This document shows positions 1 to 64,000 of a stretch of DNA of 64,000 bases, one piece after another. The notes beneath the pieces were generated by a model, which had not been told where the DNA came from, did no database searches, and saw only the letters and a program-made list of their open reading frames with translations. Source of the stretch: Flagellimonas alvinocaridis (GTDB lineage: Bacteria; Bacteroidota; Bacteroidia; Flavobacteriales; Flavobacteriaceae); contig NZ_SNTZ01000004.1 of assembly GCF_004916895.1 (NCBI RefSeq), positions 124,001 to 188,000 of the forward strand, read 5' to 3'. Within the stretch, counting starts at the first letter, position 1, and the number at the start of each line of letters is the position of its first letter. Made by a program: the position numbers and the translations under genes.

Positions 1-54
1 ACCTATTGCAGAAAGTGTAGGTTGGTCTACGAAAGGATGTGGAGCATTTGAACG
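1..54. other. window edge, unassigned; possible 3' end of a plus-strand gene
   Basis: A plus-strand frame is open from base 2 to a TAG at 80-82 (about 26 codons, containing GAFERYP) and would overlap the 3' end of rsmG tail to tail. It is too short to identify, and the overlap makes it uncertain that it is coding. Confidence 0.2.
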
Positions 55-690
55 CTACCCCTTGAATTTTTGTGGTAAATAGACCACTTTTTTTGTTTCA
101 AAGAAATCTTCTTCAAAGTATTCCCCCAAATCAAAGATTTGGACGGTTTTGTATTCCTTCAATTCTTCCTCTAAATCACCTCCTTTAAGGTAAAGAATCC
201 CATTTTTGCGTTCGTGGGCAGAATCTTTCTTGATTTTTCCTCTGGTCCAATGCACAAATGTGGGCATGGCCGCAACAGCCCTGCTGACAATAAAATCAAA
301 CTGTCCGTCCAAATCTTCCACTCTTGAATGGTGTGCCGTTACATTCTCGAGTCCCAAACCTTCCACGACTTCTTGAACCACCTTTACTTTTTTTCCAATG
401 GCATCCACCAAGGTAAACTGTACCTCAGGAAACAGAATGGCCAACGGAATTCCTGGAAATCCACCACCCGTTCCAACATCTAAAATACGAGCACCCTCAT
501 TAAACGACTGAATCTTGGCAATCCCCAGAGAATGAAGCACATGACGAAGATAAAGTTCATCGATATCCTTTCGGGAAACCACATTGATTTTTTTGTTCCA
601 ATCTTGGTATAGCGCCTCCAAACCTTGAAAATGCTCTTTCTGTGTATCAGTGAGCGTCGTAAAATATTTGTAGATTAACTCGGTGTTCAT
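55..690 (-). CDS. rsmG: 16S rRNA (guanine-N7)-methyltransferase RsmG (GidB)
   Basis: Cytoplasmic SAM-dependent enzyme that methylates N7 of G527 (E. coli numbering) in 16S rRNA. The 211-residue product has the usual family length (about 205-215). The glycine-rich SAM motif DVGTGGGFPG is at residues 71-80, and the family signature SRAVA is at 136-140. The N-terminal half carries the WNKKINVVSRKD-type motif seen in GidB proteins. It is divergent from the desaturase gene, with its own promoter-like element at 711-718. Identity is secure from motifs and length; nothing is odd about it. Confidence 0.96.
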   Translation of the reverse strand: MNTELIYKYFTTLTDTQKEHFQGLEALYQDWNKKINVVSRKDIDELYLRHVLHSLGIAKIQSFNEGARILDVGTGGGFPGIPLAILFPEVQFTLVDAIGKKVKVVQEVVEGLGLENVTAHHSRVEDLDGQFDFIVSRAVAAMPTFVHWTRGKIKKDSAHERKNGILYLKGGDLEEELKEYKTVQIFDLGEYFEEDFFETKKVVYLPQKFKG

Positions 691-710
691 CTAAGGTTTG
701 TTAATTTTAG

Positions 711-718
711 CAAATCTA
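711..718 (-). promoter_or_regulatory. candidate -7 element for rsmG
   Basis: The minus strand reads TAGATTTG, a perfect match to the Bacteroidota -7 consensus TAnnTTTG, 20 bases before the rsmG ATG. No convincing -33 TTG lies at the expected spacing. Confidence 0.55.
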
Positions 719-758
719 ATACTTTTAAACAGGTAATTACCGTTCTTATGTTAAGGTG

Positions 759-790
759 TTGGGCCTAAAAGCCCTATTTGGTTACCTTTG
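759..790 (+). promoter_or_regulatory. candidate promoter for the desaturase-aminotransferase pair
   Basis: TACCTTTG at 783-790 matches TAnnTTTG and a TTG lies at 759-761, a 21-base gap. The -7 box sits only 14 bases before the ATG at 805. This argues against the TTG at 778 as start codon, because that would lie upstream of the transcription start. Confidence 0.55.
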
Positions 791-804
791 CTAAAATTTT
801 TTTT

Positions 805-1908
805 ATGGACAAAAGCACCATCCGGTTTTCAAGAAAGGATTCTGCACAATTCTTCAGGACCTTGAACAAAAGAGTTAACGAGTACTTCAATGAAAATGGA
901 ATAAAGAAAACCGGGAATTGGAAACTTCACTTAAAGACCATAGTGATGTTTGCCTTATTCTTGACCCCTTATTTTTTGATTTTAACCCTTAACCTTCCCT
1001 TCTGGGCCTATATTGTCCTATCCATTGTTATGGGTGTTGGAATGGCCGGAGTGGGCATGAATGTGATGCACGATGGTAACCATGGCGCATATTCCAATAA
1101 AAAATGGGTGAACAAACTCATGGGAAGCAGCATTTATATTTTGGCTGGTAACGTATACAACTGGCAGGTACAGCACAATGTATTGCACCACACCTATACC
1201 AATATCCATGAGCATGATGAAGACATGGAAGCTGGAAGAATTCTACGTTTTTCCGAACATGCCGAATGGAAGAAACACCATAAGTTTCAACACTATTATT
1301 CCATTTTCCTATATGGCCTATTGACCTTCAACTGGGCCGTGACCACAGATTTCCAGCAAATGTACCGTTACATGAAACGCAAGTTGAGCTACGGAAAGCT
1401 GCCCAATCCAGTAATCAATTGGAGTACTTTGGTCATTACCAAAATCATCTACCTGACCATTTGGATCATTCTTCCCATGATTTTTGGTGGTGTTACATGG
1501 TGGCAAGTGCTTTTGGGCTTCTTTATCATGCACTATGTGGCCGGTGTAATTTTGAGCGTTGTTTTCCAATTGGCACATATTGTGGATCATGCCGAAACGC
1601 CCCTTCCCGATGAAAGTGGAAACATGAAAAATACGTGGGCCATCCACCAACTCTTCACCACGGTGAATTTTGGCACAAAAAACCGAATCGTAAATTGGTT
1701 TACCGGCGGATTGAACCATCAGGTAGAACACCATATCTTCCCCAATATCAGTCATATCCACTACACAAAAATTTCCAAAATTGTGAAACAGACTGCCAAG
1801 GAATTTAATTTACCATACAACGAGTATAAAACTACCAGAAAAGCTATAATTTCGCACTTCAAACATTTGAAGGAACTGGGTAAAAACCCAGCACTTCAGT
1901 ACCAGTAA
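805..1908 (+). CDS. membrane fatty acid desaturase (di-iron, acyl-lipid/acyl-CoA type)
   Basis: Integral membrane di-iron oxygenase that puts double bonds into acyl chains, probably to tune membrane fluidity. From the ATG at 805 it has 367 residues. The three histidine boxes are intact: HDGNH (about 89-93), HNVLHH (124-129) and HQVEHH (305-310). The last, with Gln before the second His group, is the form found in front-end-type desaturases. Hydrophobic segments flank the boxes (about 45-85, 165-180, 205-255). No fused cytochrome b5 domain is seen. A reading frame continues upstream to a TTG at 778, but the promoter overlaps that stretch. The aminotransferase gene follows after 13 bases, so the two are probably co-transcribed. 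Substrate and regiospecificity cannot be read from sequence. Confidence 0.93.
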   Translation: MDKSTIRFSRKDSAQFFRTLNKRVNEYFNENGIKKTGNWKLHLKTIVMFALFLTPYFLILTLNLPFWAYIVLSIVMGVGMAGVGMNVMHDGNHGAYSNKKWVNKLMGSSIYILAGNVYNWQVQHNVLHHTYTNIHEHDEDMEAGRILRFSEHAEWKKHHKFQHYYSIFLYGLLTFNWAVTTDFQQMYRYMKRKLSYGKLPNPVINWSTLVITKIIYLTIWIILPMIFGGVTWWQVLLGFFIMHYVAGVILSVVFQLAHIVDHAETPLPDESGNMKNTWAIHQLFTTVNFGTKNRIVNWFTGGLNHQVEHHIFPNISHIHYTKISKIVKQTAKEFNLPYNEYKTTRKAIISHFKHLKELGKNPALQYQ

Positions 1909-1921
1909 AATAGCAAAATCA

Positions 1922-3106
1922 ATGAGCAACCATCTATCTGACAGGATCAAGAACATGTCCACGTCAGCAACTTTGGCCATGGCTGCAAAAGCCAGGGAGT
2001 TACGAAATGAAGGAAAGGATATTATTGGGTTGAGTTTGGGTGAACCGGACTTCAATATCCCCGATTTTATCAAAGAGGCCGCAAAACAGGCCATTGATGA
2101 CAATTTTAGCAGCTACACCCCTGTTGATGGTTATGCTGAACTGAAAAAAGCCATTTCATTAAAATTCAAGCGAGACAACAACTTAGAATACGGACCCAAC
2201 CAAATTGTTGTGTCCACAGGAGCCAAACAATCCCTTTTCAATGTGGCCCTTGTGGTTCTAAATCCTGGGGATGAAGTAATTCTTCCTGCCCCGTACTGGG
2301 TAAGCTATAGCGATATTGTAAAATTGGCCGAAGGTGTTCCCGTTGAAGTAACGACCGGTATTGAAACCGATTTTAAAATGACACCTGCCCAACTGGAAGC
2401 GGCCATTACGCCAAAAACCAGAATGATTTGGTTCAGTTCACCTTGTAACCCCAGTGGTTCTGTTTACAGTAAGGCTGAATTGGAAGGATTGGCTGAAGTT
2501 TTGAGAAAGCATCCAGATATCTATGTGGTTTCTGATGAAATTTATGAACACATCAACTTTGCTGGAGGGCATGTCAGTATAGCTGGCATTGATGGAATGT
2601 ATGACCGAACCATTACCGTGAATGGTGTTTCCAAAGCTTTTGCCATGACCGGATGGAGAATAGGATATATTGGCGCTCCCGAATGGATTGCCAAAGGATG
2701 TACCAAACTTCAAGGACAAGTGACCAGTGGTGCCAATGCTATTGCCCAACGTGCCGTCATTACCGCTTTGGAAGCTCCTGTGAGCAAAATCCAGTATATG
2801 ATCGATGAGTTCCACAAAAGAAGGGATCTTGTATTGGAACTTTTGGGAGAAATCGATGGGTTTAACCTCAACGTTCCCGAAGGAGCTTTTTATGTATTCC
2901 CCGATATCTCTGCTTTCTTTGGAAAAACTTTGAACGGGACCACGATCAACAATGCTTCTGATTTTGCCCTTTACCTTTTGGAGCATGCCAATGTGGCCAC
3001 GGTAACTGGGGAAGCTTTTGGAAACCCCAACTGTATCCGTATCTCTTACGCAGCATCAGAAAAAGAATTGAAGGAAGCCATCGCTCGCATCAAGGCAGTG
3101 GTCTAA
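1922..3106 (+). CDS. class I/II pyridoxal-phosphate aminotransferase, aspartate aminotransferase type
   Basis: Cytoplasmic fold-type I PLP enzyme of 394 residues, the usual length for the prokaryotic aspartate aminotransferase subgroup Ib. Visible motifs are NPSGS (176-180), SDEIYE (204-209, the Asp that pairs with the PLP pyridine nitrogen), the Schiff-base lysine in SKAFAMTGWR (K238), and an Arg in CIRISYA near the C terminus that would bind the substrate carboxylate. It follows the desaturase after 13 bases and is probably read through from the same promoter. The family includes enzymes with aspartate, prephenate or aromatic substrates, so the exact substrate is not fixed by the sequence. 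Confidence 0.9.
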   Translation: MSNHLSDRIKNMSTSATLAMAAKARELRNEGKDIIGLSLGEPDFNIPDFIKEAAKQAIDDNFSSYTPVDGYAELKKAISLKFKRDNNLEYGPNQIVVSTGAKQSLFNVALVVLNPGDEVILPAPYWVSYSDIVKLAEGVPVEVTTGIETDFKMTPAQLEAAITPKTRMIWFSSPCNPSGSVYSKAELEGLAEVLRKHPDIYVVSDEIYEHINFAGGHVSIAGIDGMYDRTITVNGVSKAFAMTGWRIGYIGAPEWIAKGCTKLQGQVTSGANAIAQRAVITALEAPVSKIQYMIDEFHKRRDLVLELLGEIDGFNLNVPEGAFYVFPDISAFFGKTLNGTTINNASDFALYLLEHANVATVTGEAFGNPNCIRISYAASEKELKEAIARIKAVV

Positions 3107-3133
3107 CCTACAACAACTTTATACCTTTAAAAG

Positions 3134-3166
3134 CCTCTTGTAGTATCAACTTCAAGAGGTTTTTTT
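3134..3166. terminator. intrinsic terminator between convergent aminotransferase and trkH genes
   Basis: CCTCTTG (3134-3140) pairs with CAAGAGG (3153-3159), followed by seven Ts on the plus strand. A shorter T run lies on the other side, so it may act in both directions. It abuts the trkH stop codon. Confidence 0.75.
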
Positions 3167-4655
3167 ATGTCTTCTTCCAGAAATAAGGAGTGAGGATAAT
3201 CAAGACCGTAAAAAGTTCCAAACGACCCAACAGCATTAAGAAGCCACACCACCACTTCCCGGCAGGTGGCAAACTGTTGTAGTTGCTCACAGGGTTAAGG
3301 TCGCCAAAGGCTGGCCCCACATTCCCCAAGGATGAGGCAGCTCCACCTACAGCCGAAACAAAATCCAACCCTAAAAAGCCCAATACCAAAGAACCTATTA
3401 TGAACAAAAGCATGTACAGAACAAAAAAAGCAATAACGTTGTACACGATATGTTCCGAAACGGTCTTTTCATTATAGCGAACCGGAATAATGGCATTGGG
3501 ATGCAAGGTCCGTTTAAACTCCAAGATTCCATTTTTGATGATGATCAAATGGCGCATCACTTTAATCCCCCCAGCCGTAGATCCCGCGGAACCTCCCAAG
3601 AACATCAACCCAAAAAAGAAAACGGTTAAAAATGGGGTCCATGAGGTAAAGTCTGCCGTAACAAAACCAGTGGTAGTGATCACAGCTATGACCTGAAACA
3701 GGGCATGCCTAAAAGCACTTTCGGCTTCGCCCCAAACCATGGGATGAAAATCGGATACAGGCACATTACCCTTTAAGTAGATGCCCAAAGCGGCCAAAAT
3801 AGAGAAAATCACCACAAAGCCGAAGTAGTATTTAAACTCTTCATCCCTCAAAATACGTTGCACCCTTCCTGTAAATGCAAAATAGCTGAGTACAAAATTG
3901 CTTCCGGCCAAGAACATAAAAACAATGGTAATATACTGAATAACGGGCGCGTTGTTCCAATAGGCCAAACTTGCATTTTTAGTGGAGAAGCCTCCTGTTG
4001 ACATGGTAGCCAACGCATGGTTGATGGCATCAAAAAATGTCATCCCGGCCAATTTTAGCAATAGTGTTTCGGTCACAGTATACCCAAAGTAAATCAACCA
4101 CAAGCGTTTGGCCGTATCCGTAATTCTGGGGTGAAGCTTATCTCCTCCCGGACCGGGTGCTTCCGCAGCAAACAACTGCATCCCCCCTATCCCCAAAAGC
4201 GGTAAAATGGCAATGGCCAACACAATGATTCCCATTCCCCCGATCCAGTGGGTCAGACTCCTCCAAAGCAAAATTCCTTCGGGGAGGGACTCAATATCGT
4301 CCAAAATGGACGCCCCTGTCGTGGTATATCCAGATATGGTCTCAAAAAAAGCATCGGTAATGGTGGATATAGATCCTGAAAAAAGATAGGGAAGCATCCC
4401 AGAGATAGACATGACCACCCAACCAAATGTTACAATAATATAGCCTTCCTTTCGCTTTACCTCTTTTTTATGTCCACGGGTATAGAACATGGCCATCATA
4501 CCAAAAAGCATGGTTACAATGGCGGCCAGGGTAATATCCAATGTGGCGCCATCCTTATAGATGCCACTGGTAAAAGCGGCCAAAAGCATAAAAGAACCGT
4601 TGCATAGCAACAACAGTCCCATGATGTGAACAATGATGCGGGTATTGAGCCTCAT
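3165..4655 (-). CDS. trkH: Trk-type potassium uptake protein, membrane subunit TrkH
   Basis: Polytopic inner membrane K+ translocating subunit, working with the cytoplasmic NAD-binding regulator TrkA. The product is 496 residues from the ATG at 4655. Selectivity-filter-like loops are visible, including TTGASILD after the first pore region, STGGFS, TTTGF and GGSAGSTAGGIK. The open frame extends to 4703, but its first 16 residues lie in antiphase over the trkA 3' end. The ATG at 4655 shares one base with the trkA stop (TAATG), which points to translational coupling and decides the start. The gene order trkA-trkH is normal for a two-gene operon. Confidence 0.93.
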   Translation of the reverse strand: MRLNTRIIVHIMGLLLLCNGSFMLLAAFTSGIYKDGATLDITLAAIVTMLFGMMAMFYTRGHKKEVKRKEGYIIVTFGWVVMSISGMLPYLFSGSISTITDAFFETISGYTTTGASILDDIESLPEGILLWRSLTHWIGGMGIIVLAIAILPLLGIGGMQLFAAEAPGPGGDKLHPRITDTAKRLWLIYFGYTVTETLLLKLAGMTFFDAINHALATMSTGGFSTKNASLAYWNNAPVIQYITIVFMFLAGSNFVLSYFAFTGRVQRILRDEEFKYYFGFVVIFSILAALGIYLKGNVPVSDFHPMVWGEAESAFRHALFQVIAVITTTGFVTADFTSWTPFLTVFFFGLMFLGGSAGSTAGGIKVMRHLIIIKNGILEFKRTLHPNAIIPVRYNEKTVSEHIVYNVIAFFVLYMLLFIIGSLVLGFLGLDFVSAVGGAASSLGNVGPAFGDLNPVSNYNSLPPAGKWWCGFLMLLGRLELFTVLIILTPYFWKKT

Positions 4656-6004
4656 TATAGAAACAGCTTTTCTATCCTCGGAATGGCCTTGGGCAAACAG
4701 CATACAACAACGCGGTCACCTTCAGTGATTCTAAAATCCCCAAGGGCAATGATTCCTTCTCCATTTCTGATGACCCCACCAATACTGGCTTCCCTAGGAA
4801 AGTTCAATTCTTTTATGATTTCTCCATTCACCAATGAAGAAGCCTTTACCTCAAATTCCAGAATCTCTGCATTTAGGTTGTTCAACCGAGTCAATGCAAG
4901 CACCTCTCCTTTTCGGATATATCGAAATATACTATTGGCGGCCAGTAGTTTTTTATTGATCAATGTATCCACCCCAATGGAATGGGACAACTGAAAATAA
5001 TCCATGTTTTCAACAAGGGCAATGGTCTTCTTGATACGCTTGTTCTTGGCTACAAGACAAGACATGATATTCGTCTCGGAATTCCCGGTCACAGCAATAA
5101 AGGCATCCATGGATTCCAAACTTTCTTCTTCAAGAAGCTCGACATTTCTACCATCACCGTTGATGACCAAGGCATGAGGCAACTCATCGGCAATATCAAA
5201 GGCTTTTTCCTTATTTTTTTCGATAAGCTTTACATTGAATTTTTTGTTGCACAAATCCCGAGCCGTTTTGAAGCCTACCTTACTGCCCCCCAAAATCATC
5301 ACATTTTTAATCTCTTGCTTTTGCATCCCGGTAAGCTTGTAAAGCTCCTCCACTCCCTTATCCGAAGTAATAAAATACACTTGGTCGCCTTCCTTGAACA
5401 CCGTATCCCCCCTTGGGATTAGCGTAAACTGCGTTCCCATACGTTGCAGGGCAATCGGCATAAAGTGAAGCTCAGGAAAAATCCGGGCGGCTTCTTTTAC
5501 CATTTTTCCAACAAACGGAGCCGTTTTTGGTAGGATTACCCCAAACATGGTCAACAATCCGCCTTCAAACTCATAGGTATCATTGAAAGCCGATTGGTTC
5601 AGCATCAACTGTATCTCCATAGCTGCCAATCGCTCCGGGGAAATCAATTCATCAATCCCCAATTCCTCAAACTTAATGAGTCCGCGATTGTCCATAAACT
5701 CCGTATTGGAAATCCTGGCTATGGTCCTCTTGCACCCCAACTGCTTTGCCAAGAAACAAAGGGTAATGTTTGTGGTTTCGGAAGCCGTCACCGCAATCAC
5801 CAAATCCGAACCATCCACTTGGGCATCCCGAAGCACCTGAACCGAAGTTGCATCACCGCGGAGCACCCGTATATCCAAATGGTTATCGGCATACGTTAGG
5901 CTTTCCTTATCCGTATCAATCAACGTAATGTCCTGTGCCTCATAGGACAAAAGTTTTGCCAAATGAAACCCTACCTCACCAGCTCCTGCAATAATGATTT
6001 TCAT
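4655..6004 (-). CDS. trkA: Trk potassium uptake system NAD-binding protein TrkA
   Basis: Peripheral cytoplasmic regulator that gates TrkH by binding nucleotides. The 449-residue product has the classical duplicated layout RCK_N-RCK_C-RCK_N-RCK_C. The first Rossmann motif is GAGEVGFHLAKLL at the N terminus, with acidic residue (LIDTD) about 20 residues on. The second is GGSKVGFKTARDL at about residue 237. C-terminal RCK_C domains follow each. Length matches E. coli TrkA (458). It is upstream of trkH with a one-base stop/start overlap. On the other side a 195-base divergent spacer separates it from ubiE. Confidence 0.95.
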   Translation of the reverse strand: MKIIIAGAGEVGFHLAKLLSYEAQDITLIDTDKESLTYADNHLDIRVLRGDATSVQVLRDAQVDGSDLVIAVTASETTNITLCFLAKQLGCKRTIARISNTEFMDNRGLIKFEELGIDELISPERLAAMEIQLMLNQSAFNDTYEFEGGLLTMFGVILPKTAPFVGKMVKEAARIFPELHFMPIALQRMGTQFTLIPRGDTVFKEGDQVYFITSDKGVEELYKLTGMQKQEIKNVMILGGSKVGFKTARDLCNKKFNVKLIEKNKEKAFDIADELPHALVINGDGRNVELLEEESLESMDAFIAVTGNSETNIMSCLVAKNKRIKKTIALVENMDYFQLSHSIGVDTLINKKLLAANSIFRYIRKGEVLALTRLNNLNAEILEFEVKASSLVNGEIIKELNFPREASIGGVIRNGEGIIALGDFRITEGDRVVVCCLPKAIPRIEKLFL

Positions 6005-6175
6005 TGATTGAAATAAGATGTGTTGTTAAATCGATTCAATTTGTGCCTTGTAAGTGACACAAAGAATAGTGACCGTGGCCTAAAAGACATATTCTTAGTA
6101 TAATACGGAAAAAGTTCCCCGTTGCCCGGCAAAATTACACAATTTTTTTTGTGCACCTGCCATAAGGCTATATTG

Positions 6176-6183
6176 TATATTTG
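6176..6183 (+). promoter_or_regulatory. candidate -7 element for ubiE-porT
   Basis: TATATTTG matches TAnnTTTG, 16 bases before the ubiE ATG at 6200. A TTTG lies at 6148-6151, a 24-base gap, slightly long for a -33 element. The box lies downstream of the alternative TTG start at 6122, so that start is unlikely. Confidence 0.55.
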
Positions 6184-6199
6184 CCTGCAAAATCAGGAA

Positions 6200-6928
6200 A
6201 TGTCAAAAAAAGTTACGCCATATAAGGAATCTGAACTGGGAAAAAAGGAACAAGTACGGCAAATGTTCGATACTATTTCTGGGGACTATGATGGATTAAA
6301 CCGGGTAATTTCCTTCGGAATTGACCTTAAATGGCGCAAACGGATGGTAAAACTGTTGGCCGCCAAAAAACCACAATCCTTATTGGATATTGCCACTGGA
6401 ACTGGCGATTTGGCTATTGCCATGACAGGGACGGGAGCTGAAAAAATCATTGGATTGGACATATCCCCCGGCATGTTGGAGGTGGGAAAGACCAAAATCA
6501 AGGAAAAAAATCTTCAAGATACCATTGAGATGATGGTAGGCGATAGCGAAAACCTCCCTTTTGAAGATCAAAGTTTTGATGCAGTGACTGTTGGGTTTGG
6601 GGTACGCAATTTTGAAAATCTTGAAAAAGGTCTACAAGAAATTCATCGGGTGCTCAAACCTGGCGGCACATTAATGATTTTAGAAACTTCAGTGCCCACC
6701 AAAACACCGTTTAAACAGGGGTATACCATTTATTGCAAGTGCATTCTTCCAGCCATAGGCAAGCTATTTTCCAAAGACCGTTCCGCATACACTTACCTGA
6801 GTGAATCGGCATCTGTTTTTCCACATGGGGAGGCTTTCAACAATATTTTGGCCAAAATTGGGTTTATAGGAATAGAGAACAAACCCCAGACATTTGGAGC
6901 AGCTTCCATTTATGTCGCTACAAAATAG
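6200..6928 (+). CDS. ubiE: demethylmenaquinone methyltransferase UbiE/MenG
   Basis: SAM-dependent C-methyltransferase for the last step of menaquinone synthesis, the quinone used by this phylum. From the ATG at 6200 it has 242 residues, normal for the family. Motifs: MFDTISGDYDGLNR near the N terminus, SAM motif I DIATGTGDLAIAM, GLDISPGML, and VTVGFGVRNFEN. C-terminal features (GGTLMILETS, SKDRSAYTYLSESASVFP) are typical of UbiE. The porT start codon comes 4 bases after the stop, so the two are co-transcribed; ubiE next to porT is a recurrent flavobacterial arrangement. Confidence 0.95.
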   Translation: MSKKVTPYKESELGKKEQVRQMFDTISGDYDGLNRVISFGIDLKWRKRMVKLLAAKKPQSLLDIATGTGDLAIAMTGTGAEKIIGLDISPGMLEVGKTKIKEKNLQDTIEMMVGDSENLPFEDQSFDAVTVGFGVRNFENLEKGLQEIHRVLKPGGTLMILETSVPTKTPFKQGYTIYCKCILPAIGKLFSKDRSAYTYLSESASVFPHGEAFNNILAKIGFIGIENKPQTFGAASIYVATK

Positions 6929-6932
6929 TTTG

Positions 6933-7631
6933 ATGAAAAACATCTTTCTTCTGTTTGGCCTGCTGGTGCTGGCATGCCCAACTTCCTCGGCCCAGTTTAG
7001 GGAAGACCCCATCCTTAACCTTCAGAACGAAGACAAAAAGTTTTTGAACTGGGGATACTACCTTGGGTTGAATCAATATGATTTTCAATTTGAGTACAAG
7101 AACGACATTGGCCGGGATATCTTGGTGAACAAAAGTATTGGCTTCAATGTGGGCTTGATTGGCGAAATGCGCATCAACGAGTTCTTGGATGCCCGTTTTG
7201 AGCCTGGCCTCTTGTACACCTCAAGAACTTTGGGTTTTCCTGGTTTTGCAAATGAAACCGATGCCATTCGTGAGGTGCGTTCCACTTACATTCGTTTTCC
7301 ATTGCTCATCAAAGCCAGTACCAGACGTATTGGCAACTGGAAACCCTTTATCACAGGAGGCGTATATACTTCCATGAACTTGGGAAGCAAAGAAGATAGT
7401 TTGGACGATAACAGCAGTGGTGAGTTTAGGATGAAAAAGAATGTCTACGGATACGAATTGGGTTTTGGCATTGATTTTTATACCGAATACTTCAAGTTTT
7501 CACCTTCCATTCGTGGTGTTTTCGCTTTATCTGATGAATTGGTCCCGGATGACGACCCAAACAGTCCATGGACAGGAAACATTGAAGCCATGAGAACCCG
7601 TGGTATTTTCATTAATTTCACCTTTGAATAA
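6933..7631 (+). CDS. porT: PorT-like outer membrane beta-barrel protein of the type IX secretion system
   Basis: Small outer membrane beta-barrel (232 residues) of the PorT/SprT family, needed for type IX secretion and gliding in Bacteroidota. It starts at the ATG at 6933, giving a signal peptide (MKNIFLLFGLLVLACPTSSA) with cleavage likely after SSA. The barrel shows alternating strands, YYLGLNQYDFQF near the start, FEPGLLYTSRTL in the middle, and a strand ending in Phe-Glu (INFTFE) at the C terminus. Upstream in-frame starts inside the ubiE 3' end would spoil the signal peptide. The ubiE neighbour supports PorT over a generic outer membrane beta-barrel protein; a search against PorT profiles would settle it. 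Confidence 0.82.
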   Translation: MKNIFLLFGLLVLACPTSSAQFREDPILNLQNEDKKFLNWGYYLGLNQYDFQFEYKNDIGRDILVNKSIGFNVGLIGEMRINEFLDARFEPGLLYTSRTLGFPGFANETDAIREVRSTYIRFPLLIKASTRRIGNWKPFITGGVYTSMNLGSKEDSLDDNSSGEFRMKKNVYGYELGFGIDFYTEYFKFSPSIRGVFALSDELVPDDDPNSPWTGNIEAMRTRGIFINFTFE

Positions 7632-7705
7632 CAAATGAGATAGTTGGATAGTGAGGTTCAAAAAAATCCAAGAATCTTAGGACAATCATCCATAAATTCA
7701 AAAAA

Positions 7706-8422
7706 CTATCTTCTAATCTCATTCAACAATATGGCCGTTGCCGTGGCTACATTCAAGCTTTCGGCCGTAGTTTCCCCATATTGGGGAATGGAAATTTGCG
7801 AAGTGATCAATCCACCAATAGTTTCGGAAATACCATTGGCCTCATTACCCATTACCAAAATCCCTTTAGTGGGTAATTTTTGCTGATATATTGAATTACC
7901 ATCCATAAAAGCTCCATACATTGGTAATGATGTCTGTTTTAAGTACGCTTCCAAATCTGTGTAAACAATATTTACTCGGGCTATAGACCCCATAGTGGCT
8001 TGTAATACCTTTGGATTGTAGCATTCCACCGTATCCGAAGAGCAAATCAAGTACTTTATGCCAAACCAATCGCACAACCTAATAATGGTCCCTAAATTAC
8101 CTGGGTCGCGTACAGCATCCAAGGCTAGCACCCAATCATCTTCACCAGTGGGCTTGGGGCTGGGCACCTTGAAGACCCCCAACACTCCATTGGGGTTGGA
8201 CAAACTGCTCATCTGCTTCATATTTGCTTTTGAAACCAGTTTAGCTTCCTGAAAATGTTTTGCCTTTTTTTCTGTATCCACAAAAAGGTCAAGCAGTTGA
8301 ATACCAGAATCCAACAGCTCATTGACCAACTTTTCACCTTCCACCACAAACAATCCATGTTGAGTTCGGTACTTTTTTTGCTTTAGGTTTACAACTAGTT
8401 TAATTTGGTTTTTCGTAACCAT
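7706..8422 (-). CDS. SpoU/TrmH-family RNA 2'-O-methyltransferase
   Basis: SPOUT-superfamily methyltransferase with a trefoil knot, acting on rRNA or tRNA riboses. The 238 residues fit an RlmB/TrmH-like layout: an N-terminal RNA-binding substrate domain (about 1-85, VVEGEKLVNELL), then motif 1 DAVRDPGNLGTIIR, motif 2 VMGNEANGIS, and motif 3 SIPQYGETTAESLNVATATAI with the conserved Ser-Leu-Asn-Val. The precise target nucleotide is unknown. It is divergent from tamL with only 24 bases between the start codons, so its promoter must lie inside the tamL 5' coding region. Convergent with porT across a 74-base gap without a clear terminator. Confidence 0.9.
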   Translation of the reverse strand: MVTKNQIKLVVNLKQKKYRTQHGLFVVEGEKLVNELLDSGIQLLDLFVDTEKKAKHFQEAKLVSKANMKQMSSLSNPNGVLGVFKVPSPKPTGEDDWVLALDAVRDPGNLGTIIRLCDWFGIKYLICSSDTVECYNPKVLQATMGSIARVNIVYTDLEAYLKQTSLPMYGAFMDGNSIYQQKLPTKGILVMGNEANGISETIGGLITSQISIPQYGETTAESLNVATATAILLNEIRR

Positions 8423-8432
8423 CTAAATCGTG

Positions 8433-8440
8433 TATTTTTG
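8433..8440 (+). promoter_or_regulatory. candidate -7 element for tamL; start codon only 6 bases downstream
   Basis: TATTTTTG is a perfect TAnnTTTG match. The tamL ATG begins at 8447, so the transcript would be leaderless or nearly so. The element sits in the 24-base space between two divergent start codons. Confidence 0.5.
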
Positions 8441-8446
8441 GCATCT

Positions 8447-11038
8447 ATGAGGGGTTCTTTACGTCTATTGTCCAACTGGACAAAAATAGGGTTATTGTTG
8501 CTTATATTGATTGTGGCCGGTTGTAATACCCTTAAAAAAGTGGGGGAAGATGAATTGCTGCTCACAAAGAACTCTATTTATGTAGATGAAGAAAAGGTAA
8601 CCGACAGTGACATCCGAAGTCTTATTTACCAAAAACCGAACAGCAATGTATTGGGATATCCATTGCGGCTCAACCTGTACAATTTGGCCAAGGAAAACCC
8701 GGATTCATCTTTTCAGGATTGGCTTCACCGAAAAGAAAAGCGTGAAAAACGTTTGAACAACTTTCTTTCCAAAAAACAAGTGAATCGACTACAAGAATCC
8801 TTTGTTGTAAAAGGGGCCAGCGATTTCCTAAAAAGAATTGGCGAAGCTCCTGTGGTCATTGATACGGCCCTATCCCAAAAATCCGTAAATAGATTGGAGG
8901 CCTATTATCGCAGCAAAGGATATTTTAATAATTCTGGGAGCTATGACATTGTTGAGGGCAAACGAAAAAAAAGAGCCGAATTGGACTATAAGCTCAATTT
9001 AGGGAAACCTTTTATCATTGATACCGTCCAAAAAAACATTACTTCTCCCGAACTGGATTCTGTTTATGATGCATCTTCCGACCTTACCCTTGTAAAAAAA
9101 GGAGATCAATTTGACCTTGCCAATTTTAATTTGGAACGGGAGCGTTTGACCACCCTTTTCAGAAACTCAGGGGTTTATAATTTCCAAGAAAGCTCCATTA
9201 GCTATGATATTCTCAGGGACACCACCCAACTGGCCGATGACCAACTAATGGACGTAAAGTTGAACATTAAAAAATTCAGGAGCGCCACGGACAGTTCCGA
9301 TGTCAACAGCCCCTATAGAATCCATCGCCTAAAAAAAATAAACATCTATGCCGATTATTTGATAGGTGGTGGAACAGACTCCCTAAAGTCAATGGAGTAC
9401 GACAATTATACCATTTTCTACAAGGACAAGCTCAGGTACAATCCAAAGGCATTGACCGATGCCATCTTTTTTCAGAAAGATAGTATTTATAGGGATTTGG
9501 ACCGTATCCGAACCTACCGGCAGATTACCAACCTGAATACGTTCAAATATCCGAACATAGAGTTTATTCCGGATACTACCCAAGCCCAACTTATTTCCAA
9601 CATTTATTTGGCGCCAAGACCAAAATTTTCCTTGAATCTCAACTTTGATGTCACACATTCCAACATTCAACAGGTAGGAACGGCTTTCAGTACATCGGTC
9701 ATTACACGAAACGTGTTTGGTGGTGCCGAAACCTTAAATATTTCCGCAAGGGGCTCTATAGGTTTACTGAGTGATGCCGCTGCGTTCTCGGATGAACCTT
9801 TCACTTCTGAACTTGGAGGAGATGTCAACATTACTTTTCCCAGAATATGGTTCCCGTTCAATACCGAAAAGATTATTCCGTACTACATGCTTCCCCAAAG
9901 TAGATTGTCCGCAGGTACCAATTTTCAGCAAAATGTGGGATTGGACAAACAATCCCTTAACTCTGTTTTGTCATACAATTGGTCACCAACAATACAATTG
10001 AAACACAATGTGGAACTATTAAATGTTGAATTTGTTCGTAATACCAACCAAGGCAATTTTTACAATGTCTATAGAAACAGCTATAGAAGCCTGGATAATA
10101 TTGCAGATGCTTTTGAAGAGGATCCACAATTTGCGGATTTCTTTGAGGAGGTCGATAATGAGGACGATCCCTTTAGGCTATCCATACCAGATGGGGCCAA
10201 TGGATTTGTGGAAGCAGTGCTGAACAATCAAGTTCCACTGGACGAGGAAGAACGAAGTGAGGTAAACCGTATTGAGGAAAGGAGACAACGTTTGACCGAG
10301 AACAACCTCATCTTTGCATCAAACTATACCTTTTTTAAAAATAGTAGGGTTGATATCAACGATAACAATTTCTATCAGTTTAGGGTAAAATTGGAGGGAG
10401 CTGGAAACTTGCTCTCATTGCTTTCCAATGTGGTTCCTTATAATAAAAATGACCGCGACCAACTTTTGGTATTCAGTGTCCCCTTTTCCCAATACCTCAA
10501 AACAGAGGTTGATTTTATCCGCCACTGGGATGTGGATGATTCCAAGGTGATTGCCTTCAGGACTTTTTTAGGACTTGCTGTTCCCTATGGCAACTCGGAC
10601 AACATTCCCTTTGTTAGAAGTTATTTTGGTGGAGGTTCCAATGACAACAGGGCTTGGAACGCATATGAATTGGGACCTGGAAAGACCGACAACCTCAACG
10701 ACTTTAACGAGGCCAACCTAAAACTAGCCATGAATGTTGAATATCGTTTCCCCATTGCCGGTGATGTAAAAGGCGCGTTTTTTGCCGATGCAGGAAACAT
10801 TTGGAATGTTTTTGACGATGAGGACAATCCCGATGCCATTTTTAATGGCTTCTCCTCATTGGCCGATATTGCCCTAGGAACCGGGATTGGCCTCCGCTAT
10901 GATTTCACCTATTTCGTCTTCAGACTGGATACCGGATTTAAAACCTATGACCCATCCAAAGAAGGGTCCAATCGCTGGTTCAGTGGCTATAACCTTAAAA
11001 GTGCGGTTTTTAACATCGGAATTAATTATCCCTTCTAG
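8447..11038 (+). CDS. tamL: TamL: lipoprotein Omp85/BamA-TamA family outer membrane protein
   Basis: Outer membrane Omp85-superfamily protein of 863 residues, a candidate for outer membrane protein insertion or envelope homeostasis together with TamB. The N terminus has a lipobox (LIVAGC, Cys about residue 26 from the ATG at 8447), which marks the Bacteroidota-specific lipoprotein form TamL rather than BamA or TamA. A periplasmic region with POTRA-like segments (about 40-390) precedes a C-terminal surface-antigen (D15) barrel. The barrel shows the conserved RSYFGGGSNDNRAW motif, the family's (V/I)RGF-like loop region, and an FFADAGNIWNV strand. The last strand ends in NIGINYPF with a C-terminal Phe. 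Location next to the SpoU methyltransferase and porT is typical of flavobacteria. Confidence 0.88.
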   Translation: MRGSLRLLSNWTKIGLLLLILIVAGCNTLKKVGEDELLLTKNSIYVDEEKVTDSDIRSLIYQKPNSNVLGYPLRLNLYNLAKENPDSSFQDWLHRKEKREKRLNNFLSKKQVNRLQESFVVKGASDFLKRIGEAPVVIDTALSQKSVNRLEAYYRSKGYFNNSGSYDIVEGKRKKRAELDYKLNLGKPFIIDTVQKNITSPELDSVYDASSDLTLVKKGDQFDLANFNLERERLTTLFRNSGVYNFQESSISYDILRDTTQLADDQLMDVKLNIKKFRSATDSSDVNSPYRIHRLKKINIYADYLIGGGTDSLKSMEYDNYTIFYKDKLRYNPKALTDAIFFQKDSIYRDLDRIRTYRQITNLNTFKYPNIEFIPDTTQAQLISNIYLAPRPKFSLNLNFDVTHSNIQQVGTAFSTSVITRNVFGGAETLNISARGSIGLLSDAAAFSDEPFTSELGGDVNITFPRIWFPFNTEKIIPYYMLPQSRLSAGTNFQQNVGLDKQSLNSVLSYNWSPTIQLKHNVELLNVEFVRNTNQGNFYNVYRNSYRSLDNIADAFEEDPQFADFFEEVDNEDDPFRLSIPDGANGFVEAVLNNQVPLDEEERSEVNRIEERRQRLTENNLIFASNYTFFKNSRVDINDNNFYQFRVKLEGAGNLLSLLSNVVPYNKNDRDQLLVFSVPFSQYLKTEVDFIRHWDVDDSKVIAFRTFLGLAVPYGNSDNIPFVRSYFGGGSNDNRAWNAYELGPGKTDNLNDFNEANLKLAMNVEYRFPIAGDVKGAFFADAGNIWNVFDDEDNPDAIFNGFSSLADIALGTGIGLRYDFTYFVFRLDTGFKTYDPSKEGSNRWFSGYNLKSAVFNIGINYPF

Positions 11039-11052
11039 AGTAAATATTTTAT

Positions 11053-11060
11053 TACTTTTG
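11053..11060 (+). promoter_or_regulatory. candidate -7 element for fbaA
   Basis: TACTTTTG matches TAnnTTTG, 38 bases before the fbaA ATG in a 60-base gap after tamL. No clear -33 TTG. Confidence 0.5.
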
Positions 11061-11098
11061 TGCCCTAACTTGACTTATAAACGTAATCAACAAAAATT

Positions 11099-12166
11099 AT
11101 GTCCCACAACATAAAACCGGGCGTTGCTACCGGTGATGAAGTACAAGCAATTTTTAACCACGCCAAAGAAAACGGGTATGCCCTTCCGGCAGTTAACGTG
11201 ATTGGGTCCAACACCATTAATGCGGTATTGGAAACAGCCGCTTCGTTAAACTCGCCCGTTATCATACAATTTTCCAACGGTGGAGGTCAGTTCAATGCTG
11301 GAAAAGGTCTTTCCAACGAAAACCAGAGAGCTGCCATTCTAGGAGCCGTGTCTGGCGCCAAACATGTGCATCAATTGGCTGAAGCCTACGGTGCCACTGT
11401 AATTCTTCACACGGACCACTGTGCCAAAAAACTATTGCCTTGGGTAGATGGACTTTTAGATGCCAGTGAAGAACATTTTAAGGCCACAGGCAAGTCCCTG
11501 TTCAGCTCGCATATGATTGACCTTTCGGAAGAACCCATCGAGGAGAACATTGAAATTTGCAAGACCTATTTGGAGCGTATGAGCAAAATGGGCATGACCT
11601 TGGAAATTGAGTTGGGTATTACTGGTGGTGAAGAAGATGGTGTGGACAATAGTGATGTTGATGACTCCAAATTGTATACCCAGCCAGAAGAAGTGGCATA
11701 TGCTTACGAAGAATTGTCTAAGGTAAGCCATAGATTTACCATAGCCGCTGCCTTTGGAAATGTACATGGTGTATATAAGCCAGGGAACGTAAAATTGACA
11801 CCCAAAATCTTGAAAAACTCCCAAGAGTTCATCACCAAGAAATATGGTGTAGAGGAAAACCATATCGATTTTGTATTCCACGGAGGTTCTGGTTCCACTT
11901 TGGAAGAAATCAGGGAAGCTATCGGATACGGTGTTATTAAAATGAACATCGACACCGATTTGCAATATGCATTTTTGGAAGGGGTTCGGGACTATGTCCA
12001 AGAAAAATCAGGTTACCTTCAATCACAAATAGGAAATCCCGAAGGTGACGATCAACCCAACAAAAAGTTCTACGATCCGCGAGTTTGGCTGCGTGAAGGA
12101 GAAAAAACATTCTCTGAGCGATTGAAAAAGGCCTTTGAGGATTTGAACAATGTAAATACCTTATAA
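11099..12166 (+). CDS. fbaA: class II fructose-bisphosphate aldolase
   Basis: Zinc-dependent aldolase of glycolysis/gluconeogenesis, joining dihydroxyacetone phosphate and glyceraldehyde 3-phosphate. Its 355 residues match the E. coli FbaA length (359). The metal site is visible: HTDHCAKK (His and catalytic Asp), AAFGNVHGVY with a zinc His, and VFHGGSGS with the third zinc His and phosphate-binding residues. NMNIDTDLQYAF-type residues (here KMNIDTDLQY) bind substrate phosphate. The insertion SHMIDLSEEP is the class IIA form. It is followed after 28 bases by accD. Confidence 0.97.
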   Translation: MSHNIKPGVATGDEVQAIFNHAKENGYALPAVNVIGSNTINAVLETAASLNSPVIIQFSNGGGQFNAGKGLSNENQRAAILGAVSGAKHVHQLAEAYGATVILHTDHCAKKLLPWVDGLLDASEEHFKATGKSLFSSHMIDLSEEPIEENIEICKTYLERMSKMGMTLEIELGITGGEEDGVDNSDVDDSKLYTQPEEVAYAYEELSKVSHRFTIAAAFGNVHGVYKPGNVKLTPKILKNSQEFITKKYGVEENHIDFVFHGGSGSTLEEIREAIGYGVIKMNIDTDLQYAFLEGVRDYVQEKSGYLQSQIGNPEGDDQPNKKFYDPRVWLREGEKTFSERLKKAFEDLNNVNTL

Positions 12167-12181
12167 GACTTTCGTTTAATT

Positions 12182-12189
12182 TAATTTTG
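12182..12189 (+). promoter_or_regulatory. candidate -7 element for accD; start codon only 5 bases downstream
   Basis: TAATTTTG matches TAnnTTTG and the accD ATG begins at 12195, so a leaderless accD mRNA is possible. It may also be transcribed from the fbaA promoter. Confidence 0.4.
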
Positions 12190-12194
12190 ATTGC

Positions 12195-13055
12195 ATGTCG
12201 TCTTGGTTTAAAAGAAAGGAAAAAGGAATTCAGACCACAACTGAGCAAAAAAAGGATACCCCAAAGGGATTATGGTATAAATCCCCCACTGGTAAAATAG
12301 TAGAGTCCGAAGACCTTGCCAAAAACTTCTATGTAAGTCCGGAAGATGATTATCATGTTAGGATAGGTAGCAAAGAATACTTTGAAATCCTGTTCGATGA
12401 CAACAAGTTCAAAGAACTCGACGCCAACATGACCTCCAAAGACCCTTTGAAGTTTGTGGATACCAAAAAATATTCCGATCGCTTAAAAACAGTTCAACAA
12501 AAAACAGGATTAAAGGACGCCGTTCGTACCGCTGTGGGTAAATCCATGGGCAAGGATATTGTCATTGCCTGCATGGACTTCGGCTTTATTGGTGGATCTA
12601 TGGGTAGTGTAGTGGGAGAAAAAATTTCCCGCGCCATAGATGAGGCCAAAAAGAGGAAAGTCCCATTCTTGATGATTTCGAAATCAGGTGGGGCCCGTAT
12701 GATGGAAGCTGCACTTTCTCTGATGCAATTGGCAAAGACCTCAACTAAATTGGCCCAATTGGCCGAAGCTAAAATTCCTTACATTTCGTTATGTACCGAC
12801 CCCACCACTGGAGGAACCACTGCCTCTTACGCCATGTTGGGAGACATCAACATTGCGGAACCAGGTGCTTTGATAGGTTTTGCCGGACCACGGGTGGTAA
12901 AGGACACCGTTGGGAAAGACCTTCCCGAAGGTTTTCAAACAGCTGAATTTTTAAAAGAACATGGGTTCTTGGATTTCATTTCCCATCGTAGGGACTTGAA
13001 AAAGAAAGTAAATCAATATATAGACTTGATCACCAATCAGCCTATCAGAAAATAA
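12195..13055 (+). CDS. accD: acetyl-CoA carboxylase carboxyltransferase subunit beta, zinc ribbon lost
   Basis: Beta subunit of the carboxyltransferase half of acetyl-CoA carboxylase; with AccA it moves the carboxyl group from biotin-AccB to acetyl-CoA for fatty acid synthesis. The crotonase-like core is intact: [39 protein letters not shown] and [14 protein letters not shown]. In E. coli AccD an N-terminal Cys4 zinc ribbon follows the GVW(T/V)KC start. Here the matching stretch reads [10 protein letters not shown]...[11 protein letters not shown], and neither CxxC pair is present, although length (286) and alignment are otherwise kept. The zinc site is therefore lost rather than the segment deleted. 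A strong terminator follows. Confidence 0.95.
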
Positions 13056-13056
13056 G

Positions 13057-13083
13057 AAAAGCCCCGAACTAGGGGCTTTTTTG
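13057..13083 (+). terminator. intrinsic terminator after accD
   Basis: AAAAGCCCC (13057-13065) pairs with GGGGCTTTT (13072-13080) around a six-base loop, followed by Ts. Confidence 0.9.
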
Positions 13084-13115
13084 TTTACTTTCCCTTCAAA
13101 TTCAAAAAAAGGACT

Positions 13116-13123
13116 TATCTTTG
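13116..13123 (+). promoter_or_regulatory. candidate -7 element for rpsO
   Basis: TATCTTTG matches TAnnTTTG, 53 bases before the rpsO ATG and just after the accD terminator. Confidence 0.6.
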
Positions 13124-13176
13124 CACGCTGATTGAAAGTCAATCAATACATAAAAATCATTTAAATAAATATTGGA

Positions 13177-13446
13177 ATGTATTTAACAAAAGAAGTAAAA
13201 GCCGAGATTTTTAAAAAACACGGCGGCTCTGAGAGCAACACCGGTTCTACGGAAGGACAAATTGCTTTGTTCACGCACCGTATCAACCACTTAACTGGTC
13301 ACCTAAAAAGAAACCATAAGGACTATAACACCGAGCGTTCTTTGGTGGCGTTGGTAGGTAAAAGACGTAGTCTTTTGGATTACCTAAAGAAAAAAGATAT
13401 TGAAAAATACCGTGCCTTGATCAAGGAACTTGGTATTAGAAAATAA
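13177..13446 (+). CDS. rpsO: 30S ribosomal protein S15
   Basis: Primary 16S rRNA-binding protein of the small-subunit platform. It has 89 residues, exactly the family length. Recognisable segments are GSTEGQIALFTHRINHLTGHLKRN-like helix residues (SNTGSTEGQIA, HRINHLTGHL), DYNTERSLVALVGKRRSLLDYL, and the YRALIKELGIRK end. rpsO precedes pnp as in many bacteria. A hairpin follows immediately. Confidence 0.98.
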   Translation: MYLTKEVKAEIFKKHGGSESNTGSTEGQIALFTHRINHLTGHLKRNHKDYNTERSLVALVGKRRSLLDYLKKKDIEKYRALIKELGIRK

Positions 13447-13453
13447 AAACGAT

Positions 13454-13480
13454 GGGGAGGCTTTGGCTTCCCCTTTGTTT
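13454..13480 (+). terminator. terminator or attenuator between rpsO and pnp
   Basis: GGGGAGGC (13454-13461) pairs with GCTTCCCC (13466-13473), with one G-U pair, around a TTTG loop, then TTTGTTTT. It may terminate rpsO or partly attenuate read-through into pnp. Confidence 0.75.
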
Positions 13481-13664
13481 TAGTTGGACGAACTCCAACG
13501 ACTTAAAGTCCCATTGGATTGGGCAAACACAAAAAGCTTCAAATAGTTTTTCATTGGTCAGTGCCGAGAGGCAAACACAACAACAACACAACCCGACCGT
13601 CCGGATGACGGTAGACCAAATGTTTAACTGCCCGTATCTTTTTTAACGGGTAAGACTAATTCTT
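13481..13664 (+). promoter_or_regulatory. structured leader upstream of pnp
   Basis: No gene is seen in this 184-base stretch. It has an 11-base direct repeat GGCAAACACAA (13522-13532 and 13570-13580), a hairpin CCGTC/GACGG (13597-13611), and a second small hairpin CCCGT/ACGGG (13631-13650). A -7-like TATCTTTT (one mismatch) is at 13635-13642. In enterobacteria the pnp leader is the site of PNPase/RNase III autoregulation; a comparable role here is only inferred. Confidence 0.4.
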
Positions 13665-15905
13665 ATGATTCCAAAAACTTTTAAAGAGGTCATTGACCTT
13701 GGTGACGGTAGGGAAATCTCTATTGAAACCGGAAAATTGGCGAAACAGGCCCATGGCTCTGTAGTAGTCCAATCAGGCAAATGTATGTTGCTATGTACAG
13801 TTGTCTCCAATTATCAAGCTTCGGATGTGGATTTCTTGCCACTTACCGTGGATTATCGTGAAAAATTTGCCGCTGCAGGACGTTATCCTGGCGGATTCTT
13901 TAAGCGTGAAGCAAGACCCAGCGATGGTGAGGTATTGACCATGCGTTTGGTAGACAGGGTATTGAGACCGTTGTTCCCAAAAGATTATCACTCTGAAACC
14001 CAGGTGATGATCCAATTGATGTCTCACGACGAAAATGTAATGCCCGATGCCATGGCAGGTTTGGCCGCTTCTGCAGCCATCCAATTGTCTGACCTTCCTT
14101 TTGAATGTCCAATTTCCGAGGTTCGTGTAGGTCGTGTAGATGGTGAGTTGATCATCAACCCAACCATGGAGCAATTGAAAAGCTCCGATATTGACATGGT
14201 GATTGGTGCTTCTGAAGATTCTGTGATGATGGTGGAAGGCGAAATGAGTGAAATTTCCGAAGAGGAAATGGTGGAAGCCATCAAATTTGCCCACGAAGCC
14301 ATTAAAGTTCAATGTGCCGCACAGGTTAGATTGGCCGAAGCTTTCGGTAAAAAAGAAACCCGTGAGTACGAACCTGAAGTTGAAGACGAAGATCTTCAAA
14401 AGAAAGTATACGACTTGGCTTATGACAAAGTATACGCTGTAGCCAAAGCCGGTTCTTCCAAAAAAGAGCGTAGCGAAGCTTTTGCTGCTATCAAAGAAGA
14501 AATCAAAGCTACTTTCCCCGAAGAAGAATTGGAAGAAATTGGTGGTTTGGTTTCCAAATACTACCACAAGGCCGAAAAAGAGGCCGTTCGTAATCTAACC
14601 TTGGAAGAAGGACTTCGTTTGGACGGTCGTAAGACCACTGACATTCGTCCTATCTGGTGCGAGATTGATTACTTGCCAAGCGTTCACGGTTCTTCCATCT
14701 TTACCCGTGGTGAGACCCAAGCATTGGCCACCGTTACTTTGGGAACCTCAAGAGAGGCTAACCAAATTGACATGCCATCTTACGAGGGCGAAGAAACATT
14801 CTATTTACACTATAACTTCCCTCCTTTCTCCACTGGTGAGGCAAGACCTATCCGAGGTACTTCACGTAGAGAGGTTGGACACGGAAATTTGGCACAACGC
14901 GCCCTTAAGGGCATGATTCCTGAAGATTGCCCATATACCGTTCGTGTGGTATCCGAAGTATTGGAATCCAATGGATCCTCTTCTATGGCAACTGTATGTT
15001 CCGGTACCATGGCATTGATGGATGCAGGTGTTCAATTGAAAAAACCAGTTTCTGGTATTGCCATGGGATTGATTACTGATACGGAGTCTGGCAAATTCGC
15101 CGTACTGTCCGATATCTTAGGCGATGAAGACCACTTGGGTGATATGGACTTTAAGGTAACTGGTACCGAAGATGGTATCACCGCTTGCCAAATGGACATC
15201 AAGGTAAAAGGTCTTTCCTATGAAATCTTGGTGAAAGCCTTGATGCAGGCCAAGGATGGAAGATTGCATATTTTGGGCAAACTAGTTGAAACCATTGCCG
15301 AGCCAAGACCTGAAGTGAAGTCTTATGCACCAAAAATCATTACCCGAATCATTCCTGGTGAATTCATTGGAGCATTGATCGGTAAAGGTGGTGAGGTTAT
15401 TCAAGATCTTCAGAAGAAATCCAAAACTACCATCGTGATCAACGAAGACCCTGATACCGAAGAAGGTATTGTGGAAATCTTGGGTACCGATCAAGATGGC
15501 ATCAACATGGTATTGGCCAAAATAGATGCGCTTATGTTCAAGCCTGAAGTGGGCAGCATTTATGAGGTCAAGGTCATCAAGTTGTTGGATTTTGGAGCCG
15601 TTGTGGAATATACCGATGCCCCAGGAAACGAAGTATTGCTACACGTATCTGAATTGGCATGGGAACGTACTGATAAAGTTACCGATGTCATCAACCTTGG
15701 AGATGTTATCGATGTAAAATATTTCGGTATCGACCCCAAGACCAGAAAAGAAAAGGTTTCTAGAAAAGCTTTGCTTCCAAAACCTGAAGGATATACCGAA
15801 AGACCACCGCGAAACGATAGAGGTGGTGATCGCAGAGGCGGCGGTGATCGTAGAGGTGGTGACCGCAGAGGTGGTGATCGCGACAGAAAACCGAGAAGGG
15901 ATTAA
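13665..15905 (+). CDS. pnp: polynucleotide phosphorylase with RGG-rich tail
   Basis: Phosphorolytic 3'-to-5' exoribonuclease of RNA turnover. The 746 residues follow the family plan: RNase PH domain 1 (about 1-150), alpha-helical linker (about 155-310), RNase PH domain 2 (about 315-545) with [20 protein letters not shown] and the [16 protein letters not shown] catalytic aspartates, a KH domain with [14 protein letters not shown] (about 570-580), and an S1 domain (about 625-695, [13 protein letters not shown]). The last 30 or so residues are Arg/Gly/Asp repeats (GGDRR units) encoded by a 15-base repeat, a basic disordered RNA-binding tail. It follows rpsO; a strong terminator lies downstream. 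Confidence 0.98.
15818..15882 (+). repeat. 15-base coding tandem repeat in pnp (RGGDR units)
   Basis: Four to five imperfect copies of about AGAGGTGGTGATCGC encode the GGDRR-type tail of PNPase. Copy number could vary between strains by slippage in multiples of five residues. Confidence 0.8.
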
Positions 15906-15926
15906 TACCCCATCCTTTATAAGAAT

Positions 15927-15953
15927 AAAAACCCCGGGATTTCCGGGGTTTTT
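15927..15953 (+). terminator. intrinsic terminator after pnp
   Basis: AAAAACCCCGG (15927-15937) pairs perfectly with CCGGGGTTTTT (15943-15953) around a five-base loop. Confidence 0.93.
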
Positions 15954-16054
15954 GCATTATTAAGAAATGTTTTACAAAAAAAATGCATCAAAATGTAACT
16001 TTTACTCTTTTTCTACGTATAACTTAATGAGCTTCGGTTCACAAATTTAATTTG

Positions 16055-16060
16055 AAGGAG
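16055..16060 (+). promoter_or_regulatory. Shine-Dalgarno sequence for rpoD
   Basis: AAGGAG lies 9 bases before the rpoD ATG. Strong Shine-Dalgarno sites are rare in this phylum, and other starts in this window lack them. A -7-like TAACTTTT with one mismatch is upstream at 15996-16003. Confidence 0.65.
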
Positions 16061-16069
16061 AAATTTTAG

Positions 16070-16933
16070 ATGAGACAGTTAAAGATTACAAAGCAGGTTA
16101 CCAATAGGGAAACCGCATCGTTGGACAAGTATTTACAGGAAATTGGCAAGGTGGATTTGATCACTGCCGATGAAGAAGTGGAACTGGCACAACGTATAAA
16201 AGCGGGAGACCAAGTGGCCTTGGAAAAATTAACCAAAGCCAACCTTAGATTCGTGGTTTCTGTTGCAAAACAGTATCAAAACCAAGGATTGACCCTACCT
16301 GATTTGATCAATGAAGGAAATTTGGGATTGATCAAGGCAGCACAACGTTTTGATGAAACCCGTGGATTCAAATTTATTTCCTATGCGGTATGGTGGATTC
16401 GTCAGTCCATCCTACAAGCTTTGGCGGAGCAATCACGTATTGTACGTTTGCCCTTGAACAAAATTGGATCCATCAATAAGATCAACAAGACTTTTGCGTT
16501 CTTGGAGCAAGCCCATGAACGTACTCCATCTGCCGAGGAAATTGCCAAAGAATTGGACATGACAGTGGAAGATGTAAAGCAATCCTTAAAAAATTCTGGT
16601 CGTCACGTATCCATGGATGCCCCATTGATTGATGGTGAGGATTCCAACCTATATGATGTACTCCGTAGTGGTGAGTCGCCAAACCCCGATAAGGAGTTGT
16701 TACACGAATCACTTCGCACTGAAATTGAACGCGCCTTGGAGACCCTAACACCCAGAGAAGCCGATGTTATAAGGCTTTACTTTGGTTTGGCTGGACAGCA
16801 CTCGATGACCTTGGAAGAAATTGGAGAGACTTTTGACCTTACTAGGGAAAGGGTTCGTCAGATCAAAGAAAAAGCTATCCGACGCTTGAAACACACCTCC
16901 AGAAGTAAGATTTTGAAGACATATTTAGGATAA
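16070..16933 (+). CDS. rpoD: primary RNA polymerase sigma factor RpoD (sigma-70 family)
   Basis: Housekeeping sigma factor that recognises the -33/-7 promoters of Bacteroidota. The 287-residue protein is the short form of this phylum: region 1.1 and the non-conserved region are absent. Region 1.2 starts near [14 protein letters not shown]. Regions 2.1-2.4 include [18 protein letters not shown] and [15 protein letters not shown]. Region 3 carries [12 protein letters not shown], and region 4.2 the helix-turn-helix with [20 protein letters not shown]. Start is fixed by the ATG 9 bases after AAGGAG. It is a single-gene unit with terminators on both sides. Confidence 0.97.
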
Positions 16934-16963
16934 AACGCAAGATTATATCAACAAATTACAGTT

Positions 16964-17083
16964 AAACAAACCTTAAATTTGTTTTTTGGCAAGAAAGTTG
17001 TAATTTGTAAACCTACAACAGTTTATCATGACTGTTCGTTTTTTGATTGATGAATAAACTCCGGCTGATTACCGGAGTTTTTT
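16964..17083 (+). terminator. terminator after rpoD, preceded by several small hairpins
   Basis: The clear terminator is AAACTCCGG (17056-17064) with CCGGAGTTT (17072-17080) and a T run. Upstream in the same gap are weaker inverted repeats: AAACAAA/TTTGTTT with a following T run (16964-16984), GTTGTA/TACAAC near 16996-17018, and ACAGT/ACTGT near 17018-17035. This is an unusually long structured 3' region for a single gene. Confidence 0.8.
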
Positions 17084-17233
17084 CATTTATGGCTTTTGGT
17101 CAAACTAAGGGTATTTACGGCAAAAAAGCGGTTATCCACGGGAATTTGGGTTTGTAATGAATCCTATTTTGTACTTTCATCTTCAAAATTGTTGACCTCA
17201 AAGGCAAGTTTCCTTGAAAATGCCCAAGAGGAA

Positions 17234-18325
17234 ATGAATCGAGATATGATCGAGAGGATACTCAGCGCTCAGAACAGAATCTATTACCACATTCTTTTTT
17301 GGTTGGGCTACATTTTGTTCTATACCGTTCTATGGGGTAGTTACGAGGATAATTATTGGGACCAATTTCAGCAATTGCTGTTTTTGCTGCCATGGAAAAT
17401 TATCCCCACATACATTACGCTATATTACCTGATGCCCAAATACCTATATCCAAAACGCATGACCATGTACATTGGGCTATCCATAATTTTGGCTTTGGCC
17501 ATGGCTCTGATAGACCGCTATATGAACTGGAGGTATCTCTACCACTGGTTCTACCCAGAAGAGGAACATTGGAAAACCCCAGTTTTGTACCTCCCAAAGA
17601 TATTAAACTCCCTCATTGCCGTTTACACTCCCGTTTTTGTGGCTATGGCCATTAAACTGCAGCGTTTTTACTACCAGAAAGAACAAATCAACCAAGCGCT
17701 GGTAAAGGAAAAAATGGAAACCGAGCTTAAATTTCTAAAAGCGCAGATACACCCCCATTTTCTCTTTAACACATTAAACAGTATTTATTCCCTTTCATTG
17801 GAGAAATCCTCCAAAACCCCGGATGCCGTTCTGGGACTGTCCAAATTCTTGGACTATATGCTGTACGAATGCAACGACCGGTTCATCACCGTGGAAAAAG
17901 AATGGGAAGAGTTGATGAACCTCGTGGCTCTGGAGCAATTGCGATATGGGGACAAACTTACCATTTCCACCCATATTGAAAATGATAGCAGCGAGACGTT
18001 TATCCCTCCCCTTTTGTTGCTCCCCTTTGTTGAAAATGCCTTTAAACATGGGGCAGATACACTGATTGACGACTCTTATATTTCCATTGAATTGAAACTC
18101 GTCAACCAACAACTTCATTTTGTGGTAGAAAACAGTAAATCTTCCATTGAGGAGGACAATGGATTGGATACCGATAAAAACATCGGCCTAAAAAATGTAA
18201 AAAGAAGACTGGTCCTTTTCTTTCCCGATAAGCATCAACTGGATATTCAGGAAGAACCTGATCGTTTTTTGGTAAGTTTGAACATAGACCTCAGTGGCAT
18301 TAATGCGCAAACTGCCTATGGATAG
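17234..18325 (+). CDS. LytS-type sensor histidine kinase (His_kinase family PF06580 type)
   Basis: Inner membrane histidine kinase partner of the following LytTR regulator. From the ATG at 17234 it has 363 residues. Four hydrophobic segments span about residues 18-140, then a short coiled linker leads to the phospho-acceptor motif QIHPHFLFNTLNSI. The ATPase region shows PPLLLLPFVENAFKHG (N box) and NIGLKNVKRRL (G box). No periplasmic sensory domain is apparent. The frame runs upstream to a TTG at 17096, but the extra 46 residues are not membrane-like and the ATG at 17234 fits the family start. Its last 8 bases overlap the regulator start. Ligand unknown. Confidence 0.88.
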   Translation: MNRDMIERILSAQNRIYYHILFWLGYILFYTVLWGSYEDNYWDQFQQLLFLLPWKIIPTYITLYYLMPKYLYPKRMTMYIGLSIILALAMALIDRYMNWRYLYHWFYPEEEHWKTPVLYLPKILNSLIAVYTPVFVAMAIKLQRFYYQKEQINQALVKEKMETELKFLKAQIHPHFLFNTLNSIYSLSLEKSSKTPDAVLGLSKFLDYMLYECNDRFITVEKEWEELMNLVALEQLRYGDKLTISTHIENDSSETFIPPLLLLPFVENAFKHGADTLIDDSYISIELKLVNQQLHFVVENSKSSIEEDNGLDTDKNIGLKNVKRRLVLFFPDKHQLDIQEEPDRFLVSLNIDLSGINAQTAYG

Positions 18326-19055
18326 AAAAATCAGATGCATAATTGTTGATGATGAGCCCTTGGCCAGAAAGGTATTGGTGAAGCTAACCGAGCAGATAGA
18401 CCAACTGGAAGTGGTAGCGGTATGTGCCAATGCGGTTGATGCGTTTTGTCATCTTCAAAAGGGGAACATCGATTTGGTTTTTTTGGATATTAAAATGCCC
18501 AAAATAAATGGCCTTGAGCTTTTGGAGTCCCTCAACCCGGCCCCGTTGGTCGTCTTCACCACCGCCTATCGCGAATTTGCCATCAAGGCATTTGAACTGG
18601 ATGCCATTGATTATCTCCTAAAACCCATTTCCATGGGTAGGTTTATGAAAACCATTGCAAAAGCAAACAAATTCTTGTCCGGTCAATCCACTTCCAAAAC
18701 CGAACAACATCCTCCCGAACCCAAAACGGTTGATGAACCAGAGCAATTATACATCAAAACACAACGAAAGGTCATTAAATTGGACCTTTCCCATATTACC
18801 TATTTGGAAAGCTTGAACGATAAGGTCATCCTTCATACATCCAACAATGAAATAACGACCTCCCAAAGGATTGGTCATCTTGCAGACAAACTGCCCAAGG
18901 AACGGTTTGTACGTATCCATCGTTCATTCATGATTGCCGTGGATAAGGTATCCGCTTTTAATAGCATCATGGTGGAAATCAATGGAAAGGAACTTCCCAT
19001 TGGCAGAAATTATCGATCGCATGTTTTGGACCTTCTTCAAAAAGAATTGGATTAA
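18318..19055 (+). CDS. LytTR-family response regulator
   Basis: Two-domain transcription regulator of 245 residues: a receiver domain (about 1-120) with acidic pocket VDDE, phospho-acceptor Asp in LVFLDIKMP, and conserved TTAY and Lys in YLLKPI, then a C-terminal LytTR DNA-binding domain (about 145-245) with YIKTQRKVIKL, YLESLNDKV and RFVRIHRSFMI. The start at 18318 overlaps the kinase stop by 8 bases, indicating translational coupling. Candidate targets include its own operon and the downstream outer membrane protein gene, whose upstream region has repeated ATACGT motifs. Confidence 0.92.
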   Translation: MDRKIRCIIVDDEPLARKVLVKLTEQIDQLEVVAVCANAVDAFCHLQKGNIDLVFLDIKMPKINGLELLESLNPAPLVVFTTAYREFAIKAFELDAIDYLLKPISMGRFMKTIAKANKFLSGQSTSKTEQHPPEPKTVDEPEQLYIKTQRKVIKLDLSHITYLESLNDKVILHTSNNEITTSQRIGHLADKLPKERFVRIHRSFMIAVDKVSAFNSIMVEINGKELPIGRNYRSHVLDLLQKELD

Positions 19056-19127
19056 TCAAACACTTATTTTGGCATCTTCGTTGTTAAGTATTCCTTAAAT
19101 CAGCCGTGAATGCTTTTCGCGCAACCT

Positions 19128-19184
19128 ATACGTACAACTTTGATACGTTTTCGGCACCAAACTCCCTCCAAACGACATTTACGT
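19128..19184 (+). promoter_or_regulatory. repeated (A/T)TACGT motifs upstream of the CBM9/DUF5916 gene
   Basis: ATACGT occurs at 19128-19133 and 19143-19148 (15 bases apart), and TTACGT at 19179-19184. LytTR domains commonly bind paired short direct repeats. These lie in the 215-base gap just downstream of a LytTR gene, so they are possible operator sites; this is inference. Nothing else is recognised in the gap. Confidence 0.3.
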
Positions 19185-19270
19185 GTATTGCTTTGACATT
19201 CCCCAAAATTGCTTGACAATGATGTTAGGGTTACTGTTCTTTGAAACCATCATCAAAAAACGAGCAGTTC

Positions 19271-21487
19271 ATGAAAAGATTCTGGGCCGCATCCTTATTG
19301 TCATTGGTCCCACTTGTAACCGTATCCCAAAATGGCGGTGGTAATACAAGGGCTTTATTCAAATATCAAATTCGAAAAGCTACGGAGCCCATTGCGTTGG
19401 ATGGAACGATTGGGGAAAAAGAGTGGGAGCACCATCAACTAGCAACCAATTTTTTCAATCATTGGCCCAATGATGAGGGGCAGGCCCAGAATCAAACTGA
19501 AGTACGGGTTACGTATGACCATGAGAATGTCTATATCATGGCCAAATGCTATGATACAGGTAGACGTATTATACAATCACTGGTGCGCGACAATGACGAT
19601 GATTACTGGGGAAGTGACAACTTTTCGGTGGTCCTGGACCCTGTAAATACCAAACAAAGCGGATTGCTGTTCGGGGTTACCGCTGGGGGATCCGAGCTGG
19701 AGGGCAGTTTGGTCATTGAGGATGGACAAACATGGATGTCCCCGAATTGGGACAATAAATGGTCCTCTAAAACCGCACAGTACGCTGACTACTGGGTCGC
19801 AGAAATAGCCATTCCCTTGAAAACATTGCGCTACAACCCCAACCAACGGGATTGGGGCATTAATTTTATACGTGGAGACAAACAGAACAACGCCTATACC
19901 ACTTGGACCCAGTTTCCCGTAAACTTCAATGGCGTGAGCATCAACTATATGGGAACCTTGGAATGGGACCAAAGTCCTGAAAAAGCTAAGGGAACCTTTA
20001 TTTTGAATCCCTATGTCACCAGTTCTTCAATACGTGATTTTGAGGACAGTGAACAACAAGAGGCCGAGCTCAACAATGACCTTGGTGGTGAGGTAAAAGT
20101 GGCCTTGACCAGTAGTTTGAATCTAGATCTTACCCTATTCCCTGATTTTTCCAATGCCGATGTGGACCAACAGGTGACCAACATTACCCGCTTTGATATT
20201 TTTTTACCGGAGCAGCGTAACTTCTTTCTGGAGAACAATGACATCTTCTCCAATTTTGGCACATACGATATTAAACCTTTCTTCTCCCGGAGAATCGGTA
20301 TCATGGAAGGCAAAGCCATTCCTATTGATTTTGGAGGCAGGCTAACCGGGAACATCACCCAGAACCTACGGGTTGGGGTCATGAATGTGCAGACCCGGCG
20401 CACGGATGAATTTGCGGCACAGAACTACAGTGTTGCAGCTTTTCAGCAAAAAGTATTGCAGCGTTCCGCCATCAAGGCATTGTTCATCAACAGGCAGGCC
20501 ACCAGTACCACTTCGGAGATGGAGTATTCCAGAAATGCAGGGTTGGAGTTCAGTTATATTTCCGAGAGCGGCAAGCTCAACAACACCTTCATGTACCATA
20601 CTTCCCTGACCCCAGAAAACTTGGAGGACACCCATTTTTATGGTTTTACGGGAAACTATCTGACCAAACGGTTCAGAACAGGATGGCTACTCAATATTGT
20701 GGGCGAAAACTATATCACAGAGCTTGGGGTTAATCCTCGGTTGGAAAACTATAATGCCTTGACCGAGGAAACCGTAAGACTTGGTTATACCCTATTCAAT
20801 CCTTGGGTACGTTATCTTTTCTTTCCTGAAGGGGAGAATAGTAAATTAAATTATCATGGACTACGGACCTGGAACAATCTCTATCTCAATTCCGATGCTA
20901 GCTTTAATGAGCTTGAGAACAATCTTGCCTACGATTTTGAATATCGGAATACTGCTAAACTCAACTTGATAGGTCGATACCAGAAAGTAGACTTGCTCTT
21001 CCCCACCGAATTGATCGGGGATGAATTCACTCCAATTCCCATGGGCAATTATTCCTTTGCCCGATTTGATGTACAGTACAGCTCCGATGTTCGCAAAACC
21101 GTTGTATGGAACACCAATGTAGGGTATGGCCAATTCTTTAACGGCACCCGCCTAGGAGCCATGTTACAGGGTTCGTTACGGTTTAGGCCTTGGGGCACCT
21201 TTGGCCTCACCTATGACTACAACGACATCCGTTTGGCTGAAGGATATGGGGAAAAGGATCTGCATTTGGCCCGATTCAATGGAAACATAAGCTTCTCCAA
21301 CAAGCTTTTTCTCACCAATGTGGTCCAGTACAATTCCCGGGACAATAACTTCAGTGCATTTTCCAGATTGCAATGGCGTTACAGCCCCATGTCCGATATA
21401 TTCCTGATATACAACGAGAACCATGACACCGAAGGTCTGGGTATCAAAAACAGGTCCATGGTACTGAAGGTTACCTATTGGTTGTAG
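19271..21487 (+). CDS. exported CBM9-like/DUF5916 outer membrane beta-barrel protein
   Basis: Secreted protein of 738 residues with a signal peptide (MKRFWAASLLSLVPLVTVS, start at 19271). The N-terminal part (about 30-230) resembles the carbohydrate-binding family 9/DOMON-like sandwich: IALDGTIGEKEW, VRVTYDHENVYIMAKC, DNFSVVLDP and WVAEIAIPLKTLRY. The rest (about 240-738) resembles the DUF5916 barrel, with FLPEQRNFFLENNDIF, an SRRIG motif, and many alternating aromatic strands to the C-terminal VLKVTYWL. Function in this family is not established; a surface or porin-like role is inferred. It is downstream of the LytS/LytTR pair. Confidence 0.82.
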   Translation: MKRFWAASLLSLVPLVTVSQNGGGNTRALFKYQIRKATEPIALDGTIGEKEWEHHQLATNFFNHWPNDEGQAQNQTEVRVTYDHENVYIMAKCYDTGRRIIQSLVRDNDDDYWGSDNFSVVLDPVNTKQSGLLFGVTAGGSELEGSLVIEDGQTWMSPNWDNKWSSKTAQYADYWVAEIAIPLKTLRYNPNQRDWGINFIRGDKQNNAYTTWTQFPVNFNGVSINYMGTLEWDQSPEKAKGTFILNPYVTSSSIRDFEDSEQQEAELNNDLGGEVKVALTSSLNLDLTLFPDFSNADVDQQVTNITRFDIFLPEQRNFFLENNDIFSNFGTYDIKPFFSRRIGIMEGKAIPIDFGGRLTGNITQNLRVGVMNVQTRRTDEFAAQNYSVAAFQQKVLQRSAIKALFINRQATSTTSEMEYSRNAGLEFSYISESGKLNNTFMYHTSLTPENLEDTHFYGFTGNYLTKRFRTGWLLNIVGENYITELGVNPRLENYNALTEETVRLGYTLFNPWVRYLFFPEGENSKLNYHGLRTWNNLYLNSDASFNELENNLAYDFEYRNTAKLNLIGRYQKVDLLFPTELIGDEFTPIPMGNYSFARFDVQYSSDVRKTVVWNTNVGYGQFFNGTRLGAMLQGSLRFRPWGTFGLTYDYNDIRLAEGYGEKDLHLARFNGNISFSNKLFLTNVVQYNSRDNNFSAFSRLQWRYSPMSDIFLIYNENHDTEGLGIKNRSMVLKVTYWL

Positions 21488-21526
21488 CAAATGAGCGTTT
21501 GACCCCATAAAGCCAGATCATTTGCT

Positions 21527-21534
21527 TATTTTTG
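21527..21534 (+). promoter_or_regulatory. candidate -7 element for rpe-ypdA
   Basis: TATTTTTG matches TAnnTTTG, 20 bases before the rpe ATG at 21555. A TTTG at 21498-21501 lies 25 bases upstream, longer than usual for a -33 element. Confidence 0.55.
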
Positions 21535-21554
21535 TATCAGCTTTTAACGATCAA

Positions 21555-22214
21555 ATGCAGAAAAAATTAGTTGCTCCCTCCCTATTGGCATCAGATTTTG
21601 CCAATTTACAACGCGATATTGAAATGGTGAACCAAAGTGATGCCGATTGGTTTCACTTGGACATCATGGACGGTGTGTTCGTTCCCAATATTTCATTTGG
21701 AATGCCCGTGGTACAGGCCATGGCCAAACATGCCCAAAAACCTTTGGATGTACACCTGATGATCGTTGATCCCGATCGCTACATCAAAACCTTTGCGAAA
21801 CTGGGAGTGCATCATTTAAGCGTGCACTATGAGGCCTGTCCCCACCTACACAGAACCCTTCAGGCGATAAAGGCCGAGGGCATGAAAGCCGGTGTAGCCT
21901 TAAATCCGCATACACCCGTAAGTTTACTGGAGGATATCATCCAAGATATCGACATTGTCATTGTGATGAGCGTGAACCCCGGTTTTGGTGGGCAGAGCTT
22001 TATCGAGAATACCTATCAGAAGGTAAAAGACCTCAAGGCACTCATTGAACGGAAAAACTCCAATGCCCTTATCGAGATTGATGGGGGTGTAAATGATGCC
22101 AATGCCAAAAAACTGGTGGATGCCGGAGCGGACATTTTGGTGGCGGGCAGCTTTGTCTTTAAAAGTGAGAATCCCACCCAAACCATTAAAAGGTTGAAAG
22201 AAAAAATTGCATAA
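21555..22214 (+). CDS. rpe: ribulose-phosphate 3-epimerase
   Basis: Pentose phosphate pathway TIM-barrel enzyme interconverting ribulose 5-phosphate and xylulose 5-phosphate. From the ATG at 21555 it has 219 residues, the normal size. Motifs: APSLLASDFANL, HLDIMDGVFVPNISFG (metal His and catalytic Asp), LDVHLMI, VMSVNPGFGGQSFI, and EIDGGVND with the second catalytic Asp. The upstream TTG start at 21522 lies before the promoter element and is rejected. Its stop shares one base with the ypdA start (TAATG). Confidence 0.97.
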   Translation: MQKKLVAPSLLASDFANLQRDIEMVNQSDADWFHLDIMDGVFVPNISFGMPVVQAMAKHAQKPLDVHLMIVDPDRYIKTFAKLGVHHLSVHYEACPHLHRTLQAIKAEGMKAGVALNPHTPVSLLEDIIQDIDIVIVMSVNPGFGGQSFIENTYQKVKDLKALIERKNSNALIEIDGGVNDANAKKLVDAGADILVAGSFVFKSENPTQTIKRLKEKIA

Positions 22215-23200
22215 TGCAGGATTTTGATGTTGTCATTATTGGAGGGGGACCCATTGGCATTGCCTGTGGTCTTGAGGCCAAAAAACAAGGGCTCACCTAT
22301 GTAATCATTGAAAAAGGACCCATTGTAAATTCCTTGTTCAACTATCCAATAAACATGCAGTTTTTTTCTTCATCGGAGAAACTGGAAATAGACGACATCC
22401 CCTTTATCAGCAAAGAAGCCAAACCCAAACGCAATGAAGCGCTGGAGTACTACCGAAGAATTGTGACTTCCAATCAACTCAACATCCACCTTTTTGAAAA
22501 AGTACTGAATGTGGAGCAAAAGGCAACTTCCTTCAACATAAAAACGGACAAGGACACCTACAAGGCCAAAAACGTTATTGTGGCCACAGGTTTTTACGAT
22601 CTACCCAACAAAATCAATGTCCCGGGAGAGGATTTACCAAAGGTTTCCCACTATTACAAAGACCCTCATTTTTATGCCAGTCAAAAATTGGTCGTGGTGG
22701 GAGCAAGCAATTCCGCCATTGATGCCGCCTTGGAATGCTGGCGGAAAGGGGCCGAAGTCAACTTGATCATTCGAGGTCCCGAAGTGGGTCAACGCGTAAA
22801 ATATTGGGTGCGTCCCGATATCGTAAATCGAATTGAGGAAGGTAGCATAAAGGCCTATTACAATTCCACCGTGAAAGAAATCACGGAAAGTGAAGTCGTT
22901 ATAAACACTCTCCAAGGTGAAGTTACCTTGACCAATGATTTTGTATTGGCCCTGACCGGGTACATGCCCAATTTTGATTTTTTGGAAAAACTGGGCATCC
23001 AACTTTCCGAAGATGGCAAAAGGCTACCTACCTACGACCCAGAAACCATGGAAACCAATATTCCTGGATTGTTTTTGGCTGGAGTAATCTGTGGAGGGAT
23101 GGAAACCCACAAATGGTTTATTGAAAATTCCCGTATCCATGCCCCCATCATCATGAAGGCCATCAAGCAAAAAATGGCCTTGGAAGATAAGACATCCTAA
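22214..23200 (+). CDS. ypdA: YpdA-type bacillithiol disulfide reductase (FAD/NADPH oxidoreductase)
   Basis: Flavoprotein of 328 residues, thioredoxin reductase-like but without the CxxC redox pair. The FAD Rossmann motif GGGPIGIACGLEA is at about residues 9-21, ATGFYDLPNK follows, and the NADPH motif VVGASNSAIDAAL is at about 157-170. FLAGVICGGMETHKWFIENSR near the C terminus matches YpdA. YpdA reduces bacillithiol disulfide in Bacillota, and many Bacteroidota carry bacillithiol genes, so the same role is likely. It is translationally coupled to rpe (one-base overlap), with no obvious metabolic link. Confidence 0.85.
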   Translation: MQDFDVVIIGGGPIGIACGLEAKKQGLTYVIIEKGPIVNSLFNYPINMQFFSSSEKLEIDDIPFISKEAKPKRNEALEYYRRIVTSNQLNIHLFEKVLNVEQKATSFNIKTDKDTYKAKNVIVATGFYDLPNKINVPGEDLPKVSHYYKDPHFYASQKLVVVGASNSAIDAALECWRKGAEVNLIIRGPEVGQRVKYWVRPDIVNRIEEGSIKAYYNSTVKEITESEVVINTLQGEVTLTNDFVLALTGYMPNFDFLEKLGIQLSEDGKRLPTYDPETMETNIPGLFLAGVICGGMETHKWFIENSRIHAPIIMKAIKQKMALEDKTS

Positions 23201-23244
23201 AACGTCCAAAATTTTGTATTTTCAGGGAACACACTTTGGTTGCC

Positions 23245-23994
23245 ATGAAAATGATAAAACAGTTCCATTTAGCAGCACAGTACCTAGCTACTGCTGGCAA
23301 AAGTTTTTTACCCCACAAGAAGGATGACAGCCATACGAATTTAGGGTTTTCAGTGGCCGATAAAAGTTTGCTCACTTGGCCTCTGAATACTTCTGGCACG
23401 GAATTGGGGTTAAATTATGGCACTTTTTCCCTTGACTGGAAATCCAGTACAATACAGTCACTTTCCCTAAAGGGAAAGACCCATACAGAGGTGGTGGAAT
23501 GGCTCTCCAAAATGGCAGAAGTCTCAGGGCTTGAAAAACCCTACCAATACAATCTTCATTACAGCTTGCCTTATACTATGACTGGTGAGAAGGTATTTGA
23601 ACTTTCCGATAGCAGTGAAGTTCAGGAACTCATCCGCTTGCGGGGCTTGGCCCAAAATATACTTACCACATTCTTGAAGGATGAAAAATTGGAATCTGAA
23701 GTGCGTGTATGGCCCCATCATTTTGATACGGGTGCTTTTGCCCATCTCCATGATGGTTCAGGAAAATCCGTGGGATTGGGACTAGCCATTCCGGATAGTA
23801 TGGTGAACGACTTCTATTTTTATATCAGTGGTTATCGAGGTAATACCCAGTTGCGAACCTGGGCCTTTAAGCCACTCGCCCAAGGCACATGGAAAAACAA
23901 TGGGTTTAAGGGAGCCATTTTACCCGCTTCCGATATAACGGAAGCAACGACATCTGCTTTTTTCAAAGAGGCTTTGACAATGTACAAGATGTAA
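23245..23994 (+). CDS. unrecognised cytoplasmic protein with a WPHHFD motif
   Basis: A 249-residue product from the ATG at 23245, with no signal peptide or membrane segment. A notable motif is VRVWPHHFDTGAF in the middle, followed by a Gly-rich stretch (SVGLGLAIP) and FYFYISGYRG. The His-His-Phe-Asp motif recalls DUF5996-like proteins, but I cannot confirm this. A weak -7-like TATTTTCA is upstream. It lies 44 bases after ypdA in the same direction and may be read through. Function unknown. Confidence 0.7.
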   Translation: MKMIKQFHLAAQYLATAGKSFLPHKKDDSHTNLGFSVADKSLLTWPLNTSGTELGLNYGTFSLDWKSSTIQSLSLKGKTHTEVVEWLSKMAEVSGLEKPYQYNLHYSLPYTMTGEKVFELSDSSEVQELIRLRGLAQNILTTFLKDEKLESEVRVWPHHFDTGAFAHLHDGSGKSVGLGLAIPDSMVNDFYFYISGYRGNTQLRTWAFKPLAQGTWKNNGFKGAILPASDITEATTSAFFKEALTMYKM

Positions 23995-24037
23995 AACCCT
24001 CCGTTTATATTTTACTTATCTTAAAAAAAGAATTTTA

Positions 24038-24598
24038 TTGGAAAGTAGATTTACCAAATACATAAGTACTGATGAACAAATTTTATGGGAAGGTAGACCC
24101 ATAATTCATAAATCGAATTTTCTTTATGTAACTTTTTTGTTCACTACAGGTTTATTCATCATCTTGGTTTCTCTAATATGGACTTTTACAGTCTTTATAA
24201 ATGATGCTCCAGTCCTATTTAAAATATTTGGAACCCTATTTTTACTTATTGGAATTTTTCAATTAATAACTAGAACCGTTCTGCACAGAATCAGAAAATC
24301 TAAAATCTACTATGCCATAACCAATGAAAGAATATTTATAGAATATTGGTTCTTCAGAAAACATATTAAAAGCTATAGTATTAAACTATTACCCAAGCCC
24401 ATACTCAAACCATACTCAAAAGGAGTCGGGACAATTTTAATCAATTATGATAAGCCATGGTCATATAAAATATTCACAATTGGAATAGAGTACACTTGGC
24501 GCGATCAATGGCGAAGATTAGAACATATTACCAATGCTGCTGACGTTTTTAACTTAATAAATGTCCAAAGGAACATTTTAAATCATTCTAAGCTTTGA
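24038..24598 (+). CDS. small membrane protein with PH-like domain, TTG start, AT-rich
   Basis: A 186-residue product. There is no ATG in the frame before the membrane segments, or any Met after the start, so the TTG at 24038 is the likely start codon. Two hydrophobic segments lie at about 30-52 and 62-80, followed by YYAITNERIFIEYWFF, a pattern of bacterial PH-like membrane proteins. Base composition is visibly more AT-rich than its neighbours and codon use differs, suggesting recent acquisition. Its last 21 bases overlap the 3' end of the convergent ATP-grasp gene. Function unknown. Confidence 0.72.
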   Translation: MESRFTKYISTDEQILWEGRPIIHKSNFLYVTFLFTTGLFIILVSLIWTFTVFINDAPVLFKIFGTLFLLIGIFQLITRTVLHRIRKSKIYYAITNERIFIEYWFFRKHIKSYSIKLLPKPILKPYSKGVGTILINYDKPWSYKIFTIGIEYTWRDQWRRLEHITNAADVFNLINVQRNILNHSKL

Positions 24599-25621
24599 TT
24601 CCAAAGCCTCATGATCTCTAAGCATGGCCCTACCGTCTTTGAAGCTTAAATAGGAATGTCCTTTTTTATGATTGAGAATGCTCACTTCATTCATATAACC
24701 CCAATGCTTGGCAATTTCGCGCCATGCGAAAAACAGGGAATGCTTGGGATCGTAAATATGGGTAGCCTCTCCCCCTGCCCCATTGATTTCAATCACACTA
24801 AAATTTTTGCCTAGGCTAAGCTCTTCAAAAGAATTGTACAACACATCCAACCGACCATAATGGAACTCTCTCATTTGGGAACAGATGCTGTTTACGACTT
24901 TTTCTAGGCCATCATTTAATTTATCGGTGATGTCCACAAATTTTGCGCCCCGAGTATGGCTTCCATAAGGCACCAGAATAAATTCCTCACCTTCCTTTAG
25001 CACTGTCTTTAACGTTTCTCCGAACTTCTTTTCCAAAGCCTTTAACTGTAAATGGCTCCGATACTCCTTTTTGATCAATTCTTCAATGGTGTTGGTTCCA
25101 TTTCCAATGACGGAAAGAAATTCTTTGGACACAATGCCCGTGACCCTCCCCTTTTCCGAACCCGGTATACGCACATAAAAAATACCCACTTCCTTGGTAT
25201 ACGGAATGAGTTCCTGCACCAAAAAATGGGATGGGGTACGCTTAAGATAGTTTTTAAATTCGTCCTTATTGTAGATTTTATCCACCCCAAAGGCCTTCAT
25301 CCCTATATCTGGTTTGGCAATGAAGGGAAAGCCAATATCCGATGCCAAAATTCTTTCCAGAGCCAGCTTGGAAGATTCATTTTTACCAACAAATACGGTT
25401 TTGGGGATAAACTGTTGCGGGATCATCTTATAGATCTCCATTTTGGATTCCATGGCCATACCCCCATTCTTCATGGCCGGATTTGCGGCATTGAAAAAGA
25501 AAAAGGAACGCGCCTTGATGGAATAATACAGCCAAACCGGAAACAATGGGTAGTAAATGGCCCATAACGGCCAGTACTCCCAATGGGTTAGCTTGTGCCA
25601 TTTTAGTTTAAAGCTGCTCAT
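24578..25621 (-). CDS. ATP-grasp ligase-like protein (D-Ala-D-Ala ligase-like fold)
   Basis: The 347-residue product begins with a hydrophobic stretch (about 16-38) that may anchor it to the membrane. An ATP-grasp fold follows: FPFIAKPDIG (ATP-binding Lys), FLVQELIPY, a middle lobe, and FHYGRLDVLYN plus FSVIEINGAGGE (metal-binding Asp/Glu/Asn triad). Related proteins are often named D-alanine-D-alanine ligase, but the N-terminal segment and context differ from Ddl, and no other mur gene is beside it. It is the last gene of a four-gene overlapping operon and starts inside the stop of the NRDE gene (ATGA). The acceptor and donor substrates are unknown. Confidence 0.78.
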   Translation of the reverse strand: MSSFKLKWHKLTHWEYWPLWAIYYPLFPVWLYYSIKARSFFFFNAANPAMKNGGMAMESKMEIYKMIPQQFIPKTVFVGKNESSKLALERILASDIGFPFIAKPDIGMKAFGVDKIYNKDEFKNYLKRTPSHFLVQELIPYTKEVGIFYVRIPGSEKGRVTGIVSKEFLSVIGNGTNTIEELIKKEYRSHLQLKALEKKFGETLKTVLKEGEEFILVPYGSHTRGAKFVDITDKLNDGLEKVVNSICSQMREFHYGRLDVLYNSFEELSLGKNFSVIEINGAGGEATHIYDPKHSLFFAWREIAKHWGYMNEVSILNHKKGHSYLSFKDGRAMLRDHEALESKLRMI

Positions 25622-26340
25622 TTTATGGGTAATATGGATGTGGATGAAAAGGGCAATTCATAGAATTTGTCATCGAGAAGGTCAAAATGACGTAATAACA
25701 TATCTTCCTGATCAATGACTACTTGGGTAACACTGAAGGTTTTAAGTCCGGTTTCACGATCAATGATAAAACCGTTTTCAAAATCCTCATGATTGTTGGA
25801 ATGGAAATCCACCACATCGGAGGCTTCAATATGGTCTTGGTCTTTCAAAAAATCCTCGAACATTTTGGCCCTTCGGGCAATCACCTCATCACTGTACAGG
25901 GTCGCCGAAGACCAAATATGGTTTTTAGACTTGTCCAATGGCCTAAAATATTTCTGGCTCCCATCCCATCGAAATTCCAATAGATTTCCATTGAGCAACA
26001 CCAGGGTGAAGGGTTCTATCTGGTATAAATCCATTTTTTGCAACAGTAACTCGGGCTCGGCGGAAGCTATCACATCCAACAATACCAATCCCCTACTCTT
26101 GGCATAGGGCCCTTGTGTCTGATGCCGAACAAAAGCCCCATTGAGCAAAACGGCCACATGTCCCAATTCATTGAGAGCAAACCAGGTTCCCCCTGCCTTA
26201 GGGTCCTTAGGAAATACAACCTTCAAGGAACCGATCATCTCTTCCTTGGGTTCAAAAGCCAAGGGGCGTGACACATGCTCATCACGATTGGAAGTAATAA
26301 AATATTTACCCCGTTCTGAGATGAAACTTACTGTGCACAT
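25618..26340 (-). CDS. NRDE family protein (TANGO2-like, Ntn-hydrolase fold)
   Basis: A 240-residue protein starting MCTVSFI, with Cys2 placed as the N-terminal nucleophile typical of Ntn hydrolases. The NRDE signature is present as ITSNRDEHVSRP (about 16-27), followed by GGTWFALNELG and VLLNGAF. In animals the homologue TANGO2 is linked to haem and lipid handling; the bacterial role is unknown. Its start lies 13 bases inside the DinB-like gene and its stop overlaps the ATP-grasp start by 4 bases, so it is part of a coupled operon. Confidence 0.85.
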   Translation of the reverse strand: MCTVSFISERGKYFITSNRDEHVSRPLAFEPKEEMIGSLKVVFPKDPKAGGTWFALNELGHVAVLLNGAFVRHQTQGPYAKSRGLVLLDVIASAEPELLLQKMDLYQIEPFTLVLLNGNLLEFRWDGSQKYFRPLDKSKNHIWSSATLYSDEVIARRAKMFEDFLKDQDHIEASDVVDFHSNNHEDFENGFIIDRETGLKTFSVTQVVIDQEDMLLRHFDLLDDKFYELPFSSTSILPIK

Positions 26341-26819
26341 GCCTGTTTGTGTTGTATGGTTGAAGGAGCCACGCCAAACGACTCTGGAAGCTCCATTTTA
26401 GTAAAATGTTGTATCCCCACTTTAATGAGTGCATGATGATGGATCGTATGTTCCAGGTTGTACATGACCTCCCTGAAGTAATTGGAATCCAAACAGGTTT
26501 CTGCCCCACATAAATCATAAGTAACCTTTATGGACTTATTGGGTCGTTCCAATTGTCTCTGAATCAAGTCTAACTGCTCAATCGCATAAGACAATTCTAG
26601 TTCAATACGTTGATTTCGTTCTCTACGGTCATAGGATACATCGGCCTGATCATACCCTTTCAGCAAGCATAGATAAAGTTCAATGATGTGTCTTGTATGC
26701 TGACCGATAGTTGAGTTAAATAGAACAGTGCACGATTTTGAGTAACATTCCCCCGGGATTTGCTGGAGGATTTGCTTGAACTGCTCAATGGTGTCCACAG
26801 AAGATTTGAACATACTCAT
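26328..26819 (-). CDS. DinB-like metal-dependent protein
   Basis: A 163-residue four-helix-bundle-type protein. Candidate metal ligands are His in IGQHTRHIIEL (about residues 40-44) and the His cluster in HTIHHHALIKVG near residue 130, matching the spaced His triad of the DinB/YfiT superfamily. Members include bacillithiol and mycothiol S-transferases, and ypdA lies 4 kb away, so a thiol-transferase role is possible but inferred. It overlaps the LysE-type gene by 4 bases (ATGA) and the NRDE gene by 13, within the four-gene operon. Confidence 0.72.
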   Translation of the reverse strand: MSMFKSSVDTIEQFKQILQQIPGECYSKSCTVLFNSTIGQHTRHIIELYLCLLKGYDQADVSYDRRERNQRIELELSYAIEQLDLIQRQLERPNKSIKVTYDLCGAETCLDSNYFREVMYNLEHTIHHHALIKVGIQHFTKMELPESFGVAPSTIQHKQACAQ

Positions 26820-27469
26820 TGTGTTTTATAGTTTAATCGTTTTTTGATGAACAGGTACATAAGATAGAAAGAAAATCCAAGGTATAGCAATCCCATGAGG
26901 AGATTGGTCACCCTGCTGTAATCATTATAATTTGTAAGAATATATTTTCCGGCTAGGACAAAAACACCCAGTCCGATCATGGTGCCAACACCGATTCCTG
27001 AGATGTAAAAGGAATAGTACTTTAGGTTTGCTCTTAAAATGCCTTTGTTTTCCAACACCTTGTTCCAAGTCATCCAAAATGGTATTTGAAGGGGATTCAA
27101 GGCACTGAGCAAAAATCCGAGCATGAAGGTGGACTTCAATTGGGGCAATACATCTATTTTAGAATCCACTTCGCTGATTTTGGCCAAATCCATAAAATGG
27201 GAAACAGACAAATACATCAATAATAAAACCCCGAACGGAAGAAGGTAATCCATGACTTTTCCATCCATTTGCAGTCTTTCAGTCCCATACAGGGTTAACC
27301 GCACCACTACAAGTTCCACCAAAATTACGGCAAGGCAAAACCATAGGGCCGAATACGTTCCCTGGGAAGCAGCAATATCAAAAGCCGTTAGGTTTAGTGT
27401 TCCTAAAGGCAATGCCCCTAAAAAACTAATGAGAAGACCTGAAAAAGCAACTTTTAAACAGTGTTTCAT
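26816..27469 (-). CDS. LysE-family exporter
   Basis: A 217-residue inner membrane protein with about six transmembrane segments (for example 8-28, 40-58, 73-90, 112-130, 150-172, 185-207). The N-terminal motif ALPLGTLNLTAFDIA and the central SALNPLQIPFW (a form of the family's NP motif) are characteristic of LysE/RhtB transporters, which export amino acids or related small molecules. It is the first gene of the four-gene operon. Substrate unknown; the downstream ATP-grasp enzyme suggests an amino acid or peptide-like product. Confidence 0.82.
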   Translation of the reverse strand: MKHCLKVAFSGLLISFLGALPLGTLNLTAFDIAASQGTYSALWFCLAVILVELVVVRLTLYGTERLQMDGKVMDYLLPFGVLLLMYLSVSHFMDLAKISEVDSKIDVLPQLKSTFMLGFLLSALNPLQIPFWMTWNKVLENKGILRANLKYYSFYISGIGVGTMIGLGVFVLAGKYILTNYNDYSRVTNLLMGLLYLGFSFYLMYLFIKKRLNYKTQ

Positions 27470-27575
27470 GCAACAGAAATGGCCAACGGGCTGTAAAACA
27501 ATACCCTAAAGTACTATTCTAGACCCAGCAAAAACAAATTACCTATCTAGTTTAGACTACCTTATATCCAAAAAG

Positions 27576-28022
27576 TTACCGATTCTTTATTTTTTCCCAG
27601 TTCTTGTCCGCCTTTGTTTTTAGTTTATCCGGAGATTCATTCTGCCAGAGTTTCAAGGTATTGGTGTTTCCGGAATTATAGAACAGATACAACTTGTTGT
27701 CCCTAATTTCGAACGTTTTGGGATCCACATTCACTTTCTTTCCGGATACGGCCACTGCATAGGCGCAATATCCTCCATACTCAGGAAGATAGTTATTGGG
27801 CATTGCCTTGAACTTGTCCAAATTTTCCTGATTGTGAAACTTGAATTGTACCCCATCAAACTCAGTGGAGAATTTTTTGAGGCCCTCTTTGGCCTTCCCA
27901 TCAAAGTATGCCACAACGTCATATCCATTGGCGGCATACCCCTTTTTAACATTGTAATCTACGGACTGAGCCTGAAGAAACGTTCCCATCAAAAGGAACA
28001 GTACCACTACTATTTTTTTCAT
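27576..28022 (-). CDS. secreted YHS domain-containing protein
   Basis: A 148-residue protein with a signal peptide (MKKIVVVLFLLMGTFLQAQ). The mature part has the layout of exported YHS proteins: GYAANGYDVVAYF, FKFHNQENLDKF, and YLPEYGGYCAYAVA with a single conserved Cys. YHS domains are associated with metal handling; the periplasmic role here is not established. It lies 106 bases upstream of the LysE operon in the same direction, without a clear terminator between. Confidence 0.85.
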   Translation of the reverse strand: MKKIVVVLFLLMGTFLQAQSVDYNVKKGYAANGYDVVAYFDGKAKEGLKKFSTEFDGVQFKFHNQENLDKFKAMPNNYLPEYGGYCAYAVAVSGKKVNVDPKTFEIRDNKLYLFYNSGNTNTLKLWQNESPDKLKTKADKNWEKIKNR

Positions 28023-28189
28023 CTTGATTGTGTTGAAGGTTACAAAAATGTTGGTTCCCTTGTGGAAAGACCAACCCAGTTGCTCTTCTTAGTCCTTAGA
28101 AATGGGACTTCCTTTCACAAAAAAGAAAAATAGTACCGAAAATCATCTACCAATAGGTATAAAAAGTTTGAATATCCTGGAATGATTTT

Positions 28190-29287
28190 TTAAAAGGGTA
28201 ATTGATATGTGCCAGACTGCACCTCACCTATAATTTCTTGTACCCTTGGCTGAAATTGCTGTGGAGTTTCAGGTAAAACCGATTCCAATTCCTTTACGGC
28301 CCGTTTGGGATCGTTCAAAAAATAGTGGCTTATCCCTTTATTGATTTTCAGGAACCAAGCTTCTGGATATTCCTTGATCTTGGAACTGACAAAATCCAAT
28401 GCCTTTTTAGGTTGATTCAGCCTTAACATCAACATGGAAGTACTATTGGCCTCCATGGCATTGTCCACCATTCCAGAAGCCTCATCCAAGACTGCAGATA
28501 CCTCATCCGATCTACCCAATTGCTCCAAAAGCAATGCTTTGGTGGACATATTGGTCAGGTTTTTGTCTGCCGCAAAGCCATTGAATCCACCATTAATGGA
28601 CCTATTGGCCCACTGCAAGGCCTCTTCCAGGTTGGTATTATGCTCCAAACACCACCGGGCGGCATCGTTCCAGGCCTGCCAATGATAGGTATTTATTCCC
28701 CGGAGCTCGCTTCTAAAACTTTCCACCACGGTGGTTTCCAAATCCACCGACACTTTAAATGGAATACGCTTGTCTGCCCATTCCAATCCGATGTTCACCG
28801 AATTTGGTGTCCAATCCAAAAACTCATAATCCAATTTTTCAGAAAACCCACAGGCCACTCCATTGACATTCACTGCTAGGGTAACATCATTTTCCCTATC
28901 CAAATAGTAGCTTCCCCATTGGTTATGGTTATGGGCGAACAGGAGTTCAAAATTGTTTCCATCCGGAACAATATGAAATCCATAGGTTCCCGCTTTAAGG
29001 AGCTGTCCCTCAATGAGCACATCCGTACTAAAGCTGATGGTAGTATTCATATTGGCCCCTGCGCGCCAAGCAATGGGTTCCCCTTTTTGGGGAATAATAT
29101 TGGGGTTATTCCAAACATCCCTACCGTTTACGGATGGGCTACCGTAGCTTATGGTAATATCGGTCACGGCCAATTGTTGGGTTTCGCTGACCTGGTTACT
29201 GGTCTGCGGTATTTTTAAGGTGTGGAATTGGGCAAATGCCCCCAAAGGTGCACTTAGTAACAGGGCACATACAAAAAGTCTTAGCAT
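28190..29287 (-). CDS. exported DUF2911 protein with C-terminal helical repeats
   Basis: A 365-residue secreted protein from the ATG at 29287, which gives a signal peptide (MLRLFVCALLLSAPLGAFA). The DUF2911 region (about 30-185) shows ITISYGSPSVNGRDVW, WRAGANMNTTISFSTDV, GTYGFHIVP, and the NQWGSYYLD tract. The C-terminal part (about 215-360) is alpha-helical with TPR-like repeats (EEALQWANRSI, KGISHYFLNDPKRAVKELESV). Function unknown. An earlier in-frame Met would add 17 non-signal residues and is less likely. Confidence 0.82.
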   Translation of the reverse strand: MLRLFVCALLLSAPLGAFAQFHTLKIPQTSNQVSETQQLAVTDITISYGSPSVNGRDVWNNPNIIPQKGEPIAWRAGANMNTTISFSTDVLIEGQLLKAGTYGFHIVPDGNNFELLFAHNHNQWGSYYLDRENDVTLAVNVNGVACGFSEKLDYEFLDWTPNSVNIGLEWADKRIPFKVSVDLETTVVESFRSELRGINTYHWQAWNDAARWCLEHNTNLEEALQWANRSINGGFNGFAADKNLTNMSTKALLLEQLGRSDEVSAVLDEASGMVDNAMEANSTSMLMLRLNQPKKALDFVSSKIKEYPEAWFLKINKGISHYFLNDPKRAVKELESVLPETPQQFQPRVQEIIGEVQSGTYQLPF

Positions 29288-29416
29288 TATATTTTCCATT
29301 TTCAACTTTATAATCGTTAACATTAATTGGCTTGCCATTAACCCATTGAATGACTTATATTGTGCAAGCTTAGTTCGATTTTGGGCTTTTTGATTCCTGA
29401 TTTTCGAATTCCGAAG

Positions 29417-30463
29417 ATGTTTTTTATGAAAGATTTTCTTTTTTTGGCCTTCTTTTCGGGTATTGCCATAGCCTTGGGCTTCTTGATTTCCTTTTACCTC
29501 CTTTTTGTGCGAAACGAACAGCGTTTTAAACTAAAGTTTTTGGGTTTTCTCTTTATGGCCCTTTCCCTACGGATTGTAAAATCCATTTTGTTTTTTTCGG
29601 GAGAGATTCCCAATCTCGCCGTAGCCATTGGATATTTGGGCCTTTCGTGTATTGGCCCTCTTCTATGGTTATACTTTAAGTATTTTGATGTTGAAACCCA
29701 AAAATTGGCACCAAAGGACTTACTTCATTTTATACCTGCACTTATAGGTATGGTCCATATTGCCTTGTCCCAAAACCCTGTGGCCAGCTTCTACTATCTC
29801 TATACCACCTGCGGCCTTTTCATCTATGTATTGGCCGCTTGGTTCAAGTTTCGTCAGTATGGCGAAAGCAAAGCCGTTTTCCATAAATGGAATTCCCTTT
29901 TGATTCTCACTGTGGGATGTTTTGGAGGCATCTTTCTTTTTCAATTTTACACGGACACTATGTATAACTACGCCATGGGGGCAGTGGTTGCCGCGATCAT
30001 GGTTTTTGGGCTTTTGGTCTTTCTGCTGAACAATCCTGTGCTCTTTCCTTCAAAAAAGAAAAGTATTGCGGTAGATTCTTCCCTTATCAATCGTATCAAA
30101 TCCGAACTCAACACCCAAAAAATCTATCAGGAACCTTCACTTACCTTGGATAAGTTTGCCAAAAAATTAAATCACCCTGCTTACCTGATTTCCCGAATCA
30201 TTAAACAGGAATACGGAATGACCTTTCCTGAACTCATCAACTATTGCAGGATACAACAAGTGGCCGCCGCCTTGTCCAATGGAAGGGGAAAAAATGTAAA
30301 AATTGAGGCCTTGGCCTATGAAGCGGGTTTTAATACCCCTTCTACATTTTACACCGCCTTCAAGAAATTTACCGGAATGAATCCCACAGAGTTTCAGAAA
30401 ACCCCATCCAAAGTACAAGCAGAAGTCCTCTCCAATCCAAATCTAGCCTATTTAAAAAAATGA
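29417..30463 (+). CDS. membrane-anchored AraC-family transcriptional regulator
   Basis: A 348-residue protein with seven or so predicted transmembrane segments in the first 215 residues and an AraC-type double helix-turn-helix at the C terminus (LTLDKFAKKLNHPAYLISRI, then IEALAYEAGFNTPSTFYTAFKKFTGMNPTEF). This membrane AraC layout is common in Bacteroidota. The start is either ATG 29417 or ATG 29426; both keep the first membrane segment. It lies at the edge of the sulfatase/PNGase locus, convergent with the sulfatase gene, and could respond to an envelope signal; its targets are unknown. Confidence 0.82.
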   Translation: MFFMKDFLFLAFFSGIAIALGFLISFYLLFVRNEQRFKLKFLGFLFMALSLRIVKSILFFSGEIPNLAVAIGYLGLSCIGPLLWLYFKYFDVETQKLAPKDLLHFIPALIGMVHIALSQNPVASFYYLYTTCGLFIYVLAAWFKFRQYGESKAVFHKWNSLLILTVGCFGGIFLFQFYTDTMYNYAMGAVVAAIMVFGLLVFLLNNPVLFPSKKKSIAVDSSLINRIKSELNTQKIYQEPSLTLDKFAKKLNHPAYLISRIIKQEYGMTFPELINYCRIQQVAAALSNGRGKNVKIEALAYEAGFNTPSTFYTAFKKFTGMNPTEFQKTPSKVQAEVLSNPNLAYLKK

Positions 30464-30557
30464 AGTGTGGGTGGGACTATTTTTAGCCCACATAAACATG
30501 AGCTTTGTTCTCATTTTATGGTTTTTTGAAATAGCTAGACTTCCTTATGCAAGCCTT

Positions 30558-32138
30558 TTACTCTTGTTCGGCCAATAAGTCGTTTTCTATCAAAGGAATT
30601 CTAAACCGTTCTGTTTCCGCATTGGTATGCTCTTGATCAAAGATTTGCGCCGCTTTCTGGAGAATTTCGGGATGGTCTCTTGCAATATTATTGCTCTCCG
30701 CTGGGTCTTGTTCCAGATCATACAGTTCTAAAGTGGGAGCTTCCTTGTCTTTTAAATGTTGGCGCACTACTTTCCATTTTCCCATTCGGATGGCCACTTG
30801 TCCGCCATATTCAGGAAATTCCCAGAATAAGAAATCGTGCTGTTGCTGCCCCTCTGCTCCCAACAGAGTAGGTAAAAAGCTGATTCCATCAGTATCTTGT
30901 GGAGTTTCATAGCCCACAACATCGGCCAAGGTGGCCATCACATCATAATGGGCGGAAATATGATCGGATGTGGTACCCGCCTTGATTTTTGCAGGCCATG
31001 AGGCAATCATGGGAACCCGTATACCACCTTCGTAGACAAAACCCTTGCCTTGGCCATACGCCTCTCCAAATGGACCTGAGCTGTTAAAATAAGCCCCATC
31101 GGTTCCTCCCGTGAAGGTAACTCCATTATCCGAGGAGAAAATAATCAAGGTATTTTCATAAAGTCCTTCTGCTTTTAAATAGGCCACCAGCTTGCCGACA
31201 TTCTCATCCAAATAGGAAATCATGGCCGCGTAACCCGCCTTTGGGTTTTGATGGGGAAAATACCCGTTTTGTCCCAAATAAGGTTCTTCTTCACCAAACT
31301 TTTCCTTGTAGTGGTCTACCCATCTTTGTGGTGCCTGGATAGGATTATGGGGAATAGGGGTTGCCCAATAGAAGAAAAATGGGTTTTCCTTATTTTTTTG
31401 AAGGAAGCCCATCATTTTTTCATACATCAATTCTGGGGCATAGTCGTTCAAGTTGTAATTCTTGTAACTTTTGGGATCATTAGGGTCGGCGCCTTCTTCA
31501 AGCTTGGTATTGGGTGGAATAGTATCGTTGTCCAGATGTACCCTATTCTCATTTTCATACAAATGAACTGGATAGTAGGTGTGTGCCTGTCTTTGACAGT
31601 TGTACCCAAAGAAATAGTCGAATCCCATTTTAGTCGGGATGGCGTTGGTGTGCGGAGCCCCGAGGCCCCATTTTCCAACAAGACCGGTAGTATACCCCTG
31701 TTTCTGAAGCAATTGTGGAAATAGCAAGGTAGAATCCGGTATAGGTCGTTGTCCTTCCAATGTGGAGTCTTTAATAGCTTCTTTATAATCCCAAACCTTG
31801 CCTCGTTCACGCCACTCGTCATTTCCCCGAATATAGGCGTGCCCTGCATGCTTTCCTGTGAGCAACATGTAACGGGCAGGTGCACAGACCGGAGCCCCGG
31901 TATAATGTTGCGTAAACAACATACCATTTTTGGCAAGGGCATCAATATTGGGGGTTTCAATTTTTTCCTGACCATAAACACCTAATTCTCCATATCCCAA
32001 ATCATCGGCCAAAATATATATGATGTTTGGTTTCTGATCATTTTGAGTAATTTCCTTGGGTTCTTCCTTACAAGAAAATATCAGCATAGATAGTAGGGAT
32101 AGAAAGAAGAACTGTTGGGCTTGGTTTGTTGATTTCAT
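30558..32138 (-). CDS. lipoprotein sulfatase (formylglycine type, S1 family)
   Basis: A 526-residue arylsulfatase-family hydrolase. The N terminus has a lipobox (LIFSC, Cys23), so it is surface or periplasm anchored. Metal-binding Asp pair ADDLGYG (45-46) and the formylglycine motif CAPAR (85-89) followed by LLTGKH are intact, as is GKWGLG and the FFSSDNGVTF-like metal site (IIFSSDNGVT). The Cys-type motif needs an FGE or anSME maturase to be active; the FGE-fold protein in this window lacks the catalytic cysteines. Divergent from the PNGase F-like gene across 260 bases. Sulfated glycan substrate not determined. Confidence 0.93.
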   Translation of the reverse strand: MKSTNQAQQFFFLSLLSMLIFSCKEEPKEITQNDQKPNIIYILADDLGYGELGVYGQEKIETPNIDALAKNGMLFTQHYTGAPVCAPARYMLLTGKHAGHAYIRGNDEWRERGKVWDYKEAIKDSTLEGQRPIPDSTLLFPQLLQKQGYTTGLVGKWGLGAPHTNAIPTKMGFDYFFGYNCQRQAHTYYPVHLYENENRVHLDNDTIPPNTKLEEGADPNDPKSYKNYNLNDYAPELMYEKMMGFLQKNKENPFFFYWATPIPHNPIQAPQRWVDHYKEKFGEEEPYLGQNGYFPHQNPKAGYAAMISYLDENVGKLVAYLKAEGLYENTLIIFSSDNGVTFTGGTDGAYFNSSGPFGEAYGQGKGFVYEGGIRVPMIASWPAKIKAGTTSDHISAHYDVMATLADVVGYETPQDTDGISFLPTLLGAEGQQQHDFLFWEFPEYGGQVAIRMGKWKVVRQHLKDKEAPTLELYDLEQDPAESNNIARDHPEILQKAAQIFDQEHTNAETERFRIPLIENDLLAEQE

Positions 32139-32353
32139 GAGATATTGCTAACTGTTGCCCACTAAAATAAAAACTATTTATAACCGTACAAAACACTTTT
32201 AATTTCAATGGAAAGTCCACTCTGTCAAATACCAAGTCCAACAGGCATTATCCTTTTGGTTTAATGGATTTCCGTTACGATTTTATCCTTCAAATCGCCA
32301 TCACATATTTTTTCATTTTTTGTTGAATTTAGGTCATGTCGTATCAAAAAATA

Positions 32354-32361
32354 TATTTTTG
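32354..32361 (+). promoter_or_regulatory. candidate -7 element for the PNGase F-like gene
   Basis: TATTTTTG matches TAnnTTTG, 37 bases before the ATG at 32399, in the 260-base divergent region with the sulfatase gene. It lies downstream of the alternative TTG at 32336. Confidence 0.5.
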
Positions 32362-32398
32362 CGCCTTAAGAATACCTACAATCTCTAAATACAGCCAA

Positions 32399-34333
32399 AT
32401 GAAATTCAACCTTAGACTCTCAACAGTATTGGTCGTTCTCCTTATGACAGGATGCCAAAATGCCCCAAGTGAAAAAAGCATTCATACGGTGACCACCCAC
32501 GACCATATGACCATAGTGTGCAATCCCAATAAAGGAAACAACCCGTTTCCTGCCTGGGGAGTTTTTCCAAGCAAAGAGGAGTCGGTAAGGCGAATTTTCA
32601 TGGAAGTGGCATTAGGGCATCCTGACTCCATCAATATTGCACATTGGGATTATCTGGATCCCATAAGAATAAAACGGGTCGGCGGAATCAAAGGGGATAC
32701 CTTGGATTTGGAAATTGGTAAAATGTTGACTCCTTATGGCAGTAATTTCAAAAAGGATTGGCGTTGGCATTGGCGAATTGATGTGACCGACTTTGCAAAT
32801 GTTCTAAGGGACAGTGTTGAAATAGAATACAATCATACAGGCTATGAGGCTACCACTGTGGGCTGGGACCTCAATGTGAGTTTTCATATGGAACTTGGAG
32901 ACCCCGTGGCACAACCCATTGCCTATAAAAAAGTATATGATGGCAACTTTAAATATGGCGATCCTGAAAACCCCATTGAAGAATCGCTTACCCCTCAAAA
33001 GATCGAGATGGAGGAAGGCAGTGCTTTCAGCAGGCTTCGGATATTGCATACCGGTCACGGCTATGATCGTCCAAAAGGGTGCAGCGAGTTCTGTAGCAGA
33101 TGGCGGGAAGTATTGTTAGATGGAGAGAGCATTGACCGAAGGGACATGTGGAAAGAGTGTGCGGACAACAATTTATATCCGCAAGGAGGAACTTGGATAT
33201 TTGACCGTGCCTATTGGTGCCCTGGAGACCTTCAGGCTCCGGATATTATTGATTTTCCAGTCACTGATACTTCCCACACCATTGATTTTGAAATGGAACC
33301 CTATACGGCCACCGAGAACATACAGGCCAATGAGAGCATTAGTGCACTACTTTTTCAATATGGAGAACCCACCAAAAAATTTGATGTATCCCTGGACCAA
33401 ATTTTGGTGCCTAGTTCAGCTCCAGAGTTGAACCGCTTCAACCCCTCGATTGCCGAACCAAAAATTGTCATCAAAAACTTGGGCAGTGAGCCTTTGACTT
33501 CCCTAACCATTGTGTATGGTACGCAAGGCTTTGATGAAAAAACCCTAGAATGGACTGGGAACTTGGATTTCTATGAAGAAACCCTTGTTACGCTTCCGGG
33601 GTCCATCGATTTTAATTTTGGTGGGAACAGCTTTTATGCCGAATTAAAAAAACCTAATGGTCAAAAGGATGAATGGCCTTCGGACAATAAAAATGAGTCC
33701 AGTTTCAACTCACCCAAAGAAATGCCCAAACAAGTAGTGGTGACTTATAAATCCAACAATACCCCAGAGGAAAACATGATTCGAATTTTGAACGGGGCTA
33801 ACAAGGTAATTTATGAAATTGACCCACAAACGGTTCAAAAAGATATCCTTTACAAAGACACCTTGGACCTTACCTTGGGGACATATAGAATGACCTTGGA
33901 AGATTCTACCCATAATGGATTGGAATTCTGGTTTATGCCACAGCAAGGTTTTGGTTATTTACAATTATCTGATACGACCGGTAGGGTACTACATCGATTT
34001 GAAAGTGATTGTGGCATTGGTGAGCAATTTGATTTCTCAGTGAAGGAAAACCCCAGATTGGATGATGGGGTTGAACAAAGCCTTTTAAAACTCCATCCTA
34101 GAAGAATACAAGACAAGACGCAGCTTTTTGTTCAGCTACAGCAACCCACAGACGGAGAAATACACATCTTAAAGGATGGCGACGTGCAGAAAACCATCCC
34201 TTTTAGCCAAGTAAAGGATACCACTTTTACCATAGACATGGTTGACTTTGAAGATGGCAGGTATGTAATTGAGCTTTTTCTAAACAACGAATCCAAGCTA
34301 AAACAACGCATATCCAAACAGACCCAACAATAG
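32399..34333 (+). CDS. lipoprotein PNGase F-like amidase with C-terminal extension
   Basis: A 644-residue protein from the ATG at 32399, with lipobox LLMTGC (Cys19). Residues about 30-320 resemble the two jelly-roll domains of peptide-N-glycosidase F, which cuts the Asn-linked glycan from glycoproteins. Matching landmarks are HWDYLD (82-87; the HWD in PNGase F contains the catalytic Asp), TGHGYD (218-223), GCSEFC (227-232, candidate catalytic Glu) and AYWCPGD (271-277). Known PNGase F is about 315 residues mature, so some 300 residues are extra: a CARDB-like segment (about 355-420), another beta domain, and a tail that resembles a degenerate type IX secretion sorting domain. Activity needs testing. 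Confidence 0.82.
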   Translation: MKFNLRLSTVLVVLLMTGCQNAPSEKSIHTVTTHDHMTIVCNPNKGNNPFPAWGVFPSKEESVRRIFMEVALGHPDSINIAHWDYLDPIRIKRVGGIKGDTLDLEIGKMLTPYGSNFKKDWRWHWRIDVTDFANVLRDSVEIEYNHTGYEATTVGWDLNVSFHMELGDPVAQPIAYKKVYDGNFKYGDPENPIEESLTPQKIEMEEGSAFSRLRILHTGHGYDRPKGCSEFCSRWREVLLDGESIDRRDMWKECADNNLYPQGGTWIFDRAYWCPGDLQAPDIIDFPVTDTSHTIDFEMEPYTATENIQANESISALLFQYGEPTKKFDVSLDQILVPSSAPELNRFNPSIAEPKIVIKNLGSEPLTSLTIVYGTQGFDEKTLEWTGNLDFYEETLVTLPGSIDFNFGGNSFYAELKKPNGQKDEWPSDNKNESSFNSPKEMPKQVVVTYKSNNTPEENMIRILNGANKVIYEIDPQTVQKDILYKDTLDLTLGTYRMTLEDSTHNGLEFWFMPQQGFGYLQLSDTTGRVLHRFESDCGIGEQFDFSVKENPRLDDGVEQSLLKLHPRRIQDKTQLFVQLQQPTDGEIHILKDGDVQKTIPFSQVKDTTFTIDMVDFEDGRYVIELFLNNESKLKQRISKQTQQ

Positions 34334-34557
34334 AAATAGTCGGTTAAATTCCTGATTGCACATTTCATAGCTATTGAACCCTAGTTTCAACATTGGCCAG
34401 GATTATGTTTTAACATATTTTTTACAAAACCAGGTTACCCTAAATTCACCTAAAATGGGTAAAAACAATAACGTTTTATTCTAAAAAACATATCAAAAGG
34501 AAAAACGGGCAAAAAAAGTATTACATTCTGTTAAAAAAAAGCAAATTCCACATTAAA

Positions 34558-34567
34558 TTTTATTTAC
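34558..34567 (+). promoter_or_regulatory. 10-base motif TTTTATTTAC upstream of the ECF sigma gene
   Basis: The same 10-mer recurs at 35291-35300 upstream of fecR. It overlaps a -7-like TACTTTTA (one mismatch from TAnnTTTG). A shared ECF-dependent promoter element is possible; inference only. The rest of the 295-base gap (34334-34628) is AT-rich with nothing recognised. Confidence 0.3.
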
Positions 34568-34628
34568 TTTTAGTCAAACAAATTGTTTCATTTAAAATCG
34601 TTTTTCAGCAATTTAAGTTTCCCCAATA

Positions 34629-35207
34629 ATGGGTCCACTATTCCTACATACAGATAAGGCTTTGTTGCACCGTTTGCAAAACAACGATGAAAGTGCATTG
34701 ACCGAACTCTATGAAAAATACTGGAACCCAGTTTATCTATATACCTACAATGTTCTTAGGGATAAGGAAATTTGTAAGGACATTGTACAGGATTTGTTCA
34801 TGGATATATGGAACAGAAGAGAAAAGCTCAATATCACATCTACATTTAAAGCCTATCTATTTTCCAGTGCTCGCTACCAAATATTTGCACAAATTCGACA
34901 AAAGGAGAAAAATCTTGGCAACCACTTATTTGAAAACTTAGATCAACGATTGCACCACAGCTCACCCGAGTCTGAATATCTTTACCAAGAGCTCGTCCAA
35001 AGAATAGGTGCAACCGTGGAAAGGTTGCCAAAAAAATGTAGGGAAGTCTATACCCTAAGTAGGGAGGAGCAATTGAGTCATGCAGAGATCTCACAATTTT
35101 TGGACATCTCCACAAAGACAGTTGAAAACCATATTTCCAAGGCATTAAAAGCCTTACGGAGTTCAGTGGGAAGTTATCTCTTCTTCATATGGTTTCTTTT
35201 CTTTTAA
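34629..35207 (+). CDS. ECF sigma factor of the FecI-like Bacteroidota family
   Basis: Extracytoplasmic function sigma factor of 192 residues. Region 2 is seen in LTELYEKYWNPVYLYTYNV and ICKDIVQDLFMDIWNRR, and region 4 in LPKKCREVYTLSREEQLSHAEISQFLDISTKTVENHISKAL with its helix-turn-helix. The hydrophobic end (SYLFFIWFLFF) is typical of these sigma factors. It is followed 135 bases later by fecR and then an STN-containing susC, the classical trans-envelope signalling module. It probably drives fecR-susC-susD transcription. Confidence 0.93.
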   Translation: MGPLFLHTDKALLHRLQNNDESALTELYEKYWNPVYLYTYNVLRDKEICKDIVQDLFMDIWNRREKLNITSTFKAYLFSSARYQIFAQIRQKEKNLGNHLFENLDQRLHHSSPESEYLYQELVQRIGATVERLPKKCREVYTLSREEQLSHAEISQFLDISTKTVENHISKALKALRSSVGSYLFFIWFLFF

Positions 35208-35290
35208 AAACCAAACGACACAAAAGTCTCTTTTTCAGCTTCATACATAAAAAATAAAAAAAATCCCATTTTGGAATAGGGGATACCTCC

Positions 35291-35300
35291 TTTTATTTAC
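35291..35300 (+). promoter_or_regulatory. second copy of TTTTATTTAC, upstream of fecR
   Basis: Identical to 34558-34567 and located 43 bases before the fecR ATG. Candidate ECF sigma or other regulator element; low certainty given AT-rich surroundings. Confidence 0.3.
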
Positions 35301-35342
35301 ACTATATAAAAAAAGGGTCACTACCGGGCCTGTATCGTCGCA

Positions 35343-36491
35343 ATGGACAAAAAGAATTTTTTATCCCTTTTAAAGAGATATCAGGATGGCAATACTACTC
35401 CTGAAGAAGAACAAATGCTATTGAATTACTTGGAAAGTTTTAAAGCTCACCAAGAAGATAGTTGGCCTTTGGAGCTCGGGAATTCTGAGGAACTTAAAAA
35501 CGACATTCTAACTGGAATTCTTCAGAACATTAAAAAAGATAAAAGCAGTGCGCACATTAACCGAAGGTTTCCATATTCCAACCTTTTTAGATACGCTGCC
35601 AGTATTGTTTTAATAGCCGGAGCTTTTTATTTCTTTCATGAAATGTATGAGACTCCCAAAAATGGATTACGCAACCAAGAGGTCGATGATTCCATTGTTC
35701 TAAAATTGGAGAATGGCAATACAAGTGTCATCACCGAAAATGACAATAAAGACATTATGGACTCCCATGGAAATGTTGTGGGTGTCCAATCTGGCAATAC
35801 CATAACCTACGGGAAAGCCAAAAAAGAACTAAAAGAATTAGTTTATAATGAACTAACGGTTCCTTTAGGTAAAAAATTCGATTTAGTATTGTCCGATGGC
35901 ACCTCTATAAAACTCAACGCCGGAAGTACCATTAAGTATCCTGTTCGATTTGTTGAAACCACCAAAAGAGTTGTTCAAATATGGGGAGAAGCCTTTTTTG
36001 ATGTAACCAAGGATGAAGCCCGCCCTTTTCAGGTGATTGCAAACAATGTGCAAGTAGAAGTCTTGGGTACAAAATTCAATGTTTCATCCTATCCAGAAGA
36101 TGATGACATCTCTACCGTTTTGGTGGAGGGCTCCGTAAAATTGTCCAGCAACAGTGCCAAGACAGAGGAAAACTCCTTTATGATAGTACCCAATCAAAAA
36201 GCGTCTTGGAACAAAGAAAACGAAACAATGACCATTGAGGAAGTAGAAACGGACATTTATACCTCGTGGATCAATGGAAGGATGATATTCAAGAACATCC
36301 CTTTTAAAAATATCCGAAAAAAGTTGGAGCGACGCTATAATGTCACCATAATCAACAACAACAAAGCTTTGGATGAAAAGTTTTACAATGCCTCATTTGA
36401 CATTGAAACCATAGAACAGGTAATGAAGGCCTTTAAAGAAAACTACTCAATAGATTACGAAATAGCTGACAATCAGATAATTATTAACTAA
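35343..36491 (+). CDS. FecR-family anti-sigma factor
   Basis: A 382-residue inner membrane anti-sigma/signal-transfer protein. The N-terminal cytoplasmic part (1-80) has the sigma-binding helical region (LLKRYQDGNTTPEEEQMLLNYL). One transmembrane segment lies at about 82-99. The periplasmic FecR domain (about 165-275) shows VPLGKKFDLVLSDGTSIKLNAGSTIKYP and VQIWGEAFFDV, and the C-terminal DUF4974-like domain (about 310-380) shows IFKNIPFKNIRKKLERRYNV. It probably senses the STN domain of the neighbouring SusC and controls the ECF sigma factor. Confidence 0.94.
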   Translation: MDKKNFLSLLKRYQDGNTTPEEEQMLLNYLESFKAHQEDSWPLELGNSEELKNDILTGILQNIKKDKSSAHINRRFPYSNLFRYAASIVLIAGAFYFFHEMYETPKNGLRNQEVDDSIVLKLENGNTSVITENDNKDIMDSHGNVVGVQSGNTITYGKAKKELKELVYNELTVPLGKKFDLVLSDGTSIKLNAGSTIKYPVRFVETTKRVVQIWGEAFFDVTKDEARPFQVIANNVQVEVLGTKFNVSSYPEDDDISTVLVEGSVKLSSNSAKTEENSFMIVPNQKASWNKENETMTIEEVETDIYTSWINGRMIFKNIPFKNIRKKLERRYNVTIINNNKALDEKFYNASFDIETIEQVMKAFKENYSIDYEIADNQIIIN

Positions 36492-36547
36492 ACCCTTTAC
36501 ACTAAATGACTAAAAACTAACAAACTAACAATTCCAAAAAATCACAA

Positions 36548-36577
36548 AATCGGAGAATGGGCGAACATCCTCCGATT
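36548..36577 (+). other. hairpin in the fecR-susC spacer
   Basis: AATCGGAG (36548-36555) pairs perfectly with CTCCGATT (36570-36577) around a 14-base loop. No T run follows, so it is not a simple terminator; it could be an mRNA processing or stability element between the regulator and transporter genes. Confidence 0.45.
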
Positions 36578-36627
36578 AGTACAAAGTGATCTAACTAAAG
36601 TAAAACCACAATAACGTTTTTAAAAGT

Positions 36628-39600
36628 ATGAAAAAAACAACTAATTCGGGTGTGTCTGCAAAGTACATCCCGAAATTTGACCTCAAAATGAAACTCACCA
36701 CATTTTTGCTGATAGTTTCGTTGTTCAAGATCCAAGCCAGTTCATACTCCCAAACAACGAAAATATCGCTAAATCTAAAGCAAGTCAGTGTAGAAACAGT
36801 ACTCGACGAGATTGAGCGTAACACTGAGTTTAAATTCTTGGCCGATACCCAAGAAGTGAAATTGGGAAGGATTGTTTCAATCAAAGTAAAAAATGAGAGA
36901 GTTGAAACCATCCTTGATAGAATCTTCCGAAATAGTGATGTCATCTATTCAATTTTGGACAAGCAAATTGTCCTTAAAAAAGATATTCGACCTACTAGGG
37001 AAGTAACACCAGCACCTGTAACCGTAGTCCAGAGGTCCATTTCCGGATCTGTTGTGGATGATAGTGGGCAGCCCTTACCAGGGGTCAACGTTGTGGAAAA
37101 AGGGACCGGCAACGGAACTTCCACCGACTTTGACGGTAACTACAGCATTACCGTATCCGATAACTCGGCAATATTGGTATTCTCTTATCTAGGATTTATC
37201 TCCGTGGAAGTCCCAGTGGGCAACAATTCCACTATCAACACCACTTTGCAGGAAGATGTTGGTGAATTGGATGAAGTTGTTGTTACCGCACTCGGAATCA
37301 GGAAAGATGCCAAAGCGCTTGGTTACTCCGTGGCCAAAGTGGGCGAAGAACGGATTTTGGCCAGTGGTACTCCCGTGAATGCCCTACAATCCTTATACGG
37401 AACCGCCTCAGGGGTGACCGTTGCCTCAACAGCTACAGGTCCTTCGGGAGGTATGAAAATCAATATCCGTAATGCGGTATCTTTTGATGAGAACTCAACC
37501 ACCCGTCCTTTAATCGTAGTGGATGGTATTCCCATACACGATGAGAACACCAACATTACTGCCAATGCAAGGACAGGAAGGGACAATGGTACGGGTATCA
37601 ACGACATTAACCCGGACGACATTCAATCCTTTGAAATTCTAAAAGGCGCAAAAGCATCCGTACTTTACGGAAGTGAAGGGGCCAACGGGGTAATCTTGAT
37701 CACCACCAAGAGTGGTTCCAGAAACCGCGGATTGGGAATCTCTGCTTCCTTTACCACAACCATGGAAGAAAGTGCTTTCATGCCCGAATTGCAAAACCAA
37801 TACGGAACAGGTAGAAGCGCAAGTACCTCCCAAACGGATGACCAAGGATATTTCTTGGATGAAAACAATGAAAGAACCTTGGATGTGGCAGGCTCTGCCT
37901 TTGGGCCCAAGTATGACCCCAACGTAGTCTTAAACTGGTGGGATGGTTCCCGAAGACCATGGGTGGCCAACAACAAATCTGTTTATGACCAATTGTTTAA
38001 AACAGGTTCACAACAAACGGCCAATGTGTCGCTAAGTTCAGGAGGAGAAAAAGGATCCATCCGTTTTTCCTATACCAATATGAGGTATACCCCCATTTAT
38101 CCAGGAGCTAAGTACACCAAGAATACTTTTAGTCTTAATACCTCTTATGACATAAATGATAATATCTCCTTGAAGTATGTCAGCAACCTGTTCACTACAA
38201 GCAACCTAAACTCTTCTTACGAGGGGTCCTTCGATGCACAAGGGGCCACTTCAAGCTTGGGTGCTTATTCCAGTGATATCGATGTTGATCTATTGCGAAG
38301 CTATTTGGTGACCGACAACGGCTTTAATTATTTTGCCAACCCAGAAAGACGAAGCAACTTTATTTCAAATGGTAGATCATCTGTGGTAAACACTTTGTGG
38401 GACTGGACCCAGAACGTTTCAGATTTTAGCCGTTTGCACAGTCTGCAATCCCTTACCTTGGATTTGACCTTCAACGATAATCTGAGTGCTTCCATTTTAG
38501 GTGGATTGGATTACACCACTGAACGCAACATGTACAAAGGGAAACTGCAAGACCCTGATTTGATTGGTCCAAACAGTGGCTCTGTATTTAGGGATACCAA
38601 TAGGATCATTAGAAAGACCTACGGACAGGCCACCTTTAACTATGACTACACTTGGAACGACTTTGGTTTCAACGGATTTGTGGGTGGTGTCATCAGAAGC
38701 AACTATTTTGAGACTAAGGGAGCCGAGAAAATTGGTGGATTTGTAATTCCTAACTTCTTCTCTTTCTCAAACCTTCCTTCTGGAGTACAGCCACAATATG
38801 TTTATGACAATGGGGAGGATATCCTTTATAGCCTCTTGGGATCATTCCAGGTGGATTGGGACGATCAAATTTACGTAGAGGCCCAAGCCCGTCAGGATTG
38901 GTCTTCTATCTTGCCTCCCGGAAACAACAGTTATTTCTATCCTGGAGCAAGTGCCACTTGGATCGCTTCCAATTCATTTGACCTTCCCGAGGCCATTCAG
39001 TTCTTAAAGGTTAGAACCTCTTGGGCCGATGTAGGTAGACCAGGTCCGTTGTATTTCAGTAACGTAAACCTTGGGGTCTCTGCATCTGGAGGTGGATTTA
39101 TCTTGACTCCGCCAAACGACCTTCCCCCCATTGATGACAACTTTGTTCCCAACCTAAAACCAGAGCGTAAACGCGAATACGAAGTAGGTCTTGAAGGATA
39201 CTTCTTCAGAGGCAGGAGATTGGGGATTGATTTTTCCTATTACCACGCCAATACCTATGATCAGATCATGAAGGTGGCAGCACCTCCTGGATTGGGTGTA
39301 GATAACATCCGAATCAACGCTGGCGATGTGGAAAACAAAGGATGGGAACTTGCCCTAAGAACCAAACCCGTTATGGGCAAGGATTTTCAGTGGGATGTGG
39401 ATATGACCTTCGCATCTAGTAAAACCAAAGTAAGAAGACTTGATGGAGACATTACTTCTTTGTCTCTTTGGAGCAGAAATGGTTTAAATGCCGTTGCCGA
39501 AGTGGGTGGCGAATATGGACTTATTGTCCAGCAGAGTGGAAACTACCGCTACATCAACCCATCTGACGATAGTGACCCCAATAACGGGGAACTTGTTGTG

Positions 39601-40272
39601 GACAGCAACGGTCAACGCTATGCCTATTCAACCCGAAGCAACAAGAAGGTTGGAAAGTTGTTGCCAGATGTGACCGGTGGATTATTCACTAGGTTCAACT
39701 ACAAAAACTTCGGACTGGTAGTGAACATGGATTACTCCTTTGGAGCCACTTTCATAAACGAAGCGGAAACCTATATGATGGCCGCAGGGGTGCTCAACGA
39801 AAGTTTGGCTTACCGTGATGCTGCGAGTGGAGGTATTCCCTACTACTTGAACGGCGAAGGTCAAAAAGTGGCCGGCACCAACCCCAGTGGAGCAACATAT
39901 AACGATGGTGTTCTATTGAACGGTGTCCGTGCAGACGGCACACCTAATACCCAAGTGGTATCTGCCGAAGAATATTATGGATCTTCTTACTTTTCAAACG
40001 GTTTCTTCCCTGAAGACAGACTGTTTAAAAGCGATTATATAGCCTTGCGGAACATTGCTTTGGATTACAGACTCCCAGACCTTTCAGATAAAATAGGGTT
40101 ACGAGATGTAGTACTTTCCGTTTTCGCGAACAACGTTGCCTACATCTATAAGGCCGCCCCCAACACCATCCCAGAATCCACAAACGGTACAGGATGGGCA
40201 CAGGGTTCTTACGGAACTACGGCACTGCCATCGCAACGTTCAATAGGATTGTCAATAAAGGCTAAGCTTTAA
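36628..40272 (+). CDS. SusC/RagA-type TonB-dependent outer membrane transporter with STN domain
   Basis: A 1214-residue outer membrane importer. Layout: signal region (about 20-42), STN signalling domain (about 47-118, LNLKQVSVETVLDEIERN), carboxypeptidase-D-like plug-associated domain (about 136-210, SGSVVDDSGQPLPGVNVVEKGTG-type fold), TonB box and plug from GELDEVVVTALG (212-223), and a 22-strand barrel ending SIGLSIKAKL. The STN domain is the part that reports ligand uptake to FecR and the ECF sigma factor. It is the first of the susC-susD pair; ligand not readable, though PNGase F, GH20 and sulfatase neighbours suggest a glycan or glycopeptide. Confidence 0.96.
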   Translation: MKKTTNSGVSAKYIPKFDLKMKLTTFLLIVSLFKIQASSYSQTTKISLNLKQVSVETVLDEIERNTEFKFLADTQEVKLGRIVSIKVKNERVETILDRIFRNSDVIYSILDKQIVLKKDIRPTREVTPAPVTVVQRSISGSVVDDSGQPLPGVNVVEKGTGNGTSTDFDGNYSITVSDNSAILVFSYLGFISVEVPVGNNSTINTTLQEDVGELDEVVVTALGIRKDAKALGYSVAKVGEERILASGTPVNALQSLYGTASGVTVASTATGPSGGMKINIRNAVSFDENSTTRPLIVVDGIPIHDENTNITANARTGRDNGTGINDINPDDIQSFEILKGAKASVLYGSEGANGVILITTKSGSRNRGLGISASFTTTMEESAFMPELQNQYGTGRSASTSQTDDQGYFLDENNERTLDVAGSAFGPKYDPNVVLNWWDGSRRPWVANNKSVYDQLFKTGSQQTANVSLSSGGEKGSIRFSYTNMRYTPIYPGAKYTKNTFSLNTSYDINDNISLKYVSNLFTTSNLNSSYEGSFDAQGATSSLGAYSSDIDVDLLRSYLVTDNGFNYFANPERRSNFISNGRSSVVNTLWDWTQNVSDFSRLHSLQSLTLDLTFNDNLSASILGGLDYTTERNMYKGKLQDPDLIGPNSGSVFRDTNRIIRKTYGQATFNYDYTWNDFGFNGFVGGVIRSNYFETKGAEKIGGFVIPNFFSFSNLPSGVQPQYVYDNGEDILYSLLGSFQVDWDDQIYVEAQARQDWSSILPPGNNSYFYPGASATWIASNSFDLPEAIQFLKVRTSWADVGRPGPLYFSNVNLGVSASGGGFILTPPNDLPPIDDNFVPNLKPERKREYEVGLEGYFFRGRRLGIDFSYYHANTYDQIMKVAAPPGLGVDNIRINAGDVENKGWELALRTKPVMGKDFQWDVDMTFASSKTKVRRLDGDITSLSLWSRNGLNAVAEVGGEYGLIVQQSGNYRYINPSDDSDPNNGELVVDSNGQRYAYSTRSNKKVGKLLPDVTGGLFTRFNYKNFGLVVNMDYSFGATFINEAETYMMAAGVLNESLAYRDAASGGIPYYLNGEGQKVAGTNPSGATYNDGVLLNGVRADGTPNTQVVSAEEYYGSSYFSNGFFPEDRLFKSDYIALRNIALDYRLPDLSDKIGLRDVVLSVFANNVAYIYKAAPNTIPESTNGTGWAQGSYGTTALPSQRSIGLSIKAKL

Positions 40273-40287
40273 TCAAAAAACATAACT

Positions 40288-42282
40288 ATGAAAAATTCAG
40301 TAATTAAAACCCTACTTTCCCTGCTTCTAGTATTTGGGGCAAACGGATGTCAAAGTGAACTGGAGGAACTTTACCAAGATCCCGATGGCTTTTCCAAAAC
40401 CCAAGCGGACAAGGCAGGTGTTAGTATCATAGCAGGTTATTTTACCTCACAATTGACCCGCGGCTTTTTGCTTCGGGGAGATTATGGATCCGCTTATCAC
40501 CAATTAAGGAGTGGGTCACGTATTATGGGAACTGGTGTTCAATTGTATTACACCACCAATGCTTACGGATTTGCCTATACCCTATATGATGTGGAAAATG
40601 ATTGGGGTTCCAATTCATTCAATAGAACGGTGTTCAACAACATCAACAGTCCATGGATCAAGCAGGTACTATGGGGACAAAAGGAATTCAACAAGATTCC
40701 GGAAGACCAAAGAACCCAGTCAGACGTACTTTACATGAGATTATTGCATGTATTAAAAGCCTATGGCTACCAAAGGGCTATAGATCTTTATGACGAGGTT
40801 CCTTATTTCCAAACCGGTTCTGCTGGGGCTTTGGATGGTGAAAAGGCCGAATATTTGGGTCAGGAGGAAATCTATCCTATCATCATTGAAGAGTTGAAGG
40901 AGATTGAAGAATATTTGGCCAATTTAACACTGGACGATGCCACACAAACCTCTTTTCAACAACAGGATGTAATCTTCAGCGGCGATATTACCCAATGGAG
41001 AAAGTACATCAACTCATTGAGGCTCCGTTGGGCCATGAACATCAGCGAAGTGATGCCCAATATTACCTCAACGGTAATTTCGGAATTGAGTGGAAAACCT
41101 ATGCTTGATCAGGCTACCGATGTAGCTGGATTGGCTGACATAGCCATCGTGGAGCCTTACCGTCTTCAGGTGGAACTGGGTATTACAAGAGCTTTCAGGG
41201 AGCGTGCCGATGAGGCCCGTGCCCCAAAAAGATTCTTGCATGATGTAATGCACTGCATTCCAGAAGAGAAAAGTATCGTGGTAAACGGAGAGACCCTTTA
41301 TTACTTTGACAGCGATAACTCGGAAGAAGGTTTGGCAAACGGCACGGTAGACCCAAGGGTTGCCTATTTGTTCTCCAAAGACATTTTGGGCAGATATGTA
41401 GGTGCAGAGACAAGTTTTGATGATGGAAGTGATCCCAATAGCTATTTCAGTAAAGCCATGAGAGGGTACTATATCAACCATCCCATCATGACGGATTTGG
41501 CAGTGACCGAAATCACTTTTGGCGCCGCTGGAAACGAGCACACCATCAAATTAAATGATGAAGCCACAGCAGACCTAACAAAGAGAGAGGCATTTCTTTT
41601 GGATGCTTTTAGAACCTTTTGTGGTCAATATCTGGACATTGGTTGGGTAATCGGTTCTGATAGAAACATGATCTCAGAATACAATGTACGTCCACAGTTT
41701 AACTTTGATATACGCTATCCTACCCTTCACGCAGTGGAAACCGAACTTTCATTGGCGGAAGCTGCCGTAAGGGGACTCGGTTCTGTTACCGGTAGTGCGC
41801 GTGAACACTACAAAAAAGCTATCGAGCTGTCCTGTAGGTATTGGTATCAAATGAATACGGCAAACGCCTACTCCAAGCAGACAACACCATCTTTCCCAAG
41901 TAATATGGACCAGTCCAGGATAGATCGTGACCGTCCGGAAGTGGAATATAACGAAAGTGCATATGCCGAATATGAAGCGCAACGTTTTGACGGATTGACC
42001 GACGAGGAAAAAGTAAGGTCCATCTTCAACCAATTGCAGTTGCACTATAACATGTTCAATTTTGAAACACCGTATACAGCTGCCCGTCGTTTGATCAGTT
42101 ACCTAGGTGATAACCCAGGGTCTCCGTATGAGGTATTCCAATGGAAGGAAAGGTTCTTGTATGACCCAAGTATTCAGGCAACTGACCCTGAGAATTGGTC
42201 AAGAATCAGTCAGCATGACGATTACAACCTCCCTATTTGGTTTACTGGTCGTCAAACGAAGTGGAAAAATGTTTTGGAATAA
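40288..42282 (+). CDS. SusD/RagB-type surface glycan-binding lipoprotein
   Basis: A 664-residue surface lipoprotein paired with the SusC transporter 15 bases upstream. Lipobox FGANGC (Cys21) follows a hydrophobic leader. The SusD/RagB helical fold is indicated by DPDGFSKTQADKAG, WKQVLWGQKEFNK-like TPR helices, QRAIDLYDEVPYFQ, SGDITQWRKYINSLRLRWAMNIS and the C-terminal SEIFQWKERFLYDP-like region (EVFQWKERFL). It belongs to the SusD-like group annotated as nutrient-binding outer membrane lipoproteins. It forms the lid of the SusCD complex. Confidence 0.93.
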   Translation: MKNSVIKTLLSLLLVFGANGCQSELEELYQDPDGFSKTQADKAGVSIIAGYFTSQLTRGFLLRGDYGSAYHQLRSGSRIMGTGVQLYYTTNAYGFAYTLYDVENDWGSNSFNRTVFNNINSPWIKQVLWGQKEFNKIPEDQRTQSDVLYMRLLHVLKAYGYQRAIDLYDEVPYFQTGSAGALDGEKAEYLGQEEIYPIIIEELKEIEEYLANLTLDDATQTSFQQQDVIFSGDITQWRKYINSLRLRWAMNISEVMPNITSTVISELSGKPMLDQATDVAGLADIAIVEPYRLQVELGITRAFRERADEARAPKRFLHDVMHCIPEEKSIVVNGETLYYFDSDNSEEGLANGTVDPRVAYLFSKDILGRYVGAETSFDDGSDPNSYFSKAMRGYYINHPIMTDLAVTEITFGAAGNEHTIKLNDEATADLTKREAFLLDAFRTFCGQYLDIGWVIGSDRNMISEYNVRPQFNFDIRYPTLHAVETELSLAEAAVRGLGSVTGSAREHYKKAIELSCRYWYQMNTANAYSKQTTPSFPSNMDQSRIDRDRPEVEYNESAYAEYEAQRFDGLTDEEKVRSIFNQLQLHYNMFNFETPYTAARRLISYLGDNPGSPYEVFQWKERFLYDPSIQATDPENWSRISQHDDYNLPIWFTGRQTKWKNVLE

Positions 42283-42309
42283 GATTATTAACCCTTTAAC
42301 CTAAAAGAA

Positions 42310-42648
42310 ATGAAAAGAATATTGTTATTAGTATTCTCCTTGACCATATTTATTTCCTGTAGCAAAGATGACAGCGCCTCTATTATTGGTAACGCAAGTG
42401 CCGACGGTGGGAATGTTGTTTCGGGAATCACAGTAAAACTCTACAATGAAAGTGCCTCTTTGGTAGAAAGTACCACCACCAGTAGTGAAGGTGATTTTTC
42501 CTTTACCGGGCTGGAAGCCGGCAATTACTATGTAGGGGCAACAGTGACCATTGATGGTAATGTCTGGGACACAGGAAATACACCACAGCTGGTTTATGTA
42601 AGTGATGAAATCGTTAAAGAGGTAGCCTTAACATTGAACCAAAAATAA
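42310..42648 (+). CDS. small lipoprotein with carboxypeptidase regulatory-like domain
   Basis: A 112-residue lipoprotein (lipobox IFISC, Cys18) with one Ig-like carboxypeptidase-D regulatory-type beta domain: VVSGITVKLYNESASLVESTTTSSEGDFSFTGLEAGNYYV type signature. Such domains serve as binding or spacer modules on Bacteroidota surface proteins. It lies 27 bases after susD and before the operon terminator, so it is co-transcribed with susCD and may be an accessory surface protein of the complex. Confidence 0.82.
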   Translation: MKRILLLVFSLTIFISCSKDDSASIIGNASADGGNVVSGITVKLYNESASLVESTTTSSEGDFSFTGLEAGNYYVGATVTIDGNVWDTGNTPQLVYVSDEIVKEVALTLNQK

Positions 42649-42684
42649 GAACCTTACCAAGTGATCATCTTGGATAAAATGCAA

Positions 42685-42704
42685 ATCCATTGTAAACAAT
42701 GGAT
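42685..42704 (+). repeat. near-perfect inverted repeat between susCD operon and sugar-enzyme operon
   Basis: ATCCATTGT (42685-42693) and ACAATGGAT (42696-42704) pair perfectly across a two-base centre. It lies before the transcription terminator, so it could be an operator, an mRNA hairpin or an end-of-operon stabiliser. Confidence 0.5.
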
Positions 42705-42743
42705 GGGTAATGATTTGTTTTGAGTTAGTATAGTCACGGGATT

Positions 42744-42775
42744 GCCGACCTATTTAGGTCGGCTTTCCTTTTTTA
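42744..42775 (+). terminator. intrinsic terminator of the susCD operon
   Basis: GCCGACC (42744-42750) pairs with GGTCGGC (42757-42763), then a T-rich run to 42775. The rest of the 322-base gap to the next gene (42649-42970) holds a small hairpin CTTAGT/ACTAAG just downstream and AT-rich sequence, but no convincing TAnnTTTG promoter. Confidence 0.85.
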
Positions 42776-42970
42776 TACCCTTAGTTTTTTACTAAGAACA
42801 GATATTCTATTTGCCAAATACCGTCCAAAAACAATTTGGATGCAAAAAAAACAACGCTGTGGGCAAATTTTGTATTAGCCGTAGAATTCAAATAAGCCTA
42901 CTTTAACAGGTGTTTTTTACCTTTAAACCTGTTGAAGTCAAAACCAACCAAACACCTAGAAATAGATACA

Positions 42971-43897
42971 ATGAACAGAAGAAAATTTGTAAAGCAAAAA
43001 CTGATGGCCACCACTGCATTGGGATTAGGAGCAACTGGTCTTGGGCTAGCAGCTGAAAAATCCAGTGCTTTGCCATTACAAACCAATTTTAAGCTAAAAT
43101 ATGCTCCCCACTTGGGCATGTTCAAGAACCATGCAGGGGATGACCCCATAGATCAACTCAACTTTATGGCCGACCAAGGGTTTACTGCCTTTGAAGACAA
43201 TGGAATGAAGGGGAGGTCTATTCAAACCCAGGAAAAGATGGCCAGCACTATGGCCAAACGTAATATGACCATGGGCGTTTTTGTAGCTCATGAAATTTAT
43301 TGGAAAGAACCCAATCTAGCCAATGGCGACCCAGCTCTATTAGAAAAATTCCTAAAGGAAATTCAAGAAAGCGTTGAGGTGGCCAAGCGGGTAAATGCCA
43401 AATGGATGACAGTGGTACCGGGACATATAGCTCCCCGTTTGAATATGGCTTATCAGACCACCAACGTAGTAGAAGCCCTGAAAAGAGCTTCGGATATTTT
43501 GGAGCCCCATGGCTTGACAATGGTCTTGGAGCCCTTAAACTTTAGGGACCATCCAGGTTTGTTCCTATCTGAAAGTCCTCAGGCCTATGCCGTTTGTAAA
43601 TCGGTGAACAGCCCATCTTGTAAGATTCTTTTTGATATCTACCATCAGCAAATCCAAGAAGGAAACCTCATCCCCAACATTGATGCCTGTTGGAATGAAA
43701 TTGCATATTTCCAAGTGGGTGACAATCCAGGAAGAAATGAGCCTACTACGGGGGAAATCAATTACAAAAATGTCTTCAAACATATCCATTCCAAAGGATT
43801 CAAAGGAGTTTTGGGCATGGAACACGGCAATTCCAAACAAGGTAAGGAAGGAGAATTGGCCGTAATTGAAGCATATAAGGTCAGTGATACTTTTTGA
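42971..43897 (+). CDS. Tat-exported hydroxypyruvate isomerase-like TIM-barrel protein
   Basis: A 308-residue protein starting with a twin-arginine signal (NRRKFVKQKL then a hydrophobic ATTALGLGATGLGLA). The TIM-barrel sugar isomerase/epimerase fold has candidate metal ligands Glu in LVLEPLNF-type motif (TMVLEPLNFRD), Asp in KILFDIYHQQ, and Glu in GVLGMEHG. This is the hydroxypyruvate isomerase (Hyi)-like subgroup, but the export signal and neighbours (Gfo/Idh/MocA) suggest a role in modified sugars. The TTG start at 42932 would place 13 extra residues before the Tat motif, so the ATG at 42971 was chosen. It begins a three-gene operon. Confidence 0.86.
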   Translation: MNRRKFVKQKLMATTALGLGATGLGLAAEKSSALPLQTNFKLKYAPHLGMFKNHAGDDPIDQLNFMADQGFTAFEDNGMKGRSIQTQEKMASTMAKRNMTMGVFVAHEIYWKEPNLANGDPALLEKFLKEIQESVEVAKRVNAKWMTVVPGHIAPRLNMAYQTTNVVEALKRASDILEPHGLTMVLEPLNFRDHPGLFLSESPQAYAVCKSVNSPSCKILFDIYHQQIQEGNLIPNIDACWNEIAYFQVGDNPGRNEPTTGEINYKNVFKHIHSKGFKGVLGMEHGNSKQGKEGELAVIEAYKVSDTF

Positions 43898-43908
43898 AGC
43901 AAGAATAA

Positions 43909-44865
43909 ATGAGTGTAAAAAAATATTTTATACCAGTGCTGCTGGTTGTTTGCATTAAAATAGGTCATTCACAAAATTTCAAGCCATACACGCAGGAACT
44001 TGAAGGAACCGAACTGAGCATAGATATGGTTGCCATTCCTGAAGGTACATTCCTATTGGGGAGCCCAGAAGGAGAAATAGGAAGGCAAGCGGATGAAGGT
44101 CCACAAAAAAAGGTGGAGATTGATGGCTTTTGGATGTCGAAATTTGAAGTGACATGGGAATTGTACAATCTTTTCCTACAGCGCAGCATAGATCATATTG
44201 AGGTGAAAAACAAAGGAAAGGATATTGATATAGAGGTAGATGGGGTGACCGGTGCGACCATCCCTTATGTGGATATGAGCTTGGGCATGGGCACAGGGTC
44301 AGGTCTTCCTGTGGGGAATGTAACCCAATTGGCCGCCTCCAAGTTCTGCGAATGGTTATCCGCCAAAACCGGGAACTTCTATAGGCTTCCCACGGAAGCA
44401 GAATGGGAATACGCAGCTAGGGCCGGAAGCAATGACCCCTATTTCTTTGAAGGTGAAGATTTGCAGGAATATGCATGGTATTCGGAAAATAGCGAAGACT
44501 CATATCATCCGGTGGGCGAAAAAAAGCCAAATCCTTGGGGATTGTACGATATTTATGGCAATGTGGCCGAATGGACGTTAGATCAATATAATCCTGACGC
44601 CTATCAAGAAAAGGGAATTCATGTTCAACCCACAAAATCTGAATACCCTGTAGTGGTTAGAGGAGGATCTTTTAAAGATGAAGCCGTAAGTTTGAGAAGT
44701 GCTTCACGCCAAGCATCAAAACCTTTGTGGAAACAGCGCGACCCCCAATTTCCAAGAAGCAAATGGTGGCATACCGATGCTCCATTTGTAGGGTTTAGAA
44801 TTGTACGCTCCATGACACCTCCGTCATCGGAAGACCAAACCAATTATTGGATTAATAAAAATTAA
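43909..44865 (+). CDS. secreted FGE-fold (SUMF1-like) protein lacking catalytic cysteines
   Basis: A 318-residue secreted protein (signal peptide up to about GHS-QNF). The sulfatase-modifying-factor fold is clear: VAIPEGTFLLGSPEGE, KVEIDGFWMSKFEVTWELY, FYRLPTEAEWEYAARAG, and NPWGLYDIYGNVAEWTLD. In true formylglycine-generating enzymes a pair of copper-binding Cys lies in the segment after RGGS. Here the matching stretch (RGGSF...RSASRQAS...VGFRIV) has none, and only one Cys (KFCEWL) is in the mature part. It is therefore probably not a sulfatase maturase; it may be a structural or other-function member. It sits 11 bases after the TIM-barrel gene. Confidence 0.88.
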   Translation: MSVKKYFIPVLLVVCIKIGHSQNFKPYTQELEGTELSIDMVAIPEGTFLLGSPEGEIGRQADEGPQKKVEIDGFWMSKFEVTWELYNLFLQRSIDHIEVKNKGKDIDIEVDGVTGATIPYVDMSLGMGTGSGLPVGNVTQLAASKFCEWLSAKTGNFYRLPTEAEWEYAARAGSNDPYFFEGEDLQEYAWYSENSEDSYHPVGEKKPNPWGLYDIYGNVAEWTLDQYNPDAYQEKGIHVQPTKSEYPVVVRGGSFKDEAVSLRSASRQASKPLWKQRDPQFPRSKWWHTDAPFVGFRIVRSMTPPSSEDQTNYWINKN

Positions 44866-44893
44866 CGAATCATTCGAATAAAACACCAGAGAA

Positions 44894-46222
44894 ATGAAAA
44901 CTAAAAAGACCAGCCAAGAATCCAGAAGGGATTTTGTAAAGGGGACCGCCCTACTCTCCACCGGATTGCTATTGCCAACCATGGAAATTGGGGCCATGGC
45001 CAATGTGTTCAATGAAAAAAAATTGAAACTTGCCTTAGTGGGCTGTGGCGGTAGAGGTACCGGAGCTGCCAACCAAGCCTTGGAAGCCGATGATCATATT
45101 GAACTGGTTGCCATGGCCGATGCCTTTGAAGACCGATTGAACAGTAGCCTTGGCAGCTTAAGCGAAAAATACCAGGGTACTGGCAAGGTAAACGTAAAAG
45201 AAAGTAATAAGTTCTATGGGTTCGATGCCTATAAAAAAGCCATTGACTTGGCCGATGTAGTCATTTTGGCCACACCTCCAGGTTTTAGACCCTACCACTT
45301 TGCCTATGCCATAGAAAATGGCAAGCACGTTTTTATGGAAAAGCCTGTGGCCACTGATGCCCCAGGGATTAGAAAAGTATTGGAGACCGCAAAATTGGCC
45401 GAAGAAAAAAAACTCAACGTTGTCGTTGGACTTCAGCGCAGGTACCAAGAAAATTATTTGAACACCTTGGCCAAGATAAAGGCTGGGGATATTGGTAAAA
45501 TTGTATCCGGTCAAGTTTATTGGAACAGTGCAGGTGTGTGGGTACGCCCTCGGGAAGCTGGACAAAGCGAATTGGAGTACCAGATGCGCAATTGGTATTA
45601 TTTTAATTGGTTGTGCGGCGACCATATTTTGGAGCAGCACATCCATAATATTGACGTGGCCAATTGGTTTATAGGTGAGTATCCTATTTCTGCACAGGGC
45701 ATGGGAGGTAGATTGGTACGAAACGGTATAGATCACGGTGAAATCTTTGATCATCATTTTGTGGAGTTCACTTATCCCAGCGGAGCCGTTGTAGCCAGCC
45801 AATGTCGCCATCAGCCCAATACCATGAACAGGGTTGGTGAAGTTTTTCAGGGAACCAAGGGCTCTGTGAACACCAGTGATGCCGGAACCGCAAAGCTCTA
45901 TGATCTATCTGGAAATGAAATCCAGACCATTTCCAACTCAGAAGGACACAATCCCTACCAAGAGGAACACAACCAACTTTTTGCTTCCATCCGAAACAAG
46001 GGCGTTATCAATAACGCCGAATATGGGGCCAAAAGTTCGATGAGCGCCATTTTAGGACGGATGGCCACCTATAGTGGAAAAGTAATCAACTGGGACGATG
46101 CCATCAATTCGGAACTAAGATTGGTCCCCGAAGAAATGACTTGGAATTCCGAACCCCCAACCAAACCCAATTCAGAAGGAAGATATTCCATTCCAATTCC
46201 CGGGAAGACTGTTGTGTTTTAA
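44894..46222 (+). CDS. Tat-exported Gfo/Idh/MocA-family oxidoreductase
   Basis: A 442-residue protein with twin-arginine signal ESRRDFVKG and hydrophobic stretch. The NAD(P)-binding Rossmann motif is ALVGCGGRGTGAA, followed by AMADAF and the family motif HVFMEKPVATDA with its Lys. The substrate domain carries LCGDHILEQHIHNIDVANWF with the catalytic Asp-His pattern. The family oxidises or epimerises sugars, and some exported members (GH109) cleave glycosides via a keto intermediate; the EKP motif favours a dehydrogenase-type mechanism. It is the last gene of the operon; a strong terminator follows. Confidence 0.9.
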   Translation: MKTKKTSQESRRDFVKGTALLSTGLLLPTMEIGAMANVFNEKKLKLALVGCGGRGTGAANQALEADDHIELVAMADAFEDRLNSSLGSLSEKYQGTGKVNVKESNKFYGFDAYKKAIDLADVVILATPPGFRPYHFAYAIENGKHVFMEKPVATDAPGIRKVLETAKLAEEKKLNVVVGLQRRYQENYLNTLAKIKAGDIGKIVSGQVYWNSAGVWVRPREAGQSELEYQMRNWYYFNWLCGDHILEQHIHNIDVANWFIGEYPISAQGMGGRLVRNGIDHGEIFDHHFVEFTYPSGAVVASQCRHQPNTMNRVGEVFQGTKGSVNTSDAGTAKLYDLSGNEIQTISNSEGHNPYQEEHNQLFASIRNKGVINNAEYGAKSSMSAILGRMATYSGKVINWDDAINSELRLVPEEMTWNSEPPTKPNSEGRYSIPIPGKTVVF

Positions 46223-46250
46223 GCCAGTTAAGAGAATGGTTTTAATACGA

Positions 46251-46276
46251 AAGAGCCCCTAAAGGGGCTCTTTTTT
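46251..46276. terminator. strong terminator between convergent operons
   Basis: AAGAGCCCCT (46251-46260) pairs perfectly with AGGGGCTCTT (46263-46272), followed by Ts. It ends the plus-strand operon and lies 19 bases from the GH20 stop. Confidence 0.92.
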
Positions 46277-46294
46277 CTTGATGATGTAAAAAAC

Positions 46295-48352
46295 TTATTC
46301 CATCGACTTTATGTAAGCCTCCAGCTTTTCGAAGAACTTGATTTCCGCCAAAAACTGCCAATCGAAATTCAAGGATTGGTTGGCCAAATGCACATGATGG
46401 TCTTGGTCCAAAATATAGTTTTCAGGTTTATGCAATATTCTTGTCTTACCATATACATTTTCAAACTCTTTACGCAATTCCATAAAAACATCCCGTTGGG
46501 CCAAAACATCCTGTAATCCTTTTTTTCTTTCTTCAACAGATTGTAACACATCCACCTTTGCCAGTTCCACCACCAGATTTGCCGAAAAGACCACCAAATC
46601 GACAACCTCTTTGTAAACTTCCAAGGTATACGTATTCCGATCGGTAACTTGAACAAGTGAATCCAAAATCCCTCGCACCTCTTTTGCCATGGTGGAGATT
46701 TCCTTTGCATTGGTTATTCTTTCTGCATTGGCTTTGGTCCATTCTCCAGGGTTGTTTACTTCTGGCAAATCCATGACTCCTTTCTCCATGGGAGATTCCA
46801 TGGTTTTTAAGTAATTGCGTTGATTCCCTTTGAGCAAAATATTTTTCCACTTGGCCACTGGGTCTTCCAACTTATCTATAAAAGCGAACTTCCCATCCAT
46901 GGCCGTATCACCAAAATATCGAAAACGAAAGACATCTTTGAACTCCTGTTTTGTAAGGTTGTCCCCGGCCCATGCATATTCCGCAAATGCCAATATGCCC
47001 CTCTTGTATAATTCAAAGTGGGGCGAATCATCATCCCAAAGCGTCAATAATAATCCGTTCAATCCATTATCGATGGAGCTTAGGGCAAAACTGCGTATAT
47101 TCCCAATGTTACTTTCATTCTGCGGCATTAAAACCCATCTTGTTTGACCTGCTGTGGCTCCAATCGCCTTTAGTCCATTATCTTCAAACCATTTCATGGC
47201 CCGTTTGTTACCATATATCTCAGGAGACATATAGTTCCATCTCATATAGATGGTGTTTCTTGGAAAATCATCCAAAAACTGGTTCAATTCGGTCTCTTTA
47301 ACAGTCCAAAGACTATCTACCTGTTCCTTGGTATATTCATCTGAATGCATGGTGCCATATAAACCCACTTCCTTGAACAACATATCATCCCACATAATCG
47401 GGATACGGCCCTGTTCCTCGGCAAATTGGGAAACCTTGTCCAACCATTCCAACTGAAGGTCCAAACTTGACCTACCACTGTTTCCTCCCGTGGTATGTAC
47501 TTCATCTCCTCCCAAATGCAAGTATTTACCATATGGGAATGCTTCCAGGGCATCACGGTACAAATCAAACTGGACTTCATAGGTTTCATCCAACAAAGGA
47601 TTGAATGCCCAATCACTTTCAGGTTTGTCCCTAAAGTGTTCAAACTCTTCATGTTTAAGAATAAACGATGCATGACCCAACCCTTGCACCAATGGACTGA
47701 TCTTAATATTGCGCTTAAAGGCATAATCACTGATTTCTTTCCACTGTTCTTTTGTCAGGGCATCTTCCGATGCCACTGTAGGTCTTCTGGTATATTTAAG
47801 TTTATCCTCTATCTCAATGATGATGGCATTGATTTTATAGCTTGCGAGTTCATCAATCAATTTTAAATAGTAATCATACTTTTCAAGATGATGTTTCACA
47901 TCCAAATGAATTGGCCTATAGGCCAACTTGGGCGCATCAATGATTTTACAGATAGGTAAGTTGACATTTTGATCTTTGGCATCCTGAACAATCTGCTCCA
48001 AAGTTTTCATTCCGTAAAAAGCACCAGCTTCATCCTTTGCTTCGATCTGAATATTTTTTTCATCAATAGTAAGGCTATAACCCTCTGCTCCTGTTTCCAA
48101 ATTTTTATTTATGCTGATGGTTACATCAGCTCCATCATTTTGTTGCATTAAACCAAGCTGCCCATCAATTTGCAATTCTGTGTCGAAAGTTTTCCAATAG
48201 GTTTGTACACTTTCGGGAGCTATATCGCTTACTCCTGAAATTTCAAAGGAATCCGGAGAAGGTAAAATGTGAAACTCTCCCAGAGCAGTGGATTTTTCGC
48301 CGCAGGCAACTATTAACATGGCAATCAGGCAATACCAAATACTGTACTTCAT
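46295..48352 (-). CDS. lipoprotein GH20 beta-N-acetylhexosaminidase-like glycoside hydrolase
   Basis: A 685-residue glycoside hydrolase family 20 protein that would remove terminal GlcNAc or GalNAc. It begins at the ATG at 48352 with a lipobox (IVAC, Cys17); an earlier Met at 48373 adds 7 residues. The non-catalytic N-terminal GH20b-like domain (about 25-140, AEGYSLTIDEKNIQIEA-type motif) is followed by the catalytic TIM barrel. LHLGGDEVH provides the Asp283-Glu284 catalytic pair. A C-terminal helical extension of about 200 residues follows. N-acetylhexosamine release fits the adjacent PNGase F-like and SusCD genes. Confidence 0.88.
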   Translation of the reverse strand: MKYSIWYCLIAMLIVACGEKSTALGEFHILPSPDSFEISGVSDIAPESVQTYWKTFDTELQIDGQLGLMQQNDGADVTISINKNLETGAEGYSLTIDEKNIQIEAKDEAGAFYGMKTLEQIVQDAKDQNVNLPICKIIDAPKLAYRPIHLDVKHHLEKYDYYLKLIDELASYKINAIIIEIEDKLKYTRRPTVASEDALTKEQWKEISDYAFKRNIKISPLVQGLGHASFILKHEEFEHFRDKPESDWAFNPLLDETYEVQFDLYRDALEAFPYGKYLHLGGDEVHTTGGNSGRSSLDLQLEWLDKVSQFAEEQGRIPIMWDDMLFKEVGLYGTMHSDEYTKEQVDSLWTVKETELNQFLDDFPRNTIYMRWNYMSPEIYGNKRAMKWFEDNGLKAIGATAGQTRWVLMPQNESNIGNIRSFALSSIDNGLNGLLLTLWDDDSPHFELYKRGILAFAEYAWAGDNLTKQEFKDVFRFRYFGDTAMDGKFAFIDKLEDPVAKWKNILLKGNQRNYLKTMESPMEKGVMDLPEVNNPGEWTKANAERITNAKEISTMAKEVRGILDSLVQVTDRNTYTLEVYKEVVDLVVFSANLVVELAKVDVLQSVEERKKGLQDVLAQRDVFMELRKEFENVYGKTRILHKPENYILDQDHHVHLANQSLNFDWQFLAEIKFFEKLEAYIKSME

Positions 48353-48572
48353 TTTAGAAAAGGGTTTACTCAAATTATAAAATTGAAAGATTTCGTAGAT
48401 TTTAAAGCATTAAAATAATGTATTCAAAAGAAAATAACTTATTTAATCTTTGTTTTAAAACTACACAATATCATGAAGATGGGGAAACTTTTATTGAAAT
48501 TTCTGTAAATAAGTAGCACTCTTCCAACGATTTCCCTTGAAAAAAGAAAAGAATCAATATTTATTTTATCCT

Positions 48573-49541
48573 CTATTTTTGGATTTTCCTATTACTGATA
48601 CTTGGAACAATCTCTTTGCCCATGGTAAGGGTTGGATAGTTGCCGACTTCCAATTCTTGTGGTGATTCTCCCTGCCATTCGCTTGTTTTCCCCTTTATCG
48701 TAACCGTACCTGTCTTGGGATCTATGGTCATAAAAGCAAATAAGGAGTCTTTGTACGGGCAGGTGTATGAAATCCAAGGATACGCTTCATGTATTTCTTC
48801 AGAATAGCTTTGGTGCCTGTAATCTTTCCCTACCCACAAATAGGAAGCAGAGTTCAAATGTACGTAAGGTATCCCCTCTTTTTCCAAAAGCATATCAATG
48901 TGGGTATGTCCATTAATGGCAAATAAAATCTTTTCTTTGGCAGCAGTAAGAATGTTTTGGATTTCATCGGCATTGTCAATTTCCGCGGGCCCTAGTAGTG
49001 GCTGATGTGAAACAATGACCACAGGACCATTCAAGGTTTTCAACTGCTCTACCAACCATGACTGCTGTTCCTTTCCAATATAGGATGCATACCCTCCCGT
49101 ATGTATGGATGACCCTTTTTCGTTGCCATCCAAAATAATGAAATGGATGCCTTTTATTTCTTTCACATAGTACCGTCCCGGCATGCCCCAATAAGATAGG
49201 CATTGGTCCGTGGTATATCCCGCATCGGTATCGTGGTTACCAATTACATGTAAGGACTGTTCATGGGCCTCATTAAAGAGCTGTATCACTTCTTTGTTCT
49301 TTTCGCCGGGATAGGCAAAATCTCCCAATTGCATAATGGCATCGGGCTGTTGTATCCTTACTTCTTCAACAAAAGCTTGCATCCTTTGCAATCCATCGTG
49401 CATAATATCTTGATGCAAGTCGGTAATCAAACCAATTCTTATAGGGCCTGATGCATCTTTAAAAGCGGACCATGCCATGTTGGGCAAGGAAAAAGCCATG
49501 CAGGATATGGTTGTGCCCTTTATAAATTTTCTACGATCCAT
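48573..49541 (-). CDS. Tat-exported calcineurin-type metallophosphoesterase
   Basis: A 322-residue exported phosphoesterase. The ATG at 49541 gives a Tat-type start (DRRKFIKG) and hydrophobic segment. The metallophosphoesterase motifs are all visible in order: LITDLHQD, QLGDFAYPG, HVIGNHDTDAG, VIVSHQPL and AINGHTHID. It could dephosphorylate sugar phosphates or phosphodiesters in the periplasm. It lies between the GH20 gene and the FAD oxidoreductase on the minus strand with gaps of about 200 bases each, in which I found no promoter match. Confidence 0.88.
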   Translation of the reverse strand: MDRRKFIKGTTISCMAFSLPNMAWSAFKDASGPIRIGLITDLHQDIMHDGLQRMQAFVEEVRIQQPDAIMQLGDFAYPGEKNKEVIQLFNEAHEQSLHVIGNHDTDAGYTTDQCLSYWGMPGRYYVKEIKGIHFIILDGNEKGSSIHTGGYASYIGKEQQSWLVEQLKTLNGPVVIVSHQPLLGPAEIDNADEIQNILTAAKEKILFAINGHTHIDMLLEKEGIPYVHLNSASYLWVGKDYRHQSYSEEIHEAYPWISYTCPYKDSLFAFMTIDPKTGTVTIKGKTSEWQGESPQELEVGNYPTLTMGKEIVPSISNRKIQK

Positions 49542-49742
49542 ATATTTAAATTGTTCGTTTTTTTCATCTGGGTATCTCAACCTCCTACTCCAATTTTCAC
49601 CAAAAAAAGCTTTCTTAATTTACTAACACTAGTGGGCACCAAACTTCCATTGGACTAATTTGATTGTGCCTTTGAAAATTGTTTATAAGGACACCCATCC
49701 GTAAAAGTGCCCGGCTCCGCTCTTACCATTTACTTCTTCTCA

Positions 49743-51461
49743 TCAACTCTCGGGCCAATGGGTTTCAAGGCCCTGAGTCCTAATCCAGTCTTGGAATTCA
49801 CCAAGTAGATTTCTCTGTTCGCGAACTGCTCGGGGAGGTACATTTTTCCGTTGGGCAAAGGCCATCAACATTCCAACGGCCTCTCCTATACTCCACTCCA
49901 CGGGATGCAATCGAAAGCAACCATTGGTAATGTGGGTGGTACCGATATTTTTATTGGCCGGAAGCAAATTGTTCATTCGTTGGGGAAGCAATGCGCCCAG
50001 AGGAATCTGGAATGGCAATGATCCAAAGTCCACATAATTGATTCCCTGATTGCTGGGGTGCAAATCAATATGATAGTATCCGGTCCCTACGGCATCATAA
50101 AAATCTGCGGAGGTTTTTCCTGCTTCATCCCCTGCCACCATACGGCGGTTCTCAGCACCAACATGCTCCTCCAATACGGTAAACTCAGCTTTGATTCTTC
50201 TGGCTTCCCGGATGTAGGGATATTTGGCCATGCCGTCTTCGGTTCCCATTACATCCCCTCGAAGTCGCAAACCGGGCCATCCTTGTCCTCCGTCAGGTCG
50301 TGGAGCTTCTGTCTGCAACCAGTAAAACAAAGAAAGGTTCAGTTGTCTCGCTCCATCCACGTGTTTTTGAAATTCTTCCTCACTTACATCAATTAGATTA
50401 CCCATAAAGTAGTCGTTTTGCGGCCAGTTGACAACCGTGATATCCCCATCATACGTACCAGATACAAAATTGGCTTTGCTAATGAGTCTGCGATACAACC
50501 AAAGGTTGAGCATTTCCCCGGTTTTCTTTCCTTCGGGATGGAACCCCAAATTTTTGGGTTTCAACGTTCTGGGATCGGAATAATTCAACTCCAGTAATTT
50601 TCCAGCCCAAGGCGTATCCATTTGAGGCTCATAGTTGCTCCAAAAATCATAATCCTTTGGCCGATCGATAATATTGTTGACTCCGGGTTGGTAATCCATC
50701 GCAAAGCACAAGGTAAATGCTTGATTGTTTTTGGGATTGGCCACTTCTGGAGCGTGCAATTCCCCAGTCTGACCTTTGGATTCCGTTCCGGTAACATACT
50801 CGGTACCCGTGAGCGGAAGCAGGTCTCCACATTCGGTGGCATCTATAAAATAAGGGGCATGAAGAACCAAAGCATCTCCATTTTTCAGATTCTTAGCCTG
50901 AATGGACTTTACCTCATCCCCAGAGACATCGGCCGCTTCTATTTTATGTTCAGTCAGAAGTGTGAGTTTACCTGTACTGATAAAAGGTAATAGCATTTCT
51001 GTTAAAACCTCTACAGTTACCCTGGGTTCATGACAAATTCGTGAGACTGAACCATCCCCCGGATTCAAATGGGGACGATTTCTTGCATCGGCCGTAAGTG
51101 GATAATTCCGTTTATAATAATCCCTAATTCGATTTCGGTATTCGCGATAAGAGGCAGGAGCTCCGTGGGTTTCTATCCAATTATGTTCGTCCGGGGGTAC
51201 TCCTTGTTGGGATACTTGACCGCCTATCCAATCGGTCTCCTCGGTTAGAATAACTTTGAGCCCGTTTCTACAAGCTGCCAAAGCGGCTGCAAAGCCTCCC
51301 AATCCACCCCCGGCAATAACCACATCGGCCTTTAATTCCTTCGTAGTTGTTGTAAAAGCATAACCTTTCTTGGGTGATTTTGCATGGGAAACCATAGGTC
51401 CTGCCAGTAATATGCCGCTAGTTCCGGCAGAAACCGAGGACAAAAAATTCCGTCTCTTCAT
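49743..51461 (-). CDS. Tat-exported FAD-dependent oxidoreductase (FAD_oxidored family)
   Basis: A 572-residue flavoprotein with twin-arginine-type signal (MKRRNFLSS, then a hydrophobic run). The FAD Rossmann motif VVIAGGGLGGFAAALAA is at about 47-63, ETDWIGGQVSQQG follows, and the C-terminal FAD region has NIGTTHITNGCFRLHPVEWSIGEAVGML. This PF12831-type family is widespread in Bacteroidota and Planctomycetota glycan loci with unproven substrates. Placed upstream of the metallophosphoesterase on the same strand. The upstream minus-strand element TATATTTC (one mismatch) may be its promoter. Confidence 0.87.
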   Translation of the reverse strand: MKRRNFLSSVSAGTSGILLAGPMVSHAKSPKKGYAFTTTTKELKADVVIAGGGLGGFAAALAACRNGLKVILTEETDWIGGQVSQQGVPPDEHNWIETHGAPASYREYRNRIRDYYKRNYPLTADARNRPHLNPGDGSVSRICHEPRVTVEVLTEMLLPFISTGKLTLLTEHKIEAADVSGDEVKSIQAKNLKNGDALVLHAPYFIDATECGDLLPLTGTEYVTGTESKGQTGELHAPEVANPKNNQAFTLCFAMDYQPGVNNIIDRPKDYDFWSNYEPQMDTPWAGKLLELNYSDPRTLKPKNLGFHPEGKKTGEMLNLWLYRRLISKANFVSGTYDGDITVVNWPQNDYFMGNLIDVSEEEFQKHVDGARQLNLSLFYWLQTEAPRPDGGQGWPGLRLRGDVMGTEDGMAKYPYIREARRIKAEFTVLEEHVGAENRRMVAGDEAGKTSADFYDAVGTGYYHIDLHPSNQGINYVDFGSLPFQIPLGALLPQRMNNLLPANKNIGTTHITNGCFRLHPVEWSIGEAVGMLMAFAQRKNVPPRAVREQRNLLGEFQDWIRTQGLETHWPES

Positions 51462-51604
51462 ATTTCGTTTTAAGTGGGATTATATGTCCTACGAAATATA
51501 CTTAAAAAATACCCTTTTGGGAAATTTGTGGTATCCCGGTTTAGGTTAAATCAATTGGATGGCGGGAGTACGGTTATGCTTGAAAAGACCCGATATTAAG
51601 ACAC

Positions 51605-51640
51605 AAAAAAGCCTGAGACTTTTATCTCAGGCTTATCAAA
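51605..51640 (-). terminator. intrinsic terminator after tRNA-Arg
   Basis: On the minus strand GCCTGAGA pairs with TCTCAGGC, followed by TTTTTT (plus-strand arms about 51611-51618 and 51625-51632). It ends the tRNA transcript. Confidence 0.88.
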
Positions 51641-51660
51641 CTCAAACTTGTAGTTAGTAG

Positions 51661-51734
51661 TGACCGCGGGAGGATTCGAACCCCCAACCCTCAGAGCCGA
51701 AATCTGATATTCTATCCAGTTGAACTACGCGGCC
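51661..51734 (-). tRNA. tRNA-Arg, anticodon TCG
   Basis: The minus strand folds as a 74-base cloverleaf. The acceptor stem GGCCGCG pairs with CGCGGTC (one G-U) plus discriminator A. The anticodon stem TCAGA/TCTGA encloses the 7-base loop TTTCGGC with anticodon TCG. GGGTTCGAATC supplies the T loop. CCA is not encoded. It lies just downstream of yqeY. Confidence 0.95.
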
Positions 51735-51741
51735 TTGGTTA

Positions 51742-52194
51742 TTATGAACTTAATTTTGCTTTTACAATGTTTGAAATGGTCTTCCCGTCTGCCTGACCGG
51801 CCAATTCCTTGGAAACAATACCCATTACCTTGCCCATATCCTGCATTCCCGAAGCACCAATGGAATCTATGGTCTGTACCACCACTTTTTCTATTTCCTC
51901 TTCCGAAAGTTGTTCCGGCAAGAACTTTTCAATAATGGCGGCTTGTGCCAACTCGGGTTCAGCCAAATCTTCCCGACCTTTTTCCTTAAAAATGGCTGCA
52001 CTGTCCTTACGTTGCTTTACCAACTTTTGGACCAACTTCACTTCTTCCTCTTCGGAAAGCTCGGAACCAGCTCCTTTATCTGTTTTTGCCAACAAAATTG
52101 CCGATTTAATGGCTCGCAATGATTCCAGGGCAACAGTGTCCTTGGCCTTCATTGCAGCCTTCATTTCTGTCATCACCTTTTCTTGCAAATCCAT
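51742..52194 (-). CDS. GatB/YqeY domain protein
   Basis: A 150-residue protein of the YqeY family, related to the tRNA-binding C-terminal tail of GatB. Recognisable features are MTEMKAAMKAKDTVALESLRAIKSAILLAKT near the start, FLPEQLSEEEIEKVV in the middle and MGKVMGIVSKELAGQADGKTISNIVK at the end. Its role is unknown; a tRNA-related function is suspected. It ends 7 bases upstream of the tRNA-Arg gene and follows the ftsZ terminator, next to the dcw cluster as is usual in flavobacteria. Confidence 0.92.
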   Translation of the reverse strand: MDLQEKVMTEMKAAMKAKDTVALESLRAIKSAILLAKTDKGAGSELSEEEEVKLVQKLVKQRKDSAAIFKEKGREDLAEPELAQAAIIEKFLPEQLSEEEIEKVVVQTIDSIGASGMQDMGKVMGIVSKELAGQADGKTISNIVKAKLSS

Positions 52195-52220
52195 TTGAAC
52201 TTATTTTGGGCTGCGAAGAT

Positions 52221-52256
52221 AAAAAATAAACCCGAAAGTCTATTAACTTCCGGGTT
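52221..52256 (-). terminator. intrinsic terminator after ftsZ
   Basis: On the minus strand AACCCGGAAG (52256-52247) pairs with CTTTCGGGTT (52238-52229), with one G-T pair, followed by a T-rich run. It closes the dcw operon before yqeY. Confidence 0.88.
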
Positions 52257-52296
52257 CATGATTTCCATTAAAAATGGATTTCAATTTTAAACACTA

Positions 52297-54261
52297 CTAA
52301 TCAACATTATCGTGCAAAAATGAGTTGTTGGAACGCAATTGTAAATCATCGTTGCTATCCTCACCCAATGTAGTCCTAGATACTTTTTGTTCCTTTGGAA
52401 CATCGTTCAGGTCTACCCCTTGTCTTTTATAAGCGGGCTGTTTCTCTATTTCATCTATACTGTTCCGGTTGTTTTGGAACTTATAGTTGAAATTCTTCAA
52501 TTTTCTCCTACGCTCGTCCGCACGGTCTTTTAAAAGGTCACTGATAGAACTGTTAAAAGGATCTATATTACCAGAGTTGTCTTCCTCGGCCTTGGCCTCT
52601 ACTTTAATGGTTTTCTTTTCAAAAACCAGTTCGTTTTCCATAAGCTTGGGCTCATGCGTTTCAGCTTTGGATTTGGCTCCGGTCAACTTGGTTTCCAATT
52701 CCATGTATTCTTCCAAATTGTACCTTGTCTCTCCTTGGTTTTTGTATTCCAGAACAGGTTTTACCTCTACATATTCATTTACGTCCATATCCTTTACATC
52801 ATCACCCAAATCAAACGTAATGGTATGTTCTTTTTCGTCTTCTTCTTGAACGGGATTGTTCAGTGGCATGTCGAAACTTAGGGCAAACTGGTCTTCGCTT
52901 TCTTTTTCCTTGACTTTTGGCGACACCACTTCTGGATCTATAACCTCTATTTCGTTAATAATATTTTTTGCTTCAATGATGATAAAATCATCGTCTACAT
53001 TTTCTGGGACCACTTCGTCATAGAACACATTGAAGTTTCTGATATAGCTTGTTGTTGGGATAAGGTCCATTTCCTGAGTTTTGGGCTTTACCTCCTCTTC
53101 TTCTTCAACTTCCAAAGTATGTTTCACCAATGTAGGTTCTGGTTCAATTGGTGCTTTTAGAATCTTCACCTCCTGTACCGATGTAGCCTCAGGCGTTAAC
53201 TCCTGTTCTGCAATCTGTTCATCCTCCAAGGTATAGAATACTTTCTTGGACTCGGTGTTGACAATATCATCCTGTTGGTCCACATTAAATCCCGTGGCAA
53301 TGACGGTAACGGCAATGGAATCACCTAAATTCTCATCTTCACCAACACCCATAATGATATTGGCTCCATGACCGGCTTCAATTTGGATATGATCATTGAT
53401 TTCCCCAATTTCATCAATGGTGATTTCCTGTGAGCCGGAAACAATGAGCAACAATACATTCTTGGCCCCGGTAATCTTGTTATCGTTCAACAAGGGTGAA
53501 TCCAAGGCTTTCATAATGGCCTCGCTTGCCCTACCAGACCCGGCGGCCATGGCCGACCCCATAATGGCGGTCCCACTGTTGGAAAGCACTGTCTTGGCAT
53601 CCCTAAGGTCAATGTTTTGTGTATAATGGTGTGTTATAACCTCTGCAATACCCCTTGCCGCAGTGGCCAACACTTCATCCGCTTTGGAAAAACCGGCTTT
53701 AAACCCAAGATTGCCGTATACCTCACGAAGTTTGTTATTGTTGATCACAATCAACGAATCCACATTGGCCCGTAACTTTTCTATCCCCAATTGAGCTTGT
53801 TTGTTACGCATGGCTCCTTCAAACTGAAAGGGAATGGTAACAATGCCCACGGTAAGTATATCCATTTCCTTGGCCAATTTGGCAATGACGGGAGCAGCTC
53901 CAGTACCGGTTCCTCCGCCCATTCCCGCGGTGATAAAGGCCATTTTTGTGGTATGCTCCAACATACCCTTGATATCTTCCATACTCTCTAAGGCAGCCTG
54001 TTCCCCAACTTCAGGGTTGGCTCCAGCCCCAAGTCCTTCTGTAAGGGACACACCCAATTGAATTTTATTGGGCACGGAACTGTTCTGCAACGCTTGGGAA
54101 TCGGTATTGCAGATTACAAAATCCACTCCGTTGATACCGGCCTGGAACATGTGGTTGATGGCATTGCTGCCTCCTCCACCAACTCCAATTACCTTGATTA
54201 CGTTGCTCTTGTTCTTGGGCAAATCAAAAGCGATGTTGTCAAATTCAGTGTTCTTACTCAT
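52297..54261 (-). CDS. ftsZ: cell division protein FtsZ with long acidic linker
   Basis: Tubulin-like GTPase that forms the division ring. The 654 residues are far longer than E. coli FtsZ (383). The GTPase core occupies about 1-320: VIGVGGGGSNAINH, MGGGTGTGAAPVIA (tubulin signature), and the T7 loop region. From about 335 to 620 there is a Glu-rich, low-complexity linker with sequence typical of disordered regions, and the end DDLQLRSNNSFLHDNVD differs from the usual FtsA-binding tail; this form is common in flavobacteria. It is the last gene of the dcw cluster before the terminator. Confidence 0.97.
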   Translation of the reverse strand: MSKNTEFDNIAFDLPKNKSNVIKVIGVGGGGSNAINHMFQAGINGVDFVICNTDSQALQNSSVPNKIQLGVSLTEGLGAGANPEVGEQAALESMEDIKGMLEHTTKMAFITAGMGGGTGTGAAPVIAKLAKEMDILTVGIVTIPFQFEGAMRNKQAQLGIEKLRANVDSLIVINNNKLREVYGNLGFKAGFSKADEVLATAARGIAEVITHHYTQNIDLRDAKTVLSNSGTAIMGSAMAAGSGRASEAIMKALDSPLLNDNKITGAKNVLLLIVSGSQEITIDEIGEINDHIQIEAGHGANIIMGVGEDENLGDSIAVTVIATGFNVDQQDDIVNTESKKVFYTLEDEQIAEQELTPEATSVQEVKILKAPIEPEPTLVKHTLEVEEEEEVKPKTQEMDLIPTTSYIRNFNVFYDEVVPENVDDDFIIIEAKNIINEIEVIDPEVVSPKVKEKESEDQFALSFDMPLNNPVQEEDEKEHTITFDLGDDVKDMDVNEYVEVKPVLEYKNQGETRYNLEEYMELETKLTGAKSKAETHEPKLMENELVFEKKTIKVEAKAEEDNSGNIDPFNSSISDLLKDRADERRRKLKNFNYKFQNNRNSIDEIEKQPAYKRQGVDLNDVPKEQKVSRTTLGEDSNDDLQLRSNNSFLHDNVD

Positions 54262-54287
54262 GACAGTTGTGTTTCTTTATGGGGTTA

Positions 54288-55616
54288 TTATTCTGCGTTG
54301 TCCAAAAAGTCCTTTAATTTCTCGGACCATTTATCAAAAATGGATTTTCGTTCCTTGTGCGATGACACATTTCCGGTGCCCACCATTTGTTCTTGTCCAA
54401 CCAAAACCTTCTCCTCTTCGTGGGCCTCTCCCATCTCAACCTCAACTGGTCTTGTCTTGGATTCCAGTGCTTTCATCAACAATCCTACCGCTGTGGCATA
54501 TAGTGGACTTGCCACTTCCTCATCGGAATCTCCGGCCAAATGCTCATTGGGATATCCGATTCGGGTATCCATTCCAGTTATGTATTCCACCAATTGCTTC
54601 AAGTGCTTTAATTGGCTTCCACCACCAGTTAGCACAATACCGGCAATTAGTTTTTTCTTTTGTTCTTCGTGTCCGTAGTTTTTTATCTCCACGTACACTT
54701 GTTCTATAATCTCAACCACCCTTGCATGGATAATTTTGGAAAGGTTTTTCAGGGTGATTTCCTTTGGTTCGCGACCGCGAAGTCCTGGAATGGAAACAAT
54801 TTCGTTGTCCTTGTTCTCTCCGGGCCATGCCGAACCAAACTTTATCTTTAACAGCTCGGCCTGTTTTTCTATTATGGAACAGCCTTCCTTAATGTCTTCA
54901 GTGATAACGTTCCCACCAAAAGGAATCACAGAGGTATGACGGATAATCCCATCCTTAAAAATGGCTAAATCAGTGGTTCCACCACCTATATCCAATAGTG
55001 CGACACCAGCTTCCTTTTCTTCTTGGCTCAGAACAGCTTCTGCAGAAGCCAAAGGCTCCAACGTAATATTGCCCAATTCCAATCCTGAGCTTTTAATACA
55101 TCTTCCAATGTTTTTGATGGAGGACACCTGACCTACGACCACATGGAAATTAGCCTCCAAACGGCCACCATACATTCCTCGGGGTTCTTTAATTTCAGAT
55201 TGCCCGTCCACTTTATACTCTTGGGGCAGTACATGAATAATTTCTTCCCCAGGAAGCATAACCAATTTGTAAACTTGGTTGCAAAGCTTGTCCAAATCAT
55301 CATTATTGATGACCTCTTCGGAATTTGGTCGTGTAATGTAATCGCTATGTTGAAGGCTACGGATATGTTGCCCGGCAATTCCTGCCACAACCGAACCGAT
55401 TTTAACTCCTGAATTGACTTCTGCTTGCTCCACGGCTTGTTGAATTGAGGAAATGGTCTGCGTGATGTTGTTTACCACACCCCGGTGCACTCCCAAGCTT
55501 TTGGATTTTCCCATACCCAAAACCTCAATTTTCCCATACTCATTTTCCCTTCCAATGATTGCTACGATCTTGGTAGTTCCAATGTCCAAACCAACTGAAT
55601 AATTACCCTGTGCCAT
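54288..55616 (-). CDS. ftsA: cell division protein FtsA
   Basis: Actin-like membrane-tethering protein that connects FtsZ polymers to the membrane. The 442 residues contain the ATPase motifs VGLDIGTTKIVAIIG (phosphate 1), VALLDIGGGTTDLAIF (phosphate 2) and GIVLTGGGSQLKHL (adenosine). The extra 1C domain lies at about 85-165. The C-terminal end (KWSEKLKDFLDNAE) can form the amphipathic membrane helix. It begins 3 bases after ftsQ stops and is followed by ftsZ 26 bases later. Confidence 0.96.
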   Translation of the reverse strand: MAQGNYSVGLDIGTTKIVAIIGRENEYGKIEVLGMGKSKSLGVHRGVVNNITQTISSIQQAVEQAEVNSGVKIGSVVAGIAGQHIRSLQHSDYITRPNSEEVINNDDLDKLCNQVYKLVMLPGEEIIHVLPQEYKVDGQSEIKEPRGMYGGRLEANFHVVVGQVSSIKNIGRCIKSSGLELGNITLEPLASAEAVLSQEEKEAGVALLDIGGGTTDLAIFKDGIIRHTSVIPFGGNVITEDIKEGCSIIEKQAELLKIKFGSAWPGENKDNEIVSIPGLRGREPKEITLKNLSKIIHARVVEIIEQVYVEIKNYGHEEQKKKLIAGIVLTGGGSQLKHLKQLVEYITGMDTRIGYPNEHLAGDSDEEVASPLYATAVGLLMKALESKTRPVEVEMGEAHEEEKVLVGQEQMVGTGNVSSHKERKSIFDKWSEKLKDFLDNAE

Positions 55617-55619
55617 ATC

Positions 55620-56339
55620 TTAAATTTTGGTACAAACCACTTGATTGCTGAATTCTAAACTCACTATTGCATAATTTTCCAAGGAATTGTCCTTGGTCGC
55701 CTTGGCATAAAAAGCCATGAAATTTTTAAACTTCTCGTTCAGATTGTCCACTCCCCCAAGGTTCACCACAAAGTTTTCCATACGAAACCTTAATTGGTAT
55801 TTTCCTTCGGACTCAATATGTATTCCGATGACATTTTTCCGGAGAAAATCGTCTTCGTTGATATAGTTCAATATCACATAGGCATCCTCTAGGGTCTTTC
55901 CCGTAATCTCACCAGTGATTATGGGCACCCTTGCTGAATGATGCTTTGAGAGCGGCATGCGTTTCCCCAAATCATCCAAATAAAATTTGGAGATTCCCTC
56001 CACTCTACCAATCGGTTTACGCTGAACAATCTTAGAGATAAGCTCTCCGTTCACAGTAAGATAGACTTGGGCGTTTTTCACCATATCGTCAGATAGAATT
56101 ACCTCCTCTATGGTATTCAAAACTAATTGTTCTTTAGGCCTATTTTTTACAGGACCGTAATTTTGTATTAACAATTTATTAACTGCGTCTTCCGTAAGGT
56201 ATAAGTTATTGTCGCCCAAAAACTTAATGGAAATATCGCTGACCGTTCTTTTTTTGCTGCGCGCATCGGCGAAACCATAAAGGGCCACTACCGATACGGA
56301 CAGGAATGCCAATTTTATGTAATTCCAATTAACTCGCAT
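55620..56339 (-). CDS. ftsQ: cell division protein FtsQ/DivIB
   Basis: Bitopic inner membrane divisome protein, 239 residues. A short cytoplasmic tail precedes one transmembrane segment (LAFLSVSVVALYGFADA, about 10-26). The periplasmic POTRA-like domain shows SDISIKFLGDNNLYLTEDAVNKLL and the family LVQRKPIGRVEG-type stretch (SKIVQRKPIGRVEG). Sequence conservation in FtsQ is low, so the call leans on size, topology and place between murC and ftsA. Its start overlaps murC by 11 bases. Confidence 0.88.
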   Translation of the reverse strand: MRVNWNYIKLAFLSVSVVALYGFADARSKKRTVSDISIKFLGDNNLYLTEDAVNKLLIQNYGPVKNRPKEQLVLNTIEEVILSDDMVKNAQVYLTVNGELISKIVQRKPIGRVEGISKFYLDDLGKRMPLSKHHSARVPIITGEITGKTLEDAYVILNYINEDDFLRKNVIGIHIESEGKYQLRFRMENFVVNLGGVDNLNEKFKNFMAFYAKATKDNSLENYAIVSLEFSNQVVCTKI

Positions 56340-57678
56340 AGGCCAATTCTTTTTTGATCTTGGGCACTTCCAATCCTATATCTCCGGCTCCAATGGTAAC
56401 CAAGACCCCTGTTTTACATTTTTTTATTTCATGAATCAAATTTGATTTTGAAATCAATTTTTTATTCGGATTCGCAATCTTTTCCAACAGCCAATTAGAA
56501 GTTACCCCGGGAAGAGGTTCTTCACGAGCAGGGTAGATATCCAACAACAAAATCTCATCAAATTGGGAAAGACTCGCCGCAAAATCATCCACAAAGTCCT
56601 TGGTCCTTGAGAAAAGATGGGGCTGAAATATGGCCGTTACCTTTTCTTCTGGGTGCATTTCCCGTATCGCTTGGTGAACAGCATCGATTTCTGTTGGATG
56701 GTGCGCATAATCATCTATAAAAACAAAGTCTTTTTCTTTTATCTGATAGGAAAATCTTCGTTGCACTCCCTTAAAACTTTCCAATGCCTTGGCCAACTGT
56801 TGTGGCGAACAACCTGTCTGTGCCGCCATGGCAAAAGCAGCCAAAGCATTAAGCAGATTGTGCCTTCCCGGTTTATTGAATGTTACGTTCTCAATAACTT
56901 CAGAAGGCGTCAACAAGCTGAATAAATAACTACCTTGTTCTGTCCTGATATTCTCTATACAATAATCCGACCCATCTTCAATTCCGTAGGTAGTTCCTTC
57001 CATAGGAAGTCCTTGACGGACAAAGAGCCTTCCACCCGTTTTAATTTGACCTGCGAATGTCCTAAAAGAATCTTCCAGCTGTTCCTTGGTCCCATAAATA
57101 TCCAAATGATCGGCATCCATGGAAGTTATACAGGCCACATTGGGGAACAATTGTAAAAAGGAACGGTCAAATTCATCGGCTTCCACCACAGAATATTCGG
57201 TTCCGTCCAACACAAAATTGCTGTCAAAGTCTTCAGAAACACCTCCCAAAAATGCCGTAAAGGGCAAGCCACATTCCCGTAGTAAATGAGCTAAAATGCA
57301 GGATGTGGTGGTCTTTCCGTGTGTACCTGCAACCGCTAGGCAAAAAGTATCCTTGGTAATGATTCCCAATACTTCGGAGCGCTTTTTAATCTCAAAGCCA
57401 TTGTTTTTGTAAAACTGCAGCTCCGAATGACTTTTGGGCACCGCAGGGGTATACACCACAAGAGTCCCTTTTTGCTTGAAGTTTTCAGGGATAACCTCTA
57501 CGTTGTCCTCAAAATGCACAGGAATACCTTTTTCCACCAATCCGTCGGTAATAGGGGTGGATGTACGATCGTATCCGGCCACATCCTTTCCAATAAAGTG
57601 GAAATATCGGGCCAAGGCGGACATACCTATACCTCCGATTCCGATAAAATAGACGCTATGGATATCCTTTACATTCAT
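56329..57678 (-). CDS. murC: UDP-N-acetylmuramate-L-alanine ligase
   Basis: ATP-dependent cytoplasmic ligase adding L-alanine to UDP-MurNAc, the first peptide step of peptidoglycan synthesis. The 449 residues have the three Mur ligase domains: YFIGIGGIGMSALA (UMP-binding Rossmann), AVAGTHGKTTTSCILAHLL (P loop, about 115-133), EADEFDRSFL, and FIDDYAHHPTEIDAV. It is downstream of murG after a 100-base gap that holds a palindromic repeat, and overlaps ftsQ by 11 bases. Confidence 0.97.
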   Translation of the reverse strand: MNVKDIHSVYFIGIGGIGMSALARYFHFIGKDVAGYDRTSTPITDGLVEKGIPVHFEDNVEVIPENFKQKGTLVVYTPAVPKSHSELQFYKNNGFEIKKRSEVLGIITKDTFCLAVAGTHGKTTTSCILAHLLRECGLPFTAFLGGVSEDFDSNFVLDGTEYSVVEADEFDRSFLQLFPNVACITSMDADHLDIYGTKEQLEDSFRTFAGQIKTGGRLFVRQGLPMEGTTYGIEDGSDYCIENIRTEQGSYLFSLLTPSEVIENVTFNKPGRHNLLNALAAFAMAAQTGCSPQQLAKALESFKGVQRRFSYQIKEKDFVFIDDYAHHPTEIDAVHQAIREMHPEEKVTAIFQPHLFSRTKDFVDDFAASLSQFDEILLLDIYPAREEPLPGVTSNWLLEKIANPNKKLISKSNLIHEIKKCKTGVLVTIGAGDIGLEVPKIKKELAYAS

Positions 57679-57689
57679 TTTTCAAATTT

Positions 57690-57745
57690 GTCAGTTCGAG
57701 CGCAGTAGAGAACAGCAATTACCTCTCGACTCCGCTCGAGGTGAC
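57690..57745. repeat. imperfect palindromic repeat element between murG and murC
   Basis: The left arm starting GTCAGTTCGAGCGCAGTAG (57690-57713) and the right arm ending CTCCGCTCGAGGTGAC (57722-57745) match as reverse complements at about 18 of 24 positions. The motif TCGAGCG(C/A)AGT(A/C)GAGA is of the kind dispersed as extragenic palindromes in flavobacterial genomes. It interrupts an otherwise tight cluster and may act as hairpin or mRNA processing site. Confidence 0.7.
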
Positions 57746-57778
57746 ATACTTTATTTATTTGTTCTTTCAATTGCAATC

Positions 57779-58870
57779 TCACTTCTTCAACAACTTTTCA
57801 ATTTCATCAACAATATTTTCCGTAGCCTTTGGCATGGCCAATTTTTTAATATTGATCCCCAGTTTTAGCTGCATTTCTTCTGAATCCAACAGACCCGAGA
57901 ATGCGTTTTCAAATGTGCTATCCAGTTCATCCTCTTTGAGCATGATGGCCGCATCTTTTGCCGCCAACGCCTTTGCATTTTGGGTCTGATGGTCCTCAGC
58001 CACATTGGGCGATGGAATAAAGACCACCGGTTTTCCTACCAAGCATAGCTCTGATACTGAACCGGCACCCGCCCGGGAAATGATAACATCTCCCATGGTG
58101 TAGGCCAAATCCATCCGATTGACAAAAGCCAACACTTTAACTCTATCGGAATCGTACTTTTTATACTCCTCATAGTACAACTTCCCGCATTGCCAGAGTA
58201 CCTGCAACCCTCTTTTTTCAAAGAAACCGAGTTCCTTTTCAATCAATTGATTGATGCGACGCGCACCTAAACTGCCCCCCAGCACCAAAACCGTTTTTTT
58301 CTGGGCGTCCAATCCAAAGAAAGTACCAGCTTCATCTTTGGTTGATTTTAAATCCACCAAATCCATTCGGATGGGGTTCCCGGTCTTCACAATCTTTTCC
58401 TTTGGAAAAAACCGCTCCATGCCATCGTAGGCAACGCATATTTTTTTGGCCTTCCCTGCCAATAGTTTGTTGGTGATCCCCGCGAAGGAATTCTGTTCTT
58501 GCAACACACAGGGAACACCTGAGCTTTCAGCCATTCTTAACAATGGTCCGCTCGCAAACCCCCCAGTACCTATGGCCACATGGGGTTTAAATTGCTTCAC
58601 TATTTTGCGTGCTGTCAACAAACTACTTATCAGTTTAAAGGGAAACATGAGATTCTTCAATGTCAGTTTCCTCTGTATTCCACTTATCCACAAGCCTTTA
58701 ATTTCGTATCCGGCCTGCGGCACTTTTTCCATTTCCATTTTATCCTTGGCACCCACGAACAAAAATTCCGCATTGGGATGCCTTTTTTTTAGCTCATTGG
58801 CTATGGCTATGGCCGGATAAATGTGGCCGCCCGTTCCTCCTCCAGAAAGTATAAACCTATATCTGTCCAC
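57779..58870 (-). CDS. murG: UDP-N-acetylglucosamine-undecaprenyl-PP-MurNAc-pentapeptide transferase MurG
   Basis: Membrane-associated glycosyltransferase (GT28) making lipid II from lipid I. The 363 residues begin with [20 protein letters not shown] (glycine-rich loop), with [27 protein letters not shown] and [12 protein letters not shown] in the N-domain to hinge, and [19 protein letters not shown](VV) plus [12 protein letters not shown] in the UDP-GlcNAc site. It overlaps ftsW by 14 bases. Confidence 0.97.
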
Positions 58871-60062
58871 TCAATACTTCTAAAGGGTTGGTCTCATCTA
58901 TATCATAGGATTGCTCCTCTAAGTTCTCTTTCTTGTTGCTTGCACTCAACACTATGCCAATCGCCATACAGGTCATCCAAATGGACGTACCCCCCATACT
59001 AATCAGGGGCAAGGGCTGACCCGTTACCGGAAACAACTGTACCACTACGGCCATATTGATAAAGGCCTGAAAAACAATGGGCAATCCAACGCCTATCACC
59101 AGCAATTTTGAAAACACCGTCTTGGCCGAATGGGCCACCACCACTATCCTAAACAATAGCAACAAATAGAAAAACAACAAAGCTCCACCTCCCAACAGTC
59201 CATATTCTTCAATAATGATGGCAAAAATGAAATCCGAAGTACTCTGAGACAGCATGTTCTTCATAACACTTTTACCTGCGCCTTTGCCCACAACTCCACC
59301 TTCTGCAATGGCAATCTGTGCCAAGGTCAACTGATGCAAATCATCTTTATCCGCCTTTTCAGGATGCATAAAAGTCTCAATCCTGGATTTCCATGTGCCT
59401 GCCCGTTGCGGCAAGGCTTCGGGAGCCTTGAACAGCACAAAAAGGAACATTCCCGCCAGTACGATTCCAGTGCCCACCATGGCAAACAAATATTTTAGGG
59501 GATATCCGCCTAAAAAACACAGCACCAACACCAAAAAACAGATGATGGCCGCGGTTGAAAAGTTTTCGGGCAGTATCAACAATACCACCAAGGCTGTGGG
59601 CAACCACAAGGGTAGAATACTTTCCTTAAAAGTTATTTTGGTGTCCTTAATCTTAGTTAAGTATCTCGCAATCCAAATCATAAGCACCACCGACGCCAAG
59701 GTCGATGTCTGGAAATTGACCCCAACGAACGGTATCTTAATCCAGCGATTTGCGGTAACTCCTCCAATTTCAGTCTCCACTGTAAGCGTGTAGCCCAACA
59801 GAATCAATACAATAGGCATGGCGATAATGGAAAGTCCTTTGAAATAGTGTGTTGGCACGCGATGCACTCCATAAATAATACCAAATCCCAAAAACAACAA
59901 CACGGCATGCTTTACCAAGTGACCAAAGGTGGTTCCATCGCCATTTACATATACCAAATTGGTACTGGCACTATAAACCGGCAAAAATGAGAAAAGGGCC
60001 AACAGGGCCACTACACCCCAAATGGCTTTATCTCCTTTCAAATTTTTGAACACGGTTTTCAC
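58857..60062 (-). CDS. ftsW: SEDS-family peptidoglycan polymerase FtsW
   Basis: Polytopic inner membrane glycosyltransferase of the divisome, about ten transmembrane segments in 401 residues. Visible landmarks are the conserved [15 protein letters not shown] cytoplasmic loop, [39 protein letters not shown] with the catalytic Asp/Glu region, and [17 protein letters not shown], a SEDS signature. It starts 3 bases after the murD stop and overlaps murG by 14 bases. FtsI, its usual transpeptidase partner, is not in the window. Confidence 0.95.
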
Positions 60063-60065
60063 GGT

Positions 60066-61400
60066 TTACAGGTTTTTTACGGTTTCCTTGAATTGATTTC
60101 CTCGATCTTCATAATTTTCAAACAAATCGAAACTGGCACAGGCCGGAGACAACAACACGGCATCTCCACGCTCAGCAATCTTATAGGCCACCTTTACGGC
60201 CTCTTCCATGGAGTAGGTCTCCACCATAAGATCAATGACATTGCCAAAAGCCGACTTCAGCTTGGAGTTGTCCATTCCCAAACAGACAATGGCCTTCACC
60301 TTTTCCCGGACCAAAGGCATCAATTCGGAATAATCGTTGCCCTTGTCCACTCCACCTACGATCCAAACAATGGGCCGCTTTATGCCATCAAGGGCATAGT
60401 AGGTGGCATTCACATTGGTGGCCTTGGAGTCGTTGATGTATTCCACATGATTGATCTTCAACACCTTCTCCAACCGGTGGGGCACCCCTTGGAACGACTG
60501 GATACTCTGACGTATAGTCTCCTTCCTCACTTTTACCAATAGGGCAGCCATGCTGGCGGCCATGGTGTTCTTTACATTGTGTTGCCCTTCCAAGGCCAAA
60601 ATATCTGTACTCATCTCCAAGGTTTTATGTTCTAATTTTATGTGTATCGTTTTATCTTCCAACCAAGCTCCTTCCTCTACTTTCCTTTTTAAGGAAAATG
60701 GAACCAATTTGGATCGAACGGAGTTCTTTTTAAGCCAATCTCCAATCACTTCATCATCTGCATCATAAATCAGATAATCTTTTTCATCCTGATTCATGGC
60801 GATGCGGAATTTGGAGGCGATATAATTTTCAAATTGATAATCATATCGGTCCAAATGGTCGGGGGTTATATTGGTGATTACGGCAATATGGGGTTTAAAG
60901 TCCACGATTCCATCCAGTTGAAAACTGCTGATCTCCAACACATACTGACCATAATCCTTTTCGGCCACCATTTTAGCATAGCTATCCCCAATGTTTCCAG
61001 CCATGCCTACGTTCAACCCTCCTTCTTTCAAGAGATGGTAGGTCATCATGGTGGTAGTGGTCTTTCCATTGCTTCCCGTGATTCCAATTAAGGTCGCATC
61101 CGTATATTTTGAAGCGAATTCAATCTCCGAAATCACCGGAATCCCTTTTGCCACCAATTGTTTCACCAAGGGCACCTTGTCCGGAATCCCAGGGCTTTTC
61201 ATGACCATATCGGCATTCAGGATTTTGGCTTCGGTATGCTGGCCCGACTCCCATTCAATCTCAAAATGTTCAAGAACTTTTTTATAGGTTTCCTTTATTT
61301 CGCCTTTATCCGAAACAAAGACTTCAAATCCTTTTTGTTTTCCCAAAATGGCGGTTCCCACACCACTTTCTCCTCCACCCAATATCACCAAACGACCCAT
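60066..61400 (-). CDS. murD: UDP-N-acetylmuramoyl-L-alanine-D-glutamate ligase
   Basis: Cytoplasmic Mur ligase adding D-glutamate. The 444 residues show ILGGGESGVGTAIL (N-terminal Rossmann, uridine-binding), GITGSNGKTTTTMMTYHLL (P loop, about 112-130), ISSFQLDGI and NDSKATNVNATYYAL with KAT motif, and IVGGVDKGNDYSEL. Length is typical. It begins directly after mraY (stop of mraY at 61401 abuts). Confidence 0.96.
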   Translation of the reverse strand: MGRLVILGGGESGVGTAILGKQKGFEVFVSDKGEIKETYKKVLEHFEIEWESGQHTEAKILNADMVMKSPGIPDKVPLVKQLVAKGIPVISEIEFASKYTDATLIGITGSNGKTTTTMMTYHLLKEGGLNVGMAGNIGDSYAKMVAEKDYGQYVLEISSFQLDGIVDFKPHIAVITNITPDHLDRYDYQFENYIASKFRIAMNQDEKDYLIYDADDEVIGDWLKKNSVRSKLVPFSLKRKVEEGAWLEDKTIHIKLEHKTLEMSTDILALEGQHNVKNTMAASMAALLVKVRKETIRQSIQSFQGVPHRLEKVLKINHVEYINDSKATNVNATYYALDGIKRPIVWIVGGVDKGNDYSELMPLVREKVKAIVCLGMDNSKLKSAFGNVIDLMVETYSMEEAVKVAYKIAERGDAVLLSPACASFDLFENYEDRGNQFKETVKNL

Positions 61401-62621
61401 TTATCGAATCTTTAAGGTGACAATGGTCACGATGGCGAGCAAAATCCCTATAATCCAAAACCGGGTGACTATTTTGCTCTCGTGATACATTTTTTTCTGA
61501 TAGTGATGGTGCAAGGGCGCCATCAGGAATATGCGTTTTCCCTCACCATATTTCCGCTTCGTATGCTTAAAATATCCTACCTGCAACATGACCGATAGGG
61601 ATTCGGCAAAGAAGATTCCGCACAAAATGGGAATCAACAGTTCTTTTCGCACTATGATGGCAATTACGGCAATGACCCCACCAATGGTGAGGCTTCCCGT
61701 ATCTCCCATAAACACTTGTGCCGGATAGGCGTTGTACCATAAAAACCCGACCAAGGCCCCTACGAATGCCGCGATGAACACGACCAACTCCCCTGCCCTA
61801 GGCAAATAGAAAATATCCAAGTAGTTGGAGAATTGCACATTGCCTGAAACCCAGGCAAAAATCCCGAGGGTTAGTACAATGATGGCCGAAGACCCTGCCG
61901 CCAACCCATCTATTCCATCAGTTAGGTTGGCTCCATTGGACACTGCCGTAACGATAAGAATCACAACCGGAATAAATATGATCCAGGCATATTGCTCCAT
62001 ACCTTCACCCGCCCATGTAATCAAATCTGCATAATCCAATTCATTGTCTTTGAAAAAGGGGACATTGGTACGGACCGCCTTGGTTTCTTCACCAAACACC
62101 TTTTCCACTCTAAAATTCTCATTGATTTGGGTAGTGTCTTTTTCTTTAATGGTCACTCCTGGATGAAAATAAAGGACCGTACCTACAATCAATCCCAACA
62201 CCACTTGGCCTATGACCTTAAATCTTCCCTTAAGTCCTTTCTTGTCTTTTTTGAATATTTTGATGTAATCATCCACAAAGCCAATAATGCCCATCCAAAC
62301 GGTGGTAACAATCAATAGGATGATATAGATGTTCTTGATATCGGCAAACAGCAACACAGGAAGCAGGGTTGAAATTATGATGATAACCCCTCCCATGGTT
62401 GGTGTTCCGGCCTTTTGCTTCTGGCCTTCCAATCCTAAATCACGGACGGTCTCCCCAATTTGTTGTTTTTGAAGAAACAGAATAATGCGTTTTCCATAGA
62501 CCATTGCTATCAAAAGAGAGAGCAAGACCGACATGGCCGCACGAAAAGTGTAGAACTGAAAAAGTCCTGCTCCTGGCAGTTGGTATTGTTTCTCTAAGTA
62601 TTCAAACAAATAATATAGCAT
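61401..62621 (-). CDS. mraY: phospho-N-acetylmuramoyl-pentapeptide transferase
   Basis: Inner membrane enzyme that makes lipid I from UDP-MurNAc-pentapeptide and undecaprenyl phosphate. The 406 residues (E. coli 360) have about ten transmembrane segments. Catalytic motifs: [20 protein letters not shown](I) with the Asp pair, [24 protein letters not shown], and [11 protein letters not shown]. The extra length is a periplasmic insertion about residues 165-205. It is 10 bases from murE and abuts murD. Confidence 0.97.
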
Positions 62622-62631
62622 GGACTACAAA

Positions 62632-64000
62632 CTAATTTTGGCTATCCAAAGCCTCTTTAACTTCTTTAAAATCATCAAAATCTACCCTGACACCATTGGT
62701 CTCCTGATAGGTTTCGTGTCCTTTTCCGGCCACAAGGATTATATCGTTGGCCACCGCAAGCTTGCAAGCCGTTCTTATGGCCTGTCTCCGGTTTTCAATG
62801 GACAGTATTTTTTTGGTGTTCTGGGCCTCAACCCCAGATTCCATATCGGCAATGATGGCCTCTGGGGATTCCGTTCTCGGATTGTCCGAGGTAAAAATGG
62901 CCTGATTGCTCATTTCGGATGCGATATGACCCATAACCGGACGCTTAGACTTATCACGGTCACCACCACACCCCACTACGGTGATGACGTTTTCATTTCC
63001 AGTCCTCAATGCATTGATCGTAATCAACACATTTTTTAGTGCGTCCGGAGTATGGGCATAATCAACAATTGCCGTTATTTTATTTTTTGATATGTAGTAT
63101 TGAAACCTTCCATCCACATTTTCCAACTCGCTCATCAAGCGCAAGGTTTCTATTCTTTCCAAGCCCAAAATATCCGCAGTGGCATAAATGGCCAACAGAT
63201 TGTAGGCATTGAAATCCCCTATTAATTTGGACCACAGTTCATTGTCTTCCAGTTTCAACAACTGCCCATTGAACTGTTTTTCCAAAATCTGGGCCCTATA
63301 ATCTGCATAGGATTTTAAGGCGTAGGTATATTTTTTGGCCTTGGTATTCTGTAACATGACCAACCCATTCTTATCATCAATATTCACCAATGCGAAGGCA
63401 CTCTTTGGAAGGCCATCGAACAATTTTTTCTTGGTATCCCGATATTCAGCAAAGGTTTTATGGTAATCCAAATGATCATGTGAAAGATTGGTGAAAATGG
63501 CACCTGCAAAATGGAGTCCTTCAGCTCTTTTTTGATGGATACCATGAGAGCTGACTTCCATAAAACAGAACTCCACACCAATACTATTCATCTGGGATAG
63601 ATACTTATTAATGGTAATCACATCTGGCGTAGTGTGGCTTGTAGCATGCTCGGTATCGTCCACCATAACTTTGATAGTGGAAATAAGCCCTACCTTGAAT
63701 CCCGCTTTTTTGAACAAATTATACAGCAAAGTACTTACCGTGGTCTTTCCATTGGTACCCGTTACCCCTACCAACTTTAGGTTTTTGGAAGGGTTATCAA
63801 AAAAATTGGCAGCCATGATGGCCAATGCACTATTGCAATCAGACACCTTACTATAAGTGACCCCATTGATCAATAACTCTGGAAGCTCCTCACACACGAT
63901 GGCTTTTGCTCCTGAATCAACTGCTTTCTGGATATACTCATGGCCATCTGTAATGGTTCCCCTAACCGCCACAAAGACATCATCCATTTCTACCTTCCTA
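62632..64000 (-). CDS. murE: UDP-MurNAc-L-Ala-D-Glu:meso-diaminopimelate ligase, 5' end beyond the window
   Basis: Cytoplasmic Mur ligase adding meso-diaminopimelate. The frame stays open to base 64000 (codons RKVE before the Met at 63987), matching the DSRKV region about 35 residues into MurE, so the true start lies outside the window. Seen: GVTGTNGKTTVSTLLYNL (P loop), CFMEVSSHGIHQKRAEG with its Lys-rich loop, VDYAHTPDALKNVL, and TSDNPRTESP. The DNPR motif is the meso-diaminopimelate specificity marker. It heads the part of the dcw cluster seen here. Confidence 0.97.
   Translation of the reverse strand, partial: RKVEMDDVFVAVRGTITDGHEYIQKAVDSGAKAIVCEELPELLINGVTYSKVSDCNSALAIMAANFFDNPSKNLKLVGVTGTNGKTTVSTLLYNLFKKAGFKVGLISTIKVMVDDTEHATSHTTPDVITINKYLSQMNSIGVEFCFMEVSSHGIHQKRAEGLHFAGAIFTNLSHDHLDYHKTFAEYRDTKKKLFDGLPKSAFALVNIDDKNGLVMLQNTKAKKYTYALKSYADYRAQILEKQFNGQLLKLEDNELWSKLIGDFNAYNLLAIYATADILGLERIETLRLMSELENVDGRFQYYISKNKITAIVDYAHTPDALKNVLITINALRTGNENVITVVGCGGDRDKSKRPVMGHIASEMSNQAIFTSDNPRTESPEAIIADMESGVEAQNTKKILSIENRRQAIRTACKLAVANDIILVAGKGHETYQETNGVRVDFDDFKEVKEALDSQN

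What the first reader, a model, noticed from the sequence alone, without database searches (positions are those of the whole stretch)
24578..27469. Coupled four-gene operon: LysE exporter, DinB-like protein, NRDE (TANGO2-like) protein, ATP-grasp ligase
All junctions overlap (ATGA, 13 bases, ATGA), implying a single function. An ATP-grasp ligase with a possible membrane anchor plus a LysE exporter is the logic of making and exporting an amino-acid conjugate or small peptide, with an Ntn-hydrolase-type protein and a DinB-type (possibly thiol-transferase) protein as processing steps. The unit is not one I recognise as a described pathway.
Basis: partly seen in the sequence, partly recalled or inferred. 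Interest (0 to 1): 0.74.

Follow-up and report, generated by a model that had tools for sequence, protein, structure and literature searches.

The report
Conserved bacterial ligase-and-exporter gene cassette
Four overlapping genes in a marine bacterium, usually joined by a fifth, form an undescribed, conserved unit that probably joins an amino acid to another molecule, possibly a membrane lipid, and moves the product across the membrane.

Summary
In detail: four minus-strand frames with the stated overlaps. They are a conserved unit, not chance compaction. In 58 relatives with over 20 kb of sequence, DinB and NRDE are present in 58, LysE in 55 and an upstream YHS gene in 43; seven flanking window genes recur in 0-5. 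LysE sits upstream in some relatives and downstream in others, yet stays attached. Of 296 Bacteroidota genomes 56 have the ligase; DinB is in 48 of those 56 and in 3 of the other 240.

The ligase model is an ATP-grasp amide ligase (Z 18.3 to cyanophycin synthetase) with a hydrophobic N-terminal helix. The best clue lies outside the window: in another lineage the ligase domain ends an 812-907-aa protein with a DedA membrane domain (two scanned), and an OlsB-type (PF13444) acyltransferase gene lies within 5 kb in 25 of 25 genomes.

I favour a membrane-bound ligase acting on an acylated amino acid, with LysE or DedA as translocator (0.4). Substrate and product are unknown.

The parts
27576..28022 (-).
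   Evidence: NCBIfam NF041384 120.7 bits, cut-off 70; same strand upstream; YHS homologue in 43 of 58 long loci
26816..27469 (-). LysE-family translocator, 217 aa
   Evidence: PF01810 46.6 bits, cut-off 25.6; its tight subfamily (E < 1e-37) occurs in 20 of 296 genomes, all with the ligase
26328..26819 (-). DinB/YfiT-superfamily four-helix protein, 163 aa
   Evidence: model pLDDT 95.4, Z 15.0 to 6iz2; H41, H44, H124, H127, H128 invariant in 39 rows
25618..26340 (-). NRDE (TANGO2-family) protein, 240 aa
   Evidence: PF05742 49.9 bits, cut-off 22.6; M1-C2-T3-V4 and R19-D20-E21 invariant in 28 rows
24578..25621 (-). ATP-grasp ligase with hydrophobic N-terminal helix, 347 aa
   Evidence: model pLDDT 94.2; Z 18.3 to cyanophycin synthetase
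26816..26819 (-). 4-base LysE/DinB overlap (start-codon dependent)
26328..26340 (-). 13-base DinB/NRDE overlap, exact in 86 of 89 pairs
25618..25621 (-). 4-base NRDE/ATP-grasp overlap
26278..26289 (-). NRDE motif codons (N18-E21)
26335..26337 (-). Cys2 of the NRDE protein, possible N-terminal nucleophile (inference)
   Evidence: invariant in 28 rows
26436..26450 (-). DinB H124-x3-H128, candidate metal ligands
   Evidence: invariant in 39 rows; aligns with EHEIHH of YjoA 3dka, a weak match at E 0.044
25313..25315 (-). ATP-grasp K103 (KPD.G)
   Evidence: invariant in 48 rows; aligns with the KP lysine of CphA2 and GshAB
24782..24790 (-). ATP-grasp E278-x-N280, metal-binding motif (role recalled)
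   Evidence: invariant in 48 rows; aligns with E-x-N of CphA2 and GshAB
25511..25567 (-). ATP-grasp residues 19-37, hydrophobic helix, probable membrane contact (inference)
   Evidence: helix 19-37 in the model; mean hydropathy positive in 48 of 48 rows

Best explanation
The unit encodes a small membrane pathway. (1) The ATP-grasp enzyme sits on the inner face of the cytoplasmic membrane and uses ATP to make an amide bond between a carboxylate and an amino acid or amine; at least one partner is probably an acylated amino acid or a lipid head group. (2) LysE in the free-standing lineage, or the fused DedA domain in the other lineage, moves the product or its lipid across the membrane. (3) The NRDE protein handles the acyl group, as an acyl-binding or acyl-transferring partner; in the fused lineage OlsB/OlsA-like acyltransferases take its place. 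(4) DinB, a probable metal-binding four-helix protein, carries out a further step or protects or recycles an intermediate. Shown here: the conserved unit, predicted folds, intact motifs, fusions and co-occurrence. Inferred: ligase chemistry, membrane contact, direction of transport. Guessed: the lipid nature of the substrate and the roles of NRDE and DinB.
For: Peptide/amide-ligase fold: top matches include cyanophycin synthetases, GshAB, LysX/ArgX, RimK and Ddl, with K103, R257, D259, E278 and N280 invariant in 48 rows. Fused lineage: in 25 of 56 ligase genomes the ligase lies in an open frame of 812-907 aa. Two of these proteins were scanned: both have a VTT/DedA domain (PF09335, 3.8e-14 and 2.3e-17), and one has a clear alpha/beta hydrolase domain (PF00561, 1e-24). 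The neighbours scanned in one locus, L153, score best against OlsB (NF052555, 9.4e-42) and OlsA (NF052553, 1.2e-34), both below the models' cut-offs. A PF13444 gene lies within 5 kb on the same strand in 25 of 25 such genomes; DinB lies beside the ligase in 19 of the 25. Ten fused rows form one clade, 100/100. A 596-aa NRDE-ATP-grasp fusion occurs in G347. Hydrophobic helix 19-37 in 48 of 48 rows. Tight LysE subfamily: 20 of 20 genomes carry the ligase and none is of the fused lineage. The own genome has an OlsF-like gene (NF052615, 6.1e-123, 411 bits, cut-off 620). Human TANGO2 binds acyl-CoA and loses binding when NRDE is mutated (PMC11867700, passages). YceI genes sit near some cassettes, and an MMPL-family gene near a DinB-NRDE pair.
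Against: 12 of the 56 ligase genomes have no PF13444 match at E up to 1e-6, among them the NRDE-ligase fusion genome G347, and 78 genomes have PF13444 without the ligase; so a known OlsB/OlsF product cannot be the general substrate. None of the 11 genomes whose PF13444 match lies in a 306-370-aa frame (probably GlsB-like, not tested) has the ligase. No PF13444 gene lies in the window. The fused lineage is one clade, so its context counts as one event; in 6 of its 25 genomes DinB is not beside the ligase. LysE relatives with tested substrates move amino acids (recalled). The helix is only moderately hydrophobic (mean 0.85 in the window protein). The TANGO2 paper ruled out acyltransferase activity for the human protein.
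Confidence: 0.4

Rival explanations
1. One reading: the ATP-grasp enzyme makes a small soluble amino-acid conjugate or dipeptide in the cytoplasm and LysE exports it, with NRDE as a processing amidohydrolase and DinB as an accessory enzyme.
For: Peptide-ligase fold; ligase gene directly beside LysE without NRDE beside them in G146, G150 and G220; the tight LysE subfamily only in ligase genomes. ATP-grasp genes and LysE-type exporter genes are each reported in natural-product clusters of Pantoea and Pseudomonas, though the passages seen do not show both in one cluster (PMC4010436, passages).
Against: Fusion of the ligase to a DedA domain (two scanned) and a PF13444 gene within 5 kb in 25 of 25 genomes of the other lineage; hydrophobic helix in 48 of 48 rows.
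Confidence: 0.25
2. A thiol and oxidative-stress unit: DinB is a bacillithiol S-transferase, YHS and DoxX are redox partners, LysE exports a thiol conjugate, and the ligase trims or builds it.
For: DinB model matches BstA (5wk0, Z 11.5) and mycothiol S-transferase (8f5v, Z 11.1); BshC found in 290 of 296 genomes including the own one; a gene family read by eye as DoxX-like in 53 and a Crp-like regulator in 48 of 101 loci.
Against: DinB proteins without known function match as well or better (6iz2, Z 15.0); BshC is nearly universal, so it does not track the cassette; it does not explain the OlsB/OlsA/DedA context.
Confidence: 0.14
3. The ligase modifies a cell-wall precursor or recycled muropeptide, and DedA or LysE moves the lipid-linked product.
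For: Ligase near an N-acetylmuramic acid 6-phosphate etherase gene in L035 (scanned) and near similar genes in L037 and L038 (by eye); in G061 a DinB gene lies, on the other strand, beside a gene of the same look. The DedA domain of L153 scores best against UptA, below its cut-off. Ddl-like fold.
Against: Only four genomes of one family; in the other lineage 25 of 25 ligase loci carry a PF13444 gene instead. Cell-wall genes were not searched for around the main cassette.
Confidence: 0.06
4. A heme-trafficking unit, with NRDE as an HtpA-like heme chaperone.
For: Bacterial TANGO2 homologue HtpA binds heme (PMC10470608, abstract and passages).
Against: I recognised no heme or cytochrome gene by eye among the recurrent neighbours (no family search was made for this); the heme role of the family is disputed (PMC12782551, abstract start and passages).
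Confidence: 0.04

Closest known systems
ATP-grasp peptide ligases (cyanophycin synthetase, GshAB, LysX, RimK, D-Ala-D-Ala ligase)
   Same: fold (Z 12-18), ATP lysine and E-x-N motif
   Different: hydrophobic helical N-terminus, own conserved region (NP...GG...ESK), below the cut-off of every NCBIfam model it touches
OlsB/OlsA ornithine-lipid pathway
   Same: in the fused lineage a PF13444 gene lies near the ligase in 25 of 25 genomes; in the locus scanned, neighbours score best against OlsB and OlsA
   Different: in the passages seen of the 2024 aminolipid review 'ATP-grasp' occurs only in the reference list (PMC11631085); no PF13444 gene in the window
TANGO2/HtpA proteins
   Same: PF05742, NRDE motif, Cys2
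   Different: here part of a ligase-exporter unit, in one genome fused to the ligase
DinB/YfiT thiol transferases (BstA, mycothiol S-transferase)
   Same: four-helix fold and H...HxxxH
   Different: thiol transfer untested; the window protein itself has no DinB Pfam match at E up to 1
Natural-product clusters of Pantoea and Pseudomonas with ATP-grasp or LysE-type exporter genes
   Same: the parts ligase and LysE-type exporter occur in such clusters (PMC4010436, passages)
   Different: the passages do not show both in one cluster, nor DinB or NRDE partners; different phylum

Membership tests
ATP-grasp superfamily | ATP-grasp fold | tested here: met
   Z 18.3, rmsd 4.1, 268 aligned, to 7wae, on a predicted model
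ATP-grasp superfamily | ATP-binding Lys and E-x-N metal motif | tested here: met
   invariant in 48 rows, aligned with CphA2 and GshAB
ATP-grasp superfamily | curated Pfam score reached by the window protein | tested here: not met
   PF13535 14.5 bits, cut-off 27
Cyanophycin synthetase | equivalog score of TIGR02068 | tested here: not met
   22.8 bits, cut-off 850
DinB/YfiT superfamily | four-helix DinB fold | tested here: met
   Z 15.0, rmsd 2.3, 131 aligned, to 6iz2; top Foldseek rows are DinB-family entries, best E 1.7e-3
DinB/YfiT superfamily | Pfam DinB score in the window protein | tested here: not met
   no DinB match at E up to 1; of 39 rows PF12867 matches 19 and PF05163 matches 12 at E up to 0.1
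DinB/YfiT superfamily | three-histidine metal site | tested here: met
   residues only: H41/H44 and H124-x3-H128 invariant in 39 rows; metal binding itself not testable
TANGO2/NRDE | PF05742 score and NRDE motif | tested here: met
   49.9 bits, cut-off 22.6; motif
TANGO2/NRDE | heme or acyl-CoA binding | not testable with these tools
   needs purified protein
LysE translocators | PF01810 score | tested here: met
   46.6 bits, cut-off 25.6
LysE translocators | amino-acid export | not testable with these tools
   needs transport assay
OlsB/OlsA ornithine-lipid pathway | OlsB-type (PF13444) gene beside the unit in the window | tested here: not met
   the genome's only PF13444 match is on another contig, in an OlsF-like gene
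OlsB/OlsA ornithine-lipid pathway | OlsA-type gene beside the unit in the window | not tested
   neighbouring frames were listed but not searched for acyltransferases
OlsB/OlsA ornithine-lipid pathway | ornithine as head group in the fused lineage | not testable with these tools
   OlsB/OlsA equivalog cut-offs not reached in L153; needs lipid analysis

The most novel reading that the evidence does not exclude
A widespread, undescribed Bacteroidota pathway that joins a second amino acid or amine to acyl-amino-acid lipids. Its core is a membrane-bound ATP-grasp ligase plus DinB. Its acyl module is exchangeable (NRDE/TANGO2 protein, or OlsB/OlsA) and so is its translocator (LysE or DedA). It would give bacterial TANGO2 proteins a biochemical role in acyl handling.
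Probability: 0.25. Interest if true: 0.85.

Novelty: new variant of a known kind. Interest (0 to 1): 0.6.

Why it matters
The unit occurs across several Bacteroidota families and seems to be gained or lost as a block: in the sampled genus g2, 12 of 17 genomes have the ligase and the same 12 have DinB. If it makes a lipid or acyl conjugate, it would add an ATP-dependent ligation step to bacterial aminolipids and place bacterial TANGO2 proteins, whose function is disputed, in a testable pathway. If it makes a soluble conjugate, it would be an unknown secreted metabolite of common marine and freshwater bacteria.

Tried and rejected
Chance compaction: rejected. Viral origin: no relative in viral contigs with the single protein as query. 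Serine-glycine lipid (flavolipin) synthesis as the specific product: attractive, but none of 11 genomes with probable GlsB-like frames has the ligase, so not adopted. Ornithine lipid as the general substrate: 12 of 56 ligase genomes lack any PF13444 match, so not adopted. Bacillithiol dependence: BshC in 290 of 296 genomes, uninformative. Promoters: two matches to a recalled Bacteroidota-type consensus in the whole window, both far from the unit and no more than chance; three sigma-70-like sites in 23900-28500 against 12.9 expected, one at 27703-27675 inside the YHS gene. So transcription as one unit rests on spacing and conservation only.

Order-level set: of 118 genomes 21 have the ligase. 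By my reading (1.5 kb on each side), 13 of these have DinB, NRDE and ligase together, 1 has DinB and ligase, 7 have the ligase alone.

Limits: the 80 named loci are the nearest of at least 584 and are biased towards the unit. Fisher tests ignore phylogeny. The lines between strong and weak NRDE hits (weakest strong 2.2e-57, best weak 3.1e-26) and LysE hits (1.0e-38, 1.8e-27) were drawn at visible gaps after seeing the lists; 15 of 43 NRDE genomes and 28 of 48 LysE genomes were dropped from the strong counts. Four of the 25 fused-lineage genomes have a weak NRDE hit. One fused frame, in G200, has a stop inside the match. Ten of the 25 fused loci were read and two of the fused proteins scanned. 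Tree support had not fully settled and several long branches occur.
Full report
Observation. The four frames are present on the minus strand at the stated place: LysE 27469..26816, DinB 26819..26328, NRDE 26340..25618, ATP-grasp 25621..24578. The overlaps are 4, 13 and 4 bases. The 13-base overlap is exact in 86 of 89 DinB-NRDE pairs; the MCTV start of the NRDE protein, invariant in 28 rows, fixes those bases, and the C-A-Q (63) or C-V-Q (22 of 89) tail of DinB is a by-product. The other two junctions vary among relatives and depend on the start codon chosen. A YHS-domain gene at 27576-28022 (NF041384, 120.7 bits against 70) lies just upstream and belongs to the unit in many relatives.

Conservation. 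The ligase was found in 21 of 118 genomes of the order; in 13 of these 21 DinB and NRDE lie beside it (my count). Twenty wider loci, 80 named loci found with a profile of the ligase and the window made 101 loci, with five duplicates. In 89 of 101 DinB, NRDE and ligase lie together, and in 76 LysE adjoins as well, upstream in 15 and downstream in 61 (counted from the arrangement tally); 7 of 101 show the ligase alone. A rearranged but retained neighbour is strong evidence of a shared function. In the 58 named loci with more than 20 kb held, DinB and NRDE are found in 58, LysE in 55 and YHS in 43, while seven other window genes around the unit are found in 0 to 5. A gene family that I read by eye as DoxX-like recurs in 53 of the 101 loci and a Crp-like regulator in 48; the Crp-like protein and a similar DoxX-like protein of L166 were scanned.

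Evenly drawn sample. In 296 Bacteroidota genomes the ligase occurs in 56, the DinB subfamily in 51 and NRDE in 43, of which 28 are strong. Ligase and DinB share 48 genomes, 41 of them within 5 kb on one strand; 8 have the ligase only and 3 DinB only. Ligase and strong NRDE share 25, 20 of them adjacent. The tight LysE subfamily occurs in 20 genomes, all with the ligase. In genus g2, 12 of 17 genomes have the ligase and the same 12 have DinB. These counts ignore phylogeny.

What the proteins are. The ligase model (pLDDT 94.2) matches cyanophycin synthetase (Z 18.3), GshAB, LysX/ArgX, RimK and Ddl, which are amide or peptide ligases (class recalled). K103, E144, R257, D259, E278 and N280 are invariant in 48 rows, and the lysine and E-x-N align with CphA2 and GshAB. 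The window protein stays below the cut-off of every named family it touches. Helix 19-37 has positive mean hydropathy in 48 of 48 rows, mean 1.01, which is moderate. DinB is missed by Pfam in the window protein, but its siblings and its model (pLDDT 95.4; Z 15.0 to 6iz2) place it there, with invariant histidines. LysE and TANGO2/NRDE pass their Pfam cut-offs.

Rosetta stones. In 25 genomes of families f36, f42, f54 and f57 the ligase lies in a frame of 812-907 aa, as the C-terminal domain in the loci read. Two of these proteins were scanned: both show a VTT/DedA domain and one a clear alpha/beta hydrolase domain. In the ten loci read (L152-L161) the neighbours are an OlsB-like GNAT gene, usually a PlsC/OlsA-like gene (by eye except in L153) and DinB; in L156 I saw no PlsC gene and in L158 no DinB. 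The L153 neighbours score best against OlsB and OlsA, below the cut-offs. In all 25 genomes a PF13444 gene lies within 5 kb on the same strand, and in 19 DinB lies beside the ligase. None of the 25 has a strong NRDE or the tight LysE, so NRDE/LysE and OlsBA/DedA look like alternative modules; ten fused ligases form one clade (100/100), so this may be a single event. In G347 NRDE and ligase are one 596-aa protein. In G146, G150 and G220 the ligase sits beside LysE without NRDE beside them; the LysE of G150 is outside the tight subfamily, and G146 has a different DinB gene (PF05163) just behind LysE.

Mechanism. I infer a membrane-associated amide ligase whose product crosses the membrane by LysE or DedA. 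The lipid nature of the substrate rests on the fused lineage, the hydrophobic helix and, weakly, on human TANGO2 binding acyl-CoA through NRDE (PMC11867700, passages; the same paper rules out acyltransferase activity). Against it, 12 of 56 ligase genomes have no PF13444 gene, including the NRDE-ligase fusion genome, and 78 genomes have PF13444 without the ligase. The window genome has one such gene, OlsF-like and on another contig. The soluble-conjugate reading therefore stays open at 0.25.

Literature. Searches for the unit or its combinations listed no paper whose title or shown abstract describes it; only open-licence PubMed Central papers are held. Seen: PMC10470608 (abstract and passages), PMC11867700, PMC12782551, PMC11631085, PMC4484230 (it reports ornithine, lysine and low-abundance glycine lipids in Flavobacterium johnsoniae) and PMC4010436, all by passages. 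The others were seen as search listings only.

Noticed in passing
L035, L037, L038 (G026, G057, G066): The ligase without its partners lies near an N-acetylmuramic acid 6-phosphate etherase gene (scanned in L035, by eye in the other two); in G061 (L181) a DinB gene on the other strand lies beside a similar gene.
   Followed up: partly
L163, L169, L179, L180: Another ligase subgroup lies beside a divergent iron-sulphur protein gene (TfrB/LdhH-like, scanned in L163 only); G383 (L163) has two ligase copies flanking NRDE.
   Followed up: partly
L173 (G158): DinB-NRDE without the ligase lies beside a TseH-like (PF25218) gene; an MMPL-family (PF03176) gene follows a little further on.
   Followed up: partly
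L178 (G230): Behind YHS, DoxX-like, YceI, DinB and NRDE lies a protein-glutaminase-like gene (PF18626); ligase and LysE are on other contigs.
   Followed up: partly
L165, L168, L170, L178: YceI-like genes (L165 and L178 scanned, L170 by eye) and ECF-sigma-like genes (L165, L168, by eye) lie near cassettes in other families of the class.
   Followed up: partly
window 24038-24598: A convergent membrane-protein-like frame overlaps the end of the ligase gene by 21 bases; weakly PuhB-like (25.3 bits, cut-off 110) and found in none of 58 relatives.
   Followed up: partly
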